Below, piece by piece: positions 1-64,000 of a stretch of DNA of 64,000 nucleotides. The translations under genes were made by a program, and so were the position numbers. Source of the DNA: an uncultured Spirochaetota bacterium. Lineage in GTDB: Bacteria > Spirochaetota > Spirochaetia > Treponematales > Rectinemataceae. The stretch's first letter is position 1, and each line of letters opens with the position of its first letter. Location of the stretch: contig CAIJMU010000126.1 in the NCBI GenBank assembly GCA_903821875.1, positions 1 to 64,000 of the forward strand. The letters are read 5' to 3'. The notes below the pieces were generated by a model. The model made no database searches. It saw nothing but the letters and a program-made list of their open reading frames with translations, and had not been told where the DNA came from.

Positions 1-348
1 CCTGGATTGCGGAAATGGCTTACCCTTCTTGCCGAGGGTGAAACCCTCGATCCAGAGCATCTGCCCGAAACTATGGCAGACGCCGACGTGCGGGAGGCAC
101 TACAAATCATGTCCACCTTCAAGCTTCAGGACCGTGAACGCATCCTTTACGATAGTCGCCAGGACTATGAATGGACCCGCAATGCAGAGATGGCTGAGGC
201 GAAACAGGAAGGCCTGAAGGAAGGCCTGAAGGAAGGCGAGCGCGCCAAGGCCCTCTCCGATGCCCGGAACTTCAAGCGTCTTGGCGTTAGCACGGCAATC
301 ATCGCCGAGGCGACGGGTTTGTCACAGCCAGAGGTCGAGGGGCTGTAA
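1..348 (+). CDS. Rpn-family nuclease/transposase-like protein, 3' part only
   Basis: The window opens inside this gene; the reading frame is open from base 1 (Pro-Gly-Leu-Arg-Lys-Trp) to the TAA at 346-348. It matches the C-terminal 127 residues of the complete paralogue at 1979-2884. Only the helical C-terminal region is present here; the PD-(D/E)XK catalytic part, if it exists, lies left of the window. Residues run through an acidic and basic EGLK tandem tract into a C-terminal segment with the pattern LGVSTAIIAEATGLS, which looks like a small helix-turn-helix often found at the end of such proteins. Family knowledge: Rpn proteins are putative recombination-promoting nucleases or transposase relatives, usually present in several copies. 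The family call is firm from the paralogue; the activity of this copy is unknown. Confidence 0.8.
   Translation, partial: PGLRKWLTLLAEGETLDPEHLPETMADADVREALQIMSTFKLQDRERILYDSRQDYEWTRNAEMAEAKQEGLKEGLKEGERAKALSDARNFKRLGVSTAIIAEATGLSQPEVEGL
208..240 (+). repeat. 12-bp tandem repeat inside the Rpn 3' fragment
   Basis: Two perfect units of GAAGGCCTGAAG (208-219 and 220-231) plus a partial third encode repeated EGLK. The paralogue at 2708-2743 has three units of a different version, GAAGGGATGAAG. Units are identical within each copy but differ between copies. Confidence 0.85.
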
Positions 349-654
349 GCAATCGAGGCCGATTGGAAGCTCTGGGAGCAGCGATAGATGACGATCGAAC
401 CCTCAGGGTTTACTCCGTCATTTGCTTTTTCTGGAAGAACGGGACACAGCAAGCGGGCAGGAGCGCCTTTATCGCCAGTTTCAGCAGATACCAGCGCTCT
501 GGATCCAGGAGCCATCCACGCATCGCAATGGTGACGAACCCGCAGGGTCTCACCCCTCCCTGGGCATCATAGTCGCTCAAAGTTCCATGCTGCTGGGCTC
601 TTGATTTCCCCCAGGGGGCCTCTCTCCCCCCCCCTGCGCATCACTCCGGGCTTG
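349..654. other. Gene-poor spacer between Rpn fragment and toxin gene
   Basis: I find no convincing gene in these 306 bases; the short open frames are overlapping and have no family features. It contains one clear copy of a 37-bp dispersed repeat (531-567) and a weaker relative of its core at 397-417 (GAACCCTCAGGG core). At 607-645 a C-run and G-run could fold into a stem-loop just downstream of the toxin gene on the minus strand, which may act as its terminator, but the stem is low-complexity. Confidence 0.5.
531..567. repeat. 37-bp direct repeat, copy 1
   Basis: It matches 1419-1455 at 35 of 37 positions in the same orientation; the core reads GAACCCGCAGGGTCT. The two copies lie on either side of the toxin-antitoxin pair (655-1293). 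A degenerate relative occurs at 397-417 and another at about 2964-2988 (core ACCCGCAGGG). I do not recognise it as the end of a known insertion sequence. Confidence 0.8.
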
Positions 655-1035
655 TCACGACAGCTTTTCGCCAGTTTCAGAAAGTCGCACCTTCGCATAG
701 CCTGAATTCTTCTTGTCTTCAGGGTGCGGCTCGAGGCCGATCACCGTGATCTGTGTCTTGCCAGGACCATAGACCCAGTACATGCGAGATGCCCGCGGAT
801 TTGTGTTCTCAAGATATGACTGCCAGACCTTCTCGCCGTAGCGGCGGCTCAGTGGCCCTATTTCATGGCTTCTGAGCCCAGGGTGTCGAGGATCCGCAGC
901 GAGCAGTGCCATTGCCTTTCCCCACTTCTTGTACAAGCGCGCCTCATCGACAGTCAGGATTTCGGCCTCTGCTTTTGTACACAAATCAGTCCATAGCGCC
1001 TCCATCTCCGGGACTCCCAATCGAATGAAAAACAT
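655..1035 (-). CDS. RelE/ParE-like type II toxin
   Basis: This 126-residue protein has the profile of RelE/ParE-superfamily toxins: a helical N-terminal half, a DPRHPGL segment, and a C-terminal beta-rich part with the pattern YGPGKTQITVIGLEPHPED. Family knowledge: such toxins are small globular RNases or gyrase poisons neutralised by a partner encoded next to them. The partner candidate ends 12 bases upstream at 1048, so the order is antitoxin then toxin, the common one. The ATG at 1033-1035 has no strong ribosome-binding site, which fits translational coupling to the antitoxin gene. The target (ribosome-bound mRNA or gyrase) cannot be told from the sequence. Confidence 0.65.
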   Translation of the reverse strand: MFFIRLGVPEMEALWTDLCTKAEAEILTVDEARLYKKWGKAMALLAADPRHPGLRSHEIGPLSRRYGEKVWQSYLENTNPRASRMYWVYGPGKTQITVIGLEPHPEDKKNSGYAKVRLSETGEKLS

Positions 1036-1047
1036 GGAGATAAGGAC

Positions 1048-1293
1048 TTACTCGTTGCTGAAAGCTGTAAGATCGAGGGGCTCCGAGACCTTACCTTCAT
1101 CGAGATTCTGCATGCTCGAGTCCATCACTGCCATGGTCAGTGCTGACAGTTCGAAGGGTACAACAAGCTCGCGCGGTTCGAGAACAATCCGTCCATCGAG
1201 AAACTCTTGGACGTGATAGTGGTCAAAGCGGGCGCCGCGGATCGTCACACGCTTCTTCGTATCGATTCGGGCATCGTATTCCTTGGTTGGCAT
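1048..1293 (-). CDS. Small antitoxin-like DNA-binding protein
   Basis: An 81-residue protein starting at the ATG at 1291-1293, with AGGAG ten bases upstream. A longer upstream extension of the frame is open but has no better start. The N-terminal half (ARIDTKKRVTIRGARFDHY, then DGRIVLEPREL) is beta-rich and resembles the DNA-binding or dimerisation half of AbrB-like antitoxins; the C-terminal half is acidic and would be the toxin-binding tail. Its position directly before the RelE/ParE-like toxin supports the antitoxin role. A 14-bp inverted repeat overlapping its likely promoter is a candidate self-operator. The exact antitoxin family is uncertain. Confidence 0.6.
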   Translation of the reverse strand: MPTKEYDARIDTKKRVTIRGARFDHYHVQEFLDGRIVLEPRELVVPFELSALTMAVMDSSMQNLDEGKVSEPLDLTAFSNE

Positions 1294-1311
1294 CAAAATG
1301 CTACTCCTGTT

Positions 1312-1325
1312 GTGGGATTTCCCAC
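1312..1325 (-). promoter_or_regulatory. Candidate operator of the toxin-antitoxin pair
   Basis: The arms GTGGGA and TCCCAC face each other across a 2-base centre. The repeat lies 19 bases upstream of the antitoxin start and touches a TATAGT hexamer (1324-1329 on the minus strand) that could be the -10 box. No good -35 is visible. Self-repression through such repeats is usual for type II modules; the assignment here is inference. Confidence 0.4.
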
Positions 1326-1418
1326 TATAATCAAGATAGCCGCAACAAGCGCATCTGACAAGGACTTCGATCCAAGTTGCTTCTGACAAGTCCTGGAGGT
1401 CAGATCCTGTTTGTACAT

Positions 1419-1455
1419 GTGACGAACCCGCAGGGTCTGACCCCTCCCAGGGCAT
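1419..1455. repeat. 37-bp direct repeat, copy 2
   Basis: Second copy of the repeat at 531-567 (35 of 37 bases identical, same orientation). The reverse-transcriptase-like reading frame becomes recognisable immediately after this copy, at about 1457, so the repeat may mark a recombination junction. Confidence 0.8.
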
Positions 1456-1456
1456 T

Positions 1457-1747
1457 TTCGGCCTTCGCCTCTCGCTGCGCTATCCCAAGACCCGGCTCTA
1501 TTCGACAACCGAAGGTGTCGAGTTCCTTGGGTACCGAGTGTTCACGAATCATCGCCGTATCGCCCTTGGTACTGCCCGGCGAATGGAAAGGCGTCTGGCC
1601 GAAAAGCATGCCTTGCTTTCTGCGCGTCTGGTGCCGCCTGCACATTTCCGGCAATGCCTGGCGAGCTGCCTTGGCCACCTTCGCTGGGCCAATACGAAGG
1701 GCCTAGTGCGGAGTATCGGGAAAAGGGGAGGGTGGCTGCAGCACTGA
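1457..1747 (+). pseudogene. Reverse transcriptase C-terminal (thumb) fragment
   Basis: The frame from 1457 reads LRLSLRYPKT, then EGVEFLGYRVF, then an arginine-rich helix and a CLGHLRWANTKGL segment, ending at TGA 1745-1747. Known families of bacterial reverse transcriptases (group II intron-like, diversity-generating retroelement and related) have this order after the catalytic YxDD box: LHPRKT, GVxFLGYxV, Arg-rich thumb helix, SWxxHAxHAxT. The catalytic palm is absent, no start codon fits, and the homologous part starts next to the 37-bp repeat, so this is a remnant. Which reverse-transcriptase class it came from cannot be decided. Confidence 0.55.
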
Positions 1748-1805
1748 CCACTCACTCTCGCGGCCCAACCTGCAGTGTCTGACCCTTTCAGCCTCTTCGC
1801 GCTAG

Positions 1806-1847
1806 CACATCCCTTCATATGAGCATGTGTTCATATGGCGGGATGTG
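1806..1847. repeat. 42-base imperfect hairpin
   Basis: The outer arms CACATCCC (1806-1813) and GGGATGTG (1840-1847) are exact complements. The inner arms CATATGA (1816-1822) and TCATATG (1831-1837) are also exact complements, around an 8-base loop and a 2x2 internal bulge. It lies between the reverse-transcriptase remnant and the intact Rpn gene. No T-run follows on either strand, so it is not a standard terminator. Confidence 0.75.
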
Positions 1848-1978
1848 TTCTCTCCACAGCCTACCGCTAGCCTTCAAGCCAGCGGAACCAGAGCCCGCCT
1901 TCTTTTTTTTACTATTTCTATCCCCGTTTTGAATTCCCGCCGCCACCTCCTGGCGTACTAGTGGCAGGAGGCAGCACC

Positions 1979-2884
1979 ATGCAAATCGGCATCAAGCCCA
2001 CCGTTGATATCGTGTTTAAGAAGCTTTTTGGTTCCAATGACCACAAGGACCTGCCGCTTCACTTTCTCAACGAGCTTCTGCCGCTCGCTGGAAGGGAGCC
2101 GGTCTCGTCGCTCACTATCCTGAATCCTTACCTCATCGCCGACTTCGAGGGCGACAAGGAGGTGAGCCTTGATCTGCGGCTCGAAGAACCGGACAAGCGC
2201 GATATCCAAGTGGAAATGCAGGTCAGATCGCGCGGCGCCCTGGACAACCGCATGCTCACCACCTGGTCGAAGCTCTACACCAGCCAGATCGGACGGGGCG
2301 ACTCCTATGCGCTCCACCGACCAGCCATCTCCATCTGGATCATCGGAGAGGCGCACTTCGGTGACGGCTCCTGGCTCCATGTGTTCGAGGCGCACTGCCG
2401 CAGGACCGGCCACACCCTGTCGCCGAACTTCCTGATTCTCACTATTGAACTGGAGGTTTTTAGCAGCTTGAAGAAGGGGCCCCAGTGGGATAGTGTAAGC
2501 CCTGGATTGCGGAAATGGCTTACCCTTCTTGCCGAGGGTGAAACCCTCGATCCAGAGCATCTGCCCGAAACTATGGCAGACGCCGACGTGCGGGAGGCAC
2601 TACAAATCATGTCCACCTTCAAACTCCAGGACCGTGAACGCATCCTCTACGATAGCCGCCAGGACTACGAATGGACCCGCAACGCCGAGATGGCGGAGGC
2701 GATACAGGAAGGGATGAAGGAAGGGATGAAGGAAGGGATGAAGGAAGGCGAGAAAAAGGGCCGGGCAGATGGTGAGCGCGCCAAGGCCCTCTCCGATGCC
2801 CGGAACTTCAAGCGTCTTGGCGTTAGCACGGCAATCATCGCCGAAGCAACAGGCTTGCCCGAGACCGAGGTCGAGGAGCTGTAG
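1979..2884 (+). CDS. Rpn-family PD-(D/E)XK nuclease/transposase-like protein
   Basis: This complete 301-residue protein starts at the ATG at 1979; AGGAGG lies just upstream, so the GTG at 1961 is unlikely. The N-terminal IGIKPTVDIVFKKLFG and the following LPLHFLNELL are typical of Rpn proteins. The nuclease core is visible as SLDLRLEE (catalytic Asp) followed by the RDIQVEMQ strand (the E-x-Q variant of ExK). A tandem EGMK tract and a C-terminal helix-turn-helix-like segment follow. Family knowledge: Rpn proteins cut DNA and promote RecA-independent recombination in E. coli; activity in spirochaetes is not established. The gene is single, with a possible hairpin terminator after it. Confidence 0.85.
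   Translation: MQIGIKPTVDIVFKKLFGSNDHKDLPLHFLNELLPLAGREPVSSLTILNPYLIADFEGDKEVSLDLRLEEPDKRDIQVEMQVRSRGALDNRMLTTWSKLYTSQIGRGDSYALHRPAISIWIIGEAHFGDGSWLHVFEAHCRRTGHTLSPNFLILTIELEVFSSLKKGPQWDSVSPGLRKWLTLLAEGETLDPEHLPETMADADVREALQIMSTFKLQDRERILYDSRQDYEWTRNAEMAEAIQEGMKEGMKEGMKEGEKKGRADGERAKALSDARNFKRLGVSTAIIAEATGLPETEVEEL
2501..2884 (+). repeat. Segment duplicated at 1-348
   Basis: Bases 2501-2620 are identical to 1-120. About nine differences follow in the next 80 bases, then the EGMK/EGLK tract of unequal length, then an identical block of about 70 bases, then a diverged 3' end. The mix of identical and diverged blocks looks like partial gene conversion between two paralogous Rpn genes. Confidence 0.85.
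2708..2743 (+). repeat. 12-bp tandem repeat inside the Rpn gene
   Basis: Three perfect units of GAAGGGATGAAG encode EGMK three times. A further segment (EKKGRADG) after the tract is missing from the paralogue at 1-348. Confidence 0.85.
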
Positions 2885-2893
2885 GCGCGAAGA

Positions 2894-2913
2894 CCCCGGG
2901 GGCAGGCCCGGGG
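2894..2913 (+). terminator. Candidate terminator hairpin after the Rpn gene
   Basis: CCCCGGG and CCCGGGG pair around GGCAGG, nine bases after the Rpn stop codon. There is no clear T-run, so termination strength is uncertain. The convergent flavodiiron gene ends at 2988, so it may serve both strands. Confidence 0.45.
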
Positions 2914-2987
2914 ACTTACCCTCTTGTAACGACAGGGCGGGGAACTGCTGGGAAGGTTGGCTTGACCCGCAGGGACTGAGCCCCGCC

Positions 2988-4205
2988 CTACAGAGCCGCC
3001 TTCACCCGCCGCGCCAGCTCAGCCCCCTGTTCGCGTAGCTTGGCCAGGGTCGCATCGTCGGCAGCTCCCGCCCACTCCACGGGGTCGACTGCCTCCCACT
3101 TCAAGGGGGCTACACGCTCGTCGTATTCTTTTTTCGCTCCACCTATCCAGCCCCAGGAGCCGATGCGGAGGACCTTGCGGCCCCACACGTGTTTGCGGTC
3201 CATGAGGTCCAGGACATAGGCCATGGGCGGGAACATCCTGTATTCGTAGGTGGGCATGGCTATCACGAGGCCCTCGCAGCGGTAGGCGTCGGTGAGGATG
3301 TAGGAGGCATCGACGTTGGGCACGCGGTGGGAAACCCACTTCACGCCCTCCGACTCGATGCCCGCGGTGACCGCCTTGAGGCCTCTCTCGGTGTTGCCGT
3401 ACATCGAACCCCAGACCACGCAGATTTCCTTGTCGCGGCCGCCCTCGAGCCAGGAGGCGTACTTCGAATAGCGATCGATGATGGTCTGGGGATTCGTACG
3501 CCAGATTACACCGTGGCTCGGCGCGACGATCTTGACTTGGTGGGTCGCGATTTTCGCGATGGCACGCTTCACGAAGAGACCGAAGCTCGAGACGATGTTT
3601 GTGTAATAGCGAAGGCTTTCCTTCTCGTAGGTGACGTGCTCGGCGGGGGTAAACTGGTCGTCGAAGATCCTGTCGCCGAGCTTGCCATAGCTCCCGAAGG
3701 CGTCACAGGAAAAGAGCACTCCCGCTGTCGGGCAGTAGGTCATCATGGTCTCGGGCCAGTGCACGTTGGGCGCTTCCTCGAAGAGGAGGTTGATGCCCCC
3801 CCCGAGGTCGAGGGTGTCACCCGACTTCACGACCCTGAGGCCCTCCTCGATCTTGTAGAAGGACTTCACGAGCTCTATGCCCTTGGCCGTGGCGATGATG
3901 GTGGCGCCCGGGTTCTTGGCCCTGAATTCGCGGAGCCAGCCTGAGTGGTCCGGCTCGATGTGGTTGAGGACGAGGAAGTCGATGGAGGCGATATCGGCCC
4001 CGGCATCGAGTACGCCTGCCTCGAGGGTCGCGGCAGCGCCGTCCCAGTCGCGAACGAGGTCGATCAAGGCGGTCTTTTCGCCCTTGACGAGGTAAGAGTT
4101 GAGGGAAACTCCCCCGGGTATCGGCCAGATGCCCTCGAAAAGGTCGCCCGAATCGACGTCTGAATGCAGGGCCCAGATATGGGGAGCGATGGAAACGGCT
4201 TTCAT
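2988..4205 (-). CDS. fprA: Flavodiiron protein (oxygen/NO reductase)
   Basis: This 405-residue protein has the two domains of class A flavodiiron proteins. The metallo-beta-lactamase-like part carries the diiron ligands: His82, Glu84, Asp86 and His87 (HIEPDHSG), His149, Asp168 and His231 (SHGVIWR). A flavodoxin-like domain follows from about residue 260, with the FMN loop GSMYGNTERG. Family knowledge: these cytoplasmic enzymes reduce O2 to water or NO to N2O with electrons from rubredoxin or a similar carrier, protecting anaerobes. No rubredoxin domain is fused and none is encoded nearby. The ATG has GGAG seven bases upstream and a sigma-70-like promoter before it. All seven ligands are present, so it should be active; O2 versus NO preference cannot be read. 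Confidence 0.95.
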   Translation of the reverse strand: MKAVSIAPHIWALHSDVDSGDLFEGIWPIPGGVSLNSYLVKGEKTALIDLVRDWDGAAATLEAGVLDAGADIASIDFLVLNHIEPDHSGWLREFRAKNPGATIIATAKGIELVKSFYKIEEGLRVVKSGDTLDLGGGINLLFEEAPNVHWPETMMTYCPTAGVLFSCDAFGSYGKLGDRIFDDQFTPAEHVTYEKESLRYYTNIVSSFGLFVKRAIAKIATHQVKIVAPSHGVIWRTNPQTIIDRYSKYASWLEGGRDKEICVVWGSMYGNTERGLKAVTAGIESEGVKWVSHRVPNVDASYILTDAYRCEGLVIAMPTYEYRMFPPMAYVLDLMDRKHVWGRKVLRIGSWGWIGGAKKEYDERVAPLKWEAVDPVEWAGAADDATLAKLREQGAELARRVKAAL

Positions 4206-4234
4206 CGTAGAACTCCGGAATCGAGAGATTCCTG

Positions 4235-4264
4235 AATATACCCGGCAAGGGGACCCCGGATCAA
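4235..4264 (-). promoter_or_regulatory. Sigma-70-like promoter of the flavodiiron gene
   Basis: On the minus strand TTGATC (4264-4259), an 18-base spacer and TATATT (4240-4235) lie about 30 bases before the start codon. This gives the flavodiiron gene its own transcript, separate from the exporter operon upstream. Confidence 0.55.
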
Positions 4265-4282
4265 TCGAGGAAGGACCTAGGT

Positions 4283-4316
4283 CCCCGGGCAGCGTAGAGG
4301 CTGCCGCTGCCCGGGG
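4283..4316 (-). terminator. Strong hairpin after the exporter operon
   Basis: A perfect 12-bp stem (CCCCGGGCAGCG with CGCTGCCCGGGG) and a 10-base loop start five bases after the barrel-protein stop codon on the minus strand. No T-run follows. A second perfect palindrome, GGACCTAGGTCC (4273-4284), overlaps its far edge. It probably ends or stabilises the exporter mRNA. Confidence 0.6.
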
Positions 4317-4320
4317 CTAC

Positions 4321-5757
4321 TTAGAAGCTGCCGCTGCCTAGGTCGAGGCTGAGGGAAAAGGCAGCGCTGGGCTTGCCGCCGCCCATCAAGGTGTATTCGC
4401 TGCCCTCAGGGCCAAAGCTGAGGGTTGCCCCGGTTTTAGCCTTCATGTAATCGAAGAACTTCCAGGTCAGGCTCGGCGCAACGATGAAGGACCTGTCGGA
4501 GATGTTGCCGACTCCGTAGACCATGAAGGAGAGCTGGTCGACGAAGAGCTCTGAAAAGGATATCGAAGCCGCAGCATAGTGGGTTCCGAACTTGGCGCGG
4601 TCGATTTCGGACTGGTGCATGTAGTAGTAGGCGTAGGCTTCCTTTGCGGTGACCCCGCTCTGGCCTTCGCCGTTGTAGAAATAGGCAGCCGAGGCGGTCA
4701 GGTTCCAGTCCGTGTTCGAGTAAAAACCTCCGGCAGTGCCCGAGAACCAGAGCTGGTCGGCCTTCTGCGCAGCCAGGATGGGACTCGAGAGGAAGTATCG
4801 CTCGCTGCCCCACTTGGCGACAGCCTCGCCAAAGAAGTTGAAGGTCCCATTGCCGGTCGTGCCCATGAGGATGGCGCGGGGATGGTCGCTGTACGCGTAG
4901 TAACCGGCGGCAGCCAGTTCCGTGTTGCCGAAGTTACCCTCTGCCTTGGCTGCGACGCGCAGGTCATTGATGTCCAGGGTCGTAGTGTCGGGCACTCCGG
5001 CGTAGAAATAGGCGTTTGCCATCGAAAGGGGGAGGGGATACTGGGCCTTGAAGGCGATGGGGCCCTCACGCTCTGCACCCGTGTTCGAGAAGTCCACGAC
5101 GTTGAGGGCAAAGATGTCGTTGGCCGGCTGGAAGAAGGACTGGGACACTCCCCAGGCCAGGGACTGCTTGCCAAAACTCATGAAGACGACATCTTTCCAG
5201 CTGAACTTGGAGTAGAGCGACCAGACCTTGATGCTGGGCAGGGTCAGGCTTGTCGAGGTCGTCTTGACTGAGGCTGGGTAGGGTAGGCTGGTGTAGGGGT
5301 TGGTGCCCGCGGCTACGTAGGTCGCGCCGGTGAGTACCGAACTGCTCGAGGCGAAGGGGTTGGAGGCCCGGAACTCCATATTGACGCCGAAGTCCTCGGA
5401 GGGCTTGGCGGTGATCTTGATGGAGTCCGACATGCTGGGAGTGAGCCTCCGCGAGTCGGGCTTGAGGGGATCGATGCCGGCATTCCAGGGGTCCAGCCAG
5501 GTGCCTGTCAGGCCGAGGCTGCCGCTCGCCGAGCCTCCGACCTTGACCATGTCGTACTTCAGGAAGTCTTTCTGCGGGGTTGCCGCAGCGTCGGACTTTG
5601 TTTCCGTCACCGTTTCGGCGCCGAAGAGGTCCTCCTCTGAGTCCGCCCCGGTGTCGGCAGACACGCCGCTGTCCTGGGCCGCAAGCGGGAAGGCAAGCGC
5701 TGCGGCGAGGGCGATCACGGCAAGGAAGGCCCTGCTTCCCCCTGGCAATGGCCGCAT
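4321..5757 (-). CDS. Outer-membrane beta-barrel protein of the exporter operon
   Basis: A 478-residue protein with a clear signal peptide (residues 1-27, cleavage near PLAA-QDSG). An acidic segment with EEDLFGAET (coded at 5611-5631) follows, then about 400 residues rich in alternating hydrophobic and polar strands, aromatic residues and Gly/Ser, as in outer-membrane barrels. I do not recognise the family beyond that. It is the last gene of a five-gene operon with a LolCDE-like transporter and a LolA-like protein, and its start nearly touches the preceding stop. This suggests it is either the outer-membrane end of the export route or its main cargo. The motif LFGAET is shared with the second permease of the same operon. 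Confidence 0.7.
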   Translation of the reverse strand: MRPLPGGSRAFLAVIALAAALAFPLAAQDSGVSADTGADSEEDLFGAETVTETKSDAAATPQKDFLKYDMVKVGGSASGSLGLTGTWLDPWNAGIDPLKPDSRRLTPSMSDSIKITAKPSEDFGVNMEFRASNPFASSSSVLTGATYVAAGTNPYTSLPYPASVKTTSTSLTLPSIKVWSLYSKFSWKDVVFMSFGKQSLAWGVSQSFFQPANDIFALNVVDFSNTGAEREGPIAFKAQYPLPLSMANAYFYAGVPDTTTLDINDLRVAAKAEGNFGNTELAAAGYYAYSDHPRAILMGTTGNGTFNFFGEAVAKWGSERYFLSSPILAAQKADQLWFSGTAGGFYSNTDWNLTASAAYFYNGEGQSGVTAKEAYAYYYMHQSEIDRAKFGTHYAAASISFSELFVDQLSFMVYGVGNISDRSFIVAPSLTWKFFDYMKAKTGATLSFGPEGSEYTLMGGGKPSAAFSLSLDLGSGSF

Positions 5758-5758
5758 C

Positions 5759-6520
5759 TTACTGCGCCCTCTCGAGGAAGGCCTTGGTGAAGACCGAGTC
5801 GGGGAGCTTGGACACGGTGACGTCCGAGATCGTGAGTACGCTCTGGTTGCCCTTGTTGAGTTCGTCGACCATCTTGATTTTCGCCGGTATCTGGCGGTCC
5901 CCGGCCTTGATGTAGGTCGGCAGGAAGAGCGTGGTGCGCATGAGGCGGTCGGACACGGAGAAGTCTTCTTCCTTTAGTGGCACGGCCTTGTCCTTGCGGA
6001 CGGTGAGCCGGATCTTCTGGTAGGAAACCTCGGTGTTCTTGGCGGCAAGGGTGAAGATCCACACCTCGTAGCTACCGAGCTTGCCCTCCTCGGTCTTCTG
6101 GATGTCGTAATCCGCAGCGAAGGTGTAGCGCTTGAAGTCGGAGCTCTTCGCGTCGGTGTTGTTGATGTTCTCCTTCATCGTCGAATGGGAGAAGTTGCCC
6201 GACTCCGGGTCGTAGAACCACACGTTGTCGTCGATCTTGAGGTAACCCTGGCCCTTCTGCTTTTCCGGCTTCTGGAGCAGTATGAGGATCTGGTTCTGGA
6301 GGTCGCGGCGGAATATCTTGATCTGGGTGGTGGCCGGATTCTCGCCGGGCTTTTCCGACACGATGTTGTAGACCGCGCTGAAGTCCGAGGAGCCGAAGTC
6401 CTGCATCTTGTCGATCTGGGCAAGGATGGCCTTGAAGTCAGTCGTCGCCGCCCCCGCCGGGGCTGCCAGGAGGAAGGCGGCGGCCAGGGCGGCTGCGAAG
6501 GGACCAAGTAGTCGTTTCAT
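5759..6520 (-). CDS. LolA-like periplasmic (outer-membrane lipoprotein-sorting) protein
   Basis: About 253 residues with a signal peptide (MKRLLGPFAAALAAAFLLAAPAGA). The start is taken as the second ATG (6518-6520) because GGAG lies six bases before it; the first ATG (6524-6526) abuts the GGAG. The mature part has the features of the LolA/LolB-like fold family found next to LolCDE-type exporters: repeated short strands, QNQILILLQKPEKQKGQGYLK, a DDNVWFYDP turn and a late KIKMVDELNKG strand. Such proteins carry lipidated or hydrophobic cargo across the periplasm. The gene sits 13 bases after the permease gene in the same operon. The cargo is unknown. Confidence 0.75.
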   Translation of the reverse strand: MKRLLGPFAAALAAAFLLAAPAGAATTDFKAILAQIDKMQDFGSSDFSAVYNIVSEKPGENPATTQIKIFRRDLQNQILILLQKPEKQKGQGYLKIDDNVWFYDPESGNFSHSTMKENINNTDAKSSDFKRYTFAADYDIQKTEEGKLGSYEVWIFTLAAKNTEVSYQKIRLTVRKDKAVPLKEEDFSVSDRLMRTTLFLPTYIKAGDRQIPAKIKMVDELNKGNQSVLTISDVTVSKLPDSVFTKAFLERAQ

Positions 6521-6533
6521 CTGCATCTCCGTT

Positions 6534-7844
6534 TCACTTCACCGTGCGCAGGGCGACGGCGGGGTCGAGGCGGGCGGCGTTCCGCGAGGGGAAGAAGGCC
6601 GCGAATTCGGTCAGGGCGGCGACGATGAGGACGTTCAGGAGCATCCTCGCCGCGTCGACCTTGAAGGTCATGTGACCGTTCTTGAGAATTATGAAGACCG
6701 GGCTGTTCATGCTGAAGCTGATGCCGCCGATGGCCGCCATCACGATGAAGGCCAGCACGAGTCCGAAGACCGCGCCTCCGAGGGCAAGGAATCCGGCCTC
6801 GAAGAGGAAGAGGTTCCTGACCTCGCCACGCTGCATGCCGATCGACCGCATTGTGCCGATCTCCCGGATGCGCTCGTAGAGGATGATGCGGAAGGTGTTG
6901 GTGATGCCGACCATTATGATCACGAACAGCACCAGGAGGATGATGAGGCTCGCGGTGTCGAGGGCGTCCGCGATCTGCTTTACCTGGGCCAGCATGTCGT
7001 TCAGGGTGAAGACGCGGTACTTGATGCCCGTCCAGGTCTCGGTCTTGCCCTGGTTCATGAAGGAACGGATGAAGTTCTGGTCATTCTTGGCTGCGTCACG
7101 GTCGAAGACGGGGGCGACGGCCTTCACCTTCTCGTAGAGGGCCTTGCCGTAGGCGTCGGTGCCCTTCAGCGAGGGGAGGTAGATGCCCAGGAGCTGGTAG
7201 TCCTCCGGCCCGAGGGCCAGGAGTTCGTTCATGTAGGTCTTGTTTGCGTAGCCCGACATGGAGCCGAAGATGCCCGCGTCGACGGTGATGCCCGCGATGG
7301 AGAACTCGCCGACGTTCTGCTGCCCGGTGAGGGTGCGGAGCTGCACCAGGACCCGGTCGCCGGGCTGTACGTTGAGCCGCTTGGCTATGGGCTCGGAGAT
7401 GATGATGCCGTCCCGCTGCTTCATGCCCTCGAGTCCGCCCTTGATGAACATCAGGCGCTCGGGAAGGAAGGTCTCCTTGGAGAAATCGACACCGTCTACC
7501 TTGAGCTGGGCGTTGTGTCCGGCAAAGATCAGGCTTGCCTGGGCTGAGGAGCGCTTGGAGATGTACTTGGACGGGATGTTCGCGTCCTTGACTGCCTGCA
7601 TCAGGAGGGCGTCATCGCGGATGATGTCCGACTCCTTGCCCGAGGCCGATTTCTCGACGCCCTGGATGAAGACGTGCCCTGCGGCCAGGTTGGCGAAGTT
7701 CTCGCTGATGTTGTCGACAAAGGCCCCCGCGAAGCCGTTGATGACCGTGACGATCATGATGCCGAAGGCAATGGCGCTCCCGAGGAGGAAGGTCCGTTTC
7801 TTCTGCCGGGCGAGGTTGCGCAGGGCCAGTTTGATGATTTCCAT
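6534..7844 (-). CDS. FtsX/LolC-type ABC exporter permease 1
   Basis: 436 residues with the MacB/LolCE plan: a short cytoplasmic N-terminus (LALRNLARQKKRTFLLG), one membrane segment near residues 20-42, a periplasmic domain of about 240 residues, then three membrane segments in the C-terminal 150 residues. The FtsX-type coupling segment is REIGTMRSIGMQRGEVRNLF, which contacts the ATPase. It pairs with the second permease (7848-9290) and the ATPase (9294-10064) as an asymmetric LolCDE-like complex that extracts substrate from the inner membrane. It begins three bases after the upstream permease stop. Confidence 0.85.
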   Translation of the reverse strand: MEIIKLALRNLARQKKRTFLLGSAIAFGIMIVTVINGFAGAFVDNISENFANLAAGHVFIQGVEKSASGKESDIIRDDALLMQAVKDANIPSKYISKRSSAQASLIFAGHNAQLKVDGVDFSKETFLPERLMFIKGGLEGMKQRDGIIISEPIAKRLNVQPGDRVLVQLRTLTGQQNVGEFSIAGITVDAGIFGSMSGYANKTYMNELLALGPEDYQLLGIYLPSLKGTDAYGKALYEKVKAVAPVFDRDAAKNDQNFIRSFMNQGKTETWTGIKYRVFTLNDMLAQVKQIADALDTASLIILLVLFVIIMVGITNTFRIILYERIREIGTMRSIGMQRGEVRNLFLFEAGFLALGGAVFGLVLAFIVMAAIGGISFSMNSPVFIILKNGHMTFKVDAARMLLNVLIVAALTEFAAFFPSRNAARLDPAVALRTVK

Positions 7845-7847
7845 TTC

Positions 7848-9290
7848 CTACTCCACCTGCATCGCGCGGACGGGCTCGACCTTGAGGGCGAGCGAAACGG
7901 GATAGAGATGCGCGATGACCGCAACCATCCCGACGAGGACCATGCTCCAGGCCACCGAGCCCGGGTTGACCGACAGGTTGAGGACCTTGCCGGCGAAGAG
8001 GATCTCCAGGAAGGGGTTGCCCGCTTCGATGTGCATTGCCCCGAGTATCGCTATGATCGCGAAGGAGAGGGCCATGCCGATGAGTCCGAAGACACCTGCG
8101 ATCGTGAGGGTCTCGACGAGGAACATCTTCCGGACATAGCCCTTCTGTGCGCCGAGGGCGCGCATCGTGCCTATCTCCCCGGTCCGTTCTATGACCGAGA
8201 TCACGAGGGTGTTCATCATTATGATGACCGCGACTATCGCAACTATGATGATCGCGATGTTGAAGACCACGCGGAGCACGTCGATGCTCTGCGCGAAGGG
8301 ACCGGCGGCGGCTTTCCAGTCGCCCGCCTGGGCTTCTATCCCCTCGGATGCGAACCAGGCGTTGAGCGTGGCTATCGTCCTGGGTGCCACGGAGGGGTTG
8401 GTCACCCGCGCGAGCATGAAGTTCCAGGCCCCGGTGTCGATTTCGATAGCCTTGCGGGGGGGCGGGGCAGCACTGGGAGTGGCTTCCGGCTTCTGCTCGG
8501 ACACCAGCGTCTCAGCTCCGAAGAGCTCGTCCTCGTTGGTGGTAGCGAGGAGCTTTTTCTGATCTTCGCTGACGGGTGTCTCCTCGTCGTTTCCGAGGGT
8601 CATGCCGTTGAGGATGCGCAGTGTGTTGACGTCCACGTAGGAGATGAAGCTCGTCGCCTCGCTGTCGCTCTTGAAGCGGATGATGCCAGTGAGGGGCACG
8701 GAGCGGATCTTGAATCCCGCCTTGCCCATGCCCGTGAGGAGGAGGGTCTCCCCGAGTTTCGGCGACCAACCCGCGTCCTTTTGCATCCGGTCGAGCATGG
8801 CACGCGACATGACAAGGCCGTCCTCTCCCGGCTTGAGGAGGGAACCCTCGAGGACGACGGCATTGTCGAAAAGTTTGTAATAGGTCGAAGGATCGATTCC
8901 GAAGAGGAGGGCGAAGCCCTGGTCGCTCTCGTTGGACTTGTGGGCGAGCAGCGAGAAGCCCGTGACCTGGCTCGTGACGCCGGTGACCCCCGGCAGGGAG
9001 GCGAGCTTGGCGGCGATCCTGTCGAAGTCGGGAATGTTGGGGGTCGCGTCACGCTGGCCCATCGACTGGACGCCGAAGAGGCTCACCGGGTTCTTGTTCT
9101 TCGCGGCGACGAAGACGTCGCCGGTGTAGTTTCCGATGAAGGTATCCTTGACTCCCTTGGCGGCGGTGTCCATGAAGGAATTACCGACTATGAGTATTAT
9201 TACCCCGAGCGCCAGGAGCACTCCTATTATCAGGCTCTTGGCCTTGTGCTCGAGGAGGTTGCGGAAGGCTATCCGCAGCATTACGGGCAT
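7848..9290 (-). CDS. FtsX/LolE-type ABC exporter permease 2 with LFGAET insert
   Basis: 480 residues with the same topology as permease 1: an N-terminal membrane segment after RNLLEHKAKS, a large periplasmic domain and three C-terminal membrane segments, with the coupling segment GEIGTMRALGAQKG. The ATG has AAGGAG seven bases upstream. The periplasmic domain is about 40 residues longer than in permease 1 because of an acidic, proline-rich insert that includes NEDELFGAET (LFGAET region coded at 8508-8528). Nearly the same motif occurs in the mature N-terminus of the barrel protein from this operon, which suggests a shared binding site or linear tag. Function as a LolCDE-like permease is inferred from family and context. 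Confidence 0.85.
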   Translation of the reverse strand: MPVMLRIAFRNLLEHKAKSLIIGVLLALGVIILIVGNSFMDTAAKGVKDTFIGNYTGDVFVAAKNKNPVSLFGVQSMGQRDATPNIPDFDRIAAKLASLPGVTGVTSQVTGFSLLAHKSNESDQGFALLFGIDPSTYYKLFDNAVVLEGSLLKPGEDGLVMSRAMLDRMQKDAGWSPKLGETLLLTGMGKAGFKIRSVPLTGIIRFKSDSEATSFISYVDVNTLRILNGMTLGNDEETPVSEDQKKLLATTNEDELFGAETLVSEQKPEATPSAAPPPRKAIEIDTGAWNFMLARVTNPSVAPRTIATLNAWFASEGIEAQAGDWKAAAGPFAQSIDVLRVVFNIAIIIVAIVAVIIMMNTLVISVIERTGEIGTMRALGAQKGYVRKMFLVETLTIAGVFGLIGMALSFAIIAILGAMHIEAGNPFLEILFAGKVLNLSVNPGSVAWSMVLVGMVAVIAHLYPVSLALKVEPVRAMQVE

Positions 9291-9293
9291 GGA

Positions 9294-10064
9294 TCAGCTC
9301 CTTGCCGACTGGACGGGCGAATTCTCGATGACGGATTCACCTGCCAGGTCCGCGCAGAGGGCGGCGGCGTCCGTGCCGTTCCGGACGTTCTCGATGATCA
9401 GGCCGTCGCGGAGCCGGATGATGTGGTCGGCGAGTCCCACGATCTTGGCGTCGTGGGTCGAGAAGATGAAGGTTGTCTGCATCTCGCGGTTGATCTTCTT
9501 CATGAGTTCGAGGATCTGCTCCCCGGTGTGCGAGTCGAGGTTGGCCGTCGGCTCGTCGGCAAGCACGATCTCGGGCTTTGTGACCAGGGCACGGGCGATG
9601 GCGACGCGCTGTCGCTGGCCACCCGAGAGCTCGTTGGATTTATGCTTGCTCCACTGGGAAAGCCCGACCTCCTCGATGAGGTAGTCGATCCACTGCTCCC
9701 TTTCCTTCTTGGGCACGCGCTCGCGGCCGAGGAGGAGGGGGAACTCGATGTTCTCGCGCACGTTGAGCACGGGGATGAGGTTGAAGGACTGGAAGATGAA
9801 GCCCAGGGTTTCGTGACGGAGCGTGGTCAGGGCCGCGTCCTTGAGGTCCTTCGTGGGCGTACCTGCAATGGAAACCGTACCCTTGGTGGGTCTGTCGACG
9901 CAGCCGATCATGTTGAGGATCGTCGTCTTGCCCGAGCCCGAGGGACCCGCTATGGATACGAAATCACCCTTCTCGATACAGAACGAGACGCCCTTGACTG
10001 CTTCCACCTCGACCTTGCCGAGGGGGTAGACCTTCCTGACATCCTGCAACTCCACTATGGTCAT
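9294..10064 (-). CDS. LolD/MacB-type ABC transporter ATPase
   Basis: 256 residues with a complete nucleotide-binding domain: Walker A GPSGSGKTT (residues 40-48), Q-loop FQSFN, signature LSGGQ (146-150), Walker B EIVLADEP (Asp170, Glu171) and the switch His in STHD. It has the LolD/MacB subfamily look and a 30-residue C-terminal tail not needed for catalysis. It is the first gene of the exporter operon (AAGGAG five bases before the ATG); the permease genes follow with gaps of only three bases. It should power a cargo-extraction pump with the two permeases. Confidence 0.93.
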   Translation of the reverse strand: MTIVELQDVRKVYPLGKVEVEAVKGVSFCIEKGDFVSIAGPSGSGKTTILNMIGCVDRPTKGTVSIAGTPTKDLKDAALTTLRHETLGFIFQSFNLIPVLNVRENIEFPLLLGRERVPKKEREQWIDYLIEEVGLSQWSKHKSNELSGGQRQRVAIARALVTKPEIVLADEPTANLDSHTGEQILELMKKINREMQTTFIFSTHDAKIVGLADHIIRLRDGLIIENVRNGTDAAALCADLAGESVIENSPVQSARS

Positions 10065-10128
10065 GCTGACTCCTTATACTGCCCTTCGCCGGGCTTTCCA
10101 AAACGCCTTTTCTGTAGCTGTCACTGTG

Positions 10129-10158
10129 ATGATACTGAGGCCAGGGCGGGCACTTCAA
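10129..10158 (-). promoter_or_regulatory. Sigma-70-like promoter of the exporter operon
   Basis: On the minus strand TTGAAG (10158-10153), an 18-base spacer and TATCAT (10134-10129) lie about 65 bases before the ATPase start, in the divergent gap shared with the OmpR-type regulator gene. Confidence 0.45.
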
Positions 10159-10259
10159 GGAATCCTGGCTCTGACAAGCCGCTGTCGGACTGCTGTTCAT
10201 CCGGAATTCATCCCCTTCCAGCCACCGCCGCACCGCTTGGCCGGATATACTTTCGCCTG

Positions 10260-11003
10260 ATGGAAACTGGCCAGAGGACCCGTCGCGTGCTCGTCGTCGA
10301 AGACGACCCCGCTATCGCCGAACTTGTCGCGACCTATCTCGGACGCGACGGACATGTTGTCTCCATAGCCGCAACGGCCGAGGCAGCCCTCGCCCGCATG
10401 GACGAGATTCCCGACCTTGTGCTCCTGGATCTGGGGCTCCCCGGCATGGATGGGCTTCAATTCCTCCGCGCTTTCCGCACCGCGAGCATGGCCCCGGTCA
10501 TCATCGTCTCAGCCCGGGAATCCGACGAGGACAAGCTCGAGGGCCTCGGCCTCGGGGCAGACGACTTCATCTCCAAGCCCTTCTCTCCGCGGGTGCTCGC
10601 TGCCCGTGTCGGCGCCCTCCTCCGCCGCATCGACCTGGAGTCCGGCGCCGATCCCGACCGTGTCGCAGGAGGCGCAGCAGCAGGCACATCCAATGTCCTG
10701 GGCTTCGGCTCCTTCCTCCTCGATGGCGACGCGGGCACCCTCGCGCGCGACGGCGGGATCCTCCGGCTGAGCCGAAGGGAATTCCAGCTCCTATACTTCC
10801 TCGTGTCACGCCCTGGCCGCAGCTTCGGGGCTGCGGAACTCCACCGAGAGGTCTGGCACCTTGAGCATGGCGACCTCTCCACCGTTGCCGTCCATATCCA
10901 GCGCCTCCGCAGGAAGATCGAGGAAGATCCTGCGGAGCCACGCTGGATAAAGACCGTCCCGGGCTCCGGTTACCGCTTCGCGCCCGGCCAGGATGCACAA
11001 TGA
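10260..11003 (+). CDS. OmpR/PhoB-type response regulator
   Basis: 247 residues starting at the ATG at 10260; the long open frame upstream is antisense to the exporter operon and is not part of the gene. The receiver domain has Asp15, Asp16 and the phospho-acceptor Asp57 (LVLLDLGLPGMDG). The C-terminal winged helix (about residues 150-240) has the typical LSRREFQLLYFL, VAVHIQRLRRKI and KTVPGSGYRF segments. The kinase gene follows with an ATGA overlap. No ribosome-binding site precedes the ATG, and a TATACT box lies only nine bases upstream, so the mRNA could be leaderless. The divergent exporter operon is a plausible target. Confidence 0.93.
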   Translation: METGQRTRRVLVVEDDPAIAELVATYLGRDGHVVSIAATAEAALARMDEIPDLVLLDLGLPGMDGLQFLRAFRTASMAPVIIVSARESDEDKLEGLGLGADDFISKPFSPRVLAARVGALLRRIDLESGADPDRVAGGAAAGTSNVLGFGSFLLDGDAGTLARDGGILRLSRREFQLLYFLVSRPGRSFGAAELHREVWHLEHGDLSTVAVHIQRLRRKIEEDPAEPRWIKTVPGSGYRFAPGQDAQ

Positions 11004-12448
11004 GGCGGACGGGCGAAATCATGGACAAGGCGGTACCGCCCTTCCACAGGGGACGCCTGCCCCCCCTCAGGTTGATCATCCTCTTTGTCGCAATTGCCTC
11101 GATAGTCCTCCCGGCCCTCCTTGTGGGGGCTATTGTCGCGATGAACCAGGGACGGATCTCGCAGGGGCCCCTCATGCGTTCCATCGCCGCGCTCCGCGAG
11201 GTCAGGCGTGCCGTCCAGCTCGACGCGGCGGGCACGCTTGCCGCCAGACCGGGCTACGCCTCCCCTGTCTGGCTCGATCTGGTCATCGCGGATTCCGAAG
11301 GGCGGGTCGTGTTCTCCACCTTGCCCTCCCTGCCACCTGGGATAGCGGCCGGGCTTGAATCCGTCTCCGGCATAGCGGCAACCATAGTGCCCCAGGCCAG
11401 CTTTTTTTCCGACGTGGTTGAGCTGGACGACAGGGTGGCGGGAACCTGGTACGCCATCCTTCCCAGCGACTCGGCCCGGGCCGTGGCGGGGGAGGGCGAA
11501 CCCCTCCTCCAGATCGGGGGGCAGCTCCTCTTCGCCCTCGTGGCACTCCTGATGAGCATCGCGGTGGCCGCCTACCTCGCCGCTCAAATAGGTCGCCTCG
11601 AGCGCGCCGCCGTCGCCATCGCCGCAGGCGACCTTGAGACCACGGTCAGCGCCGGCGGCTCCCGCGAGATCGCGCGCCTCGCCGACGCGATGGAGGCTAT
11701 GCGCAGCTCCATCCGGGAGGACCTCGGCCGCCGTTCGCGTTTCCTGGCCGCGATCTCCCACGATCTCCGAACGCCGCTTACCTCGATCGGAGGTTATCTC
11801 GAGGCCATCGAGGACGGGCTCGCCTCCGATCCGGAGACCCTGTCCCGCTACGTGGAGACCATGAAGGAACGCACGCGTGTCCTTGAGGAGCGTATCCAGG
11901 CCCTCATCGAGTTTGCGCGCATGGAAACCGGGGAATGGCGGCACCGCTTCGAGCCGCTTCCCCTCGGGCCCCTCTTCGAAGGCTTCGCGGCGACGGCAGC
12001 CGAGGAATGCGCCCTCGAGGGGACGACCTTTGCCTCAGAGCTTTCTGCCCTATCTGGGCGCGAGGAGAGGGCCGATCGCGCCCTCCTTGGCCGGGCCTTC
12101 GAGAATCTTGTGGCCAATGCATTGCGACATGGCAAAAAAGGCGGAAAGCTATGTCTGAAAGCCAGGGCAGGAGCAGGAGGGGCCCTCGTCGTCGATATCG
12201 ACGACGACGGCCCTGGCATCCCCGAGCTCGAGCGCGAGCGAGCCTTCGAAGCCTTCTACCGGGGCTCTGGTGCCCGGGAGGGCGAGGGCAGTGGCCTGGG
12301 GCTCCATATCGCGCGCTCTATCCTCAGGGGCCATGGCTGGGACCTTATCGCATCGGCTTCCCCCTCGGGCGGCGCGCGGCTCAGTATACTCATCCCTGGC
12401 CGCAGTACTGAAAGCGGGCTACAGCCAGAAAAGTCAAAGGAAGCATGA
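11000..12448 (+). CDS. Membrane sensor histidine kinase
   Basis: 482 residues: two membrane segments (about 23-47 and 174-196) around a periplasmic sensor domain of about 125 residues, a HAMP linker (about 197-245), the HisKA box with His254 (ISHDLRTPLTS), and an HATPase domain with N box NLVANALRH, G1 DDDGPGIP and G2 GSGLGLHIA. It overlaps the regulator stop codon by four bases and will be its cognate kinase. Frame and start are set by that overlap. The signal sensed is unknown; the periplasmic domain has no named fold that I can see. Confidence 0.92.
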   Translation: MRRTGEIMDKAVPPFHRGRLPPLRLIILFVAIASIVLPALLVGAIVAMNQGRISQGPLMRSIAALREVRRAVQLDAAGTLAARPGYASPVWLDLVIADSEGRVVFSTLPSLPPGIAAGLESVSGIAATIVPQASFFSDVVELDDRVAGTWYAILPSDSARAVAGEGEPLLQIGGQLLFALVALLMSIAVAAYLAAQIGRLERAAVAIAAGDLETTVSAGGSREIARLADAMEAMRSSIREDLGRRSRFLAAISHDLRTPLTSIGGYLEAIEDGLASDPETLSRYVETMKERTRVLEERIQALIEFARMETGEWRHRFEPLPLGPLFEGFAATAAEECALEGTTFASELSALSGREERADRALLGRAFENLVANALRHGKKGGKLCLKARAGAGGALVVDIDDDGPGIPELERERAFEAFYRGSGAREGEGSGLGLHIARSILRGHGWDLIASASPSGGARLSILIPGRSTESGLQPEKSKEA

Positions 12449-12449
12449 A

Positions 12450-13184
12450 ATGAACCACCGAAGCTCCTTCGCTCCCGTGGCCGCTGTCGTCGCCACCTAT
12501 CTCGTGGCCCTTGTCCATGCAGCCAGTGCCGAGGTCCCGGTCCCATCCACGGTCTCCGTCGTCCCGGCCCGCCACGAGCGCTTCAGCTATGTCCGCGCCG
12601 TCGAGGGACGGCGTGAGCAGGTCTCTGTCGAGGTTTCGGCGCGGCGCGACGCGCAGGGAGCCTATCTGGCCTATTCCTGGCGCTCAGCCGAGGAGGACGG
12701 CGACTACCGACTCGATCCCGCCACCTTCGCGTCCAGCTGGTCGGATGTCACCACGAGGGGTCCGACCTCGGTGATCAGGAGGGTGACAAACGTCATTTCC
12801 GACACGGCGGTCATGAAGCCGGACGAGCTTGTCCTCACTTCTACCGGTCCCTTCCTCGAGCGGCTGCGGACCATCCCCTTCGAAAGCCTTCCTAAATACC
12901 GCATTCTTTTTCAGGGTGGCCCCCCCAATGCCGCTTTTACGCTCACTGTGGCAGTCGTGGGGAGGGAGCGGATCATCGTGTCCGGCCATAGCTGGGATTG
13001 CTGGAAGCTGGAACTGGGGGTGGGCGGGGTGCTCGGAACCCTTTTCGGCGGGATGGCGGGGAAGACCCGCTACTGGTTTTCCACCGACGGTCGCCACATA
13101 CCCGTCCGGACCGAGGGCCTGACCGGCATGCCCGGCTCTCCCATGGCTGTCATGGAACTCGAGTCCTACGAGGATTTCCGCTGA
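12450..13184 (+). CDS. Exported DUF3108-like protein of unknown function
   Basis: 244 residues starting at the ATG at 12450, one base after the kinase stop codon. A signal peptide is clear (hydrophobic stretch ending HAASA-EVP). The mature part is beta-rich; its end (CWKLELGVGG, KTRYWFSTDGRHIPVRTEG, VMELESY) resembles the last strands of DUF3108-like periplasmic proteins, an assignment I hold weakly. Co-transcription with the two-component pair suggests it takes part in the same envelope response, possibly as a sensor accessory. Confidence 0.7.
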   Translation: MNHRSSFAPVAAVVATYLVALVHAASAEVPVPSTVSVVPARHERFSYVRAVEGRREQVSVEVSARRDAQGAYLAYSWRSAEEDGDYRLDPATFASSWSDVTTRGPTSVIRRVTNVISDTAVMKPDELVLTSTGPFLERLRTIPFESLPKYRILFQGGPPNAAFTLTVAVVGRERIIVSGHSWDCWKLELGVGGVLGTLFGGMAGKTRYWFSTDGRHIPVRTEGLTGMPGSPMAVMELESYEDFR

Positions 13185-13202
13185 TCCCGGCCTGATTTTC
13201 TT

Positions 13203-13580
13203 CTACCTAGGCCTTTCCATGATCGCCTGGATGTCCTTGAGCAGCACTGGCTTCACCAGGAAGGCCAGGGGCTTCTGGGCCATCGCGCGCTCGCGGAGCG
13301 CAGCCTCCTGGTAGCCGCTCATGAAGATGATGTCTATGTCACTGTCAAAGGTACGGATCTCGCGTGCAGCGTCGATGCCGTCAGCTTCGCCGGCGAGGCG
13401 GATATCGAGGAGTATCAGGTCGGGCTTTGCGAGCCTCGCCTCCTCGACACATTCCCTGGCCGTGGATACGGGTCCTACGATCTCGTGCCCGGCCCTGCCG
13501 AGCATGATCCGGAGGTGGGTCGCCGGGAGGAACTCGTCCTCGGCGATAAGTATCTTCGGTTTGGTTTCACCCATTTTCAT
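13203..13580 (-). CDS. Stand-alone receiver-domain protein
   Basis: About 125 residues forming a single receiver domain: acidic pocket Glu14/Asp15, phospho-acceptor Asp59 (LILLDIRLAG) and the late Lys in FLVKP. There is no output domain. Two ATGs are possible; the second (13572-13574) has GAAGG seven bases upstream and may be the true start. The gene follows the large kinase gene by four bases, so the two form an operon. The AGEADGIDAAREIR segment is typical of receivers paired with HisKA_2-type kinases. It probably relays phosphate to another protein. Confidence 0.9.
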   Translation of the reverse strand: MKMGETKPKILIAEDEFLPATHLRIMLGRAGHEIVGPVSTARECVEEARLAKPDLILLDIRLAGEADGIDAAREIRTFDSDIDIIFMSGYQEAALRERAMAQKPLAFLVKPVLLKDIQAIMERPR

Positions 13581-13584
13581 GCCT

Positions 13585-16500
13585 TCATACCCTTGCTACG
13601 TAGAGATTGTCGGTGAATCCGATCTCGCAGGAGAAACCCGATGTCGTATTGAAGCTGACTGTTCCCTTGAGCTGGCTTGCACAGAGCCCCACAATGCTCT
13701 GCAGACCTATCTTCCCATCCCGGCCTACATCGAAGCCCTCCGGCACGCCGACGCCATCGTCCTCGATCACGAGGGAAATCGCCCCAGTTTCGAGCTTGCG
13801 CAGGGCGATCCGGAGCGTCCCGGCGCGGCCGTCGGGGAAGGCGTGCCGGTAGGCATTGGAGATGAGCTCGTTCAGTATCAGGCCGCAGGGGATCGCCGTG
13901 TCGATAAGGATGAAGACATCATCAAGTTCGGTGGACACCGTAATGCGGCTGTAGTTTCTCGCGTGGTTCTGGTTGAGCATGCCCAGGAGGTCGAGGACGT
14001 ATTCCCGGAAATTGACGTGGGAGAGGTCCTGGGCTTCGAAGAGCTTGCGGTTTACCAGGGCCAGGGAACCGATGCGGTTCTGGGTATCCTCTATGGCGCG
14101 CGAGAAGCGGTCGTCGCCGAGGGACTGGGCCTGGAAATCCAGGAGGGCAGTGATGACCTGCATGTTGTTGTTCGCGCGGTGATAGAGCTCGCGGAGGAGT
14201 ATCTCCTTTTCCGCGAGGGTCTTCGCGATGCGGTCTTCGGCCGCCTTGCGCTCGGTGAGGTTCTGGATCTGGCTCACGAGGAGGGTCTCGCCGTCAAGAT
14301 GGATGACCTGGACCGCAGTGCTCGTGTCGATGACCTGGCCGTCCTTCTTCCGAAAGCGCAGCTCCCAATCCCGTATTGCGCTCCCTCCCTGGCTGAGTGC
14401 CAGGAGGCGTTCCCGCTGCTCTATGTCCTCGTAGAGGCCAATATCCTCTACTGTCTTGCCCAGGGCCTCCTCCTTCGAGCACTGGAAGAGTTCGACGAAG
14501 GCATCGTTCACATCGATGATGTCGCCCGATTCGGCCCTGGTGATGATGGTTGGCAAGGGGCTGCCGCGGAAGACCTGGGAGAAGCGTGTTTCGCTATCCT
14601 TGAGGCGCAGCATCGTCCGTTTCCGCTCGACGATTTCCCATGACAGGTCCGCCAGGTGCCTGGTCTTTTCGATATCGGAAAAGTCGTAGGGGGCAGCCTT
14701 GTTGCCGACGCCGAGTATCGCCACGACGAGGCCGTTCCGGATGATGGGAATGACGAGTTCACGAGTCACCAGGGCGTGGCCCGGAGGCAGTCCCTTACGA
14801 TGGGAGAGGCTGGCATAGTCGTTGTGGATCACCGGTTGTCGGGTGAGGACGGCATCCACCCAGACTCCTGCCTCGGCGATGTCGTAATGGCTTCCCCTGC
14901 CCTCCGCGGTACACATCGTGGCGAGGGTGTTCGTCGACCAGACCTGGAGGGTGAGGCTCTTCTGATCCTCGTCGATGAAGTGGTAGAAGCCGATCACCGA
15001 AGCGGTCACCGCCTCGGTCTCGTCGAGTATGACCTGGAGGAGCTCATCGAGACCTCTCGACGATGCGACCTCGCTGAGGCGCATCCTCAGGAGGGCCTTG
15101 CGCTCGTTCCATTTCCTCTCGGAGATGTCCCGAAGGATGGCGATGGTGCGATGGTCTTCGAGTTGCTGGCTCGAGATCTCCACGCTGACCGTCGAACCGT
15201 CGTCGCGCCTGAGCATCCTTTCGGCGAAGACCGGCAGGCCGCGTTGAAGAAGCTCGCTGGCGACCGGTCGCTCCGCGAGATCCCCAGGATCGATGAGGTC
15301 CTCGATGCGCCTGCCTGTGAGCATGCCCTTCCTGGCGCCGATCAGTGCATGTCCGGCGGTGTTGATCTCGGTGAAGCGGCCGTCGGGTCCGCTGATGAAG
15401 ATACCATCGGCAGCACGCTCAAGGAGGACGCGGTACTGCTCCTTGCTTGCCCGCAGCTCGTCCTCGATGTGTCGCTGCCGCGAGATGTCCACCATGATGC
15501 CGTTCCAGAGGATGGATCCGTCAGCCTGGGGGCGGGGCGAAGAGGAGATCATTACCCAGCGATAGATGCCATCCCGGTGCAGGAAGCGCAGGGTTACAGT
15601 GAAGGGCGAAAGCGCTTCGCCAGAGCCGCCCTCGGCCTCGGCGATGATGTGCTCGTCATCCGGATGGATCCGCTTCCGCATCGCCAGCGGGTCTGCGTAG
15701 ACCTCGGCTCGGTCGATACCGGAAATACCATGGATATTCCGGCTGATGTAGGAATACCTTCTCTTTCCGTCCCTTGTCATGATGAGCTGGTAGACCAACC
15801 CTTGCGGAATGTTGTCGCCGAGGGTCTCGATATTCCTCGAGGCCTCAAGGGCATTTTCCCGTTCCCCCTCCGCCTCGGCGAAGGAGGCAGCCAGCATATA
15901 CGAGGTAAAGGAAAGGGCAGCGAGGAAGCCCAGGGCCAGCTGGAGGCGCTCGACCAGGTCGTCGCCATACAGGGGGGACGGGCCTTCGGTGATGGCCCGA
16001 CTTGTGGCTACGATGCTCGTCAGCAGGACCAGGGCAAAGCCCAGGGTCAGCGAGGACTTCTTGAGCGCAGGCCAGAGAAGCACGAGTACCAGGAGGTAGG
16101 GCTGGGGGTGTATGAGGGAGGCGGAGGACGCGACGTTGAAACAGAACCAGCAATATGCCCCAGCTATTGCGAGGTAACCGAGATCCAGGGCTTTCCGCCA
16201 GGGCTGTCGCCAGAAGTTCTTGAGCGGCTGGGTTCCCAGGGAGACGAGGAGGGGGGCAAGGAGGACCATGCCGAAGCCAGTGGCGAGCCACCAGGCGAAA
16301 GCGCCCTCCAAAAAGCCAAGGGAAGGGCCGGTGAGGTCGAGGGCCGCTGCCAGCAGGGCAGCGACGCCGTTGACGAAGACTGCGGCAAGGCCCAGGGCGA
16401 CCACCTCGCGGAGCCGCGAGAAAGTGATGGCTTGTCCCGACCTTCTGATGGCCAGCGCGCAGATCCAGGACTCCAGGAGGTTGAGTCCGATGAGACCAAG

Positions 16501-16818
16501 ACTGGGAAGTGCCGCCTGACCTTCAAGGATATCCGATAGGGCACCGACTACGAAAAGGGCCAGTGCGAGGATGGGCCAGGAGCTGGGCCGAACCACGAGG
16601 AAGGCAGCCAGGCCCAGGCCGGCTGTGGGCAACAGCATGATCACGATCCGGTCTGCATCTGGAAAGCCGAAGCTGGCTTCGTGGGCGAGGAAATACCCAA
16701 GCGCGGCGATGGCGATCTGCCAGGAGGCCGTAATGGTGGGGTTTTTCCGCTCGAGCGCCATCGGAGCTAAGTCTAGCGATGCGCTGCTGACTGTCAATCC
16801 TTCCCGCGCCTTCGCCAT
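13585..16818 (-). CDS. MASE1-PAS-PAS-GAF-PAS HisKA_2 sensor kinase
   Basis: About 1077 residues. The N-terminal 290 residues hold eight or so membrane segments of MASE1 type. Then follow a PAS domain (RIHPDDEH), a second PAS (LLERAADGIFISGPDGRFTE), a GAF domain (VTASVIGFYHFIDEDQKSL), a third PAS (SGDIIDVNDAFVELF) and a C-terminal HisKA_2/HATPase unit with the phospho-acceptor His in RELYHRANNNMQ and the ATP site IEDDGVGVP. The start is uncertain: I prefer the ATG at 16816-16818 with AAGGG nearby; a TTG at 16857 and an ATG at 16761 are alternatives. Its partner is the receiver protein four bases downstream. It integrates membrane and cytoplasmic signals; ligands are unknown. Confidence 0.9.
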   Translation of the reverse strand: MAKAREGLTVSSASLDLAPMALERKNPTITASWQIAIAALGYFLAHEASFGFPDADRIVIMLLPTAGLGLAAFLVVRPSSWPILALALFVVGALSDILEGQAALPSLGLIGLNLLESWICALAIRRSGQAITFSRLREVVALGLAAVFVNGVAALLAAALDLTGPSLGFLEGAFAWWLATGFGMVLLAPLLVSLGTQPLKNFWRQPWRKALDLGYLAIAGAYCWFCFNVASSASLIHPQPYLLVLVLLWPALKKSSLTLGFALVLLTSIVATSRAITEGPSPLYGDDLVERLQLALGFLAALSFTSYMLAASFAEAEGERENALEASRNIETLGDNIPQGLVYQLIMTRDGKRRYSYISRNIHGISGIDRAEVYADPLAMRKRIHPDDEHIIAEAEGGSGEALSPFTVTLRFLHRDGIYRWVMISSSPRPQADGSILWNGIMVDISRQRHIEDELRASKEQYRVLLERAADGIFISGPDGRFTEINTAGHALIGARKGMLTGRRIEDLIDPGDLAERPVASELLQRGLPVFAERMLRRDDGSTVSVEISSQQLEDHRTIAILRDISERKWNERKALLRMRLSEVASSRGLDELLQVILDETEAVTASVIGFYHFIDEDQKSLTLQVWSTNTLATMCTAEGRGSHYDIAEAGVWVDAVLTRQPVIHNDYASLSHRKGLPPGHALVTRELVIPIIRNGLVVAILGVGNKAAPYDFSDIEKTRHLADLSWEIVERKRTMLRLKDSETRFSQVFRGSPLPTIITRAESGDIIDVNDAFVELFQCSKEEALGKTVEDIGLYEDIEQRERLLALSQGGSAIRDWELRFRKKDGQVIDTSTAVQVIHLDGETLLVSQIQNLTERKAAEDRIAKTLAEKEILLRELYHRANNNMQVITALLDFQAQSLGDDRFSRAIEDTQNRIGSLALVNRKLFEAQDLSHVNFREYVLDLLGMLNQNHARNYSRITVSTELDDVFILIDTAIPCGLILNELISNAYRHAFPDGRAGTLRIALRKLETGAISLVIEDDGVGVPEGFDVGRDGKIGLQSIVGLCASQLKGTVSFNTTSGFSCEIGFTDNLYVARV

Positions 16819-16824
16819 CCACCC

Positions 16825-16853
16825 TTGATCATGGGACTGGCATCCGCTATCGT
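16825..16853 (+). promoter_or_regulatory. Sigma-70-like promoter of the receiver/CheC/kinase operon
   Basis: TTGATC (16825-16830), a 17-base spacer and TATCGT (16848-16853) lie about 40 bases before the receiver gene start. It overlaps the 5' region of the divergent large kinase gene. Confidence 0.45.
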
Positions 16854-16891
16854 TCAAGAGGCCTGCAAGTGCCGTTCAGGGAAGGAAGGGT

Positions 16892-17266
16892 ATGCGAAAG
16901 CTTCTTGTCATAGACGACTCTCCTACCTCGAGGGCCATCGTTGAGCGGTTGATCGGCGCAACCTACGAGCTGGTTTCCGTAGCGGGCGGGGCAGCCGCCC
17001 TCGAAGCGATCGAGGCACAGCGCTTCGACCTGGTGCTCCTCGACCTCCTGATGCCCGACATGGATGGAAAGATCGTCCTTGTCCGCATCAAGGAAAGCCA
17101 TCCCGAGCTTCCCGTAGTCATCATGACAGCTGATATCCAGGATTCCACCCGCGCCAAGGTACTCTCCCTCGGGGCCGAGGTCATGATCAACAAGCCCCTG
17201 CTCAAGGACAATCTCACCGACGCGATCGAGTTGGCACTGGGACGCCATGCGGGCGCGTCCGACTGA
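16892..17266 (+). CDS. Stand-alone CheY-like receiver protein
   Basis: 124 residues with a full receiver set: Asp8, Asp9, phospho-acceptor Asp51 (LVLLDLLMPDMDG), Thr80 (VIMTAD) and Lys102 (MINKPL). There is no output domain. The ATG follows a purine-rich GGAAGGAAGGG site. The stop overlaps the start of the CheC-like gene (TGATG). The trio receiver, CheC-like phosphatase and PAS kinase looks like a closed phosphorelay module. Confidence 0.92.
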   Translation: MRKLLVIDDSPTSRAIVERLIGATYELVSVAGGAAALEAIEAQRFDLVLLDLLMPDMDGKIVLVRIKESHPELPVVIMTADIQDSTRAKVLSLGAEVMINKPLLKDNLTDAIELALGRHAGASD

Positions 17267-17865
17267 TGTTCGACACGCAATCCCTCGCCGCGATGACCGA
17301 GCTGATTGGTATCGGGGTCGGTAGGGCAGGAGAAGTCCTCAACACGATGCTCGGTTCGCATGTACGACTCTCCGTACCCTCGCTTCGCGAGGTGCCTGTG
17401 GGAGAGCTCGCGGCGACCCTTGGTGGCCGTAGCACCGACTCGCTTTCGGCCGTCGAGATGGAGTTCAAAGGCGACTTCACCGGTTGCGCCGAACTTGTCT
17501 TCGCATCGGCGGATGCGAGCCGCCTGGTCGACGTCATCACTGCCGAAGTCCCATCGCTGGAAGGGGATCTCGATTCCGTCCGGGCCGGAACCCTCTGCGA
17601 GGTCGGAAACATCGTACTCAATGCCATCCTGGGAACCATCGTCAATGAGGTCGGGGCGGAGCTCGAGTATTCAGTGCCCATCTACCTTCATGGAACGGCG
17701 AAGGATCTTCTCTCTGCAGTCGCCGTAGGGGCTGATTTCATAATCCTCGTTTCCACCCGCTTCGAGATAGAGTCGATCGCAGTGGATGGGGATATCGCCA
17801 TCTTTCTTACCCTTGGGGCCTTTGACGACCTCAAGGAAGCTCTTCGCCGATTTGCCAATGGATAG
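17266..17865 (+). CDS. CheC-like phosphatase
   Basis: 199 residues of the CheC/CheX/FliY fold. The second signature is intact: CEVGNIVLNAILG, with the catalytic Glu and Asn three residues apart, and the downstream Pro. In the first signature (ELIGIGVGRA) the usual Asn is Gly, so only the C-terminal site should be active. CheC proteins remove phosphate from receiver proteins; the obvious substrate is the receiver encoded just upstream. The gene overlaps both neighbours. Unlike classical cheC it has no cheD next to it. Confidence 0.8.
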   Translation: MFDTQSLAAMTELIGIGVGRAGEVLNTMLGSHVRLSVPSLREVPVGELAATLGGRSTDSLSAVEMEFKGDFTGCAELVFASADASRLVDVITAEVPSLEGDLDSVRAGTLCEVGNIVLNAILGTIVNEVGAELEYSVPIYLHGTAKDLLSAVAVGADFIILVSTRFEIESIAVDGDIAIFLTLGAFDDLKEALRRFANG

Positions 17866-18919
17866 GGCTGCAATGGGCGAAACTGGACTGCTTGAGATGC
17901 TTCCAGTAGGCATTTTCACCATCGACGTGGACTGGACCATCACCTTCTGGAACCGAAAGCTCGCCGACTGGACGGGCATCGAGGCGGTGAATGCCCTGGG
18001 CCAGATCCTCCACAGGCTGCTGCCGCGCTTCGAGGAGGACTCCATTCGCGCGCGGCTCGACTTCCTCATGCAGGGTGGTCCGCCGGTCGTCTTCTCATAC
18101 CAGCTCCATGAAGACCTCTTCCCGCATCGTGGCGATGACCGTATACAGCGAGTGCGCTACTGTACCGCCTCGTCGATTCCCGGAGGCGGCATTATCTTTT
18201 CCATCGAGGACCGCACCGAGGTCGCAGCCCTTGTCCGCGAGGCCCACGAGGAGATCCTCCGTCGCCGAAAGGCCGAAGAGGAACTCAGGGCTGCCCTTGC
18301 CGCGCGCGAGATGACAATCCGCGAGGCGAGCCACCGGGTCCGGAACAACCTCACCATGGTGGCCAGCCTCATCGAACTCGAGACTTTACGGGCGGAAACC
18401 GATGCGATGAAGGGCTTTCTCCTCGACCTGCAGACCCGGGTTGGCTCCATCGGGCTGATCCACGAGCTCCTGTACCGCGGTGAGCCAGGAAAAGACCTTC
18501 GCCTCGACGAGTACCTGGAGAGGCTCTGCTCCACCATCAACGATGCTTTTCCCCTGGGACCGGGGAGGGCAGGCTTTGTCTACGAGCTCCAGGAGATCAG
18601 CTATGCCGTCGATGCCTCGGTGTATCTTGGCATGATGGTTGCCGAACTTCTCACCAACGCGCTCAAGTACGCGCAGTTGCCCGGGCGAAAGCTCGCCATA
18701 GAGGTGCGGCTGTGCGCAGTCGGCGATGGCCGTCTTGAGCTTTCGGTAGGAGACAACGGCCCGGGAATACCCGGAGGGCGCATCGAGAGCTCCAATTCCC
18801 TGGGATGGGAGCTCCTCGAGTCCCTTACCAAGACACTGGGCGGGAGTATCCGGATCGGCCAGGGCCCAGGCGCCCTGGTGGTTATTTCCATACCTGAAAA
18901 GGCTAAGGGCTCGGTCTAG
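17858..18919 (+). CDS. Soluble PAS-HisKA_2 sensor kinase
   Basis: About 353 residues with no membrane segment. A PAS domain (about residues 10-120, LLEMLPVGIFTIDVDWTITFWN) is followed by a coiled linker, a HisKA_2 box with the phospho-acceptor His159 (REASHRVRNNLTM) and an HATPase domain (MVAELLTNALKYA, GDNGPGIPGG). The start may be the ATG at 17858 or the ATG at 17873, which has AGGG five bases upstream. It is the third gene of the receiver/CheC/kinase operon and should phosphorylate the receiver. The signal is cytoplasmic and unknown. Confidence 0.88.
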   Translation: MDRAAMGETGLLEMLPVGIFTIDVDWTITFWNRKLADWTGIEAVNALGQILHRLLPRFEEDSIRARLDFLMQGGPPVVFSYQLHEDLFPHRGDDRIQRVRYCTASSIPGGGIIFSIEDRTEVAALVREAHEEILRRRKAEEELRAALAAREMTIREASHRVRNNLTMVASLIELETLRAETDAMKGFLLDLQTRVGSIGLIHELLYRGEPGKDLRLDEYLERLCSTINDAFPLGPGRAGFVYELQEISYAVDASVYLGMMVAELLTNALKYAQLPGRKLAIEVRLCAVGDGRLELSVGDNGPGIPGGRIESSNSLGWELLESLTKTLGGSIRIGQGPGALVVISIPEKAKGSV

Positions 18920-19141
18920 AACCCTTCCTGATCCTCGAACCCCTAACTTCTCCGCCTACCCGAGAACCCTTAAGTGACCGGTTCCGCATCAGGGCCCGTG
19001 TTCTGTCCACCCTTCATCCTGCCCTCCACACGCCCTTGCTTCAGGTTCCTCCCCACAGGGCTCCAGAATTCCACTACACGGACGTTTGGTCTATTCCGGA
19101 ATAAATATTATTTCTGTCGACTCTTTTCATGATCCGCTTCG
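18920..19141. other. Gap before the division cluster
   Basis: No gene is seen here. The left part is CT-rich without structure. At 19092-19103 there is a perfect 12-bp palindrome TATTCCGGAATA, followed by an AT-rich run (19101-19113), both just upstream of the mraZ promoter. They could be an upstream element or a regulator site. Confidence 0.45.
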
Positions 19142-19169
19142 TTGACAGGATTTGATTCAAGATTAGTAT
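19142..19169 (+). promoter_or_regulatory. Promoter of the division (dcw) cluster
   Basis: A perfect -35 TTGACA (19142-19147), a 16-base spacer and TAGTAT (19164-19169) place transcription start near 19176, right at the first MraZ repeat. Confidence 0.65.
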
Positions 19170-19176
19170 GAAGCGG

Positions 19177-19210
19177 TGGGAAAAAGTGGGAAAAAGTAGG
19201 AAGTGGTGGC
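19177..19210 (+). promoter_or_regulatory. MraZ operator: four TGGG-like repeats
   Basis: TGGG at 19177 and 19187, TAGG at 19197 and TGGC at 19207 occur at exact 10-bp spacing; the first three are followed by AAAAA, AAAAA and AAGTG. Known MraZ proteins bind direct TGGGN repeats separated by five bases near their own promoter. Here the array runs from the predicted start of transcription to the mraZ start codon, so MraZ should repress its own cluster. Confidence 0.8.
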
Positions 19211-19654
19211 ATGAACCTACTTACCGGTGAGTTCCGGAACAGCCTCGACGAGAAGGGACGACTCTCCCTTCCCGCACGGCTCCGGGGAGAACTCGAGGGC
19301 ACGAGCTTCGTGTTGACCCAGGGCGTCGATCGATGCCTTTGGCTGTTTCCCCCTGAGCAGTGGGCGATCCTTTCGCGCAAGCTCATGGATTCGACAAGCC
19401 TGTTCCAGGCCAAGGCCCGCCTTGTGCAGAGGCGGATCCTGGCACCGGCTCAGGAAGTGGATGTGGACAAGCTCGGGCGGGTTTCCGTGCCGCAGAGCCT
19501 CAGGGAGTGGGCAGGGCTGACAAAGGAGTGCGTCATCCTTGGCATCACGAAGTACATCGAGATCTGGGATGCCGAGGTTTACAGGAAGTACATGGACGAG
19601 AACGAGTCCGAATTCCTGTCGGCCGCCGAGGAGCTGGGGGGGCTCACGCTGTAA
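19211..19654 (+). CDS. mraZ: Transcriptional regulator MraZ
   Basis: 147 residues with two AbrB-like swapped-hairpin repeats: FRNSLDEKGRLSLPARLR near the N-terminus and VDVDKLGRVSVPQSLREW in the middle, each with the conserved DxxGR/xP pattern. It forms a ring that binds repeated TGGG boxes; such boxes lie directly upstream of its own start. First gene of the dcw cluster. AGGA nine bases before the ATG serves as ribosome-binding site and lies inside the operator array, so repressor and ribosome signals overlap. Confidence 0.97.
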   Translation: MNLLTGEFRNSLDEKGRLSLPARLRGELEGTSFVLTQGVDRCLWLFPPEQWAILSRKLMDSTSLFQAKARLVQRRILAPAQEVDVDKLGRVSVPQSLREWAGLTKECVILGITKYIEIWDAEVYRKYMDENESEFLSAAEELGGLTL

Positions 19655-19658
19655 CGTG

Positions 19659-20642
19659 ATGAACATAGCGCACCGGCCCGTCATGCTTGCCGAACTCAGG
19701 TCCTTCCTCCTGCCACCCCGTCCGGACTCCCTCATGGTCGATTGCACCCTGGGGGAGGGCGGCCACGCCGAATCCTTCCTTACACTCCACCCCTCGCTCC
19801 GTTACATCGGCATTGACACCGACAGGGAAATCCTGGCCAAGGCGCGGGAGCGGCTGGCTTCCTTCAGCAGTCGCATAAGCTTCAGGCCTGGATGGTTCGA
19901 CGAGGTCCTCGCCTCGATGGCAGCCGAGCTTGCCGCCGGGACACTGGCCCGTCCCGAGCTGATGCTCATGGACCTCGGCATCTCCATGTTCCATTTCACC
20001 GAGTCGGGCAGGGGCTTTTCCCATGCCCGAGACGAGGCCCTCGACATGCGGCTTTCGGCCGAGGGGACCCGGACGGCGGCTGATATCGTGAACGGCCTGG
20101 GCGAGGAAGAGCTCGCGAACCTGATCTACGAGTTCGGCGAGGAACGCCACTCCAGGAGGATCGCACGTGCCATCGCACTGGCACGCCGCCAGTCACCGAT
20201 CACGACCAGCGCCCGGCTCGAGGAGATTGTCTTTACAGCCATGCCGGGAAACCTGCGCCATGGCCACATCCATCCCGCCACAAGGACCTTCCAGGCGCTC
20301 AGGATCTCGGTTAATGACGAACTCGGACGGGCCGCGCGTGGCATTGCCCTGGCTGCCTCCCTTCTCGCCCCTGGCGGCCGCCTCGCGGTCATCACCTTCC
20401 ATTCGCTTGAAGACCGCATTGCCAAGAACATCTTCAGGGTCCTGTGCAATCGCGGCGATCGGTCCTCACTCCCTGCTGACATCCTTCCGATCATCGTGGG
20501 GATGGAGAGTGTACTGAAGTTCCAGATCCTCACTAAAAAACCGCTCGAGCCCTCGGAATCCGAGGTGGCTGAGAACGCAGCGTCGCGGAGTGCCAAGCTC
20601 CGGGTCCTCGAACGGAGCCAGGATCAAGGGGTGGAAGGGTGA
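19659..20642 (+). CDS. rsmH: 16S rRNA (cytosine-1402-N4) methyltransferase
   Basis: 327 residues of the RsmH/MraW family. The N-terminal HRPVMLAE, the SAM-binding DCTLGEGGHA loop, LMDLGIS, the substrate-loop RGFSHARDEALDMRL and the C-terminal ITFHSLEDRI are all present. It methylates C1402 of 16S rRNA at the ribosomal P site. It starts four bases after mraZ; a GTG just before the ATG (19656) is an alternative start. Its stop overlaps ftsL. Confidence 0.97.
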   Translation: MNIAHRPVMLAELRSFLLPPRPDSLMVDCTLGEGGHAESFLTLHPSLRYIGIDTDREILAKARERLASFSSRISFRPGWFDEVLASMAAELAAGTLARPELMLMDLGISMFHFTESGRGFSHARDEALDMRLSAEGTRTAADIVNGLGEEELANLIYEFGEERHSRRIARAIALARRQSPITTSARLEEIVFTAMPGNLRHGHIHPATRTFQALRISVNDELGRAARGIALAASLLAPGGRLAVITFHSLEDRIAKNIFRVLCNRGDRSSLPADILPIIVGMESVLKFQILTKKPLEPSESEVAENAASRSAKLRVLERSQDQGVEG

Positions 20643-20932
20643 GGCGCTGGCAATGGATCGGCATGGTGGTCTCGGTGCCGCTCTTCCTCAGTTCCGTGGT
20701 GTGGCAGTCCGGTCGCTGTGCCGCGAGTGTCTACGAGGCCCGGCTCCTCGAGGAGGAGCAGCAACTGTGGATCGACCTCAACCGGAATCTCATAGGTAGC
20801 ATCGCTGCCCTCTCCAACCGAGAAAGGGCCGCTCGCAGCGCCGAGCGCCTGGGCCTTGTCAGGGCCGAAGCCAAGCGGAGGATCTTCATAGAGATGCCTG
20901 CCGCGAACAATGAGGGGAGAAGTGATGGCTAA
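20639..20932 (+). CDS. ftsL: FtsL-like division protein
   Basis: 97 residues starting at GTG 20639, overlapping the rsmH stop by four bases. It has a short basic N-terminus, one membrane segment (about residues 7-24), then a helical, heptad-like periplasmic part (YEARLLEEEQQLWIDLNRNL) ending near the membrane-distal tail. Size, topology and place between rsmH and murF match FtsL, the bitopic divisome protein that works with FtsB and FtsQ. Sequence identity in this family is always low, so the call rests on topology and position. Confidence 0.75.
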   Translation: MRRWQWIGMVVSVPLFLSSVVWQSGRCAASVYEARLLEEEQQLWIDLNRNLIGSIAALSNRERAARSAERLGLVRAEAKRRIFIEMPAANNEGRSDG

Positions 20933-22346
20933 GCCCGTTGCCTTTGTCGCAGGACCAGCCATGGACATACTCCATGATGTCGGAGTTTCAGTGGAGCTCG
21001 TCGGCGATCCAGCCCAGACCTGGCAGACCGCCGCCCTCGATTCACGGCAGGCAGGCCCTGGCTGCCTGTTCGTCGCGCTGAAGGGCGGAAAGGCCGATGG
21101 CCACGACTTCATCCTCGATGCCCTCGGCCGTGGCGCGCGGACCTTCCTCGTCGAGTCGGGGGCCTTCAGGTCGAAGCCGGCTGTAGTCGGCGAGGTCAGG
21201 AGACAGGGAGGGGCGGCCCTGGTCGTCGATTCCGTGCTCCAGTCCTTCCAGGCCCTCGCCCGCCAGAAGCGGCTCAGGCACCCCGGACTCGTCCGCGTCG
21301 GAATAACCGGTTCGAGCGGCAAGACCACGACGAAAGAAATAGTTGCTTCCATCCTGTCCAGGGCGGGCCGCGTCGTGATGAATCCCGGCAACCTCAACTC
21401 CGACCAGGGCCTCGCGCTGTCGCTCTTCGGCATCGTGGGCGACGAGGACTACGGCGTCTTCGAGATGGGCATGAACCGCCGCGACGAGATGGACGAACTG
21501 GCCTGGATGTATGAACCCGATTTCGCGCTCATAACGAACGTCGGTACTGCCCATATCGGAATTCTCGGCACGAAGAAGGCAATAGCCGAAGAAAAAAAAC
21601 GCATTTTCTCGCGATTTGAGTCCCGCGAGGTCGGTATTGTCCCCGCAGGGAGCGAGTTTACCGAGCTTTTGAAAAAGGGTGTCCATGGCGAGATCCTGGA
21701 GTACGGGCCGACGGCGACCAAGGGTTACAGGGGGGCGGAAGATCTGGGGCTGGATGGCTGGGCCATCGACTGGGAGGGGCTCCAGATCAGGTTTCCGCTC
21801 GTGGGGAAGCACAACCTCGAAAACGCCATTGCGGCAATCACGCTCACCGCGCGGATGGGGATCCGTGCGGCTGACGTGGCCGCGGGGCTCGAGGCCGTGA
21901 AGGCCCCCGAGGACCGCTCGCAGGTGCTGCGTGGTCCTGTGACCGTGGTCAGCGACTGCTACAACTCCAATCCCGAGAGTGCGGCGGCGGCCCTTTCCTT
22001 CTGTGATGACCTGGCCTGGAAGGGGCGCCGCTGGTACGTCCTCGGCTCGATGCTGGAACTCGGGACGGGAGCCGAGGCAGCCCACCGGGAGTTCGGGGCC
22101 TTGGCTGCGAAATCGAAGGCCGAGGGGCTCCTCTTCTTTGGCAAGGACTCGAAGGCAGGCTTCGAAGGCGCGAAGGCGCTTGGATACAAAGGACTTCTGG
22201 TGCACGAGGAAGACATCGAAGCCCTCGCGAAGACCCTCCGCGCCAAGGTGAAAAAGGGCGACCTCGTCCTCTTGAAGGGCTCCCGCGGAATGGCCCTCGA
22301 GCGCCTCTTCGCCCTGGTACCGGATCTCGGTGGGGAGCTGCGCTGA
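20925..22346 (+). CDS. murF: UDP-MurNAc-tripeptide-D-Ala-D-Ala ligase MurF
   Basis: 473 residues from the ATG at 20925, with GGGGAG five bases upstream. It has the Mur ligase order: N-terminal substrate domain (LDSRQAGPGCLFVAL), central ATP domain with GITGSSGKTTTKE, GNLNSDQGLALSL and EMGMNRRDEMDEL, and C-terminal domain (SDCYNSNPESAAAAL). MurF adds D-Ala-D-Ala in the cytoplasm, making the complete pentapeptide precursor. It overlaps ftsL and mraY. No murE or ftsI lies between ftsL and murF as in many bacteria. Confidence 0.96.
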   Translation: MAKPVAFVAGPAMDILHDVGVSVELVGDPAQTWQTAALDSRQAGPGCLFVALKGGKADGHDFILDALGRGARTFLVESGAFRSKPAVVGEVRRQGGAALVVDSVLQSFQALARQKRLRHPGLVRVGITGSSGKTTTKEIVASILSRAGRVVMNPGNLNSDQGLALSLFGIVGDEDYGVFEMGMNRRDEMDELAWMYEPDFALITNVGTAHIGILGTKKAIAEEKKRIFSRFESREVGIVPAGSEFTELLKKGVHGEILEYGPTATKGYRGAEDLGLDGWAIDWEGLQIRFPLVGKHNLENAIAAITLTARMGIRAADVAAGLEAVKAPEDRSQVLRGPVTVVSDCYNSNPESAAAALSFCDDLAWKGRRWYVLGSMLELGTGAEAAHREFGALAAKSKAEGLLFFGKDSKAGFEGAKALGYKGLLVHEEDIEALAKTLRAKVKKGDLVLLKGSRGMALERLFALVPDLGGELR

Positions 22347-23428
22347 TGTTCCTTGCACTGATCTATCCACTGGCAGAGCATTTCTCGCCGCTCAACGTCT
22401 TCCGCTACCTGACCTTCCGTTCGGCCTATGCTGCGGTCACAGCCCTCCTCATCGCCTTCCTCCTCGGGCCGCGCGTCATCGAGTGGCTGCGCAGGCTCAG
22501 GTTCGGGCAGGCCGTCCGCAGCGATGGGCCTGAGACCCATCTGGTGAAGACCGGTACTCCCACGATGGGCGGCCTGTTGGTCATCCTCGCGGTGGCGGTA
22601 GCAGTATTCCTGTGGACAGACCTCACGAACTCCTATTCCTGGGTGGTCCTCGGCGCCCTCCTGGGCTTCGGTGCGATAGGCTTCGCCGACGACTGGCTGA
22701 AGATCCGGAAGCACAATTCAGACGGCATCTCGGCAGGCACGAAATTCCTTGCCCAGGTGCTTGTGGCCTCGGCTATCGCCATCTACCTCTGGTCCCTCGG
22801 CAAACAAGATACAACTAAACTGTTCCTGCCCTTTTTCAAGTTTCCCATCATCGACCTCGGGGTCGCCTGGATCCCTCTCGCGGTCATCTACGTGGTCTAC
22901 TGGTCGAACGCGGTGAACCTGGCGGACGGCCTCGACGGGCTGGCCACGGGACTCGTCATAATTGCACTCATCGCCTTCTCGATCCTCACCTATGTCTCCG
23001 GACGCTCCGACTGGTCCGCCTACCTCTCGATACCCTACATCAAGGGAGCGGGGGAACTCGTGGTGGTGAGCCTGGCCCTGCTTGGGGCCTGTGTGGGTTT
23101 CCTGTGGTTCAACGCCCATCCGGCGGAGGTCTTCATGGGCGATTCCGGCTCCCTCGCCCTCGGCGGAGTGCTCGGTACGCTGTCGCTTATCGTCAAGAAG
23201 GAAGTGCTCCTCGGGATCGTCGGGGGGGTCTTCCTCCTCGAGACGCTCTCGGTGGTGCTGCAGGTCGGCTGGTTCAGGGTTTCGGGGGGCAAGCGCCTCT
23301 TCCGCATGGCCCCGCTCCACCACCATTTCGAACTGTCGGGCTGGAAGGAGACCAAGGTCGTGACACGATTCTGGATCCTGGGGGGCATGTTCAGCATCAT
23401 TGCCCTTTCGACACTGAAGATACAGTAG
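22346..23428 (+). CDS. mraY: Phospho-MurNAc-pentapeptide transferase MraY
   Basis: 360 residues with about ten membrane segments. The family signatures KTGTPTMGGLL, GFADDWLKIRKHNSDG, NAVNLADGLDGLATG and MGDSGSLALGG, and the C-terminal PLHHHFELSGWKE, are intact, including the Asp pair of the active site. It transfers phospho-MurNAc-pentapeptide to undecaprenyl phosphate to make lipid I. Start and murF stop overlap as TGATG. Confidence 0.98.
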   Translation: MFLALIYPLAEHFSPLNVFRYLTFRSAYAAVTALLIAFLLGPRVIEWLRRLRFGQAVRSDGPETHLVKTGTPTMGGLLVILAVAVAVFLWTDLTNSYSWVVLGALLGFGAIGFADDWLKIRKHNSDGISAGTKFLAQVLVASAIAIYLWSLGKQDTTKLFLPFFKFPIIDLGVAWIPLAVIYVVYWSNAVNLADGLDGLATGLVIIALIAFSILTYVSGRSDWSAYLSIPYIKGAGELVVVSLALLGACVGFLWFNAHPAEVFMGDSGSLALGGVLGTLSLIVKKEVLLGIVGGVFLLETLSVVLQVGWFRVSGGKRLFRMAPLHHHFELSGWKETKVVTRFWILGGMFSIIALSTLKIQ

Positions 23429-23438
23429 GCGGGGGCGG

Positions 23439-24593
23439 ATGGCATCTTCGATAGCGCCCGAACGCGGGCTTGGAAAGGGACCAGGCGTTCCTGACGGCAT
23501 CCTGGCCTCAGGAATATTCCTCCTCGCAGGGGTGGGATTTGCCACGCTCTGGTCCGCCTCTTCCGGCTACGCCATCTCCCTCGGAAAACCCTCATGGTAC
23601 TTTGCACTACGCCAGCTCCAGTATTTCGCGCCAGCCCTGGTCCTGTTCGTGCTGGCTACCGTCATGCCCATCGAGGCGCTCCGGACCAACATCTTCCCGA
23701 TCACGGTCGCAGGCCTGGTGATCCTCCTCCTGCCCTTCGTGCCTGGCCTCGGCCAGGAACGGAACGGAGCGACCCGCTGGATCAGCCTCGGATTCACCAC
23801 CATCCAGCCCTCCGAATTCTGGAAGCCGGTCTCGGTCATCTATCTCGCCCATGTGCTTGACCGCAGGAATGCACGGGAGACCGAGAACAAGGCATCGCTG
23901 GTCCTGCCCTTCGCCCTCGTGGCCTCCGGTGCCGGAATCATCTACATCCAGAATGATTTCTCGACTGCCTTCATAGCCCTCGTCGTAGCCGCGGCGGTCT
24001 TCTGGTTCGCCGGTGCCCCGCTTTCCGCCTTCCTGGGTTTCGGCGCCGCGGGGCTGTCGCTCGGAGCCCTCATAGTACTGACAAGTGATTTCAGGCTCAG
24101 GCGGATCCTGGCCTTCCTCTTCCCCGAGTACGAGCCGCATGGGCAGAGCTACCAGATCCTCGGCTCGCTCCGTGCCATCCGGGAGGGGGGCTTTTTCGGC
24201 AAGGGCCTTGGCCTCGGCACCCTCAAGGTGGGGAGCATCCCCGCAGTGCAGTCGGACTTCATCTTCGCCTCCTGGGCCGAGGAATCCGGCTTCATCGGGA
24301 TCCTGGCCTTCTTCGCGCTCTGGGCCCTTGTGGCTGGCCGCGCCTTCATGAACTCCTTCCTCGAAGGCGATGGCTTCCGGTCCTTCCTGGGCTTCGGCCT
24401 CGCCTTCCTCCTCGCCTTCCAGGTCCTCATAAATACCGCGGTCGCCGCGGGGGTCGTACCAGCGACGGGCATAGCCCTGCCCTTCTTTTCCGCTGGTGGC
24501 TCGTCACTCATCGGCAGCTCGGTTACAGCCGGATTGCTCGTCAATCTCGGAATGAAACCGCGCAGCGCCGCAAGGGAGGAAGCCCATGGCTGA
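23439..24593 (+). CDS. ftsW: Peptidoglycan polymerase FtsW (SEDS family)
   Basis: 384 residues with about ten membrane segments. SEDS motifs are visible: NGATRWISLGFTTIQPSEFWK near the middle (the Arg-Trp-Ile region and QPSE), YQILGSLRAIREGGFFGKGLGLG, and IPAVQSDFIFASWAEESGFIG with the conserved Asp/Glu. C-terminal FSAGGSSLIG is typical. It polymerises septal glycan strands with a class B penicillin-binding protein; no such gene (ftsI) lies in this cluster. FtsW rather than RodA is chosen from its place after mraY. Confidence 0.93.
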   Translation: MASSIAPERGLGKGPGVPDGILASGIFLLAGVGFATLWSASSGYAISLGKPSWYFALRQLQYFAPALVLFVLATVMPIEALRTNIFPITVAGLVILLLPFVPGLGQERNGATRWISLGFTTIQPSEFWKPVSVIYLAHVLDRRNARETENKASLVLPFALVASGAGIIYIQNDFSTAFIALVVAAAVFWFAGAPLSAFLGFGAAGLSLGALIVLTSDFRLRRILAFLFPEYEPHGQSYQILGSLRAIREGGFFGKGLGLGTLKVGSIPAVQSDFIFASWAEESGFIGILAFFALWALVAGRAFMNSFLEGDGFRSFLGFGLAFLLAFQVLINTAVAAGVVPATGIALPFFSAGGSSLIGSSVTAGLLVNLGMKPRSAAREEAHG

Positions 24594-25671
24594 TCAGCTT
24601 GTGAAGGCCTCTGAATACCTGCCCTTCCGCGTGATCGAAGCGGAGACCACCCACGCTCCCGAAGAGGGGGCTGAAGCCCGGTCAGGAGACTGGCCGGCGC
24701 CTCCGGGGCCGAGGGTCCGTTCCGCGAGGAAGCAGAAGGATCCTGCAAAGGACGAGGATGGATCCGGGGAGGCAGGGCTCCGTACCGCGAAGCTCCGGCC
24801 AGGGACCGCGCCCAAGGGCGCGCCCAAGGGGGAGGCAGGCAAGCCAACTTGCGCTGCCGCAGGAAGCGGGGCCGCTGGACAGGGCTCCCCCAAAAAGAAC
24901 CAGTTACGACCTCGTACCCTTGTCATCGCCGCTGCTGCCGTCCTGCTGCTCTCCACCCTGTGCTATTTCCTCATCCCGCCCTCGCTCCGCCTCAAGGCGG
25001 TGGAGGTGCGTGGCAATGCGACCCTCGACCCGAAGGACGTGGTTGCCGCAGCGGCGCTCACCCCCGGCTGTCCCCTCCTGTCGGTGGACACAGACAGGGT
25101 GCGCCAGACCCTCGAAGCCTGGGCCCCCGTGGAGAAGGCGGAGGTCACTGTCGTTCTCCCCGACCGGATAAGGCTCTCGATCCTCGAGCGCAGGCCTGTT
25201 GCCTGGGCCCTGACCACGATCGGCGGCAAGAGTGTCACCGTCGCCATAGACCGTGAAGGCGTTGCCTTCACCGTGGCGTACCGGGGCTCTGAGGGTGCAG
25301 GCTTCAGGGACCTCCCTGTGCTGTCGGGAATCAGGTTCGAGAACTGGAAGGCAGGACAACGGCTGCCTTCCTTCCTCCTTCCGTCGCTCCGATCGATCGT
25401 CTCGGTGATGGAAGGCGATGCGACCCTCCTGTCGCTGTTCTCGGAGATCCGGGTCGAACGATCCTCCTGGGGTGAGGTCGAACTCGTGCTTTTCCCCCTC
25501 CACCACGCAGCTCCCGTGCGCATGGGAGCGACCCTCGACACTGCCTCGCTCAGGTCGGTGATCCTCGTACTCGACGCCCTTTCGAAGGGCGGCCTTGACG
25601 GCAGCATCAGCGAAATAGATTTCAGGACCGGGAACATCGTCTTCCGGACCAAGGGGGGCCATCCTGGCTGA
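24586..25671 (+). CDS. ftsQ: FtsQ/DivIB division protein
   Basis: 361 residues. A long, basic, proline-rich cytoplasmic tail (about 105 residues) precedes one membrane segment (about 107-127: TLVIAAAAVLLLSTLCYFLI). Then come a POTRA domain (LRLKAVEVRGNATLDPKDV) and a beta domain (LPDRIRLSILERRPVAWAL), as in FtsQ and DivIB. It links FtsL/FtsB to the rest of the divisome in the periplasm. It overlaps ftsW by eight bases and precedes ftsA by four. The cytoplasmic tail is longer than in most relatives. Confidence 0.88.
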   Translation: MADQLVKASEYLPFRVIEAETTHAPEEGAEARSGDWPAPPGPRVRSARKQKDPAKDEDGSGEAGLRTAKLRPGTAPKGAPKGEAGKPTCAAAGSGAAGQGSPKKNQLRPRTLVIAAAAVLLLSTLCYFLIPPSLRLKAVEVRGNATLDPKDVVAAAALTPGCPLLSVDTDRVRQTLEAWAPVEKAEVTVVLPDRIRLSILERRPVAWALTTIGGKSVTVAIDREGVAFTVAYRGSEGAGFRDLPVLSGIRFENWKAGQRLPSFLLPSLRSIVSVMEGDATLLSLFSEIRVERSSWGEVELVLFPLHHAAPVRMGATLDTASLRSVILVLDALSKGGLDGSISEIDFRTGNIVFRTKGGHPG

Positions 25672-25675
25672 CAAC

Positions 25676-26941
25676 ATGATCGTCGGGCTCGATGTCGGGA
25701 CCTCGCGGACACGGGCCGTCGTCGGCGAATGGAACGAGAAGGGCGTAGTCGAGATCATCGGCGTGGGCAGCGCGCCCTCCACGGGTCTGAGGCGGGGAGT
25801 GGTCGTCAACATCGAGGCGACCCTTGCCTCGATAGCAGACGCGGTGGAGGCGGCCGAGCTCATGTCCGGCCGCGAGATCAAGGACTGCTTTGTCGGCGTC
25901 GCAGGCGCCAACATCGAAGGAATCAATTCAAGGGGAGTTGTCGCCGTTTCGGGGCGCAACCGCGAGATCACGCATGAGGACATCGCGCGGGTCATCGAAG
26001 CCGCGCGGGCTGTGGTGATCCCGATGGACCGGGAGGTCCTGCACGTCGTTCCGCAGACCTTCATCGTCGACGACCAGAAGGGGGTGAGGAACCCCCTCGA
26101 CATGATCGGCGTACGCCTCGAGGCAGAGGTCCACATAATTACCGGCTCGGTTACTACCGCACAGAATCTTGTCAAGTGCGTGCACCGCGCAGGCTTCCAG
26201 GTGGAGCGCCTTGTGCTCCAGAGCCTCGCGGCTTCGCGGTCCGTCCTCAATCCAGAGGAGAAGGAACTCGGCTGCCTCCTGATCGATCTCGGTGCAGGGA
26301 CCACCGACCTTTTGGTCTACGCGGAGGGTGCTCCCTATTTCACGAGCGTAGTACCCGCGGGCGGGGCCCAGGTAACAAACGACCTCGCCATCATGATGTC
26401 CATACCGATGGACCTTGCCGAAAAGGTAAAGCGCGACTACGCCTCATGCTGGATGCTCGCCCTGGACGCGGATGACCGCTTTGTCCTGCCGGGCATCGGA
26501 AGCAGGCCTCCCGAGGAGGTGCAGCGCCGGAAGGTGGCCTCCATCGTCCAGCCTCGCATGGAGGAGATCTTCGCGCTCGCCAGGGAGAGGCTCGACAAGA
26601 TGGGTCACCTCAGGCACGTCGGTGGCGGCATAGTCCTGACCGGCGGGGGTGCCCTCATGCAGGGTGCGCCGGAGCTCGCACACGCGATCTTCGACCTTCC
26701 AGTCCGTGTCGGCTATCCGAGGTCGGTGGGCGGGCTGGTGGAGGAATTCCGGAGCCCCATATGGGCGACCGGCGTCGGCCTCGTCCTCCTGGGCTCGGAA
26801 TCCGCGACTGCCGAGCCAAGGCGGGGCGAGATGCGGGGCCAGCAGGCGGTAAAGGCGCAGGCAGGCGAGAGGATCGAACGGAAGCCGAAGGGACAGGCCA
26901 TCGGCCGGATAATCTCGTGGCTCAAGGAAGGTTTCTTTTAA
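25676..26941 (+). CDS. ftsA: Cell division protein FtsA
   Basis: 421 residues of the actin-like FtsA family: phosphate-1 loop GLDVGTSRTRAVVGE, the 1C subdomain with REITHEDIARVIEAAR, phosphate-2 LIDLGAGTTDLLVYAEG, adenosine segment GGGIVLTGGGALMQG, and a C-terminal amphipathic helix (RIISWLKEGFF) that attaches to the membrane. It tethers FtsZ filaments to the inner membrane. The ATG lacks a strong ribosome-binding site and probably relies on coupling to ftsQ. Confidence 0.97.
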   Translation: MIVGLDVGTSRTRAVVGEWNEKGVVEIIGVGSAPSTGLRRGVVVNIEATLASIADAVEAAELMSGREIKDCFVGVAGANIEGINSRGVVAVSGRNREITHEDIARVIEAARAVVIPMDREVLHVVPQTFIVDDQKGVRNPLDMIGVRLEAEVHIITGSVTTAQNLVKCVHRAGFQVERLVLQSLAASRSVLNPEEKELGCLLIDLGAGTTDLLVYAEGAPYFTSVVPAGGAQVTNDLAIMMSIPMDLAEKVKRDYASCWMLALDADDRFVLPGIGSRPPEEVQRRKVASIVQPRMEEIFALARERLDKMGHLRHVGGGIVLTGGGALMQGAPELAHAIFDLPVRVGYPRSVGGLVEEFRSPIWATGVGLVLLGSESATAEPRRGEMRGQQAVKAQAGERIERKPKGQAIGRIISWLKEGFF

Positions 26942-27086
26942 TTAGGTTTTTATATTCATAAATAGTTCTTTTATGGATTGTTGTTGCCGGAACGGAGCGG
27001 GGACGGTTGGGGAATCGTACCGGCGGCCGTGCATTTAATGGAAGGGGGCCCGTGGGTGGCTTCCTGATTCGTTGGGGAGGGGACAC
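26942..27086 (+). promoter_or_regulatory. ftsA-ftsZ gap with possible internal promoter
   Basis: The first 40 bases are strikingly AT-rich for this genome (26939-26975), with TTTATA and TATGGA at 17-base spacing as a weak promoter candidate. A GC-rich leader follows with GGAGGGG just before the ftsZ ATG. This is the only sizeable gap within the division genes, so ftsZ may have extra transcription of its own. Confidence 0.35.
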
Positions 27087-28361
27087 ATGATATTGGAAAT
27101 CGTGGAGAATCGGCAGGAATCGGCGAGTCCGACTACCATCAAGGTGATCGGAGCGGGAGGCGGTGGCTCGAATGCCGTCAACAGGATGATCCAGGCCGGA
27201 CTGAAGAACGTCGAGTTCATCGTGGCGAACACGGACCTTCAGGCCCTCGCGCTCTCGCAGGCGCCGACAAGGCTCGGACTCGGGACCAAGGTCACTCATG
27301 GGCTCGGCGCGGGCGGCAAGCCCGAGGTCGGCGAGAAGGCGGCGCTCGAGGACCGCGAAGCCATCGCGCAGGCCCTGAAGGGGGCCGACATGGTCTTCGT
27401 CACTGCCGGAATGGGCGGTGGCACGGGCACGGGCTCCGCCCCGGTCATAGCGCAGATCGCGCGGGACCTCGGCGCCCTCACGGTAGCAGTGGTAACCAAG
27501 CCCTTTTCCTTCGAAGGTCCGGCCAAGGCGCGCCTGGCGGAAGAAGGGATCGAGAAACTCAGGCAGTGCGTCGATACCCTCATCACGATCCCCAACCAGC
27601 ACCTTCTGAAGGTAGTGGACAGGCGGACTCCCATCCGCGATGCCTTCCTCATCGCGGATGACGTGCTCAGGCAGGGCGTCCAGGGCATCTCCGACCTGAT
27701 CACCCTCCCGGGCGAGATCAACATCGACTTCGCTGACGTACGGACAGTGATGCAGGGGCAGGGAGATGCCATCATGGGCATCGGCCGCGCCTCGGGCGAC
27801 AACCGTGCCGTCGAGGCTGCTTCCAAGGCCCTCAACAACCCCCTCCTCGAGGACGCCCGCATCGAAGGCGCCCGGAACATCCTCATAAACGTGACTGCCG
27901 GAGAGGACTTTGCCCTCACCGAGTTCGAGGAGATCCTCAGCCTGATCACGGAAACCGCCGACCGCGAATTCTTCCAGAAACCCGGCCTCATCATCGACCC
28001 CTCGATGGGCGACGAGGTCCGCGTCACGGTCGTGGCCACAGGCTTCAACCGCGCCGTGGGCAACGTGCCCCAGGGCAAGGAAAAGGAAACCAAGCGCGGT
28101 TTCGAGGACTACCTGTCCTCGGATGAGTGGAAACGCATTACCGAGACTCCTTCCCCGCGTGGCAAGTCCTACAGCCTCGGTAGACCCGACGACGAGGACG
28201 AGCTCGAGATCCCCACCGTCCTCCGGGACCGCAGGGGTGCCGGAATGAATGCCCAGGGGGCGAACAGCTCCGGAGGGAACAGCGCCGGGACCTACCCTGC
28301 TGGAAGCTATGCAGTCGGGGTCCACCCTGCTGCTGCCCGGCCCTCCGGCGATCGGAACTGA
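27087..28361 (+). CDS. ftsZ: Cell division protein FtsZ
   Basis: 424 residues from the ATG at 27087 (GGAGGGGAC just upstream; the TTG at 27072 is not preferred). The GTPase core is complete: [20 protein letters not shown], the tubulin signature [13 protein letters not shown] and the T7 loop [11 protein letters not shown]. The usual FtsA-binding tail [15 protein letters not shown] is followed by about 40 extra residues rich in Gly, Ala, Ser and Pro. FtsZ normally ends right after that tail, so the extension is unusual. It polymerises into the division ring. Confidence 0.97.
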
Positions 28362-28408
28362 TCCTGCAAACCCGTGCAGCCCCGAAGAAGGCGGAGGGCC
28401 GTGTCGCG

Positions 28409-29386
28409 ATGTCGAAGGCCCCGATGGGTCCGGCGGCGACCCGGGCCGAGCCCGACCTTCTTTCATGCTACCGCGTGCATCTCGTCGCGGCCCGCCGGAG
28501 GTCTCCCCTGACCGTGGAGGTCTACCTCCGCGAGGCGGGCTTCCTCCTGGCCTGGCTTGCTTCCCGTGGCCTCGAACCGGTCACGGTCCGGAGCGACGAA
28601 GTGCTTGCCTTCCTCGTGGCGAGGCAGGCAGGACTGGCGGGGCGACCGAGGGAAGCTGCAGGCAATTACGAAGACTCTGTCCCCGAGGCCGCCCAGCTTA
28701 CCCGGAAGACCATGGCGCGGGTTGTGTCGAGCGTGCATGCATTCTTCAAATACCTCCGGCTCGAGGAGCGGAGGCCCGACGACCCCTCGGCCCTCATCGA
28801 GACGCCCCGGCAGGAGCGAAACCTGCCCTCGGTCCTCGCCCCCGGCGAGGTGGACCGCTTCCTCGGCTCGATGGACGGCGAGGATCCCAGGAGCCTGCGC
28901 GACCGTGCCCTCTTTGAACTCATCTACTCCTGCGGGCTCCGGATCTCCGAGGCCTCCTCGCTCTGCTTCGACCAGGTCTACCTCGACGAGCGCGTCATCA
29001 GGGTGCGCGGAAAACGAAAGAAGGAAAGGCTCGTTCCCTTTGGACAGGAAGCGGCTGCACGGCTGTCGGACTACCTTGCGCGGGGAAGGCCCTGGCTTGC
29101 GAAGTCGGGCCGGAGCGAGCGCGTCTTTCTGAGCCAGGGTGGGCGGGGAATCTCCCGGAAGGGCATCTGGAAGCGCTTTGACCTCGTGCGGAAGACTGCA
29201 GGCGTCGATGCCAAGGTCCACACCTTCAGGCACTCCTTTGCCACCCACCTCCTGGCAGGGGGCGCGGACCTCCGGACCGTGCAGGAACTCCTGGGGCATT
29301 CCGATATCTCCACGACCCAGATCTACACCCACATAGAGCCCGAGGCCCTCGGTGAATACCATGACCAGTACTTCCCGCGTCGCTAG
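28409..29386 (+). CDS. Tyrosine recombinase, XerC/XerD type (first copy)
   Basis: 325 residues: an N-terminal SAM-like core-binding domain (SPLTVEVYLREAGFLLAWL) with a short insert, and a catalytic domain with Arg (CGLRISEAS), Lys (RGKRKKERLVPFG), HxxR ([12 protein letters not shown]), His ([15 protein letters not shown]) and the Tyr nucleophile in IYTH. All catalytic residues are present. Family role: resolves chromosome dimers at dif sites. A second Xer-type gene lies at 30565-31518, so the two may form the heterodimer. Which is XerC and which XerD is not decided. Confidence 0.9.
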   Translation: MSKAPMGPAATRAEPDLLSCYRVHLVAARRRSPLTVEVYLREAGFLLAWLASRGLEPVTVRSDEVLAFLVARQAGLAGRPREAAGNYEDSVPEAAQLTRKTMARVVSSVHAFFKYLRLEERRPDDPSALIETPRQERNLPSVLAPGEVDRFLGSMDGEDPRSLRDRALFELIYSCGLRISEASSLCFDQVYLDERVIRVRGKRKKERLVPFGQEAAARLSDYLARGRPWLAKSGRSERVFLSQGGRGISRKGIWKRFDLVRKTAGVDAKVHTFRHSFATHLLAGGADLRTVQELLGHSDISTTQIYTHIEPEALGEYHDQYFPRR

Positions 29387-29449
29387 GGTGTTTTACCGCC
29401 GAATTCCCGGTCCGCACGCAAGCGGAGGGGGGAGGCGCGGGCGTAGGTA

Positions 29450-29470
29450 TCCACGGGGGAAAACCGTGGA
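29450..29470 (+). promoter_or_regulatory. Hairpin covering the dprA start
   Basis: TCCACGG (29450-29456) and CCGTGGA (29464-29470) pair around GGGAAAA. The likely GGGGGA ribosome-binding site (29455-29460) and the GTG start (29466-29468) fall inside this structure, so it could limit dprA translation. Confidence 0.5.
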
Positions 29471-30572
29471 CACGAGGACCGGGATCACGCTTGTGACGAG
29501 GCTGGCCATCCAGCGACTGACCTTTCTCAGGGCTGCTGAAAAGCGGAGACTCGCAGCAGCGCTTTCTGGAGGCGTCGATTTTGCCTCGCTGGGCTTTTCC
29601 GGGCTCGAACTGATTGCCGGACGGCTCCTCCGGACGCGCAGCTGGAATCCCGCTGCGGTCCTCGAGGCTGCACGGCATGACGAGGAACTCCTCGCATCGA
29701 GGGACATACGCCTGGTCCTCGAGGAGGATCCGGAGTATCCGCCCTTGCTCCGCGAGATCCACGATCCTCCCTGGGCGCTCTTCATGCGTGGTGCCCGCCT
29801 CGATCATGCCATGCCCGCCATCGCAATAGTCGGTACGAGATCGGCGACAGGCCTCGGAGAGGGTGTCGCCCGCGACTTCGCCTCACGCTCCTCGCTGGCA
29901 GGGCTTCCCGTGGTTTCGGGACTCGCCCGCGGCATCGACGCCGCAGCCCACCGTGGAGCCCTCGCCGCGAAAAGACGCAATCCCGGCGCGGCTCCGACCA
30001 TTGCAGTCCTCCCCGTCGGCATCGACTCGGTCTATCCGCCCTCGAACCGCGGACTCGCTGGAGCCATCCTCGAGTCGGGGGGCTGCCTCGTCTCCGAGTA
30101 CCCACCAGGCGATACTGCACTTACCTTCAGGTTCCCCGAGAGGAACAGGGTGATCGCCGGCATTGCCCGTGGCACCCTCGTCGTCGAAGCTCCTGCCGGT
30201 TCCGGGGCCCTCATCACTTCAGCCCATGCCCTCGATGCCGGAAGGGACGTCTTCGTGGCCCGCGCCCTCCTTGGTGGGCCGATGAATGCGGGAGCCGATC
30301 GGCTGGCGACAGAAGGGGCCCTGGCCCTCGGTGAGGCCGGCGAGCTTCTGGCTGACTGGGGACTTGGCTCCCCCGCGGCCGAAAGCCCAGGGTCAAGGGA
30401 TGAGGGATTTGCTTCAAGGCGCTTTGCCGAGGACGATTTCCTGGCCGCCGCCCTCCGATCCGAACTCGGACTCGACCTTGCAACTCGGACCATGAGTATC
30501 GATACCCCTCCTTTAGCGACGGCAGACGAAATGGACGGCCCTGGCCGGTCCGGGGGAGCCCTCCGTGGATAA
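29466..30572 (+). CDS. dprA: DNA-processing protein DprA (Smf)
   Basis: 368 residues from the GTG at 29466. The open frame upstream is just a read-through of the recombinase gene. The Rossmann core shows IVGTRSATGLGEGVARDFA, VVSGLARGIDAAAHRGAL, VLPVGIDSVYPPSNRGLA, SEYPPGD, RFPERNRVIAGIARGTLVVEA-type segments, then SGALITSAHALDAGRDVFV. DprA loads RecA on incoming single-stranded DNA. The C-terminal tail (about 70 residues) is low in conservation. It sits between two tyrosine recombinase genes and overlaps the second. Confidence 0.93.
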   Translation: MDTRTGITLVTRLAIQRLTFLRAAEKRRLAAALSGGVDFASLGFSGLELIAGRLLRTRSWNPAAVLEAARHDEELLASRDIRLVLEEDPEYPPLLREIHDPPWALFMRGARLDHAMPAIAIVGTRSATGLGEGVARDFASRSSLAGLPVVSGLARGIDAAAHRGALAAKRRNPGAAPTIAVLPVGIDSVYPPSNRGLAGAILESGGCLVSEYPPGDTALTFRFPERNRVIAGIARGTLVVEAPAGSGALITSAHALDAGRDVFVARALLGGPMNAGADRLATEGALALGEAGELLADWGLGSPAAESPGSRDEGFASRRFAEDDFLAAALRSELGLDLATRTMSIDTPPLATADEMDGPGRSGGALRG

Positions 30573-31518
30573 GAGGATCGAGGACTGGCTCGCCTATCTT
30601 GGCGCCGTGCGGGGGCTCTCGGTGCGCACCGTGCGTTCGTACCGCGAGGATCTCCTCCGTTTCGAGGCCCACCTCGAAGCCGGAGGTGTCCTGGGTCAGG
30701 CTGAAGGCGTCGACGCGGCTGTCCCCCGCGACATCAGGGCTTTTTCCGCAGCCCTGGTGACAGAGGGCCTGGCTCCCTCGAGTGTCAACCGCGCGCTGTC
30801 GGCCATCAGGGGCTTCTACCGTCATCGCGTCAGGCACGGCGGACTCCTGGCCGATCCCTCGGGCGAGGTCGAGGGCCTGCCCCTCCCCGACACGCTTCCG
30901 CGTTTCCTCCTCGAGAACGAGATGGCAGAACTCATCGCACTCGCCGACGGGGACGACTACAGGGCGACCCGCGACCGCGCCCTCCTCGAGGTCCTCTATT
31001 CGACCGGCTGCCGCGTCGCCGAGATCGCCGACCTCGATCCAGCAAAGCTTGATCTCATAACTGGTACGATCAAGGTAAAGGGCAAGGGCGCCAAGGAACG
31101 TGTCGTCTTCCTCGCCGGTCCCGCAAGGAAGGCGGTCTCGATCTATCTGCCCCATCGCCAGGCCCTCCTCCAGTCGAAGACCGAAGGGAGCCAGGGCAGG
31201 ACTGCCCCCGCGAACCGGCTCTTCCTGAGCGTGAAGGGCAGGCCCCTGTCCAGGCGCGGCATCGAGTACGTCGTCGAGGTCTACGCGCAGCGGCTTGCCG
31301 CCAGGCGTGGCATAGCCAAGCATATTTCACCCCACGCCTTCAGGCACAGTTTCGCGACCCACCTCGTCGGCAACGGCGCGGACATCAGGGCAGTACAGGA
31401 ACTTCTCGGCCACGCGTCGATCTCTACGACGCAGATCTATACGCATGTCGACATGGAGCGCCTGAAACGGGTCTACGACCAGGCGCACCCACACGGAAGC
31501 GGAGGAAGGAACAAATGA
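30565..31518 (+). CDS. Tyrosine recombinase, XerC/XerD type (second copy)
   Basis: 317 residues from the GTG at 30565, overlapping dprA. The core-binding domain ([26 protein letters not shown]) is followed by the catalytic set: Arg ([12 protein letters not shown]), Lys ([12 protein letters not shown]), [30 protein letters not shown]. It carries an insert of about ten residues ([17 protein letters not shown]). Its place before hslV matches the xer-hslV-hslU order seen in Firmicutes (codV). It likely partners with the recombinase at 28409. Confidence 0.9.
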
Positions 31519-32048
31519 GGATACGATCAACGACGGTTCTCGTAGTCCGGCGCAAGGGCAAGGTTGCCATGGCGGGCGATGGCCAGGTAACGATGGGTCA
31601 GACGGTCATGAAGAACAACGCGAGGAAGGTGCGCACGATCAGGAACAACACCGTCCTTGTCGGCTTCGCCGGCGCCACGGCTGATGCCTTCACCCTCTTC
31701 GACCACTTTGAGGGCAAGCTCGACGAGATGCAAGGCGACCTTACGCGCGCAGCGGTGGAGATGGCCAAGGACTGGCGCACGGACAAGATGCTGCGCAAGC
31801 TCGAGGCGCTCCTCCTCGTCGCCGACAAGTCCAAGACCCTCCTTCTTTCGGGAACGGGCGACGTCATCGAACCGGCCGAGGACGCCATCGCGATCGGCTC
31901 GGGGGGGCCCTACGCCTACGCCGCTGCCCTTGCCTACCTCGATGGAACCGACCTCGGAGCCACCGATATCGCCAAGCGGAGCCTCGGCATCGCATCCGGC
32001 ATCTGCATCTACACCAACGACCGCATCATGGTGGAGGAGATAGGATGA
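31515..32048 (+). CDS. hslV: HslV protease subunit
   Basis: 177 residues of the proteasome-beta-like HslV family: [24 protein letters not shown] near the start, [20 protein letters not shown], and [14 protein letters not shown]. The catalytic Thr is Thr6 or Thr7, so a short MRIRS leader must be removed first. It forms the peptidase core that HslU feeds. The stop overlaps hslU. Because hslU is interrupted, HslV may lack its ATPase in this strain. Confidence 0.96.
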
Positions 32049-33166
32049 GCGACGATTTTGACACGATGACTCCGAAGCATATCGTCCAGGAGCTCGATCG
32101 CTACATCGTCGGCCAGGACAAGGCCAAGCGCTCCGTCGCGATCGCCCTCCGCAACAGGATGCGGAGGCAGCGCTTGCCCAAGGAGATCCGGGACGAGGTC
32201 TCGCCGAAGAACATCCTCATGATCGGGCCGACCGGCGTGGGCAAGACCGAGATCGCCAGGCGGCTCGCCAAGCTCTGCGGCGCGCCCTTCATCAAGGTGG
32301 AAGCCACCAAATACACGGAGGTCGGCTACGTCGGCCGCGATGTGGAGTCGATGGTCCGCGACCTCCTGGCCTCGGGCATCCAGTCTGTCAAGGCTGAGCT
32401 CCAGCTCGGCGTCAAGGAAGAAGCTGCGCGCCGCGCCGAGGAGCGGGTGCTTGACCTCCTCCTTCCGGGGGTCGGTACGACGGAAACCCCACCGCCACAG
32501 GCTCCGGAGGGCTTTTCCATCGCCGCCCCGGCTCCCGCGCCGACGAACGAGACCCGCGAGAAATTCAGGGCCATGCTCCGTGCGGGCAAGCTCGATTCGC
32601 GCGAAGTGGAGGTGGCTGTCCAGGCCGGGCGCAATCCAGCCATCGAGATCTTCTCCGGCAACCAGATGGAGGAGATGGAGGTGGCCCTTGGAGGCCTCGC
32701 GAACATCTTCGGTGGAAAGAAAAAGAAGCGCAGTGTCACGGTCAAGGAAGCCCTCATCATCATGGCGGCGGAGGAGCTCGACAAGCTCGTCGACCACGAC
32801 AAGGCTGTCGGCATCGCCCGCGAGCGCGTCCAGGAATCGGGCATCATTTTCATAGACGAGATCGACAAGATCGCCAATCGCGAGGGAAGGGGCGGTTCCG
32901 GTACGGACGTTTCCCGCGAGGGAGTGCAGCGCGACATCCTGCCCATCGTCGAGGGCTCGACGGTCAATACGAAATGGGGTCCCGTCGATACCACGCACAT
33001 CCTCTTCATCGCTGCTGGTGCCTTCAACGTGTCGAAGCCCCAGGACCTCATCCCGGAACTCCAGGGGCGTTTTCCCATCCGCGTGGAACTCGAAGCCCTC
33101 AGCGTCGGTGACTTCGTCAGGATACTGACGGAGCCGAAGAACGCGCTGACTGTCCAGTATACCTAG
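32045..33166 (+). CDS. hslU: HslU ATPase, cut short by an in-frame TAG
   Basis: 373 residues ending at TAG 33164-33166. Present: Walker [10 protein letters not shown] (61-69), pore loop [10 protein letters not shown], the intermediate domain (about 110-230), Walker [12 protein letters not shown] and sensor-1 region. The same frame continues after the TAG for 86 codons with a perfect match to the rest of HslU. Family HslU proteins read QYxALLxTEG here, so the TAG replaces one residue (a Lys AAG or similar codon would fit). Without the C-terminal domain the protein lacks the sensor-2 arginine and the HslV-activating tail. It may be a recent nonsense mutation, an assembly error or read-through. 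Confidence 0.9.
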
Positions 33167-33184
33167 CTTCTGGGTACGGAGGAG

Positions 33185-33427
33185 GTGACCCTGACCTTCA
33201 CCCCGGAAGCCGTGACGCGGCTCGCCGACATAGCGGCCACCGCCAACGCCCGGACCGAGAACATAGGTGCGCGCAGGCTCCAGACCGTAATGGAAAGGCT
33301 CCTCGAGGAACTCTCCTTCGAGGCGCCCGACATGCACGGGACCTCGGTCGTCATCGATCCTGCCTTTGTGGACGCGAGGTTCAAGGACTTCGCCGAGCGG
33401 CAGGATCTGAGCAGGTACATACTATGA
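33185..33427 (+). pseudogene. hslU: HslU C-terminal domain after the TAG
   Basis: Same frame as the N-terminal part. The segment keeps [21 protein letters not shown]-type sensor-2 residues (ENIGARRL) and the conserved end DLSRYIL, which inserts into HslV. A GTG at 33185 could restart translation, but the nearby GGAGG ends only two bases before it, so restart would be poor. The intact C-terminus argues that the break is recent or bypassed. Confidence 0.8.
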
Positions 33428-33469
33428 TGGTCCCAAGGACGGCTTGCCTGCCCTCCGGGCTGATTCCGG

Positions 33470-33497
33470 TAAAGCCCCCGTTTATTCCCTCCGATGT
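33470..33497 (+). promoter_or_regulatory. Sigma-28-like promoter before flgB
   Basis: TAAA (33470-33473), 16 bases and TCCGATGT (33490-33497) resemble the FliA consensus TAAA-N15-GCCGATAA, one base longer in the spacer. It would start the flagellar string about 40 bases before flgB. Confidence 0.45.
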
Positions 33498-33545
33498 ACA
33501 AAGGTGTACGAAGTCCAGCGGAGCTTTTGTGCTCAGGAGCATCTG

Positions 33546-33965
33546 ATGTTCGAGGACAGCACTTTCGGAAAGACGACCGGCATTCTCAAGCGTGGGCTCG
33601 ACGTGGCACTGCTGCGTCGGGAGGTCATAGCCAACAACATCGCCAACGCGGATGTGCCCAATTTCAAGCGATCCACCCTGAGCTTCGAGTCGAGCCTCAA
33701 GAAGGCCCTCGATTCCGCGTCCCAGAAGCCCCTCCTCGAGATGACGACCAGCGATCCGAAGCACATGGGGAACTGGAACGTGACTGACTGGCGCACAGTG
33801 GAACCCCGGAGGACCCTCGACTATCTCACGACATCCAAGAACAACGGCAACAACGTGGACGCCGAGCAGGAAATGATGGACTCCCTCACCAACCAGCTCG
33901 AGTACACCCTGATGATCCAGGCCGAAAGCTACGAGTTCAACCAGATGAACTCGGTACTGAAGTAA
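33546..33965 (+). CDS. flgB: Flagellar proximal rod protein FlgB
   Basis: 139 residues starting at the ATG at 33546 with AGGAG six bases upstream. The rod signature REVIANNIANADVPNFKR is near the N-terminus and the C-terminal helix (EMMDSLTNQLEYTLMIQAESYEFNQMNSVLK-type) is complete. FlgB forms the base of the periplasmic rod above the MS ring. First gene of the flagellar string, with a sigma-28-like promoter upstream. Confidence 0.96.
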   Translation: MFEDSTFGKTTGILKRGLDVALLRREVIANNIANADVPNFKRSTLSFESSLKKALDSASQKPLLEMTTSDPKHMGNWNVTDWRTVEPRRTLDYLTTSKNNGNNVDAEQEMMDSLTNQLEYTLMIQAESYEFNQMNSVLK

Positions 33966-33979
33966 GAGGAGATTGAGAC

Positions 33980-34435
33980 ATGGGTCTTTTCACGTCGATC
34001 AACATAGCCGCCAGCGGCATGACCGCCGAACGCCTCAGGTCGGACGTCATATCCGACAACATCGCCAACGCGAGCACCACGCGCACCGAAGAGGGCGGCC
34101 CCTTCCAGAGGAGCCGCGTCATCCTCCGTCCGCGCGTCGACCAGCCGTATTTCAGGATGCCCTTCCTTCCCGAGGGGCTCGACAACGGAATGGGGCAGGG
34201 CGTACGGGTTTCGGAAATCCAGAAGGACCCGAGTCCGCCACGCCTCGTCTACGATCCCACGCATCCCGACGCGATCAAGTCGGGTCCCGAAGCCGGCTAT
34301 GTCGAGATGCCGAACGTCAACATCGTGACGGAAATGGTGGACATGATCGCTGCATCACGCGCCTACGAGGCGAACTCGGCCATGGCCAACGGGTCCAAGG
34401 CCATGTTCCTCAAGGCCCTCGAGATCGGGAGGTAA
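33980..34435 (+). CDS. flgC: Flagellar proximal rod protein FlgC
   Basis: 151 residues. N-terminal SINIAASGMTAERLRSDVIS and NIANASTTRT are the rod/hook family signature, and the C-terminal YVEMPNVNIVTEMVDMIAAS and SRAYEANS are typical. AGGAG lies eight bases before the ATG. It forms the proximal rod with FlgB and FlgF. Close spacing on both sides puts it in the flagellar operon. Confidence 0.97.
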   Translation: MGLFTSINIAASGMTAERLRSDVISDNIANASTTRTEEGGPFQRSRVILRPRVDQPYFRMPFLPEGLDNGMGQGVRVSEIQKDPSPPRLVYDPTHPDAIKSGPEAGYVEMPNVNIVTEMVDMIAASRAYEANSAMANGSKAMFLKALEIGR

Positions 34436-34438
34436 GCA

Positions 34439-34915
34439 ATGGCCATCGGAGCTATAGGAGCAGGAGGTCTCGACCTCAACGCATTCACGACAGCGCTTGC
34501 GAAGGCGAACGGCGTCCAGTACACTGGCAGTGGAGACACAGGGCTTGCTTTGACAGGCCTCGGACTGAACCCGACGGCGGATGGCGCCTCGGGGATCGAT
34601 GGAATAGGGATGGATGGAATTGGGCTTTCCGCAGCGGACATCGGGCTCGCGCGCGCCGGAGGATCGGCTTCGCGCAAGGCACCGGCGAAGGGGCCGGGCA
34701 GCTTCGAGGACGCCCTCCTCAAGGCCATGGACGGGGTCAATGCCGACCAGAAAAAAACGTCGAACCTCATAGAACAGATGGTCGTGGCGCCGGATTCCGT
34801 CAATGCCCACGATGTGACGATAGCGATGGCGGAGGCGAATCTTTCGTTGAACCTCGCGCGGACGATCCTCGACAGGATCACCCGCGGATGGAAGGAAGTG
34901 ATCAACACGAGGTAG
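34439..34915 (+). CDS. fliE: Flagellar MS ring-rod adaptor FliE
   Basis: 158 residues, about 50 longer than most FliE. The conserved half is C-terminal: SFEDALLKAMDGVNADQKKT, NLIEQMV, SVNAHDVTIAMAEANLSLNL and ILDRITRGWKEVINTR. The first 80 residues are glycine-rich with repeats such as GIDGIGMDGIG and look disordered. FliE joins the MS ring to the rod. The gene starts three bases after flgC. Confidence 0.93.
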   Translation: MAIGAIGAGGLDLNAFTTALAKANGVQYTGSGDTGLALTGLGLNPTADGASGIDGIGMDGIGLSAADIGLARAGGSASRKAPAKGPGSFEDALLKAMDGVNADQKKTSNLIEQMVVAPDSVNAHDVTIAMAEANLSLNLARTILDRITRGWKEVINTR

Positions 34916-34966
34916 GCGGAACGAACGCCAGCGGAAGCGGTTTGGGGAAATCGCTTCGGGTGGCAG

Positions 34967-34981
34967 CCGCCGGAACGGCGG
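34967..34981 (+). repeat. Small hairpin in the fliE-fliF gap
   Basis: CCGCCG and CGGCGG pair around GAA in the 121-base gap between fliE and fliF. No T-run follows. It may be an mRNA stability or processing element. Confidence 0.4.
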
Positions 34982-35036
34982 GTGGGTCTTCGGGCCTTCC
35001 TGACGTGGCCTCGCATGCATCGGTACTGGGGGGAAC

Positions 35037-36743
35037 ATGAACGAATTCTTCAAGAAGCTTATGGACCAGGTCGGGAAACTCTGGGGCAAATGGACCCTGG
35101 TGCAGAAGCTGGTGCTCGGCGGCGTCGTCCTCGCGGCCATCGTGGGCGTCGTAGCGCTCCTGTCGGTCTCGTCCACACCGACGATGGTGAAACTGCTCCA
35201 GACGCCGCTTGCCAGCGACGACGAGCTCAGGCAGATCACCAGCCGCCTCGATACCGAAGGCATCCCCTACCAGGTCGGCGAGGGCCGCCTGCTCCTCGTG
35301 AAAGACCAGAAGACAGCCCTCCGGGCCAAGGCCATCCTCATCCGTGAGGATCTCATCCCCAAGGGCACCGATCCCTGGGCCATCTTCGACCTCGAACGCT
35401 GGACCCTCACCGACTTCGAGCGCAACGTCAACCTCCGCAGGGCCATCACCGAGTCGGTCAAGCGCCACATCGAGGCCCTCGATGATGTGGACAAGGCCAG
35501 TGTCACGATCGTGATGCCCGAGAAGGAGCTGTTCCAGACCGACCAGAGGCCGGTGACCGCCTCCGTCATCCTCTTCCCCAAGCCAGGCGCTGACCTGTCG
35601 CAGAACCGCAAAAAGATCGAAGGAATACAGAGGATCCTCAAGTTCGCCGTCGAGGGGCTTGCGGACGAGAACATAGTGATCACCGACAAAGACGGTATTA
35701 TCCTGAACGATTTCACCAACCTCGCCGACTTCGACCGCCTCCAGCAGACCAAGCAGGAGCAAAAGATAATCCAGGAACTCGAGGCCAAGTACCGGGCCCT
35801 CGTCCTCAAGGCGCTCCAGCAGATCTACACCGCCGACCGCGTCCGGGACCTCAATATCAAGATCGACATGGACATGTCGAAGAAGATCGTCAAGACCGAG
35901 GAATACTATCCGGTGACGATCAAGCCCAGGACTCCGGGCTCTCCCTACGACGACTCTGAAATCGTACCATCCATCACGGTATCGAAAAACACAAATACGA
36001 CCACCTGGGAGGGTACGGGCTTCAATCCCGAGGGCCCGGCCGGCGCCGAGGCGCAGACGGCCCCGGCCTACAAGGACCTCCAGAACATGGTCGGCAAGAT
36101 GACGCAGAACCAGACGACGCAGAACGAGGACGTCAACAAGCGCAACATCGACGAGATCCATTCTCCGGGCATCGAGCGGGTCACGGTCTCGGCCAACATC
36201 GACGGGCAGTGGAACTGGAAGTTCGACAAGAGCGGCAAGGCGGTGATCACGCCCCAGGGTGGCCTGGACCGCGAGTACCTCGCCGTGCCCGCCGAGGAGC
36301 TCAAGCAGGCGGAGGCCCTCGTCCAGAACGCCATCGGCTACGACAAGTCGCGGGGCGATTCCGTGACAGTACAGAACATCCGGGTCGACCGTTCCGTCCA
36401 GTTCAAGGCAGAGGACCAGGACTACCGCAACCAGCAGCAGTTCAACCAGATCATCCTCTACTCGCTCATCGGATTGTCCATACTCATGATCGCGTTCATC
36501 ATTTTCAGGATCGTGTCCCGTGAACTCGAGCGCCGCCGCAGGATAGCGGAGGAGAAACGGGCCCTTGAGCAGCAGATGCTCCGCGAGAACGCGATCCGCC
36601 AGGCCGAGGAGCAGCAGATCGAGGTGTCGATGTCCGTCGAGGAGAGGAAGCGCCTCGAGCTCCAGGAGCATGCCATCAACATGGCCAAGGACCACCCCGA
36701 GGACGTCGCACAGCTCATCCGCACCTGGATCAGGGAGGAGTAG
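35037..36743 (+). CDS. fliF: Flagellar MS ring protein FliF
   Basis: 568 residues with two membrane segments (about 22-46 and 473-492) bracketing the periplasmic ring-building motifs. Conserved parts include TPLASDDELRQITSRLDTEG, ERNVNLRRAITESVKRHIEAL and the C-terminal cytoplasmic FliG-binding tail (residues about 495-568). FliF forms the ring in the inner membrane on which the whole periplasmic flagellum is built. A 121-base gap with a small hairpin separates it from fliE; fliG follows after three bases. Confidence 0.97.
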   Translation: MNEFFKKLMDQVGKLWGKWTLVQKLVLGGVVLAAIVGVVALLSVSSTPTMVKLLQTPLASDDELRQITSRLDTEGIPYQVGEGRLLLVKDQKTALRAKAILIREDLIPKGTDPWAIFDLERWTLTDFERNVNLRRAITESVKRHIEALDDVDKASVTIVMPEKELFQTDQRPVTASVILFPKPGADLSQNRKKIEGIQRILKFAVEGLADENIVITDKDGIILNDFTNLADFDRLQQTKQEQKIIQELEAKYRALVLKALQQIYTADRVRDLNIKIDMDMSKKIVKTEEYYPVTIKPRTPGSPYDDSEIVPSITVSKNTNTTTWEGTGFNPEGPAGAEAQTAPAYKDLQNMVGKMTQNQTTQNEDVNKRNIDEIHSPGIERVTVSANIDGQWNWKFDKSGKAVITPQGGLDREYLAVPAEELKQAEALVQNAIGYDKSRGDSVTVQNIRVDRSVQFKAEDQDYRNQQQFNQIILYSLIGLSILMIAFIIFRIVSRELERRRRIAEEKRALEQQMLRENAIRQAEEQQIEVSMSVEERKRLELQEHAINMAKDHPEDVAQLIRTWIREE

Positions 36744-36746
36744 GTC

Positions 36747-37838
36747 ATGGCCAAGCAGGCAGCCGCGAAGGGCGGCGGTGGCGGAGGTGGAGGGCAGGCA
36801 GCCGCGCAGCCCGGCAAGAAGGAAAAACCCAAGTCGGTGAAGGACATGAATGGCCGCCAGAAAGCCGCCATATTCCTGGTCACCCTGGGCTCCGAGATCT
36901 CTGCCGAGATTTTCAAGCACCTCCGTGAGGACGAGATCGAGACCCTCACCTTCGAGATCGCCCGTCTTGATTCGGTCGAGTCCGAGCACAAGGACCAGGT
37001 CCTGGCCGAGTTCCAGGAGCTGATGATGGCCCAGGAGTTCATCTCCTCCGGCGGCATCGACTACGCGCGGGAACTCCTCGAGAAGGCCCTCGGATCGCAG
37101 AAGGCCATAGATGTAATCAATCGGCTGACCTCTTCCTTGCAGGTACGGCCCTTCGACTTCATCCGCCGCACCGATCCGGCCCACCTGCTCAACTTCATCC
37201 AGACGGAGCACCCTCAGACCATCGCCCTCATCCTGGCCTACCTCGAGCCCAACAAGTCCGCCTATATCCTCCAGAAACTCCCGCACGAGATCCAGGCCGA
37301 CATAGCCAAGCGCATCGCAGGAATGGACCGGACCTCGCCCGAGACCCTGCGCGAAGTCGAGCGCGTCCTCGAAAAGAAGCTCTCGACGCTGTCGAGCGAG
37401 GATTTCACGGCCGCAGGTGGCGTCGAATCCATCGTCGAGATCCTCAACCTTGTCGACCGAACCTCGGAAAAAGGCATCATCGAGGCCCTTGAGGAAGATT
37501 CGCCGGACCTGGCCGAGGAGATCAAGAAGAAGATGTTCGTGTTCGAGGATATTGTCCTCCTCGACGACCGGTCCATCCAGAAGGTCATGCGCGAGGTCGA
37601 TGCCCAGGAGCTCGCCAAGGCGCTCAAGGGTGTCGACAACGAGGTGCAGGAGAAGATCTACAAGAACATGTCCAAGCGCGCCGCGACGATGCTCAAGGAG
37701 GACATGGAGTACATGGGTCCCCTCCGCCTGAAGGACGTCGAGGAAGCCCAGCAGAAGATAGTATCAATTATCAGGAGTCTGGAAGAGAAGGGCGAGATCA
37801 TCATCTCGCGAGGAGAAGGCGATGAATTGGTCCAATAG
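36747..37838 (+). CDS. fliG: Flagellar switch protein FliG with poly-Gly N-terminus
   Basis: 363 residues. A 35-residue N-terminal extension includes eight Gly in a row (residues 9-16). The usual N domain then starts at NGRQKAAIFLVTLGSEISAEI. The middle EHPQ motif (FIQTEHPQTIALILAYL) and the C-terminal charged torque helix (EDIVLLDDRSIQKVMREVDAQEL) are complete. FliG couples the stator to the rotor ring. GGAG six bases before the ATG. Many spirochaetes carry two FliG; only one is in this window. Confidence 0.96.
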   Translation: MAKQAAAKGGGGGGGGQAAAQPGKKEKPKSVKDMNGRQKAAIFLVTLGSEISAEIFKHLREDEIETLTFEIARLDSVESEHKDQVLAEFQELMMAQEFISSGGIDYARELLEKALGSQKAIDVINRLTSSLQVRPFDFIRRTDPAHLLNFIQTEHPQTIALILAYLEPNKSAYILQKLPHEIQADIAKRIAGMDRTSPETLREVERVLEKKLSTLSSEDFTAAGGVESIVEILNLVDRTSEKGIIEALEEDSPDLAEEIKKKMFVFEDIVLLDDRSIQKVMREVDAQELAKALKGVDNEVQEKIYKNMSKRAATMLKEDMEYMGPLRLKDVEEAQQKIVSIIRSLEEKGEIIISRGEGDELVQ

Positions 37839-37857
37839 CCTCCTCCTCTCTCGATGT

Positions 37858-37884
37858 CGCGGATTCGCGTACCGCGAATCCGCG
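37858..37884 (+). repeat. Perfect 12-bp hairpin between fliG and fliH
   Basis: CGCGGATTCGCG (37858-37869) and CGCGAATCCGCG (37873-37884) pair completely around a three-base loop TAC. It begins 19 bases after the fliG stop in a 194-base gap. No T-run follows, so it is more likely an RNase barrier, attenuator or protein site than an intrinsic terminator. A TACAAT hexamer at about 37914-37919 downstream may be a -10 box. Confidence 0.85.
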
Positions 37885-38032
37885 CGTGACTACTGTCGCG
37901 AGGGGACGAACTTGTACAATAGCCCACCGCCCGTCCGATGCCGAAGCGCTGCCTCCGGCAGGCCTTCACGCCACCGCAGCATGCGCGCCAGGGAAAGGTC
38001 CGGCAAGGCCATGTCCGCCCACGGGGTGACCT

Positions 38033-38965
38033 ATGCCGACTAAGCACATATTCCGGCCCGGCGAGATAGTCGCCCTGCAGTCGAGGATGATCATCGGCCA
38101 GCTTGCCCCCGAGGGCAAGGCGGAACTGGAGGTGGCAGAGGACGACGCGGACGCTATCCCCGAATACACCGGTCCGACCGCCGACGACCTCCGTCGCGAG
38201 GCGGAGCTGTTCAAGGCCACCTGGGAGGCCGAAAAAGACAAGATGGTCACCCTGGCACGGGCCGAGGCGCTGACAATCCGGAAGGATGCCGAGGCGGCGG
38301 CCTTCGAGGAGGTCCGGCGCAAGAGCAACGAAGCGCAGAAGATACGGAAGGAAGCCGAGGAAGCCGCCACCCGCATCGTTTCCGATGCCGAGTCGAGGAT
38401 CGCAGAACTCGAGTCGCAGGCTATCGCCAAGGTCGAGGCAGCCGAGAAGGAAGCAACCAAACGAGGCCGCGAGGCCGGCCGCGACGAGGGTTTCAAGGAA
38501 GGTGTGGGCGAGGTCGAGCGCCTGGTCACTCGCATCCACGTCATCCTAGACCGTGCGATGGAAAAGCGGGGGGAGATCCTCGAGCAGGCGGAGACGCAGG
38601 TCGTAGAGCTCGTGCTCCTGGTAGCCCGCAAGGTTGTCAAGGTCATCTCCGAGAACCAGAAATCGGTTGTAGTGCAGAACATCCAGCAGGCCTTGAGGAA
38701 ACTCAAGACCAAGGCCGACGTGGTCGTGCGGGTCAACATGGCTGACCTCGAGCTGACCAGCTCCCACATCAAGGATTTTGTCCAGATGGCCGAGAATGCC
38801 CGGAGTCTCACTGTCGTCGAGGATACGACCATCGACCGCGGAGGCTGTGTCATCGAGACCGATTTCGGCGAGATCGACGCTCGCATCTCCAGCCAGCTGT
38901 CCGAGCTCGAGGACCGCATCCTCGAGGTCTCGCCCATCCGTGCCCGCGGAAAGGCCCTGCCCTAA
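38033..38965 (+). CDS. fliH: Flagellar export apparatus protein FliH
   Basis: 310 residues. The long central part (about 60-180) is a charged coiled coil (EAEKDKMVTLARAEA, IRKEAEEAATRIVSDAES), and the C-terminal domain (about 190-310) has the FliH/V-ATPase E-subunit-like pattern (VVELVLLVARKVVKVISENQ). FliH binds FliI and controls export ATP use at the base of the flagellum. It follows a 194-base gap with a strong hairpin; fliI starts directly at its stop. Confidence 0.92.
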   Translation: MPTKHIFRPGEIVALQSRMIIGQLAPEGKAELEVAEDDADAIPEYTGPTADDLRREAELFKATWEAEKDKMVTLARAEALTIRKDAEAAAFEEVRRKSNEAQKIRKEAEEAATRIVSDAESRIAELESQAIAKVEAAEKEATKRGREAGRDEGFKEGVGEVERLVTRIHVILDRAMEKRGEILEQAETQVVELVLLVARKVVKVISENQKSVVVQNIQQALRKLKTKADVVVRVNMADLELTSSHIKDFVQMAENARSLTVVEDTTIDRGGCVIETDFGEIDARISSQLSELEDRILEVSPIRARGKALP

Positions 38966-40441
38966 ATGATCCGTACTACGAAGACCTTCTCGAAGTACCT
39001 CGCAGCGGTCGAGCGTACCGATCCTATCAAGTATGTCGGCCGGGTTACCAAGGTCCTCGGGCTCCTGGTGGAATCCCGGGGGCCGAGCGCTGTCATCGGG
39101 GAGGTCTGCCAGATCCTCTCCCCGAGGTCGGGCAAGTCATCATACGCCGAGGTGGTGGGCCTCCGCGAGGACGCTGTGCAGCTGATGTCCTACGAGGCCC
39201 TCGAGGGCATCGAGGTCGGCTGTCCGGTCGTGGCCACCGGCGAGCAGCTCCACGTCCCCGTTTCCGACCGCCTCCTCGGTCGGGTCCTCGATTCCATGGG
39301 CCGTCCCGCCGACGGGAAGGGCGACATCTCCTCGGAGCTCTTCTACCCCGCGGTGGCCAAGCCACCGAACGCCCTCACCCGGAAGCGCATAACGCGCCGC
39401 GTCGTGACTGGCGTGCGCGCCATCGATGGCCTCATCCCCCTCGGGCGCGGCCAGCGCATGGGCATCTTCGCCGGTTCGGGGGTCGGCAAGTCCACACTCC
39501 TGGGCATGATAGCCCGCAACACCGACGCCGATGTCAACGTGATCGCCCTGATCGGCGAGCGAGGCCGCGAGGTCCGTGAGTTCCTGGAGAACGACCTGGG
39601 CCCCGAGGGTCTGGCCCGGTCCGTCGTAATTGTCTCGACCTCGGACACACCCCCGCTGGCAAGGCTCAGGGGAGCCTACGTGGCTTCGGCCGTCGCCGAG
39701 TATTTCCGCGACCAGGGCAAGGATGTGATGCTCCTCTTCGATTCGGTGACCCGCTTCGCACGAGCCCAGCGCGAGATAGGGCTGGCCGCGGGCGAGCCAC
39801 CGACCACGCGCGGCTACACTCCCTCGGTCTTCGATTCGATGCCCAAGCTCCTCGAGCGCTCGGGTACCTCCGAAAAGGGTTCCATCACCGGCATCTACAC
39901 GATCCTGGTGGACGGCGATGACATGGACGAGCCCGTGGCTGACACAGTCCGCGGAATCCTCGATGGGCACATCGTCCTCGACCGGAAGCTCGCCGAACGC
40001 TACCACTACCCGGCAATCGACGCGCTGAAGTCCGTATCGCGGCTCACCGGTGCCGTCACCGGGCCTGCAACCCGCAAGGTCATGGGCTATGTCCGGAAGC
40101 AGCTCGCCATCTATTCCGAAAACGAGGACATGATAACCATCGGCGCCTACGTGAAGGGTTCGAACGCCGAGGTGGACGAGGCCATCGACCGACGCCCCGT
40201 CGTACTTGATTTCCTCACCCAGGATATCGAGGACCGGGCTCCCATCGCCGATACGCTCCGGAAGCTGGGTGGTATTGCTGGCATCGAGATTTCACCCGAA
40301 GAGGTCGCCGAGGCTTCCCGCGCAGGCGAAGAAAGGATCCGCATAGTCGTGAGCGGCGATTTCGACGATGATGTGCTGGACGGCGGGAACCCAGGCCTTG
40401 CGCAGGCCCGGAAACCAGCGACAACGGGAGGCGGGGCATGA
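38966..40441 (+). CDS. fliI: Flagellar export ATPase FliI
   Basis: 491 residues, F1-beta-like. Walker A is GSGVGKSTLLG, with the preceding RGQRMGIFA; Walker B region VMLLFDSVTRFARAQREIGLA; ARGYTPSVF-type stretch and the C-terminal helical domain are complete. The start codon follows the fliH stop with no gap (TAAATG). It powers early steps of flagellar protein export. fliJ overlaps the end. Confidence 0.97.
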   Translation: MIRTTKTFSKYLAAVERTDPIKYVGRVTKVLGLLVESRGPSAVIGEVCQILSPRSGKSSYAEVVGLREDAVQLMSYEALEGIEVGCPVVATGEQLHVPVSDRLLGRVLDSMGRPADGKGDISSELFYPAVAKPPNALTRKRITRRVVTGVRAIDGLIPLGRGQRMGIFAGSGVGKSTLLGMIARNTDADVNVIALIGERGREVREFLENDLGPEGLARSVVIVSTSDTPPLARLRGAYVASAVAEYFRDQGKDVMLLFDSVTRFARAQREIGLAAGEPPTTRGYTPSVFDSMPKLLERSGTSEKGSITGIYTILVDGDDMDEPVADTVRGILDGHIVLDRKLAERYHYPAIDALKSVSRLTGAVTGPATRKVMGYVRKQLAIYSENEDMITIGAYVKGSNAEVDEAIDRRPVVLDFLTQDIEDRAPIADTLRKLGGIAGIEISPEEVAEASRAGEERIRIVVSGDFDDDVLDGGNPGLAQARKPATTGGGA

Positions 40442-40902
40442 AGCGCTTCCGTTTCAAGCTGGCCCACCTTCTTGAGCTGCGTGCCTTCCATGAAAAACGC
40501 TCCGAACTCGCACTCGCGGAGAAGGCCGGAGCCTGCGCCGTCCTCGAGGGTCGCATCGAGGCAAACCTCGAGTCGAGGGCGAAGGCCATCAAGGAGCGGT
40601 CAGGGCGGGCTCTTTCAATCCCTGATTTCATGGCTTCGGAGCTGTACCGTGCGAGGCTCGACAGCGAGCGTGAGCGCCTTTCCGCCGAGCTGCTGAAAGC
40701 GGAGTCGGAGCGCGAGAAGGCACGTGCGGAATATCTTTCCAAGAGGCGCGACCGCGAGGCGGTCGACAAGCTGCGCGAGAGGCGCGAGGCGGATTACTAC
40801 CGTCTTGCAGCCCGCGAGGAAACGAAGGCCCTCGACGACCTGGTCAGGAGGCCGGCCTACGGCGCTTCATCCAGGCCCACTGTCGGGGCGGGGAGTCGAT
40901 AG
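40438..40902 (+). CDS. fliJ: Flagellar export protein FliJ
   Basis: 154 residues of almost pure charged coiled coil (FRFKLAHLLELRAFHEKRSELAL at the start, LDSERERLSAELLKAESERE in the middle). Size, composition and position right after fliI identify FliJ, the stalk-like subunit of the export ATPase. It overlaps fliI by four bases. Confidence 0.9.
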   Translation: MKRFRFKLAHLLELRAFHEKRSELALAEKAGACAVLEGRIEANLESRAKAIKERSGRALSIPDFMASELYRARLDSERERLSAELLKAESEREKARAEYLSKRRDREAVDKLRERREADYYRLAAREETKALDDLVRRPAYGASSRPTVGAGSR

Positions 40903-40905
40903 GAC

Positions 40906-41538
40906 ATGGCAGGCATCGGCAAACCGCGTGTGCTCGGAAGGGTCGCGCTACTCCTTATTCTCATCATCGCCCTCGTGGCGGGTGGTCTCGTATGGTTCGA
41001 CTGGCTTGGCCTCGTCAATGCCAAGTCGGTGCTTGGTCCCGCCTACCGCCTGGTCGGCATACAGGCCAGGAAGAGCTCGACCATTCCAGTGACCAGTCCC
41101 ACCCTCCTCGACGAGGAGCGCTTCGCCAAGCGCCTCGAATCGCTGACCATCCGTTCCGAAGAGCTCGACAAGCGTGAGTCGGAGCTGGTCAAAGCCGAGT
41201 CCGGTTCCGGGCAGAAGGTGCAGGAGCTCGAGGATAGGGTCCGCGCCCTCGATGATCGAGAGAAATCCTTCAACGAGACGATGAAACAGTACGATGATAG
41301 AAAGGCCAACGTCGCGCAGAATGCCGTCTACCTGACTGGCATGCCGCCGGCGAAGGCCGTGGAGATCCTGAAGGCGCTCGATGACCAGTCGGTCATCGAC
41401 CTCTTCAGGGCTGTCGAATCGCAGGCCAAGGCTGCCGGCACACCCTCCATCGTTCCCTATTGGCTCTCCCTGATGCCGCCGATCCGATCGGCCGACATCC
41501 AGCGGAAAATGACGATCAAGCCCTCCGCCTTCCCCTGA
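40906..41538 (+). CDS. flbB: Spirochaete flagellar collar protein FlbB
   Basis: 210 residues: one N-terminal membrane segment (about 12-32), a coiled coil (about 60-125, ERFAKRLESLTIRSEELDKRE), then a MgtE-N-like domain (VYLTGMPPAKAVEILKALDDQ) as in MotE/FlbB proteins. In spirochaetes FlbB builds the periplasmic collar that recruits other collar parts and supports the stators. Its place after fliJ matches other treponemes. The call is from topology, domain and position. Confidence 0.85.
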   Translation: MAGIGKPRVLGRVALLLILIIALVAGGLVWFDWLGLVNAKSVLGPAYRLVGIQARKSSTIPVTSPTLLDEERFAKRLESLTIRSEELDKRESELVKAESGSGQKVQELEDRVRALDDREKSFNETMKQYDDRKANVAQNAVYLTGMPPAKAVEILKALDDQSVIDLFRAVESQAKAAGTPSIVPYWLSLMPPIRSADIQRKMTIKPSAFP

Positions 41539-41543
41539 GGTCC

Positions 41544-41582
41544 GGAGCGCTCCCCCGTCATGGAGAGGAGAAAGGAGCGCTC
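41544..41582 (+). promoter_or_regulatory. Paired GAGCGCTC boxes around the fliK ribosome site
   Basis: The nine-base GGAGCGCTC occurs at 41544 and 41574. Since GAGCGCTC is self-complementary, the two copies can pair as an 8-bp stem; the loop contains the very strong GGAGAGGAGAAAGG ribosome-binding region of fliK. Confidence 0.45.
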
Positions 41583-41635
41583 GTACGATCGCAAACGCAT
41601 CGAACATAATTGCGAAGGTTCCTGCCCAGGCCTCC

Positions 41636-43006
41636 GTGCATGGATTCCCGGTTTCCGGGGCTGCCAGTATGGCGGCCGGCCCGGCAGCAGGCGGAGCCTT
41701 TTCCATGGCTGCGAAAGGCAAGCCTCCCGAGGGTTCCTTTGCGGCGCTTTTCGGGAAGGCCCTCGCAGCCTCCGGTGAGGGTCACGGCGCCGCAAGGCCC
41801 GGTGACGGTTCTGGTCTTGCAAAGGCCAGCGACAGTCTCGGGGCAGCCAAGGCCGGCAAGGCAGCCAGGACCGAAAGCATGGATGAGGCAGCCCAGTCCC
41901 CTGCGAAGGCCCAAAGCCGTTCTGCCTTCCTCGCCGGCGCGGAATCCGCAGCCAGGCCGGCAGCCGCTTCGACAAAAGCCCTTATCCAGGCGCCCGAGAC
42001 ACTGCAGGGAATTGAGGAAGCGGCCAACGCGGCAAAATCCATCGAGGCGGGGCGCACCAAGGCTAAACGACTATCCTCAGCCACGGAAAGCAAGGGCGAT
42101 CCCGAGCCCGATGCGACCGAATCGGTTGTCCGTTCTCCGAAAAAGGGCAGGTCCAGCCGGAGCGATGAGCCGGCCGAGGGCGCCGGCGCACAGAACGGAA
42201 TGGTCACGCTGGCACAGGGTGCCGAGGCCAAGCTGCGGCGCGTCGGAGCGAAGGACGAGGCCAGCGAGGCGCGTCCCATCGACGAGGCCGGGGGCAAGAC
42301 GAAGAACAGGGATGACCCGGCCCTCGCGTCCCGCATCCAGGTCCTCGACCAGCGTCGTGCAAGCGCGAAGAAAGAGGCCGCAGCTGACGAGTCCAAGGGT
42401 GTCGAGGCAGTCCACGACAAGGGCCAGGCTTCGTCGCGGAGCGAAGAGCAGTCAAAAAAGGGCGAGATATTCCTCGATGCCTCGGCACGTGAGCCAAAGA
42501 GGTCCGAGGGACCGCAGGCGGCAGGACCGGAGGCGGCCAGAGGTGATTTCTCCTCCATGCTTGCCGACAGGTTGCGCGACACAGGGAATACGGAGATTGT
42601 CCAGAGCGCGCGCATCGTCCTCCGCGACGGGGATTCCGGCACGATCCGGATGCGGCTCAACCCTCCCGAACTCGGGAACGTCAAGATCGAGCTGAATCTG
42701 GCCGACAACAATATCATCGGGCGCATCGTCGTCGAATCGGACGAGGCCAAGAGCGCTTTCGAGAAGGGGCTCGCCGATCTCCAGGATGCATTCAGGTCCG
42801 GGGGCTTCGAGTCGGCGAAACTGAATGTAGAGGTGAGCTCCGGCAACGGTGGACAGACTGCGTGGAACGGAGCGGCACAGGACGGCAAGCCCGATAATGG
42901 GCCCTTCTGGTCCAACCGTTCGCGTGACACGGCCTTCGGGGCAGCCACGCAGGCGGCTGCCATGCAGGGTTCATTGAGCGACACGACCGTGGATATCGTC
43001 GTCTGA
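41636..43006 (+). CDS. fliK: Flagellar hook-length control protein FliK
   Basis: At least 456 residues. The long N-terminal part is Ala, Lys, Ser and Glu-rich with no fold; the C-terminal domain (about 310-440) has the FliK signature TIRMRLNPPELGNVKIELNL followed by GRIVVESDEAKSAFEKGLADL. It sets hook length and switches export. The start is unclear: GTG 41636 is the first usual start codon, but the strong ribosome-binding site lies at 41563-41577 and points to about 41588, where the same frame has ATC (TIANASNII...). An unusual start codon or a sequence error is possible. Confidence 0.88.
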   Translation: MHGFPVSGAASMAAGPAAGGAFSMAAKGKPPEGSFAALFGKALAASGEGHGAARPGDGSGLAKASDSLGAAKAGKAARTESMDEAAQSPAKAQSRSAFLAGAESAARPAAASTKALIQAPETLQGIEEAANAAKSIEAGRTKAKRLSSATESKGDPEPDATESVVRSPKKGRSSRSDEPAEGAGAQNGMVTLAQGAEAKLRRVGAKDEASEARPIDEAGGKTKNRDDPALASRIQVLDQRRASAKKEAAADESKGVEAVHDKGQASSRSEEQSKKGEIFLDASAREPKRSEGPQAAGPEAARGDFSSMLADRLRDTGNTEIVQSARIVLRDGDSGTIRMRLNPPELGNVKIELNLADNNIIGRIVVESDEAKSAFEKGLADLQDAFRSGGFESAKLNVEVSSGNGGQTAWNGAAQDGKPDNGPFWSNRSRDTAFGAATQAAAMQGSLSDTTVDIVV

Positions 43007-43024
43007 CGGGAGCCACCTTGTTTT

Positions 43025-43046
43025 CCGGCCATGCTGGCAAGGCCGG
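43025..43046 (+). repeat. Hairpin in the fliK-flgD gap
   Basis: CCGGCC and GGCCGG pair around a 10-base loop, 18 bases after the fliK stop and about 70 bases before flgD. No T-run follows. Confidence 0.45.
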
Positions 43047-43114
43047 ATGCATAGGGAAATCAGTCCGTAACCGGGAAGCGCGTGGCGTTTTCCGCGTCCG
43101 GACAGGAGGATAGG

Positions 43115-43558
43115 ATGGAGATGAGCACAGCGCTTTCAGGCGCAGACCTGGCCCGGACCAAGTTCGATGTCGAGGCCTTCAACAAGACGCTGAACCAGGG
43201 GAGGGGCTTCAAGGCGACCCTGGACCGCGATGATTTCCTCAAGATCCTCGTGACGCAACTGCAGCACCAGAATCCCTCCGCACCCCTCGAGGACAAGGAG
43301 TTCATCGCGCAGATGGCCCAGTTCTCCTCGCTCGAGCAGATGACCAACATGAGCCAGGGCTTCAGCAAGCTCTCGGGACTCCTCGCATCGAGCGAGGCCT
43401 CGGGATTCCTGGGCAAGACCGTGAGCATCGCCGAGGGCGACAAGACGATCACGGGCATGGTCACCGAGGTCATCCGCGGGGAACACCCCCTGATCGGGGT
43501 AAATGGTCAGTACTATGACGTTGAGCAGGTCCAGAAAATAGTACAGCAGGAGGGCTAG
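43115..43558 (+). CDS. flgD: Flagellar hook cap protein FlgD
   Basis: 147 residues from the ATG at 43115, five bases after AGGAGG. The conserved block LDRDDFLKILVTQLQHQNP with PLEDKEFIAQMAQFSSLEQM is complete. FlgD caps the growing hook and assembles FlgE. At this length it has only the conserved N-terminal domain and a short beta tail, like other treponemal FlgD. flgE follows after four bases. Confidence 0.95.
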   Translation: MEMSTALSGADLARTKFDVEAFNKTLNQGRGFKATLDRDDFLKILVTQLQHQNPSAPLEDKEFIAQMAQFSSLEQMTNMSQGFSKLSGLLASSEASGFLGKTVSIAEGDKTITGMVTEVIRGEHPLIGVNGQYYDVEQVQKIVQQEG

Positions 43559-43562
43559 CAGC

Positions 43563-44954
43563 ATGCTTCGTTCCCTTTTTTCAGGTGTCGCAGGACTCCA
43601 GAACCACCAGGTCCGCATGGACGTGGTCGGTAACAATATCGCCAACGTCAACACGACCGGCTTCAAGAAGGGAAGGGTAAACTTCCAGGATCTCCTCTAC
43701 CAGCAGATGGCCGGTGCATCCAAACCCAACGGCGACGTGGGTGGCGTCAATCCCAAGGAAATAGGACTAGGTATGTCCATCGCCTCGGTCGATACCATCC
43801 ATACCCAGGGGTCCCTCCAGACCACTGGCGTCATGACCGACCTCGCTGTCCAGGGCAACGGATTCTTCGTCCTCAAGAAGGGCGAGCAGACGATGTACAC
43901 CCGCGCGGGCGATTTCGGCCTCGACAAGGACGGGAAGCTCGTCAATCCCGGCAGCGGCCTCCGCGTCCAGGGCTGGCTTGCGAAGACCGTCAATGGCCGC
44001 GATACGCTGACGACCTCAGGGCAGCTCCAGGACATCATCATTCCGGTGGGTTCGAAGGATCCCGCGCGTGCGACGCAGAAAGTCGATCTGGCCTGCAACC
44101 TCGACAAGCGCACGCCCGAGATCCCCCAGGGCTCCGGCGCAGACAGCACCGAACAGGGTACCTGGCGGATCGAGGAAAAGCTCTACGACAGCTTCGGGCA
44201 GGTACACAACCTGAGGGTAGAATTCACGCGGGTAGCAGGACAGAATAACCAGTGGAACGCTGCTGTCAGCGTCGATCCGGAGTCCAAGACCGCGACGAAC
44301 ACCTCGGTGGCCATCGGGCAGCCGGCCACTGGCCAGGCCAATTCCTTCCTCGTCGAATTCGACAACCGCGGCCTTCTCCAGCGCGTGACCGATCGCCAGG
44401 GCGCGAACGCGCCAGCCACCGGCGCCCTCGACATCGGGGTTTCCTTCGACGTGCAGGGCGCGACCGCCCAGGGTGGAACTCCTGCACGCCAGGATTTCAG
44501 GCTCAACCTCGGCACTGTCGGTTCGGCAACGAACACCGTCACGCAATTTGCCGAACGTTCGTCCACGAAGGTCTTCAGCCAGGACGGCTACGCCATGGGC
44601 TATCTCGACAACTTCAAGATCGACCAGACCGGAGGCGTGACGGCCGTGTATTCCAATGGATCCAACCGCTCGATCGGCCAGGTCGCCCTGGCGAGCTTCA
44701 CCAATCCCAATGGCCTCGAGAAGATCGGCGAGACGAACTTCGTCCAGTCAAACAACTCCGGCATGGCCAACGTCGGCCCCTCGGGCATCGCAGGGAAGGG
44801 GAAGATCGTCGCAGGCTCGCTCGAGATGTCGAACGTCGACCTCGCCGAGCAGTTCACCGACATGATAGTGACACAGCGCGGCTTCCAGGCAAACTCCCGC
44901 ACGATCCAGACCGCCGACCAGATCCTCCAGGAATTGCTCGCGCTGAAACGCTAG
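43563..44954 (+). CDS. flgE: Flagellar hook protein FlgE
   Basis: 463 residues. N-terminal SLFSGVAGLQNHQVRMDVVGNN-type signature and C-terminal GFQANSRTIQTADQILQELL are complete. Lys165 (PVGSK) and Cys178 (VDLACNL) stand at exactly the positions that form the lysinoalanine cross-link between neighbouring subunits in T. denticola; this is the only Cys in the protein. Spirochaete hooks are covalently cross-linked polymers, and this one should be too. It is followed by a 248-base structured gap. Confidence 0.97.
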   Translation: MLRSLFSGVAGLQNHQVRMDVVGNNIANVNTTGFKKGRVNFQDLLYQQMAGASKPNGDVGGVNPKEIGLGMSIASVDTIHTQGSLQTTGVMTDLAVQGNGFFVLKKGEQTMYTRAGDFGLDKDGKLVNPGSGLRVQGWLAKTVNGRDTLTTSGQLQDIIIPVGSKDPARATQKVDLACNLDKRTPEIPQGSGADSTEQGTWRIEEKLYDSFGQVHNLRVEFTRVAGQNNQWNAAVSVDPESKTATNTSVAIGQPATGQANSFLVEFDNRGLLQRVTDRQGANAPATGALDIGVSFDVQGATAQGGTPARQDFRLNLGTVGSATNTVTQFAERSSTKVFSQDGYAMGYLDNFKIDQTGGVTAVYSNGSNRSIGQVALASFTNPNGLEKIGETNFVQSNNSGMANVGPSGIAGKGKIVAGSLEMSNVDLAEQFTDMIVTQRGFQANSRTIQTADQILQELLALKR

Positions 44955-45016
44955 GTAATGGCGTGGAAAAAGTTAGGCGGATCTAGGCCTGGCGTTCCAC
45001 GCAGGAGTCGCGCACC

Positions 45017-45149
45017 GAGGCAGAGGCATACGAGGGGGCAGGGAGAATAGGGGAGGGGAAGGGCATGCGAAGGGGAGACAGGGTCCCATTCGATTCCCTC
45101 TCCTGCCTCTTCCCCCTGCCCTTCTCCTGATATTCCCTCCGTGCCTCCG
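45017..45149 (+). repeat. Large purine/pyrimidine fold-back between flgE and flbD
   Basis: A G/A-rich run (about 45017-45083) is followed by a C/T-rich run (about 45095-45149) that is its imperfect reverse complement. Matching blocks include GAGGCA, AGGGA and GAAGGGCA with TGCCTC, TCCCT and TGCCCTTC. The RNA would form a stem of several tens of base pairs with bulges. The strand bias also makes triplex DNA possible. Confidence 0.7.
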
Positions 45150-45202
45150 TATTTTCCCATCCTCCCAGTTCCGGTGGTTTTCCCAAGTATCGGAGGCCTG
45201 AA

Positions 45203-45400
45203 ATGATCGAGCTGACCCTTCTCTCCGGCAAGCCCTTCCTGATCAACCCCCACCAGATCGAGACTGCAGAAGCCAAACCGGATACGACCCTCCACCTTTT
45301 GTCGGGCAAGACCATCGTCGTGAAGGAATCGATCCCGGAGTTTCTGGCGAAGATCGTCGCGTACCGACGGAGCATCGGAGTCCTTTCGGATACGCCCTGA
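45203..45400 (+). CDS. flbD: Flagellar protein FlbD
   Basis: 65 residues, the small FlbD/YlzI family: MIELTLLSGKPFLINPHQIE at the start and TLHLLSGKTIVVKESIPEFL later. The family is found between flgE and motA in many bacteria; its biochemical role is unclear. Here the next gene is fliL; motA and motB are missing. GGAGG lies before the ATG. Confidence 0.92.
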   Translation: MIELTLLSGKPFLINPHQIETAEAKPDTTLHLLSGKTIVVKESIPEFLAKIVAYRRSIGVLSDTP

Positions 45401-45415
45401 CCGCGGATTGCACGC

Positions 45416-45444
45416 TTTTCAGCCAGACCGCCTTCGTGTATACT
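45416..45444 (+). promoter_or_regulatory. Sigma-70-like promoter before fliL
   Basis: TTTTCA (45416-45421), 17 bases and TATACT (45439-45444) lie 81 bases before the fliL start. Confidence 0.5.
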
Positions 45445-45452
45445 TAATTTCG

Positions 45453-45479
45453 TAATTGCTCGCAAAAGCATTCCGATAA
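45453..45479 (+). promoter_or_regulatory. Sigma-28 promoter before fliL
   Basis: TAAT (45453-45456), exactly 15 bases, and TCCGATAA (45472-45479) match ten of twelve consensus bases of FliA promoters (TAAA-N15-GCCGATAA). The sigma factor gene fliA itself lies downstream in the same string. Confidence 0.65.
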
Positions 45480-45485
45480 TCGGAA
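45471..45485 (+). promoter_or_regulatory. 15-bp perfect palindrome on the sigma-28 -10 box
   Basis: TTCCGAT and ATCGGAA face each other around a single A. It covers the -10 box of the sigma-28-like promoter and lies downstream of the sigma-70-like one, so a bound repressor could block both. Confidence 0.55.
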
Positions 45486-45524
45486 GACCGGTCCGATGTA
45501 CGGGTCGCTGGGGAGGAACTGGCC

Positions 45525-46079
45525 ATGTCCGACAACGTGGATGATCATGATGTCAATTTCGCCGAAGGCGGGGAAGGTGAAGCCGCGCCCGCGAAAGCGA
45601 AGGGCATCGGCCCCGGCATCCTCAAGATACTGATGTTCGCCGGCATAGCCATCGGCGCGATCATACTCATCGTCACGGTCGTGGTCGTCACGATCAACAT
45701 AATGAATGCCAGCGGCAAGACCGTGAAGGAGATGCCGGTCTCCGAGGCCTACCAGGCCTCCACCCCGATCTACCAGTACATCGAGAGCCTCGCGGAAATC
45801 CGGACGAGGACCGCCGATCCCGAACCCCATTCGGCCATAGTCAAGATCGCCATCGGGATGGAAAAAGAAGAGAAGGAAGGACCGGTGGAGGTCAACGAGC
45901 GCGGGCCGCAGATCCGCGACCTGCTTCGTTCGTTCTTTTCAAAGAAGACTGCCGAAGAGCTGGCTCCAGGTCGGGAAGAAGAAGTCAAGATGGAATTGCT
46001 CGAGACCCTCAACGGCATCCTCTCGAAACGCATGGTCAAGGAAATCCTTTTCGAGCGGCTCGATGTCGTCGCCCAGTGA
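45525..46079 (+). CDS. fliL: Flagellar basal body protein FliL
   Basis: 184 residues: an acidic cytoplasmic N-terminus, one membrane segment (about 38-62), and a periplasmic domain ending with ETLNGILSKRMVKEILFERL, the typical FliL end. FliL rings surround the stator units and support torque. Its ATG has GGAGGAACTGGCC upstream. It now stands directly after flbD with two promoters and a palindrome in the 124-base gap. Confidence 0.93.
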   Translation: MSDNVDDHDVNFAEGGEGEAAPAKAKGIGPGILKILMFAGIAIGAIILIVTVVVVTINIMNASGKTVKEMPVSEAYQASTPIYQYIESLAEIRTRTADPEPHSAIVKIAIGMEKEEKEGPVEVNERGPQIRDLLRSFFSKKTAEELAPGREEEVKMELLETLNGILSKRMVKEILFERLDVVAQ

Positions 46080-46129
46080 GCGCGGAATCCTGCGTCCATG
46101 GCTGAGCTCCGGGAAGGTCGGGAGAAACG

Positions 46130-47164
46130 ATGACTGAAGTCCTGTCACAGGATGAGATAGACCAGCTTCTCACCGCCATCAATGCCGGCGAGACCGAGAT
46201 CGAGACGATCAAGCCGACCGCCGATACGCGCAAGATCAAGATCTATGACTTCAAGCGTCCGGACAAGTTCTCGAAGGAGCAGATCCGCACCGTGCAGATC
46301 ATGCACGAGACCTTTGCGCGACTTACGACGACCAACCTTTCGGCGAGCCTCCGTACCCTGGCCCACGTCCACGTAGCCTCGGTCGACCAGCTTACCTACG
46401 AGGAATTCATACGTTCGATCCCGACCCCGACCACGCTTGCCAACGTGAGCATGGATCCCCTCAAGGGATCGGCCATCCTCGAGATCGATCCTTCGATCAC
46501 CTTCACGATCATCGACAGGCTTTTTGGCGGCACGGGAGAAGGCGCGAAGCTCGCGCGTGAACTCACCGACATAGAGCACTCCGTCATGGAAGGCATCATC
46601 GTCCGCATCCTGGGCAACATGCGCGAGGCATGGACCCAGGTCATCGACCTCCGACCCAGGCTTTCACAGATAGAGACCAATCCCCAGTTCGCGCAGATCG
46701 TGCCCCCGACGGAGATGGTCGTCCTCGTGACCCTGGAGACCAAGGTCGGCGATGTCGAGGGGATGATGAACCTCTGCATCCCCTACATCACGATCGAGCC
46801 GATCGTCTCCAAGCTATCGGCGCAATACTGGTATTCCTCGGTGCGCAGGGGCGCGACCTCGGAGAACTTCAACATACTGAAGGACAAGCTCTCGACCGTC
46901 GAGATCCCTGTCATCGCGGAGATCGGGAAGATCAACCTCCCCATCCGCGAGGTTCTCGCGCTACGGGTGGGTGACGTGATCAGGCTCCATTCCGTGCGGG
47001 TCAACGATCCGATGAGCCTCAACGTCGGGACCAAGAAGAAGTTCCTGTGCAAGCCGGGAACGATCGGGAAAAAGATGGCTGTCCAGATCACGAAAAAGCT
47101 CGAGGATGTTGGCCAGGATGAGCTCGAGGAGCTCAGCGGAGAAGGAGAAGACTACAATGGGTGA
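46130..47164 (+). CDS. fliM: Flagellar switch protein FliM
   Basis: 344 residues. The N-terminal CheY-binding motif is VLSQDEIDQLLTAI. The middle CheC-like domain (FDFKRPDKFS-type YDFKRPDKFSKEQIRT, FGGTGEGAK) and the C-terminal SpoA domain (about 260-335, PIRELALRVGDV-like IREVLALRVGDVIRL) are complete. FliM links FliG to FliY in the C-ring and receives CheY-P. It overlaps fliY by eight bases. Confidence 0.97.
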   Translation: MTEVLSQDEIDQLLTAINAGETEIETIKPTADTRKIKIYDFKRPDKFSKEQIRTVQIMHETFARLTTTNLSASLRTLAHVHVASVDQLTYEEFIRSIPTPTTLANVSMDPLKGSAILEIDPSITFTIIDRLFGGTGEGAKLARELTDIEHSVMEGIIVRILGNMREAWTQVIDLRPRLSQIETNPQFAQIVPPTEMVVLVTLETKVGDVEGMMNLCIPYITIEPIVSKLSAQYWYSSVRRGATSENFNILKDKLSTVEIPVIAEIGKINLPIREVLALRVGDVIRLHSVRVNDPMSLNVGTKKKFLCKPGTIGKKMAVQITKKLEDVGQDELEELSGEGEDYNG

Positions 47165-48317
47165 CGCCGCGCTTTCCCAGAACGAGATAGATTCCCTGCT
47201 TCAGGGCTTCGACTCGGGTCCACCTCCCGCGCCCAAAGGCGGCGGAGGCTCGACAGGTTCCGCATCTCCCGAGGCAGCTGCCTTCAAAGGCGTGCTCGAG
47301 AGCTGCGCTTCGGCCCTCTCGCAGGTGATGTCGACCTTCACGAACTCTTCGGCTACGGTGGGATCACCGGTCGTCGACGTCATCAACCGCGATGGCCTCC
47401 TCCGTGAGCTGCCCGAGGAGATCATGGCCGGCAGCGTGCCCTTCGAGGGATCCTTCCCGGGAGAGCACCTCTTCCTGATGCCCAAGGACCTCGCGATAGC
47501 CATAGCCTCGCAGGCCAACGGCGACCAGGGCCTCATGGACCTCGATGACATGTCCATCAACGCCCTCCAGGAATGTGTCTCACAATTGACAGGATCGGAG
47601 ATCAACACTTTCTCGTCGAAGACTTCCAACCAGGGCATAGCCTCCGGCGTCGCCGAGGGATCCTTCGGCCCCAAGGCCATGGCCCGCGTTCCCTCAGGGG
47701 AAATGATGCGAGCGACCTGGTCCGTCAAGATCGGCAATGAAGCGCCGATGCGCATGGTCGAGATCTTCTCCATGACCTTCGCCCGCGACATCATCGCGGC
47801 TTCGGGCGGTGGCCAGAGCCAGGGCGGCAATTCCTTTGGCGGCATGGGTGGGGGAATGGGCGGCGGCATGCAGTCCATGGGACAGGGACAGTCCTTCGGC
47901 GGCGGTGGCGGTGGCGGCGGTTTTCCCATGGGCGGCGGTGGCGGTGGCGGTGGCGGAATGGGTTTCGGTGGAGGCGGTTACGGGCAGCAGATGAATCCAC
48001 CGAATGTCCAGCCTGTCCAGTTCGGCAGCCTCCAGATGGGATCGACGTCCCACGAGTCCGGCAACATAGGCCTCATCATGGATGTCCAGATGGAGATGAC
48101 GGTCGAACTCGGAAGGACCCGCAAGCTCATCAAGGAGATCCTGGGAATGGGCGAGGGCACCATCATCGAGCTCGACAAGCTCGCCGGCGAGCCAGTAGAC
48201 ATCCTGGTCAACCATAAGCTCATCGCCAAGGGCGAGGTTGTCGTCATCGACGAGAACTTCGGAGTGCGCGTAACCGAGATAGTCTCGACGATAGAACGGA
48301 TGTCCGACCTCGGCTGA
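47157..48317 (+). CDS. fliY: Flagellar switch protein FliY with Gly-rich linker
   Basis: 386 residues from the ATG at 47157 (AAGGAG nine bases upstream). The N-terminus repeats the FliM-like CheY-binding motif (ALSQNEIDSLLQGF). A CheC-like domain (about 40-215) follows, then a linker of about 60 residues (217-278) made almost only of Gly, Met, Ser, Gln and Phe, coded by G-rich triplet repeats (47805-47985), then the SpoA domain (TVELGRTRKLIKEILGMGEG). FliY proteins may dephosphorylate CheY; the linker is far longer than usual. Confidence 0.93.
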   Translation: MGDAALSQNEIDSLLQGFDSGPPPAPKGGGGSTGSASPEAAAFKGVLESCASALSQVMSTFTNSSATVGSPVVDVINRDGLLRELPEEIMAGSVPFEGSFPGEHLFLMPKDLAIAIASQANGDQGLMDLDDMSINALQECVSQLTGSEINTFSSKTSNQGIASGVAEGSFGPKAMARVPSGEMMRATWSVKIGNEAPMRMVEIFSMTFARDIIAASGGGQSQGGNSFGGMGGGMGGGMQSMGQGQSFGGGGGGGGFPMGGGGGGGGGMGFGGGGYGQQMNPPNVQPVQFGSLQMGSTSHESGNIGLIMDVQMEMTVELGRTRKLIKEILGMGEGTIIELDKLAGEPVDILVNHKLIAKGEVVVIDENFGVRVTEIVSTIERMSDLG

Positions 48318-48337
48318 TCGTACCGATTGCCCCAAAT

Positions 48338-48380
48338 CGTGGAAGGCAGGCGCTTTCTGCAATTTAATCGTAATTCCACG
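48338..48380 (+). repeat. Inverted repeat in the fliY-fliO gap
   Basis: CGTGGAA (48338-48344) and TTCCACG (48374-48380) can pair around a 29-base loop, just before a promoter candidate. Confidence 0.4.
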
Positions 48381-48381
48381 C

Positions 48382-48411
48382 TTGCGCTCCGGCCTTTCCC
48401 TGGGATAAAAT
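48382..48411 (+). promoter_or_regulatory. Sigma-70-like promoter before fliO
   Basis: TTGCGC (48382-48387), 18 bases and TAAAAT (48406-48411), followed by an A-rich start region and GGGAGGGG before fliO. Confidence 0.45.
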
Positions 48412-48435
48412 AAAAATCGGGAGGGGTCTTTGAAA

Positions 48436-49074
48436 ATGCGCATACTCGCCCTGTTCGCCGTCGTGGCGTTCGGTGCGGTGGCGTCTCTTCCGGCACAGCA
48501 GTCCGCTGCGAAACCGGGAACTGCGTCGGTCCAGGCATTGGGGAATGCCACGACCGTCGACGAGACGACGCTGTCATTGGATCCCGTTGGCGCTGCGGCA
48601 AATCGTCCGGCCACTGTAAAGGGTCCGGATACATTGTTGTATTTCCTCAGGATGGTCATCGTCCTCGCCCTCGTGGTGGGAGTGATGTATCTCGTCTTCA
48701 TGCTCATGCGGAAGCTTTCCCGTCCCAAGGGCGATGTTGATTCGCCTATCAGGATACTGGCCTCGTCCCCGCTTGGCGCAGGGAAGTCCCTCCACCTTGT
48801 GGGGCTCGGCAACAAGGCCTGGCTGATCGGGAGCGGCGAGCACGGGCTCTCCCTTATCGCGGAGGTGGATGACAAGGAACTCCTCGACGGCATCGATCTC
48901 GAGGTCGCTTCGAGAAAGACCGTAAGCTCCGACTTCTCCTCGATCCTTTCAGGGCTGATAGGCGGGAAAAAGAAAAAGCCATTCCAGTCGACGGCACTCG
49001 AGGAACCCAGGCCCGCATCGGGCTACCTCGCCAGGCAAAGGGGCAGGCTCGACCGCTTCAAGGAAGCCGAATGA
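48436..49074 (+). CDS. fliO: Flagellar export protein FliO (FliZ)
   Basis: 212 residues from the ATG at 48436; the TTG at 48430 is too close to the GGGAGGGG site. A signal-like N-terminus (ILALFAVVAFGAVASLPA) is followed by a second membrane segment (about 70-95, FLRMVIVLALVVGVMYLVFML), then a cytoplasmic domain with the FliO pattern LASSPLGAGKSLHLVGLGNKAWLIG-type strands. FliO helps FliP assemble in the export gate. It overlaps fliP. Confidence 0.88.
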   Translation: MRILALFAVVAFGAVASLPAQQSAAKPGTASVQALGNATTVDETTLSLDPVGAAANRPATVKGPDTLLYFLRMVIVLALVVGVMYLVFMLMRKLSRPKGDVDSPIRILASSPLGAGKSLHLVGLGNKAWLIGSGEHGLSLIAEVDDKELLDGIDLEVASRKTVSSDFSSILSGLIGGKKKKPFQSTALEEPRPASGYLARQRGRLDRFKEAE

Positions 49075-50021
49075 GGCGGGCACGCATGCTCGCGCTCGCA
49101 GTCGCATTGATGCTGGCCTCGGTTGCGGCTGCCCAGACGACGACACAGGCCAGCACCGGGTCTGCTCCCGCCGCCAACGCACAGGCTACCAGCACCTTCA
49201 CTCCCGGGCAGCCTTCGATCCTGGGAACAGGGAAGGCCGTCCCCGCGACGGGCAACACGGGGACAGGTGCTCCAGGGACCGGGGCCACCCGGAGCTCGGG
49301 CGTCCGCACTCCGACAACTGCCTTTCCCGCACAACTCCCCATCGTGCCCCTCGTCGACCTCAGGGTGAGGAATCCGCAGACCGGCCAGGAAGTAGCCTTT
49401 TCGGTACAGGTGCTCCTGCTTCTCACCGTCCTGTCCCTCGCCCCGAGCCTCCTCATACTCGTGACGAGTTTCCTCCGCATCGCCATCGTGCTCGACTTCG
49501 TCAAGCGCGCCCTCTCCCTCCAGCAGATGCCGCCCAACCAGGTCCTCCTGGGCATCGCATTCTTCCTCACGGTCTTCGTCATGTGGCCGACCTTCGACAA
49601 GATCTGGCAGAATTCGGTACAGCCCCTTTCCCAGGGAAGCATCGGGATCGAGGAAGCCTACAAGCAGGCAGAGGGCCCGCTCAGGATCTTCATGTATTCG
49701 CAGATGAAGAAGGATCCGCAGAGCATCCGGCTCTTCATGTCGATGCGTGACCTGCCCAAGCCCAACACCCTCGCCGACGTCCCGACCTACGTCCTCATCC
49801 CCGCCTTCATCCTCTCCGAGATGACCATAGCCTTCAAGATAGGCATCCTCCTCTTCGTGCCCTTCATAGTAATTGACATGGTCGTGGCCTCGGCCCTCAT
49901 GTCGATGGGCATGATCATGCTGCCTCCCGTCATGATCTCGATGCCTTTCAAGCTGATACTCTTTGTCCTCGTGGACGGATGGAACCTCCTGACCGAGCAG
50001 CTCGTGAGGTCCTTCGTATGA
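49071..50021 (+). CDS. fliP: Flagellar export gate protein FliP, extended N-terminus
   Basis: 316 residues. A signal peptide (MLALAVALMLASVAAA) is followed by about 70 residues of Thr, Gly, Ala and Pro-rich sequence not found in most FliP, then the standard protein: LLLTVLSLAPSLLILVTSF, RIAIVLDFVKRALSLQQMPPN and MSMGMIMLPPVMISMPFKL-type segments. FliP forms the core of the export gate with FliQ and FliR. fliQ starts within its stop. Confidence 0.95.
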   Translation: MRRARMLALAVALMLASVAAAQTTTQASTGSAPAANAQATSTFTPGQPSILGTGKAVPATGNTGTGAPGTGATRSSGVRTPTTAFPAQLPIVPLVDLRVRNPQTGQEVAFSVQVLLLLTVLSLAPSLLILVTSFLRIAIVLDFVKRALSLQQMPPNQVLLGIAFFLTVFVMWPTFDKIWQNSVQPLSQGSIGIEEAYKQAEGPLRIFMYSQMKKDPQSIRLFMSMRDLPKPNTLADVPTYVLIPAFILSEMTIAFKIGILLFVPFIVIDMVVASALMSMGMIMLPPVMISMPFKLILFVLVDGWNLLTEQLVRSFV

Positions 50022-50287
50022 GCATCGGGGAAGCGGTGAGCATCATGCGCGGAGGCATCATCGAGACGATGATCCTCTCGGCCCCCATGCTCCTCGTGGC
50101 CATGGTGGTGGGACTCGTCATCTCGATCCTCCAGGCAACCACCTCGATCCAGGAGCAGACACTTACCTTCGTGCCCAAGATCGCGGCGATCATGATGGTC
50201 CTCGCCCTCCTGGGTGGCTGGATGTTCGGGAGCCTCGCGGAATACACGCGGACGCTCTTCCTCATGATCCCCTCCATGGCCCGGTAG
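50018..50287 (+). CDS. fliQ: Flagellar export gate protein FliQ
   Basis: 89 residues from the ATG at 50018, overlapping the fliP stop. Two membrane hairpin segments; LSAPMLLVAMVVGLVISILQ and TSIQEQTLTFVPKI are family signatures. It packs against FliP in the export gate. fliR follows after 12 bases. Confidence 0.95.
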   Translation: MSIGEAVSIMRGGIIETMILSAPMLLVAMVVGLVISILQATTSIQEQTLTFVPKIAAIMMVLALLGGWMFGSLAEYTRTLFLMIPSMAR

Positions 50288-50299
50288 CGGAACAGCGGA

Positions 50300-51073
50300 A
50301 TGGGCTGGCCCTTCGCTGACTGGAACCTCTTCCTCCTCATAGCAGCGAGGATACTCGCCCTCATCGAGGTCGCGCCCCTCCTGTCGAGCGACGGGGTTCC
50401 CCAGACAGCGAAGGTCGGACTCGCGGGTTTCGCCGCGGCCGCGGTCTTTCCCTCGGTCCAGGCGGCCGGCTACGCGGTCCCCGCGGACGGTGTGTCTTAC
50501 GCCCTCCTCCTGATAGGCGAGGTCATGATAGGTCTGATCATGGGGTTTTTCCTCAACGCGCTCTATTCGGCCTTCCAGGCCGCCGGGCAGCTCTTTTCCC
50601 TCCAGATCGGCTTCGGCGCGATGGAAACCTACGATCCCCTGGCGCAGGTGGAGTTGCCCCTCATGGGGCAGTTCCTCAACATCATCGCGATGTTCACCTT
50701 CCTCGTGATCGGCGGTTTCAACAAGCTCTTCCTGATCGGGGTGCAGGGTTCCTTCCACGCGATGAAGGCAGTGGACCTCGTTGTGAGGCGCGATGACATC
50801 ATCCTGTTCCTGTCGCAGGCGGTCGGCGCACTGCTCCTGCAGAGCCTCATCCTGGCCATGCCCATCCTTGGCACCCTCTTCGTGGTTACCATAGCTCTCG
50901 GACTCCTGTCGAAGGCAGCCCCCCAGATGAACCTCCTCACCGAGGGTTTCCCCATAACCCTGACGGCCACCTGGCTCATCATGTTCGCCACCATGCCCTT
51001 CATGGTGGAGGCCTTCAGCCGCATGATCGACGGCGGCTTCGGTGACATGGCCACCATGCTCGGAGGCCGGTGA
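50300..51073 (+). CDS. fliR: Flagellar export gate protein FliR
   Basis: 257 residues with about six membrane segments. Typical parts: ARILALIEVAPLLSSDGVPQ, AGQLFSLQIGFGAMETYDPL and GLLSKAAPQMNLLTEGFPI. One FliR per export gate. Its stop overlaps the flhB start. Confidence 0.95.
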   Translation: MGWPFADWNLFLLIAARILALIEVAPLLSSDGVPQTAKVGLAGFAAAAVFPSVQAAGYAVPADGVSYALLLIGEVMIGLIMGFFLNALYSAFQAAGQLFSLQIGFGAMETYDPLAQVELPLMGQFLNIIAMFTFLVIGGFNKLFLIGVQGSFHAMKAVDLVVRRDDIILFLSQAVGALLLQSLILAMPILGTLFVVTIALGLLSKAAPQMNLLTEGFPITLTATWLIMFATMPFMVEAFSRMIDGGFGDMATMLGGR

Positions 51074-52257
51074 TGATGGCAAACGCCGAAGCCAGGGAGT
51101 ATCGCGAACCCTTCACATCTACCCTGATTCCCGACATGGGACTCCAGTGGTTCGCGGCCGAGGACGAGGGCCGGACCGAGGAGCCCTCCGAATACAAGCT
51201 CCGCAAGGCCCGCGAGGAGGGGCGCGTCGCCAAGAGCCAGGAGCTGATCGGCGCGGTGGGGCTCCTCCTTCCCATGATCGTGCTCGTGATCCTCGCTCCC
51301 TGGTACGGGAAGACTTTCAAGGAGATGCTGCTTTACTATTTCAATACGGCGACGACGACCGATGTGACGACGGACGGAGGCATGCTGGCCGCGAGCTTCC
51401 TCTCCTATTTTGTCAAGCTGGCATTGCCCCTGGCTATCACCGGGATGGTGTCCGGCATCGCGACGAACATGGTGCAGGTAGGTTTCCTCTTTACGGTAAA
51501 ACCAATTACTCCTGATTTTTCGAGGATCGTTCCCCGCTTCGGCCAGTGGATTTCGAAGAGCCTTTTCTCGGCCGAGGGCATGTGGAACCTGGCCAAGACG
51601 ATCATCAAGGTAGTGATCATCGGCGTGGCATCCTGGATCACCATATCAGGGGATCTCGGCAGGCTCCTGTCCGCGATAACCGCGAATTTCTGGGATTCCG
51701 TCGCCCTTGTGGGATCGCTGTCCGCGCGTCTGATCATCGAGGTGGCTGTCATCCTCCTGGTGCTCGCGATACCGGACTACATGTTCCAGCGCAGGCAGTA
51801 CATGGAATCCCTGAAGATGTCCAAGCAGGAAGTCAAGGAAGAGCGGAAGATGATGGAGGGAGACCCCCTGGTGAAGGGGCGGCTCCGGGAGCGCATGAGG
51901 GAGCTCCTGGCAAGGAACATGGCCGCCAACGTGCCCAAGGCCGATGTGGTCATCACCAACCCGACCCACTTCGCGGTAGCCCTCGAATGGGATCGGGAGC
52001 GGAGCTTCGCGCCCGTCGTGTCGGCCAAGGGCATCGACGAGATGGCACTCAGGATCAGGAAGATCGCGACGGATTCGGGAGTCCCTGTCGTGGAGAACCG
52101 CCCCCTGGCGCGGGCCCTCTACGCCGACGTGGAGATAGGGGACCCCATTCCGGAGAAATACTACATGGCCATCGCGGCCGTCCTCCAGTCCGTGTACGAG
52201 GCCTCCGGCGAAGCGGAGCGGATGCGGCAGTCGCTGGTCCAGGCGGCGGAGGCATGA
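51073..52257 (+). CDS. flhB: Flagellar export switch protein FlhB
   Basis: 394 residues from the ATG at 51073 (GGAGG six bases upstream). An N-terminal EEPSEYKLRKAREEGRVAKS, four membrane segments (about 50-225) and the cytoplasmic domain with the self-cleaving NPTH motif (VVITNPTHFAVAL) are all present. FlhB switches export from hook to filament substrates together with FliK. The first 35 residues before EEPSEYKLRKA are longer than usual. Confidence 0.96.
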   Translation: MMANAEAREYREPFTSTLIPDMGLQWFAAEDEGRTEEPSEYKLRKAREEGRVAKSQELIGAVGLLLPMIVLVILAPWYGKTFKEMLLYYFNTATTTDVTTDGGMLAASFLSYFVKLALPLAITGMVSGIATNMVQVGFLFTVKPITPDFSRIVPRFGQWISKSLFSAEGMWNLAKTIIKVVIIGVASWITISGDLGRLLSAITANFWDSVALVGSLSARLIIEVAVILLVLAIPDYMFQRRQYMESLKMSKQEVKEERKMMEGDPLVKGRLRERMRELLARNMAANVPKADVVITNPTHFAVALEWDRERSFAPVVSAKGIDEMALRIRKIATDSGVPVVENRPLARALYADVEIGDPIPEKYYMAIAAVLQSVYEASGEAERMRQSLVQAAEA

Positions 52258-52278
52258 TGATGACAAAGGAGTTCGCCA

Positions 52279-54369
52279 ATGGCTGACACGCAGCGAGCGG
52301 TCCGCGATAGCCTCTTCGCCGACCCGACGGACCTGGCGGTGGCGGCGGGAACCATAGCGGTGATCATGATGATCATGATCCCCATCCCGACCATCCTCCT
52401 TGACGCGCTATTGGCATTCAACCTCACGGTCGCAGTCCTCATAATACTGATAGTACTGTACACCAGGAAGGCGACGGACTTCTCGATCTTCCCGACGATG
52501 CTCCTGGTCACGACGGTTTTCGGGCTCGCCCTCAACATCTCCTCGACGAGGCTCATCCTTGCCCAGGGCTCCCAATTCGACGGGCAACTCATCAGGGCCT
52601 TCGCGAGTTTCGTCGTCGGCACCGGAGGCACCGAGGGACTCGTCATAGGATTCATCATCTTCATCGTCATCATCGCAGTCCAGGCGATCGTCATCACCAA
52701 GGGCGCGACGCGCATCGCCGAGGTCGCGGCCCGCTTTACCCTGGACGCGTTGCCCGGCAAGCAGATGGCCATCGAGGCGGAGTACAATTCTGGTTCCATC
52801 TCGGAGGAGGAGGCGCAGAAGCGCAAGCTCGAGGTCCAGAGGGAGGTCGATTTCTACGGACAGATGGACGGCGCCTCGAAGTTCATCTCCGGGAACGTCA
52901 AGATCTCGATCTTTATATCCGTAGTCAATTTCGTAGGGGGGTTCATCATCGGGATGGTCCTCCACAAAGAGGACTTCAACACTGCCATCACGACCTATAC
53001 GGCCCTCACGATCGGCGAGGGACTCCTCGCGCAGATGCCCGCCCTCCTGGTGTCGACCGCGACGGGCATCATCGTGACGCGGGCCAACGCCCAGGGCACC
53101 TTCGGCCGTGAGGTTGCCTCGCAGTTCACGCAGAATTCCAGGATCTACCTCATCGCCGCTGCGGTGCTCACGATCATGGCCATCCTTCCCGGCTTCCCCT
53201 GGTACGTCCTCATCCCCATGGCTGTTGCCTTCGGCTTCCTCGGCCTCAGGCTGGCAACGAAGGAAGCCGCGGCCTCGGACAAGGCCAAGGAAGCGGCCGC
53301 GGGAGCCGGGCGCAAGGCCGAGACGCCGCCTGAGCTGTCGCCCGTAGTGCCCCTCGATCCCATCAGCCTCGAACTCGGCTACGGGCTCATTCCCCTGGTT
53401 GACAAGGACAAGGGCGCAGACCTCCTGGAGCGCATAACGCGCATCAGGAAGGAGAGTGCCCTCGAGATGGGCCTCGTGGTTCCGCGGATCCGCATAATTG
53501 ACAACATGAGGCTCGAGCCCTCCGAGTACTCGTTCAAGATCAAGGGGGCGCAGGTCGGCAGGGCGATCATCAGGGTGGGCTACTACCTTGCGATCAATCC
53601 CGGAGGCGTCACCGAGGAAGTCCCGGGCGAGAAGACCCGCGACCCGACCTTCGGCCTTCCCGCCATCTGGATCTCCGAGGAACAGCGCGACCGCGCCGAG
53701 CGCGCGGGCTATACGATAGTCGACGCGCCTTCCATGGTGGCAACCCATCTGACCGAACTCATCAAGCGCCATGCCTCCGAGATCCTCGGGCGCCAGGAAG
53801 TTCAGGCCATCCTGGACGCGCTCAAGAAGGACTACTCGGCAGTCATCGAGGAGACGACCAAGCGGCTCAGCCTCGGCGAGATCCAGAAGGTCCTCCAGGG
53901 CCTCCTCCGCGAGCAGGTGTCCATCCGCAACATGGTGACGATCCTGGAGACGCTGGCCGACTATGCCGGTGTGACCAAGGATCCTGGCTTCCTCGTCGAG
54001 AAGGTGCGCCAGGCCCTCTCGCGGCAGATCTGCTTCCAGTATACGGACGCGGACCACAGCCTCCGTGTGCTCACCATCGATCCAGGCCTCGAGCAGAAGA
54101 TCATCGACTCGCGGGTCGAGACTCCCGGTGGTGTGCTGTCGGCCCTCGAGCCCGGCCTGCAGCGGCAGTGGATCAAGGCACTCAGCAAGGCCGTGCAGTC
54201 GGTGCAGCAGAAGGGCTGGTTCCCCGTCATCCTCTGTTCAGAAGCCGCGCGGGCGCTGGTGAAATCGAGTACAGAACGCGAATTGCCCGATCTTGTCGTC
54301 CTCTCCGTCCCCGAGATCGTCGTGGACGCCCGGGTCGACGCGATCGGCGAGATAAAGCTGGAAGGTTAG
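52279..54369 (+). CDS. flhA: Flagellar export protein FlhA
   Basis: 696 residues: eight membrane segments in the first 330 residues, the FHIPEP-region DFNTAITTYTALTIGEGLLAQ-type and RAxYD-like SGNVKISIFISVVNF, then a linker and the four-part cytoplasmic domain (LELGYGLIPLVDKDKGADLL at its start). It forms a nine-fold ring that docks export substrates. It starts 21 bases after flhB; flhF follows after four. Confidence 0.97.
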   Translation: MADTQRAVRDSLFADPTDLAVAAGTIAVIMMIMIPIPTILLDALLAFNLTVAVLIILIVLYTRKATDFSIFPTMLLVTTVFGLALNISSTRLILAQGSQFDGQLIRAFASFVVGTGGTEGLVIGFIIFIVIIAVQAIVITKGATRIAEVAARFTLDALPGKQMAIEAEYNSGSISEEEAQKRKLEVQREVDFYGQMDGASKFISGNVKISIFISVVNFVGGFIIGMVLHKEDFNTAITTYTALTIGEGLLAQMPALLVSTATGIIVTRANAQGTFGREVASQFTQNSRIYLIAAAVLTIMAILPGFPWYVLIPMAVAFGFLGLRLATKEAAASDKAKEAAAGAGRKAETPPELSPVVPLDPISLELGYGLIPLVDKDKGADLLERITRIRKESALEMGLVVPRIRIIDNMRLEPSEYSFKIKGAQVGRAIIRVGYYLAINPGGVTEEVPGEKTRDPTFGLPAIWISEEQRDRAERAGYTIVDAPSMVATHLTELIKRHASEILGRQEVQAILDALKKDYSAVIEETTKRLSLGEIQKVLQGLLREQVSIRNMVTILETLADYAGVTKDPGFLVEKVRQALSRQICFQYTDADHSLRVLTIDPGLEQKIIDSRVETPGGVLSALEPGLQRQWIKALSKAVQSVQQKGWFPVILCSEAARALVKSSTERELPDLVVLSVPEIVVDARVDAIGEIKLEG

Positions 54370-54373
54370 CATC

Positions 54374-55681
54374 ATGCAGTATTTCACCGAACAGGCGCCC
54401 TCGCACCGGGAAGCCATGGATCTCGTGCGGCTCAAGTACGGCGAGCAGGCGCAGATACTCACACATAGGACAATCCGCTCCGGCGGCATCCTCGGTCTCT
54501 TCGCGAAGGAGAGCGTCGAGGTGTCGGGCTACCTGAAGCCCAGGAGCGAGGGCCCGCGTACGGCGGTCGGCAGCCTCGAGGAGGAGAAGCGCAAGATCCT
54601 CAACCTCGCCCGTCCGGCCGAGGCGGCCGCGAAGATCCAGGAACAGGGGCAGCAGGAGGCCAGGCAGGCTGCCGAGCAGAAGGCCGGCGAGAAGGCCCTC
54701 GAGACGGTGCTGGCCGAGATCCGCGACCTGAAGACCGCAATGCGCGAGGGCCTCGATGTGCAGGCTTCCGACGAGGTCCATCCTACCATCGCAAGGATAG
54801 ACAGCCTCCTTGCAGACAACGATTTTGCCGAGTCCTACCGCCGTGAGGTCACTGCCAGGCTCAGGCGCGACTTCACGCTCGAGGCCCTCGAGGACTTCGA
54901 TTACGTGCAGGACAGGGTGATCGAGTGGATAGGTGACGACATAGGCGTATGGCGCGAGGATGGCTTCCAGAAGCCCCGGGTTCTGGCCCTTGTGGGTCCA
55001 ACCGGCGTGGGCAAGACGACCACCATCGCCAAGCTCGCAGCCATCTACCGCGTCGGAATCGGGGGGGAGAAGCCCTGCTCGGTGAGGATGATCACCATCG
55101 ACAATTACCGCATCGGGGCACGGCAGCAGATAGAGACCTATGGCAGCATCATGGACGTGCCTGTTTCCTGCGTCGAGACCGAGGACGAACTCCGGAAGGC
55201 CCTCGTGGACAACTCCGATGCTGACCTGATCCTTGTGGACACGATCGGGAAGAGCCCGAAGGACGCCGTCAAGCTCGCCGAGGTGAAGCGCCTGGTCGCG
55301 GCCTGCGGACCGAAAGCCGAGGTGCATCTTGCCCTTGCTGCCACCACGAAATCGAGCGACATGGGGGAGATCCTCAGGCAGTTCGAACCCTTCGCCTACC
55401 GCGCTGTCGTGCTGACCAAGCTCGACGAGACCGACCGAATCGGCAATGCGATCTCCGCACTTGCCGCCAAGGGCAAGTCTCTTTCCTATCTCACCAACGG
55501 GCAAAGGGTGCCCCAGGACATCGAGAGGGCGACTCCGCTCCGCCTCCTCGTCAGGCTCGAGGGATTCAGGCCAAACAGGGCCGCCCTCGAGGAGCGCTAC
55601 GCCGCTCCAGCCGATCCTGGCAGACGCGGAAGGGGTTCCGGCAGCGGACGCCCCGCCAACGAGAATTACGGGAGGGCATGA
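54374..55681 (+). CDS. flhF: Flagellar SRP-type GTPase FlhF
   Basis: 435 residues. The N-terminal region is charged and helical; the NG domain carries G1 [17 protein letters not shown]2 YRIGARQQIETYGSIM, G3 LVDTIGKSPKD and G4 LTKLDETDRIGN. FlhF places the flagellum at the cell pole and works with FlhG. The last 30 residues are basic and disordered. It overlaps flhG by four bases. Confidence 0.96.
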   Translation: MQYFTEQAPSHREAMDLVRLKYGEQAQILTHRTIRSGGILGLFAKESVEVSGYLKPRSEGPRTAVGSLEEEKRKILNLARPAEAAAKIQEQGQQEARQAAEQKAGEKALETVLAEIRDLKTAMREGLDVQASDEVHPTIARIDSLLADNDFAESYRREVTARLRRDFTLEALEDFDYVQDRVIEWIGDDIGVWREDGFQKPRVLALVGPTGVGKTTTIAKLAAIYRVGIGGEKPCSVRMITIDNYRIGARQQIETYGSIMDVPVSCVETEDELRKALVDNSDADLILVDTIGKSPKDAVKLAEVKRLVAACGPKAEVHLALAATTKSSDMGEILRQFEPFAYRAVVLTKLDETDRIGNAISALAAKGKSLSYLTNGQRVPQDIERATPLRLLVRLEGFRPNRAALEERYAAPADPGRRGRGSGSGRPANENYGRA

Positions 55682-56580
55682 TGGAAGACCAGGCACAGGC
55701 GCTCAGGGACATGATGAACAGCGCGAAGGCGGCCCCGAAACCGGCGGAACGCCTGCGGGAGCAGCCCCAGCAGGCCGCGCGGAAGACCCGAATCATAGCC
55801 GTGACAAGCGGAAAGGGAGGGGTGGGCAAGACCAATGTCTCGGTCAACCTCGCCATCGCCTACGCGAAGCTCGGCAAGAAGGTCATCGTCATGGACGCCG
55901 ACCTCGGTCTGGCGAATGTGAACATAATGCTGAATGTCATTCCCAAGCATAACCTCTACCACGTGATGAAAAAGCAGAAATCCATGCGGGACATCATCTA
56001 CGACACCGACTATGGCATCCAGATCGTCGCCGGCGCCTCGGGTTTCTCGAAGATAGCCAACCTCACCGAGGACGAGCGGCAGGGCTTCATCAGCGAGCTC
56101 TATGCCCTCTCGCAGGCCGACATCGTCATCATCGACACGGGCGCCGGTGTCGGCAACAATGTGCTGTCCTTCGTGGCAGCCGCCGACGAGGCCATCATCA
56201 TCACCACCCCGGAGCCGACGGCCATCACCGATGCCTATGGGATCATCAAGATTATCGCCACCGAGGTGGAGAACCTCAACATCGGGCTGAAGCTCGTCGT
56301 AAACCGCGTGAAGAACGTCGTCGAGGGCCGGAGGGTGGCCGACCGGATCATCGAGATATCGGGCACCTTCCTGAACCTCAAGGTGGAGTACCTCGGTTGC
56401 ATCTATGACGATCCTGTCGTCTCGCAGGCAGTTCTCAGGCAAAAACCCTTCCTCATCAGCGAGCCGAGGTCCAAGGCCTCGATCTCGATCCAGCACCTCG
56501 TGAGCCGCATCGAGAAGACGGATTTTCCCGACGATGCTGGCATCGGCCGCTTCATCAAGAAGCTTTTTGGCAAGGATTGA
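55678..56580 (+). CDS. flhG: FlhF regulator, MinD-type ATPase FlhG
   Basis: 300 residues: N-terminal DQAQALRDMMNSAK-type activation segment, deviant Walker A SGKGGVGKTNVSVNLA, switch DADLGLANVNIML, and DTGAGVGNNVLSFV. A C-terminal amphipathic helix (FIKKLFGKD) can bind the membrane. It activates FlhF GTP hydrolysis and sets flagellar number. The next gene lies 96 bases away behind a promoter and hairpin. Confidence 0.95.
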   Translation: MMEDQAQALRDMMNSAKAAPKPAERLREQPQQAARKTRIIAVTSGKGGVGKTNVSVNLAIAYAKLGKKVIVMDADLGLANVNIMLNVIPKHNLYHVMKKQKSMRDIIYDTDYGIQIVAGASGFSKIANLTEDERQGFISELYALSQADIVIIDTGAGVGNNVLSFVAAADEAIIITTPEPTAITDAYGIIKIIATEVENLNIGLKLVVNRVKNVVEGRRVADRIIEISGTFLNLKVEYLGCIYDDPVVSQAVLRQKPFLISEPRSKASISIQHLVSRIEKTDFPDDAGIGRFIKKLFGKD

Positions 56581-56620
56581 GACCGCCATGGGACAGGAAA
56601 GCATCCGGACGGGGTTCAAC

Positions 56621-56650
56621 TTGACGAGTGATTCTCTTTCAGCCTACTCT
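56621..56650 (+). promoter_or_regulatory. Sigma-70-like promoter before the fliA block
   Basis: TTGACG (56621-56626), 18 bases and TACTCT (56645-56650). It could transcribe the membrane protein, fliA, fapA and following genes apart from the long string. Confidence 0.45.
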
Positions 56651-56651
56651 T

Positions 56652-56669
56652 GCCCCCATGGGCGGGGGC
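56652..56669 (+). repeat. Hairpin just before the membrane protein gene
   Basis: GCCCCC and GGGGGC pair around ATGGGC. The 3' arm also holds the likely ribosome-binding G-run for the GTG start at 56677, so the structure may hide it. Confidence 0.45.
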
Positions 56670-56676
56670 CTTCTCG

Positions 56677-57420
56677 GTGAACACTGACCTGCGTGTGACG
56701 CTGGTCGTAGCTGCACTTTCCTCGGTGCTTTCTTTCCTTGTCGGGCTCGTGGCCCGTGTCGGCATCGGGTCGGCGGCACTTCGAGCCCTCGTTTTCGGCG
56801 TGTTGTTCGGCGGACTCGCCTGGGGGGCCATTTTCCTTATGCGTTCTTTCATCCCCGATCTCTTCGAACCCGGAGGCGCCGCCGAGAGCGATGCCGTAGT
56901 AGCTGCGTCCTTCACCGTGCAAGGGGAAGAAGACGATGAGGGGGTCGGTGGATCCCTGGATATCACTGTCGGTGAGGATGACAGCGCGGAGCTCATGGAA
57001 TCTGCTGTATCAGGTGGGACGCTTTCCAGCGATGGAGACGAGCGTGGGGGCAGTGATTCTCTCGGTGAGGCCAGATCAAAGGCGCGCGTCAGTCTTTCAG
57101 GCGACGCGGAAGCGGAGGATGAGGGCACGATCTTCGAGACTGATGCCGCATCCTCGGGTGCGTCGGCAGCTGCAGCGATTCCCCGTCATTCCGCCTCGGG
57201 GAACGAGCAGCTGGACACCCTGCCCGACCTTGAGTCGATAGTGGGTAGTTACGAGCAGCTTTCTGCCGGCGGAGGGGGGGCGTCCTCCACGGCATCTGGA
57301 TCGAACGAAGCCGGGTCGTCGGGCCAGGGCAAAGCCGCAGGATCGGGGCCAAACGGTTCGGATCCCGCTACCCTTGCCTTGGCGGTGCGTACACTCATGA
57401 ACCGAGATAAGAAAGGGTAA
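56677..57420 (+). CDS. Conserved membrane protein between flhG and fliA
   Basis: About 247 residues from the GTG at 56677 (the G-run eight bases upstream); a TTG at 56650 is less likely. Two membrane segments near the N-terminus (about 8-30 and 35-56) are followed by a long acidic, Ser/Gly-rich tail with no fold (about 60-240) that ends in a short helix (TLALAVRTLMNRDKKG). I do not recognise the family. Treponemes also have a small membrane protein here before the sigma-28 gene, so a link to flagellar regulation is plausible but unproven. Confidence 0.7.
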   Translation: MNTDLRVTLVVAALSSVLSFLVGLVARVGIGSAALRALVFGVLFGGLAWGAIFLMRSFIPDLFEPGGAAESDAVVAASFTVQGEEDDEGVGGSLDITVGEDDSAELMESAVSGGTLSSDGDERGGSDSLGEARSKARVSLSGDAEAEDEGTIFETDAASSGASAAAAIPRHSASGNEQLDTLPDLESIVGSYEQLSAGGGGASSTASGSNEAGSSGQGKAAGSGPNGSDPATLALAVRTLMNRDKKG

Positions 57421-57426
57421 GCGAAT

Positions 57427-58215
57427 ATGGTCGAAAACCCTCTTGCGCACCTGAGCGAAGAAGAACTCTGGGCTTCCTACAAGAAGGCCAAGGATCCAGC
57501 TATCAGGGATGCCTTCATCAAGCAGTACGCTCCCCTCGTGAAATACGTCGCGGGCAAGGTGGCGGCGAGCATGCCCAATTCCGTCGAGTTCGACGACCTC
57601 GTCGGTTTCGGCGTCTTCGGACTCCTTGACGCCATCGAGAAATTCGATCCGGAAAAGCATGTCAAGTTCAAGACCTACGCGGTAACCAGGATACGGGGCG
57701 CCATTTTCGATGAACTGCGCTCGATCGACTGGGTACCCCGCTCCGTGCGCCAGAAGACCAAGGAGATCGAGGAGGCCATCGTGGGCCTCGAGTCCACCCT
57801 CGGCCGTCCCGCCACCGACGGGGAGATCGCAGGGTCCCTCGGCATGAGCGAGGAGGAACTCCTCAAGACCATGCTCAAGATCTCCGGTACCTCGGTGCTC
57901 TCGCTCAACGACGTCTGGTACTCGGGGGACGACAGCGACAAGATCTCCATAGGGGAGAGCATCGAGTCCCCCTCGAGCTTCAACCCCGATTCCTCGGTCG
58001 AGCGAGAGGAGATCAAGCGCGTCATCGTGCAATCGATCAGCGAGCTCCCCGAAAAGGAAAAGAAGGTACTCGTCCTTTACTATTATGAGGATCTCACCCT
58101 CAAGGAAATCGGTCAGGTCCTCGAGGTAACCGAATCCCGCGTCAGCCAGCTCCATACCAAGGCCATAATCCGCCTCAGGGCGAAGCTCACGAACATGCGG
58201 AGAGGGATCTTCTAA
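57427..58215 (+). CDS. fliA: Flagellar sigma factor FliA (sigma-28)
   Basis: 262 residues with regions 2, 3 and 4 of the FliA/WhiG family: [20 protein letters not shown] (region 2), [20 protein letters not shown] (2.4 to 3.0) and [20 protein letters not shown] (region 4). It reads promoters of the TAAA-N15-GCCGATAA type; a good match lies before fliL and a weaker one before flgB in this window. No anti-sigma FlgM is encoded next to it. Confidence 0.97.
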
Positions 58216-58218
58216 TCC

Positions 58219-60201
58219 ATGGCAGTCCGGCTCGGTTTGCCCGAGGTTGCGGACCTCATGCGCCGCTACCTCGAGGAGGACCAAGGTCGACGGTCGATTG
58301 CCGTCTCGGGGAAGACCCTCGAGGAGGCCTTGAAGAGCGCCTCGGTGCAGCTCGAGGTCCCCCTTGTGCGCGTCGAGTATGAAGTCGTGGAGAAGGGCGT
58401 AGCCGGACTTCTCGGCGCAGGCTCAAAGCCGTGGAAGGTAAAGGCCAGGGCGGGAGCGGAACGGAAAAAGGTCGAGTTGGCCAGCCAGGATGTCGCTGAA
58501 AGCGAGGGCGATTCCCTGTCCATGATTTCGGTCGCGCGCGACCTGGACGGACTATGCTATGTGCGCTTCTCCCCGGATGGCGTTCTCCTCAAGGTCAGCC
58601 AGCCGGAAGGCAAGGGAAAACGGGCCACGGAACGTCAAGCGATCGAGCGCCTCGAGCAGCGGGGCATCAAGGACTACGACGATGCCATGGTCAGGGAAGT
58701 GGTCAAGCACGCCTCCGGGGACTATATCCGGGTCGGTTCCTACATCTCCAACCCGGCCAACGACGCGCTCTTCTCCGTGGACATCCTCGAGCAGGAGATG
58801 AAGGCCTTTATCAGGATCTCTCCTCCTGGACCAGGGGGCTGCGACCTGTCGCGGGATACACTCATTTCTGTGCTGCGAAACAACCGGATCACCCAGGGAG
58901 TCCTTGAGGAGGTCCTCCAGGAGCTGGAGGACTCGCCGCGTTATCGCGAAGCCATACTCGTTGCTGAGGGATTGAAGCCTCAGAACGGCCGAGATGCCGG
59001 CACGATTTTCAACTTCGAGGTCGACAAGTCCAAGGTCCATCTCCGCGAGGCTTCCGACGGCAAGGTCAACTTCAGGGAACTCGGCCTGATCCAGAATGTC
59101 GTCCAGGGCCAGCCCCTGGCGAGGCGCCAGCCCCCCGAAATCGGCAAGCCTGGAAGGACAGTCACCGGCAAGATGATTCCCGCCCGCTCAGGCAAGGACA
59201 TGCCACCGCCCCTGGGACGCAATGTCCACCTCTCCGACGATGGAACCACCATCCTTGCCGACATCAATGGCCAGGTCACCTATATCAGCGGCAAGATCAA
59301 CGTCGAAGAGATCTTCGAGGTCCAGGGTGACGTCTCGGTCAAGACAGGCGACATCATGTTCCTCGGAAATGTCATCATCCTGGGCAATGTCGAGGATGGC
59401 TATTCGGTCAAGGCTTCGGGGAACATCGAGATCCGAGGCAATGTCGGCAAGGCCACTATCGTCGCCGAGGGCGACATCGTCATACACCAGGGCATCAACG
59501 CCAAGTCGGGCGGGAGCATCTACGCAGGCAAGAACCTCTGGGCGAAGTTCATAGAGAACGCCACGGTCGAGGTCGGCGAGAACCTCATCGTCTCAGAGGG
59601 CCTCATCAACTCGACGGTGGTGGCGAACAAGAAGATCATCTGCCAGGGACGGCGCGCAGCCATTGTCGGCGGCCGCTACCGTGCCTGCGAGGAGATAAAC
59701 GCGAAAACCCTCGGCTCTCCGGTCGGCGGGGCGGAGACCCTCCTCGAGGTTGGCTACGATCCGAAGAGCAAGGAGAAGTCCGACCAGCTCCAGGCCAAGG
59801 CAGCCAAGCTCAAGAAGCAGCTCGACAATTACGACAAGAACATCGCAACCCTGAATGCCCTCAAGCAGCGGAAGGAACTTTCGGAGGAAAAAGAAGCCAT
59901 CCTCCAGGACATGATCCTCCAGCGGGAGGACCTCCTGGCCGAGATCAAGTCCATCGCGAAGGATATCCAGGCGATCAATGTCTATCTCAACGGGCTCAAG
60001 GCGAAGGGTCGCATCAGCGCCTCTGGTCGCATCTATCCTGGGGTCAAGATCACGATCAAGGACACGAAGGAAGACATCCATAACGAGACAAAGGGTCTCA
60101 CCTTCTACCTCGAGAACCTCTCCATCCGGACGACGAGGTACGAGGAGCCGGAGGATGCCATCCTCAAGAAGGGTCCGCCAGATGCCTATAAGACCGATTG
60201 A
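58219..60201 (+). CDS. fapA: FapA/DUF342 protein with Jag-N-like domain
   Basis: 660 residues. The N-terminal part (VSGKTLEEALKSASVQLEVP, VVEKGVAGLLGAGSKPW) is Jag-N-like; the main part (about 230-560) is the FapA repeat-rich beta structure (GKMIPARSGKDMPPPLGRNV, NVEDGYSVKASGNIEIRGNV), with a coiled coil (about 520-600) and a final beta domain (SGRIYPGVKITIKDTKED). FapA proteins are linked to flagella or polar organisation in several bacteria; the exact role is unclear. It follows fliA by three bases. Confidence 0.88.
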   Translation: MAVRLGLPEVADLMRRYLEEDQGRRSIAVSGKTLEEALKSASVQLEVPLVRVEYEVVEKGVAGLLGAGSKPWKVKARAGAERKKVELASQDVAESEGDSLSMISVARDLDGLCYVRFSPDGVLLKVSQPEGKGKRATERQAIERLEQRGIKDYDDAMVREVVKHASGDYIRVGSYISNPANDALFSVDILEQEMKAFIRISPPGPGGCDLSRDTLISVLRNNRITQGVLEEVLQELEDSPRYREAILVAEGLKPQNGRDAGTIFNFEVDKSKVHLREASDGKVNFRELGLIQNVVQGQPLARRQPPEIGKPGRTVTGKMIPARSGKDMPPPLGRNVHLSDDGTTILADINGQVTYISGKINVEEIFEVQGDVSVKTGDIMFLGNVIILGNVEDGYSVKASGNIEIRGNVGKATIVAEGDIVIHQGINAKSGGSIYAGKNLWAKFIENATVEVGENLIVSEGLINSTVVANKKIICQGRRAAIVGGRYRACEEINAKTLGSPVGGAETLLEVGYDPKSKEKSDQLQAKAAKLKKQLDNYDKNIATLNALKQRKELSEEKEAILQDMILQREDLLAEIKSIAKDIQAINVYLNGLKAKGRISASGRIYPGVKITIKDTKEDIHNETKGLTFYLENLSIRTTRYEEPEDAILKKGPPDAYKTD

Positions 60202-60514
60202 CCTCCAGACCATGTTCCTCCAGCTCGGCCAGGTCGGGAAGGACCAGTCGGTTGAGAAGGAAGGAGCAGCCTTCACCGCATCCATGAAGAATGCCGCCGA
60301 TCTGAAGCGCCATGAGGAGAGGCTTGAGTCGGTGCAACGCACCGAGGACCCCGACTCAGGATCGCGCGAGGTAGCGGATCGCGATGGAAATTCCCAAGGA
60401 GGGGCAGCCTCGGGCGACAAGGACGGGAAGAAGGGAAGCGAAGGGAACGAGCTTCCCAAGTCCGAAGTGATCCGGGATCCCGGTCTTGGCAAGAAAATAG
60501 ACCTCTCAGGCTAG
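60182..60514 (+). CDS. Small conserved protein after fapA
   Basis: 110 residues from the ATG at 60182, overlapping the end of fapA by 20 bases. The first 40 residues (MPIRPIDLQTMFLQLGQVGK) form the only likely folded part; the rest is charged and low in complexity. I do not know the family. Its overlap with fapA and the next gene four bases away show co-translation. Confidence 0.65.
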   Translation: MPIRPIDLQTMFLQLGQVGKDQSVEKEGAAFTASMKNAADLKRHEERLESVQRTEDPDSGSREVADRDGNSQGGAASGDKDGKKGSEGNELPKSEVIRDPGLGKKIDLSG

Positions 60515-60517
60515 CCT

Positions 60518-61267
60518 ATGGGTGAATACCTCATTCTTGTCGCCATCGACATAGCCGGACTCATGGTCATCTGGTTTGTCCTCAAGGCACGTGTCCGGAA
60601 AAGCCTCGAGCTCGATGGGCTCCTCGCGGAGGCCCGCAAGGAAGTCAGGCTCCTCAACCTCGAACTCAACGAGACGACCGAGCGCAACATAAGCCTGATA
60701 GAGGACCGTTTGTCAGGGCTCCGTGAAGCCATGGCAGAGGCTGACAGAAGGCTCGGATTGCTGAAGCGCGAGGCTGGAAAGCGGCAGACCGAGACAGAGG
60801 TCTACTCGAAGCTCGGACGCCGCGCAGCCATCGTGCAGGCCGATACTTCTGGACCCTCTTCCGATCTGGACTCGCAGCCGGGAGCCCAGTCAGCGGGCCA
60901 GCCTGCGGCGCGCTCCGCTTGGACGATGCCAAAGGACCTCAACAATTCCGAGCCAGCTGACACTACGGGTGGATACTCCGGGGAACCCGTCCAGCTTCCG
61001 CCTGGCGGGGCTGTCCCGGCTCGGGCCATGGCGACCGAGCCTGCCCCCCCTGTCCCGGTGCCGCCCCGCCAGCCTGAGATCGCCCCTCCCTCTCGCCGCG
61101 AGCGGGTCCTGGGGCTGCACCGCAACGGTTTTTCGGCAGACATCATCGCAAGCAAGGTAGGTGCGACCATCGCCGAGGTGGAGCTTCTCATCTCCCTCGA
61201 CGAGGGCAGGCGGGGCCAGGGTGCCGAGGTCCGAGCCCTGGATGAAGGCTGGGGCAACGAGCAATGA
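60518..61267 (+). CDS. Membrane-anchored coiled-coil protein with C-terminal HTH-like segment
   Basis: 249 residues: an N-terminal membrane segment (about 4-22), a coiled coil (about 30-90, LDGLLAEARKEVRLLNLELN), a proline-rich linker (about 110-190) and a C-terminal segment ERVLGLHRNGFSADIIASKVGATIAEVELLI that resembles a helix-turn-helix of DUF2802/Sigma-70-like type. No family call. It overlaps the Hsp70 gene by four bases. The layout suggests a membrane-bound factor that binds DNA or another protein at the membrane. Confidence 0.7.
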   Translation: MGEYLILVAIDIAGLMVIWFVLKARVRKSLELDGLLAEARKEVRLLNLELNETTERNISLIEDRLSGLREAMAEADRRLGLLKREAGKRQTETEVYSKLGRRAAIVQADTSGPSSDLDSQPGAQSAGQPAARSAWTMPKDLNNSEPADTTGGYSGEPVQLPPGGAVPARAMATEPAPPVPVPPRQPEIAPPSRRERVLGLHRNGFSADIIASKVGATIAEVELLISLDEGRRGQGAEVRALDEGWGNEQ

Positions 61268-63087
61268 GCGCTGGCATCATCGGCATCGATTTTGGCACTA
61301 CCAACTCCCTCGTCGCCTTCATGGATGGCGACCGCCCGAGCCTCATCCCGAACGCGCGGGGAGCCCGCTCCACACCGAGCGCGGTGGCCCTCTCCTCCAA
61401 GGGCGAGATCCTCGTAGGCGAGTCGGCCAAGAACCAGGCCTTCATCAATCCAGGCAACACTGTCCTCGCGATCAAGCGGCTCCTGGGCGGCTCGGTTCCG
61501 GTCCTGATGGGGCAGCGCGAATACAGGCCCCCCGAGATCGTCGCGCTGATCCTCGGAGCCCTGCGTGCCGACGCGGAGCGCCACCTCGGCAGGGTGGTGG
61601 TCAAGGCTGTCGTCACCGCTCCAGCCCATTTTTCCGAACCTGCGCGGCGGGGTCTCCTCGAGGCAGGACGACTGGCAGGACTTGAAATTGTCAGGCTGCT
61701 TAACGAGCCGACGGCAGCCTCCCTGGCCCGTGCATGGTTGGCAGCTGGAAAGGACGGGATCGAGGCTGCAGCTGCCAGGGCCCGGCTCCTTCTCATCTAT
61801 GACTTCGGGGGCGGGACCTTCGATGTGACCATTCTCAGGCAGGAGGGTCGTGATTGCAGCGTCCTGGCCTCGCGTGGAGATGGGAAACTTGGGGGCATCG
61901 ACCTCGACCGGGAACTCTACCAGCGGGCGAAGCGCCACTTTTCCGAAGCCTACGGTCTCGATGTCGAGTCTGACCGCCTTCTTGCCCAGCAGCTGACCGA
62001 CCAGTCCGAGCGAGCCAAGATCGAGCTTTCAGAGCGGGTCGAAACGACCCTCGCCCTGCCTTTCGCCTATCGATCGGTCGATGGCAGCCTCCTCCACCCT
62101 GAGTTCACCCTCGGGAGGGTCGAGTTCGAAACCCTTGCTCTTCCCTTCATCGAGCGCAGCCTCGAATTGACCGTACGTGCCCTCGAGGATGCCAGGGTAG
62201 AAGCCAGGGAAATCGACAGCCTCATCCTCTCGGGAGGCTCGAGCCGCATCCCCCTCGTGCGGCGCCTCATCGAAGAGAGGCTCGGGCTCCGACCCTCGGG
62301 AGGAATCAATCCCGACGAGATTGTGGCCCTTGGGGCGGCGGTAGAGGGAGCCCTGATCTCTGGCTCTGAACGGCTCACGGTCCGCGATGTCGTCTCGCGC
62401 AGCTATGGCGTAGAGATCGATGGTGGTCGCTTTACCCCCCTCATCCGCAAGAACAGTCCAGTCCCCGCGACCCGCCAGCGCATGTTCACGACCGTCACCG
62501 ACAACCAGGACTCGGTGGAGATCCATGTCCTCCAAGGCGAATCGACGGTGATCAGCGAGAACCTTTCCCTGGGTCGTTTTCTCCTTGCGGGCCTCCGTCC
62601 CGTGACGGCGGGGATGCCGAGGATCGCCGTCGACTTCACCATCGATGAGTCGAATATCCTCCACGTTTCAGCCCGCGACCTCGAATCGGGGAGCATCCAG
62701 GCGATTACCATTGTCGATCTGGACAGGGGCAGCTCCGATGAAAGCGCCGAAGCCCTTGCCGGAAAGATTTCCGGGCTCAGGGCCCGGCTTGAGGAGCTTC
62801 GTTCAGGGGCTACGATGGAAGGGAGCCTCGACACCGAGGTCCGGGCAGCCATCGAGGGGGGCGCTTCAGCGGAACCCTCCCTCGGCGTCGACAAGCTTCG
62901 CGTGCTCCGTGCAGAGCTCGAGGGCCTCGTCGGCGAGCTCCTCTCCCGCGCCGTGAGGGTGCCCAGGCGCGAAGCAGCGCTTCGCGAAGCCCCCAATCCC
63001 GGAGTCGCCGCCGATGCAGCTCCTGTCCACATAGTCCAGCCCGCGGGCAAAAAAAGGGACAGGCGACGAAGGGACACTCGGACATGA
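61264..63087 (+). CDS. Hsp70-family chaperone (DnaK-like)
   Basis: 607 residues with the complete nucleotide-binding domain: GIDFGTTNSLVAFMDG, RRGLLEAGRLAGLEIVRLLN, NEPTAAS, LIYDFGGGTFDVTIL, and LILSGGSSRIPLVRRLIEE; then a substrate-binding beta domain (GRFTPLIRKNSPVPATR) and a short helical lid. It is more divergent and shorter than standard DnaK, and its J-domain partner is the next gene. It is probably a specialised second Hsp70, not the main DnaK, since grpE and dnaJ are not adjacent. Confidence 0.9.
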   Translation: MSAGIIGIDFGTTNSLVAFMDGDRPSLIPNARGARSTPSAVALSSKGEILVGESAKNQAFINPGNTVLAIKRLLGGSVPVLMGQREYRPPEIVALILGALRADAERHLGRVVVKAVVTAPAHFSEPARRGLLEAGRLAGLEIVRLLNEPTAASLARAWLAAGKDGIEAAAARARLLLIYDFGGGTFDVTILRQEGRDCSVLASRGDGKLGGIDLDRELYQRAKRHFSEAYGLDVESDRLLAQQLTDQSERAKIELSERVETTLALPFAYRSVDGSLLHPEFTLGRVEFETLALPFIERSLELTVRALEDARVEAREIDSLILSGGSSRIPLVRRLIEERLGLRPSGGINPDEIVALGAAVEGALISGSERLTVRDVVSRSYGVEIDGGRFTPLIRKNSPVPATRQRMFTTVTDNQDSVEIHVLQGESTVISENLSLGRFLLAGLRPVTAGMPRIAVDFTIDESNILHVSARDLESGSIQAITIVDLDRGSSDESAEALAGKISGLRARLEELRSGATMEGSLDTEVRAAIEGGASAEPSLGVDKLRVLRAELEGLVGELLSRAVRVPRREAALREAPNPGVAADAAPVHIVQPAGKKRDRRRRDTRT

Positions 63088-63707
63088 CGATAGAGACTGA
63101 GCCCTTCATCGATCCCCGTTCGGTGCTCGCCCTCGGTCCCGGAGCGGACGAGGGCGAGGTACGCCTTGCCTACCGTCGCCTTGTCAAACGCTACCATCCG
63201 GATATCTCCGGAGATCCCTCCACCGCCGGCAACTTCGCCAATGTCACCAAGGCCTATAAGGTACTCATTGCCCTGCCGCTTTCCACCCTGCCCGGTGCCG
63301 GTGCCTCCAACCGTTACCGAAGCGTCATCGAGGCCGGCGAAGATCTCTTCGCGCTCGGGCAGATCCTCGCCTCGGACCCCGACGAAGGCGCCCGCTGCGA
63401 GGCAGCCAAGCGCCTTGGCCTTTCTGGTCGCACCGCTGGCTATGTGTTCCTACGCAAGGCACTCTATGACAGTGACGAGCTGGTCGCGGCGCAGGCCGTT
63501 CGATCGGTAGCCCTCCTCGGTGCAATGCAGGCCGAGGGGGAGCTCGCGAGCCTCTACGGACGAGCTTCCAGCAAACTCCGTAGGCTCATCCTCGAGGTGG
63601 CTGAGGCTACCCTCGAGCCCGTTTTCAAGGGAACCCTCGTCGCGGCACTGTCTGACCCGGATTCTTCCCTCCGCGAGCATGCCCGGAGGATCCAGCTCCG
63701 CGGCTGA
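63084..63707 (+). CDS. J-domain protein with HEAT-like repeats
   Basis: 207 residues. The J domain (about residues 10-65: ALGPGADEGEVRLAYRRLVKRYHPDIS) has the HPD motif that triggers Hsp70 ATP hydrolysis. The rest (about 85-205) is helical with two or three HEAT-like units (EGARCEAAKRLGLSGRTAGY, SDELVAAQAVRSVALLGAM, SDPDSSLREHARRIQL). It overlaps the Hsp70 gene by four bases, so the two form a dedicated pair. HEAT repeats probably recruit the client. This J-HEAT layout is uncommon. Confidence 0.82.
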   Translation: MTIETEPFIDPRSVLALGPGADEGEVRLAYRRLVKRYHPDISGDPSTAGNFANVTKAYKVLIALPLSTLPGAGASNRYRSVIEAGEDLFALGQILASDPDEGARCEAAKRLGLSGRTAGYVFLRKALYDSDELVAAQAVRSVALLGAMQAEGELASLYGRASSKLRRLILEVAEATLEPVFKGTLVAALSDPDSSLREHARRIQLRG

Positions 63708-63768
63708 GCCTTGCAATGCCGGTGCCGGCAGTAGTCCTGCTCAGCCATCCTGATGCCCGTGCAGGCGC

Positions 63769-63797
63769 TGGACTCGACATAGAGAAAAAGCTATATT
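63769..63797 (+). promoter_or_regulatory. Sigma-70-like promoter of the thioredoxin gene
   Basis: TGGACT (63769-63774), 17 bases and TATATT (63792-63797) lie about 48 bases before the start codon, after a small palindrome (TGCCGG-TG-CCGGCA, 63717-63730). Confidence 0.5.
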
Positions 63798-63844
63798 AAG
63801 CCACAAGGACGCGGGACGGAAGAAACCTGTCCATGGAGGATTAC

Positions 63845-64000
63845 ATGAGCGAGCACCTTACCCTTGAAAGCTTCAAGACCAAGGTATTTAACTTCGAGGC
63901 GAACAAGGATTGGAAGTATGAGGGTGACTTGCCGGCCCTTATCGATTTCTACGCGGACTGGTGCGGGCCCTGCAAGATGATCGCCCCTGTCATCGAGGAA
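63845..64000 (+). CDS. trxA: Thioredoxin, 5' part only
   Basis: The first 52 codons of a thioredoxin run off the window end. The ATG at 63845 has GGAGG nearby; the ATG at 63833 is upstream of that site. The active site WCGPCK with the preceding IDFYADW is intact. It has its own promoter, so it is not part of the long string. Confidence 0.93.

Follow-up and report, generated by a model that had tools for sequence, protein, structure and literature searches.

The window analyzed here, a stretch of 64,000 nucleotides from an uncultured Spirochaetota bacterium, contains a five-gene transport cassette in which an inner-membrane permease and a predicted outer-membrane barrel carry nearly the same short peptide. 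What do two unrelated proteins in different membranes share it for? An earlier note, made from the DNA letters, had pointed out this LFGAET-type peptide and suggested a docking or sorting tag. We consider whether the resemblance is real and conserved, and which partner the two copies may bind.

The cassette and the two copies of the peptide

The cassette proteins are related to Lol components at a distance (Table 1). The LolD score of the ATPase lies under the equivalog cut-off of 307.75, the permeases reach 63.7 and 71.9 bits with the LolC/LolE equivalog (cut-off 362.45), and the carrier reaches 16.7 bits with the LolA equivalog (cut-off 112). The carrier belongs to the LolA_like family PF17131, scoring 133.5 bits against a gathering cut-off of 30. 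The ATPase and the permeases are encoded by separate genes. The LolA-like gene is followed by that of the barrel, which has a signal peptide, and there is no LolB within the cassette. The window barrel has no match to any Pfam family; together with 29 homologues, it has none to the Omp85/BamA models at E 0.01. At the same threshold, the plug and barrel profiles of TonB-dependent transporters find nothing in 30 barrels, and a profile of the barrels has no match among solved structures up to E 1. The DUF1302 profile (PF06980) matches 4 of 30 aligned barrels (best E 3.8e-6), the window barrel not being among them.

Table 1. Cassette genes and motif copies, with positions in the window
Feature	Position	Strand	Basis
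ABC ATPase, LolD/MacB type	9294..10064	-	Pfam ABC_tran 2.9e-34; NCBIfam LolD 226.9 bits
Permease 2, 480 aa, LolC/LolE fold, motif in long periplasmic loop	7848..9290	-	FtsX domain, AlphaFold2 model
Permease 2 periplasmic insert, ~residues 231-285, acidic, low confidence, motif-bearing	8436..8600	-	pLDDT
Motif copy 1 (permease 2), NEDELFGAE, residues 252-260 (N252-E260), F257	8511-8537	-	read from sequence
Permease 1, 436 aa, FtsX/MacB type, motif-free	6534..7844	-	Pfam FtsX + MacB_PCD
LolA-like periplasmic carrier, 255 aa, proposed common partner	5759..6526	-	Pfam LolA_like 8.7e-39
Predicted outer-membrane barrel, 478 aa, motif in N-terminal linker	4321..5757	-	signal peptide + gene order
Motif copy 2 (barrel), EEDLFGAE, residues 41-48 (E41-E48), F45	5614-5637	-	read from sequence

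The peptides are NEDELFGAETLV with Phe 257 in permease 2 (context ...TNEDELFGAETLVSEQKPEATPSAAPPPRK...) and EEDLFGAETVTE with Phe 45 in the barrel (context ...ADSEEDLFGAETVTETKSDAAATPQK...), the latter immediately behind the signal peptide. The earlier note had placed them at 8508-8528 and 5611-5631, correct to within a few codons, and the stretch rich in E, K, A, T and P that it described is present after each copy. The core in both proteins is [DE]-x-[LIVMF]-F, and the next residue is often G, S, D or N; its commonest form is DDLFG, and its setting is a disordered acidic segment.

The AlphaFold2 model of permease 2 has a mean pLDDT of 89.5, falling in the insert to 64, 75, 62, 49, 49 and 80 for successive ten-residue blocks from residue 231. 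Within this low-confidence loop, residues 253-257 of the motif are predicted to form a short helix. The nearest solved fold to the model is LolE (9rld_E; Z 26.4, rmsd 5.8, 388 aligned residues). The alignment with 6f3z is given as ranges only, from which the equivalent of the LolC Hook is not placeable.

In the 4,675,508-base genome, the pattern GANNNNNNNYTNTTYGGNGCNGAR has two matches, the permease 2 and barrel sites; its reversed control has none. The looser pattern GANYTNTTYGGNGSNGAR gives five matches (three for the reversed control), and only the permease 2 and barrel copies lie in frame in a plausible gene. Three of the five LFGAE codons common to both copies differ synonymously, so the pair is no recent DNA copy.

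Conservation of the motif and its restriction to one cassette type

Relatives were collected as operons from genome searches and as 80 named loci from contig searches. The 58 genomes searched all contain permease 2 homologues, and 45 contain barrel homologues. The two locus sets overlap in genomes (for example, L154 and G008:C5 lie on contigs of equal length, as do L158 and G014:C45), and the samples are thus not independent. Four alignments were used: A1 (40 of 81 permease homologues), A3 (74 of 80 homologues) and A4 (29 of 57 complete barrels), each with the window protein added, and A2 (66 LolA-like proteins passing a length filter, plus that of the window). The motif position holds phenylalanine in 157 of 162 permease homologues; it is also one of seven invariant columns among 41 aligned permeases. 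For the barrels, 30 aligned proteins sharing 14-50% identity with the window barrel have four invariant columns, F45 among them.

For counting, we used a strict motif, [DE].[LIVM]F[GSDNAE]. It occurs in 65/82 and 67/78 permease loops of the two sets (shuffled means 3.2 and 7.5) and in 42/65 and 53/64 barrel linkers (2.9 and 5.7), or, pooled, in 132/160 loops and 95/129 linkers (10.7 and 8.6). These tallies leave out two permeases, L179, which has no insert, and L233, which is cut by a contig end. Two barrels with a broken N-terminus, L086 and L150, were left out of the strict, random-window and profile tallies; in the random-window analysis a length rule removed them, yet L150 still appears there as a non-match. 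In random 65-residue windows the strict motif appears in 2.1% for permease 1 (78 homologues), 0.4% for the LolA-like protein, 5.0% for the barrel body and 6.9% for the rest of permease 2. A profile trained on the permeases locates the motif in 110 of 128 barrels (shuffle p<0.05); when permeases of one set were applied to barrels of the other, 56/64 and, in the reverse direction, 54/64 were found (p<0.05). A relaxed pattern is too permissive to serve as evidence, a quarter to half of shuffled segments matching it. Even this pattern fails in five of 128 barrel linkers (L096, L138, L145, L146 and L213), four of which have DPF- or AFD-type forms and one DSYF. Also running counter to the reading, the motif Phe is missing from the aligned column in L109, L192 and L222.

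These data bear on one alternative, that acidic linkers came to resemble each other by chance or through their composition, or that the DNA was copied recently. Both segments are indeed acidic, and shuffled linkers often match relaxed patterns, but the strict motif is far above its shuffles in both proteins, the genome holds exactly two matches with none for the reversed pattern, the phenylalanine is retained throughout the aligned barrels and nearly so in the permeases, and three of the five shared codons differ. Chance, composition and recent duplication were tested by pattern counts, shuffles, profile and codons and rejected; we give them a next to negligible probability. Judged from these sequences, the motif common to the two proteins is genuine, conserved and under selection.

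The pair of motifs characterizes a whole family of ATPase-permease-permease-LolA-like-barrel cassettes, found in Spirochaetota and in metagenome-assembled genomes (MAGs) bearing several other phylum labels. The latter account, as we read them, for 16 of the 80 loci, labeled Clostridia, Bacillota, Natronincola, Limnochordia, Trueperaceae, Fibrobacteres, Omnitrophota, Proteobacteria, Myxococcales and, in one case, simply "bacterium"; these are depositor labels of MAGs, which do not prove taxonomy. At these loci the motif is present in 15/15 permease loops and 12/12 barrel starts in view. The motif is not limited to spirochaetes. The earlier note would have been contradicted by random occurrence of the peptide in cytoplasmic proteins or by its absence from orthologues of both genes; neither was found. 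Orthologues of both genes retain it, and coding matches elsewhere are rare: of nine matches in four whole genomes, two lie within other plausible genes, identified by eye as a response regulator and a glycoside-hydrolase-like protein.

In the genome of the window, a paralogous cassette (L070) has DLDSLF in the permease and FDDLF in the barrel. By eye, the motif is absent from two more LolA-like operons of that genome, L071 with different ABC permeases and L072 with an RND pump. None of 11 barrels adjoining LolA-like genes of other operon types contains the strict motif; the relaxed pattern occurs in two, L245 and L255, the latter with DPDAFF. The permease homologue L179, which lacks the insert, has no adjoining LolA-like or barrel gene. 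Among the LolA-like operons compared, the motif sequence is confined to this cassette type.

Within the cassette type, the two copies resemble each other more inside an operon than across operons. Among 101 non-identical operons with a barrel score above 3, the similarity is 14.6 for own-operon and 8.5 for mismatched pairs. The partial Mantel correlation is weak (r 0.14, p 0.001), and phylogeny, which the label permutation removes incompletely, may inflate the effect. Four things can be read from the sequences directly: a motif common to both proteins, its conservation in each, its confinement to the cassette type and this weak co-variation.

Proposed docking of the LolA-like carrier

The suggestion of a docking or sorting tag can now be divided. 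A shared short linear motif kept by selection is strongly supported, and docking is the best reading of it and a likely one. A sorting tag fits poorly and was set aside, since the two bearers, an inner-membrane permease and an outer-membrane barrel, belong in different membranes.

The partner may be encoded between the two bearers. The LolA-like gene sits there in the cassettes, and the same peptide on donor and acceptor, together with a basic signature specific to the carrier, suggests that both peptides dock the LolA-like protein. We compared LolA-like proteins of motif cassettes (130 of a main group and 7 of a variant clade) with 13 motif-less ones. D48 and R74 are present in 100% of the main group, R73 in 92%, D75 in 91% and K248 in 92%, and all are rare or absent in the motif-less proteins, as are D106 and F112, likewise common to the motif cassettes. 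R197 is found in 97% of the main group, and K replaces it in 13/13 motif-less proteins. The AlphaFold2 model of the carrier (mean pLDDT 91.1) resembles 4z48 (Z 20.9, rmsd 3.2, 218 aligned residues), LolA3 9tp6 (Z 20.8, rmsd 3.3, 220 aligned) and 3buu (Z 20.1, rmsd 3.8, 217 aligned). In this model D48 starts the first strand and R74 closes the second, and the two are probably adjacent at one rim. The residues D48, R73/R74, R197 and K248 fit a basic docking site; the signature may alternatively reflect family descent or cargo.

The LolA-like carrier is our best guess for the common partner, with about an even chance of being the right one. In E. coli, the LolC Hook is essential and serves to recruit LolA (PMC10865981); thus, recruitment of a LolA-type carrier by a permease loop has a precedent. 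The proposed cycle would start with the ABC transporter pulling out a hydrophobic cargo, which we infer to be lipidic. One to a few motif copies in the flexible loop of the LolE-like periplasmic domain would bring in the empty carrier. At the outer membrane, one to a few copies in the disordered linker behind the barrel signal peptide would take up the loaded carrier, the task of LolB in E. coli. A single site on the carrier would bind either copy. That both copies dock the carrier and that the barrel copy stands in for LolB we consider evenly balanced between right and wrong. The broader reading, in which one linear motif on exporter and barrel sends the carrier to two docking stations in a trans-envelope system of several phyla, replacing LolB, falls slightly short of that.

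Speaking against docking of the carrier, other LolA-like ABC and RND operons do without the motif, so a LolA-like protein has no need of it. The same observation favors another shared partner in the periplasm or a membrane, which would bind both motifs and clamp permease and barrel together; a chaperone associated with BAM, or a bridging protein whose gene lies elsewhere, would be examples. Location in disordered segments, as seen for the permease loop, is also typical of adaptor-binding motifs. However, the cassettes have no additional conserved neighbor: beyond the permease, LolA-like and barrel genes, the ATPase cluster is found at 60 of 80 loci and the next commonest cluster at seven. We regard a separate partner as unlikely. 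The clustering of neighboring genes gave no clue to the cargo.

Two further scenarios were considered. Each copy might serve just the protein or complex to which it belongs: in the barrel it would be a gate or plug, and in the permease a regulatory loop, either competing for the carrier cavity or contacting permease 1. The predicted short helix in the permease is consistent with this, and the L and F could insert into a hydrophobic cavity, like the LolC Hook in E. coli (PMC10865981). But this leaves unexplained why two unrelated proteins have the same peptide and why the copies resemble each other within operons, and we find it quite improbable. Alternatively, the motifs might self-associate through homotypic acidic-aromatic contacts, or bind lipid, and bridge permease and barrel directly as cohesive repeats. 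Tandem copies in the Treponema cassettes L214, L219 and L226 agree with such a bridge. In most cassettes, however, each protein has just one, strongly acidic copy, and two such copies would be expected to repel each other; this possibility appears highly improbable.

Comparison with known systems

The LolCDE-LolA-LolB system of E. coli resembles the cassette in having an ATPase, two FtsX-type permeases, a LolC/LolE fold (that of permease 2), a carrier of the LolA fold and, in E. coli, a permease loop that recruits it (PMC10865981). It differs in that the cassette proteins score far under the LolD, LolCE and LolA cut-offs, the cassette ends in a barrel rather than LolB, and the proposed recruiter is a conserved DDLFG peptide at both membranes.

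The closest published system that we found is BBJ23-29 of Borrelia (PMC13078400). This spirochaete system combines a MacB-like ABC transporter, a LolA-like protein and a barrel in the outer membrane, and its proposed export substrate is a non-polar ligand. There the barrel is an Omp85 protein and the permease a proposed homodimer, whereas the window barrel has no Omp85 match; the words "motif" and "disordered" are absent from that text. A tblastn search of 72,556 plasmid records with permease 2 returned 29, none named Borrelia.

Another related type is the RND-LolA-like-DUF1302 operon, exemplified by AmeD of Castellaniella (PMC6394551) and by C146 of the present genome. Here too the carrier gene adjoins a barrel gene, and the few DUF1302 matches among motif-type barrels are a further likeness. 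These operons are driven by an RND pump, and their barrels examined here lack the strict motif. In MacAB-TolC efflux, unlike here, MacB is an ATPase fused to its permease.

The Ton box of TonB-dependent transporters is a short conserved N-terminal barrel peptide that docks a periplasmic partner. The position of the barrel motif is similar, and some copies are followed by a D/E-T-V-V-like stretch. Such a second half ([DE][TIVS][VIL][VIT] or [DE][VIL][VIL]) is enriched over shuffles yet not general, and we treat it as a side feature: among 96 barrel tails only 40 have it (shuffle mean 12.1), and among 148 permease tails only 39 (15.6). The core here is acidic-L-F-G, and the same peptide is also found on an inner-membrane permease.

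In the literature searched, which included few subscription papers and no preprints, we found no description of this motif or of any short linear motif common to the inner- and outer-membrane partners of one transporter, and no carrier-recruiting equivalent of the LolC Hook on an outer-membrane barrel. A conserved peptide at both membranes would provide a concrete, testable answer to the question of how cargo is delivered by LolA-type carriers when a bacterium has no LolB. The motif can also serve as a marker for finding such cassettes and for predicting which barrel is paired with which transporter.

Variant and tandem forms of the acidic motif

The motif shared by permease 2 and the barrel departs from its usual DDLFG form in one clade, comprising several among loci L143-L148, L221, and L227, where the permease motif is of the ENAIFGLA type and the barrel motif of the DPFDxxAFD type. 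The LolA-like protein of this clade is altered at positions 96, 103, 106, 130, and 214, which are conserved elsewhere. In the Treponema cassettes L214, L219, and L226, the barrel linker contains several DDLFG-like copies in tandem.

Joined and repeated reading frames

Loci L090 and L158, apparently one and the same contig, carry permease 1 and the LolA-like protein as a single 696-residue open frame that retains a signal-peptide-like segment internally; this is either a fusion or an assembly error. At the window start, the C-terminal part of a longer ORF recurs as a truncated near-copy; this copy and the ORF both contain a variable KEGxKEG repeat.

Coordinates of the described features (for L-numbered loci, within the locus)
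Location	Coordinates	Strand	Feature
Window	7-348	+	Truncated near-copy
Window	1961-2884	+	Longer repeat ORF
L090	1801-3891		Joined frame
L158	2700-4790		Joined frame
L184	10580-12679		Barrel frame, ~700 residues
L192	4777-6288		Predicted exported barrel-like protein

Unusual barrels and a barrel-like neighbor

Among 30 barrels scanned against Pfam, one matched short-chain dehydrogenases, probably that of the Trueperaceae locus L184. Inspection of the Treponema cassette L192 by eye places a predicted exported barrel-like protein immediately upstream of the ABC ATPase; it may resemble the Omp85 protein encoded by the BBJ23-29 cluster of Borrelia.

Follow-up and report, generated by a model that had tools for sequence, protein, structure and literature searches.

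Loss of Treponema-type motAB from the flbD-fliL site of a Rectinemataceae spirochaete that encodes a stator of a different subfamily elsewhere

The stator of the bacterial flagellar motor, MotAB, is an ion channel that acts on FliG to turn the rotor, with a general architecture of five MotA subunits around two of MotB. In the spirochaete Treponema denticola the stator genes lie within the fla operon, in the order flgE-flbD-motA-motB-fliL-fliM (PMC6930189). A case of two stators is that of Shewanella oneidensis MR-1, where a MotAB of low identity, thought to be laterally acquired, has been added to the resident PomAB, both being kept and mixed in one motor (review PMC9039648). As to the driving ion, Na+ is bound by T158, T185 and T186 in the Na+-driven PomAB of Vibrio alginolyticus (8brd, 8bri), whereas in H+-driven stators positions 158 and 185 are Ala and position 190 is Ile (PMC10374538). 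A further mark of H+ drive, taken from the MotB of Bacillus subtilis, is V-A-S in the transmembrane segment (PMC6677748). No report of a stator replacement in spirochaetes was found in the open-access literature, and a 2025 survey of MotAB evolution names the Spirochaetes once, a term search of it giving neither horizontal transfer nor replacement (PMC12505986).

The DNA analysed here, called the window throughout, is a stretch of 64 kb from the genome of an uncultured member of the Rectinemataceae (4.68 Mb, 97% complete). According to the domain matches, it holds a flagellar block that is otherwise intact and in order (flgC, fliE, fliF, fliG, fliH, fliI, fliJ, fliK, flgD, flgE, flbD, fliL, fliM, fliN, fliO, fliP, fliQ, fliR, flhB, flhA, flhF, flhG and fliA), and on both sides of the flbD-fliL junction the gene order is that of the T. 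denticola operon. However, while T. denticola and some relatives from the window's own family keep motAB in place, here flbD and fliL are separated by only 124 bp (Table 1), and a domain search gave no MotA or MotB match anywhere in the 64 kb. An earlier note on this DNA had described the missing stator genes, the otherwise intact block and the flbD-motA-motB-fliL order of treponemes; all three descriptions hold, the last one also in the related genomes that we compared. Within the block, FliN (47106-48317) is a protein of 403 aa with a long glycine-rich linker ahead of its C-terminal domain, and two predicted proteins, in the fliJ/fliK (40906-41538) and flhG/fliA (56650-57420) intervals, have no Pfam match.

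Table 1. Features of the flbD-fliL site, its surroundings and the stator genes on contig C155 (positions refer to the window unless a contig is given)
Feature	Position	Strand	Evidence or remark
fliG, rotor partner any stator must work with	36747..37838	+	PF01706 3.2e-48
flgE, hook protein, upstream flank of the site	43563..44954	+	PF07559 2.8e-24, PF06429 9.2e-18
flbD, left border of the missing motAB	45203..45400	+	PF06289 1e-22
flbD-fliL junction, 124 bp, without motA-motB	45401..45524	+	sequence; motA-motB fills about 1.5 kb at the site in relatives of the old stator type
sigma70-like promoter TTTTCA-N17-TATACT, the retained fliL promoter	45416..45444	+	same composite element before fliL in relatives with and without motAB
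sigma28-like element TAAT-N15-TCCGATAA	45453..45479	+	sole such match in the 64-kb window, both strands
fliL, right border	45525..46079	+	PF03748 6.5e-10
fliM, yardstick for vertical inheritance	46130..47164	+	PF02154 5.8e-84; 87-96% identity within the family
probable fliA, flagellar sigma factor	57427..58215	+	sigma70 regions 2, 3 and 4; FliA name inferred from position in the flagellar block
replacement motA	C155:86083-86868		PF01618 7.3e-28, PF20560
replacement motB (position of the plug domain)	C155:86887-87054		PF13677 2.8e-23, PF00691 (OmpA) 8e-16

The genome is not devoid of a stator. A profile search found exactly one MotB_plug match and one MotA, both on contig C155; a second PF01618 match turned out to be ExbB, with ExbD next to it. 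The two genes adjoin in one putative operon (C155 86083-87621) and carry the MotA_ExbB domain and the MotB_plug and OmpA domains expected of a stator pair. In the alignments, the channel aspartate of MotB (D25) is invariant, as are E86, K87, R89, E97 and E98 of the charged, FliG-facing torque helix of MotA. The conservation of both suggests that this stator should engage the same rotor, and the pair most likely drives flagellar rotation. Stator genes are thus present elsewhere in the genome, as the earlier note had envisaged, but they are not the missing pair. MotA and MotB of C155 are only 37% identical to the canonical pair, that is, the one found between flbD and fliL, of two genomes of the same family (G002 and G010), whereas the same comparison gives 89-90% for FliM, 78-80% for FlgE and 56% for FliL. 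With the MotA of the other family members that lack the canonical pair (hereafter, replaced genomes) identity rises to 69-86%, the highest value being that of a second species of the genus, which carries the same stator.

Phylogenies of MotA and of MotA plus MotB both separate the canonical from the replacement type. The C155 pair does not cluster with the MotAB of Treponematales in either tree, and groups instead with those of G030, G350 and G408 and of scattered families elsewhere in the phylum. Over the phylum, the replacement type is spread across G093, G060, G194/G210, G124/G209, f8, f2 and the window's own family, f1. While the canonical type follows the tree of core flagellar proteins, with G002 and G010 beside G051 and G057, the replacement type departs from it: G030, from another family of the order, groups with G350 and G408, from another order, with supports of 98/94 and 100/98, although deep support within the replacement clade is modest (81-90). 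Judged by these sequences, the C155 pair is a member of a different MotAB subfamily and does not derive from the flbD-fliL site. A search for donors beyond the phylum, limited by the use of exact peptide seeds, gave closest matches of about 36% and no donor lineage. A fragmentary motA, L098 (Zod), was left out.

How common this arrangement is was examined by a MotB search in all 30 genomes of the family. MotB is present in ten, of which eight carry the replacement type and two (G002 and G010) the canonical one. In an eleventh flagellated genome, G018, a canonical motA starts after flbD but is cut off by the end of the contig, leaving its first 38 codons; the remaining 19 lack both MotB and FlbD and therefore look non-flagellated. 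The old stator is thus in place in three of the 11 flagellated members and replaced in eight, and the direct flbD-fliL adjacency recurs in seven genomes other than that of the window (the second species of the genus and six more), so that the junction comparison proposed in the earlier note finds the same gap there. Outside the family, an identical pattern occurs in G030, from a different family of the order, and in two genomes of another order (G350 and G408); the latter belong to a family, f8, with two canonical members (G146 and G326), and the exchange in f8 is a case separate from that of the window's family. All 11 replaced genomes at the level of order or class join flbD directly to fliL and encode a complete motAB elsewhere. 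Each has a single MotB and none has two sets of MotAB, the old and the new stator never occurring together; two MotB matches were found only in G168, which belongs to neither group. Unlike S. oneidensis, which keeps both stators, the replaced spirochaetes have no native one. In canonical genomes motA-motB follows directly 3′ of flbD, except in G018, owing to the contig end, and in G052, where motA adjoins flbD, motB is absent from the next 1.3 kb and is located on another contig.

The earlier note had also considered that, if relatives all lacked motAB here, the trait would be ancestral and not a local deletion. The absence in eight of 11 flagellated members does indicate a trait older than this species, but, with motAB in place in the other three, it does not simply go back to the ancestor of the family. 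The AU test does not reject a tree that unites all eight replaced genomes in one clade (p-AU 0.20). A placement of G002 firmly inside the replaced group, which would imply several losses, had a support of 100/96 under one model but was not firm under a mixture model or the AU test, and was discarded.

The surroundings of the replacement pair differ among relatives. In one replaced genus (G003 and G015), motA-motB lies directly downstream of cheD and in the same direction, as cysE-(small ORF)-motB-motA-cheD, whereas the canonical G002 and the replaced G004, whose stator is elsewhere, have cysE-(small ORF)-cheD with no motAB between, that is, an empty site; the small lysine-rich ORF was judged by eye to be the same. 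In the window's genus, from G000 and G001 combined, motAB lies a few kb off, flanked by a short gene adjoining the atp operon and by a hydrolase gene. The pair therefore occupies at least three places within a single family, a pattern more in keeping with acquisition and movement than with vertical descent from one ancestral location. Third-position GC of the pair is low in the window's genome (0.66-0.69 vs 0.81-0.82 for flgE and fliM) but not in G003, G004 and G008, so composition alone proves nothing.

Some further observations concern these neighbourhoods. An F-type ATP synthase operon lies 1-6 kb from the replacement motAB in G000 (C155), G003 and G015, and in G030 motAB directly follows atpC, on the opposite side of the operon; the linkage is absent in G004, G008 and G017. 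This ATP synthase is encoded by ten of the 11 flagellated family members and by none of the eight tested among the 19 genomes without MotB and FlbD. The idea that its presence decides the stator type was rejected, since G002, G010 and G018 combine an F-type enzyme with the old stator and G408, G060 and G093 have the new stator without it. In G003 and G015, the replacement motAB, cheD and an MCP-like gene have a flgM-like gene in their vicinity (recognized by eye; L077 17214-17555). The rpoB gene of G030 (G030:C62:3485-7782) is split among several reading frames, which points to indel errors in the assembly.

The 124 bp left between flbD and fliL hold two promoter-like elements: the sigma70-like one begins fifteen bases past the end of flbD, and the sigma28-like one comes after it. 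The motif TGTATACT followed by CCGATAA precedes fliL in all replaced genomes of the family, with a spacing that is wider in the window's species than in the others. Both parts are also present in the motB-fliL interval of G002 and G010, which have kept motAB, and so the junction contains the old fliL promoter: the loss removed motAB and spared the promoter. Summed over ten genomes, the sigma28-like sites before fliL score 100, against 74.9 +/- 2.4 in shuffles, with scores near chance in the control regions before flbD and fliM. Before the replacement motA, the sum over 17 genomes is 155 against 128.6 +/- 3.2 in shuffles, although single sites, the one in the window's species among them (p about 0.1), are weak. 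From these sums we infer sigma28 control of the replacement motAB, probably a late flagellar operon with a sigma28-like promoter of its own, and the product of the probable fliA would be expected to read such promoters.

Taken together, these data favor, with a probability of about 0.85, a history in which the Treponema-type motAB was lost and its function most likely taken over by a stator of a different subfamily encoded elsewhere. A motAB of that subfamily would have been acquired, for which horizontal transfer is the best reading, and the old pair then lost from the flbD-fliL site, keeping the fliL promoter so that fliL-fliM and the downstream genes could still be transcribed. The flagella would be driven by the incoming MotAB, arranged about the same FliG/FliM rotor. 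On this reading, the exchange took place inside the family of the window and, as a separate event, in one or more other lineages.

Of the two outcomes proposed in the earlier note, a specific loss or a relocation of the stator genes, the first stands, with motAB gone and the fliL promoter kept. A move of the original pair within the genome followed by divergence would explain why every genome of the order or class lacking motAB at the junction has a complete set elsewhere, but it is hardly credible when MotA has fallen to 37% identity beside a FliM at 89-90%, when the pair sits in a separate clade and not as sister of the G002/G010 pair, and when T185A and A190I (PomA numbering) are common to distant spirochaete families and to Bacteroidota/Ignavibacteria. 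More serious, though still improbable, is an ancestor of the class or phylum that had both stators, its descendants each retaining one. The scatter of the replacement type over the phylum agrees with this, sorting would explain the mutual exclusion no worse than transfer does, and a similar picture would result from repeated differential loss; however, no replaced genome still has both stators, G030 is placed with another order, and the gene contexts differ, the site being empty in one genome of the old type.

The probability that motAB was simply dropped during assembly, C155 being a contaminant, is negligible. Although the assembly consists of 193 contigs and one of them stops 65 bases from motB, the junction is ungapped and internal to contig C126, and its recurrence in relatives excludes an assembly effect; the second species of the genus, moreover, has the same stator, and contamination is estimated at 0.3%.

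Whether the exchange also changed the driving ion can be approached through the residues mentioned above. Like PomA of V. alginolyticus, every canonical MotA from the order and from f8 has Thr at 158, 185 and 186 and, at 190, a residue that is small or polar, either Ala or Ser. The replacement MotAs, in contrast, all have T, A, T at the same three positions and Ile at 190, sharing Ala 185 and Ile 190 with the H+-driven MotAB of B. subtilis and Campylobacter jejuni (6ysl, 6ykm), but retaining Thr at 158, where H+-driven stators have Ala. In MotB of the window's species, the segment VLYAMSS preserves V, A and S of the B. subtilis VLYASSS, the last position being variable in relatives. T185A and A190I, together with V-A-S, thus suggest a switch from Na+ to H+. 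This reading is held back by Thr 158 and by the MotA of the 0.9-Mb Borrelia-like genomes, which is also T, T, T although Borrelia burgdorferi has been reported as H+-driven from its paralysis by protonophores (PMC7225975). That exchange of the whole stator, instead of point mutation, repeatedly and convergently turned Na+-fuelled periplasmic flagellar motors of spirochaetes into H+-fuelled ones is consequently a tentative proposal, which we consider rather doubtful.

Additional stators have usually been described as just that, additions leading to hybrid motors, whereas here the native stator of a motor with periplasmic flagella has apparently been fully displaced. The absence of motAB from the main flagellar cluster of a genome should consequently be taken with caution as a sign of lost motility. 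Moreover, this family has both types of stator on nearly identical rotors (FliM 87-96%), and so offers natural pairs for tests of ion choice and rotor compatibility.
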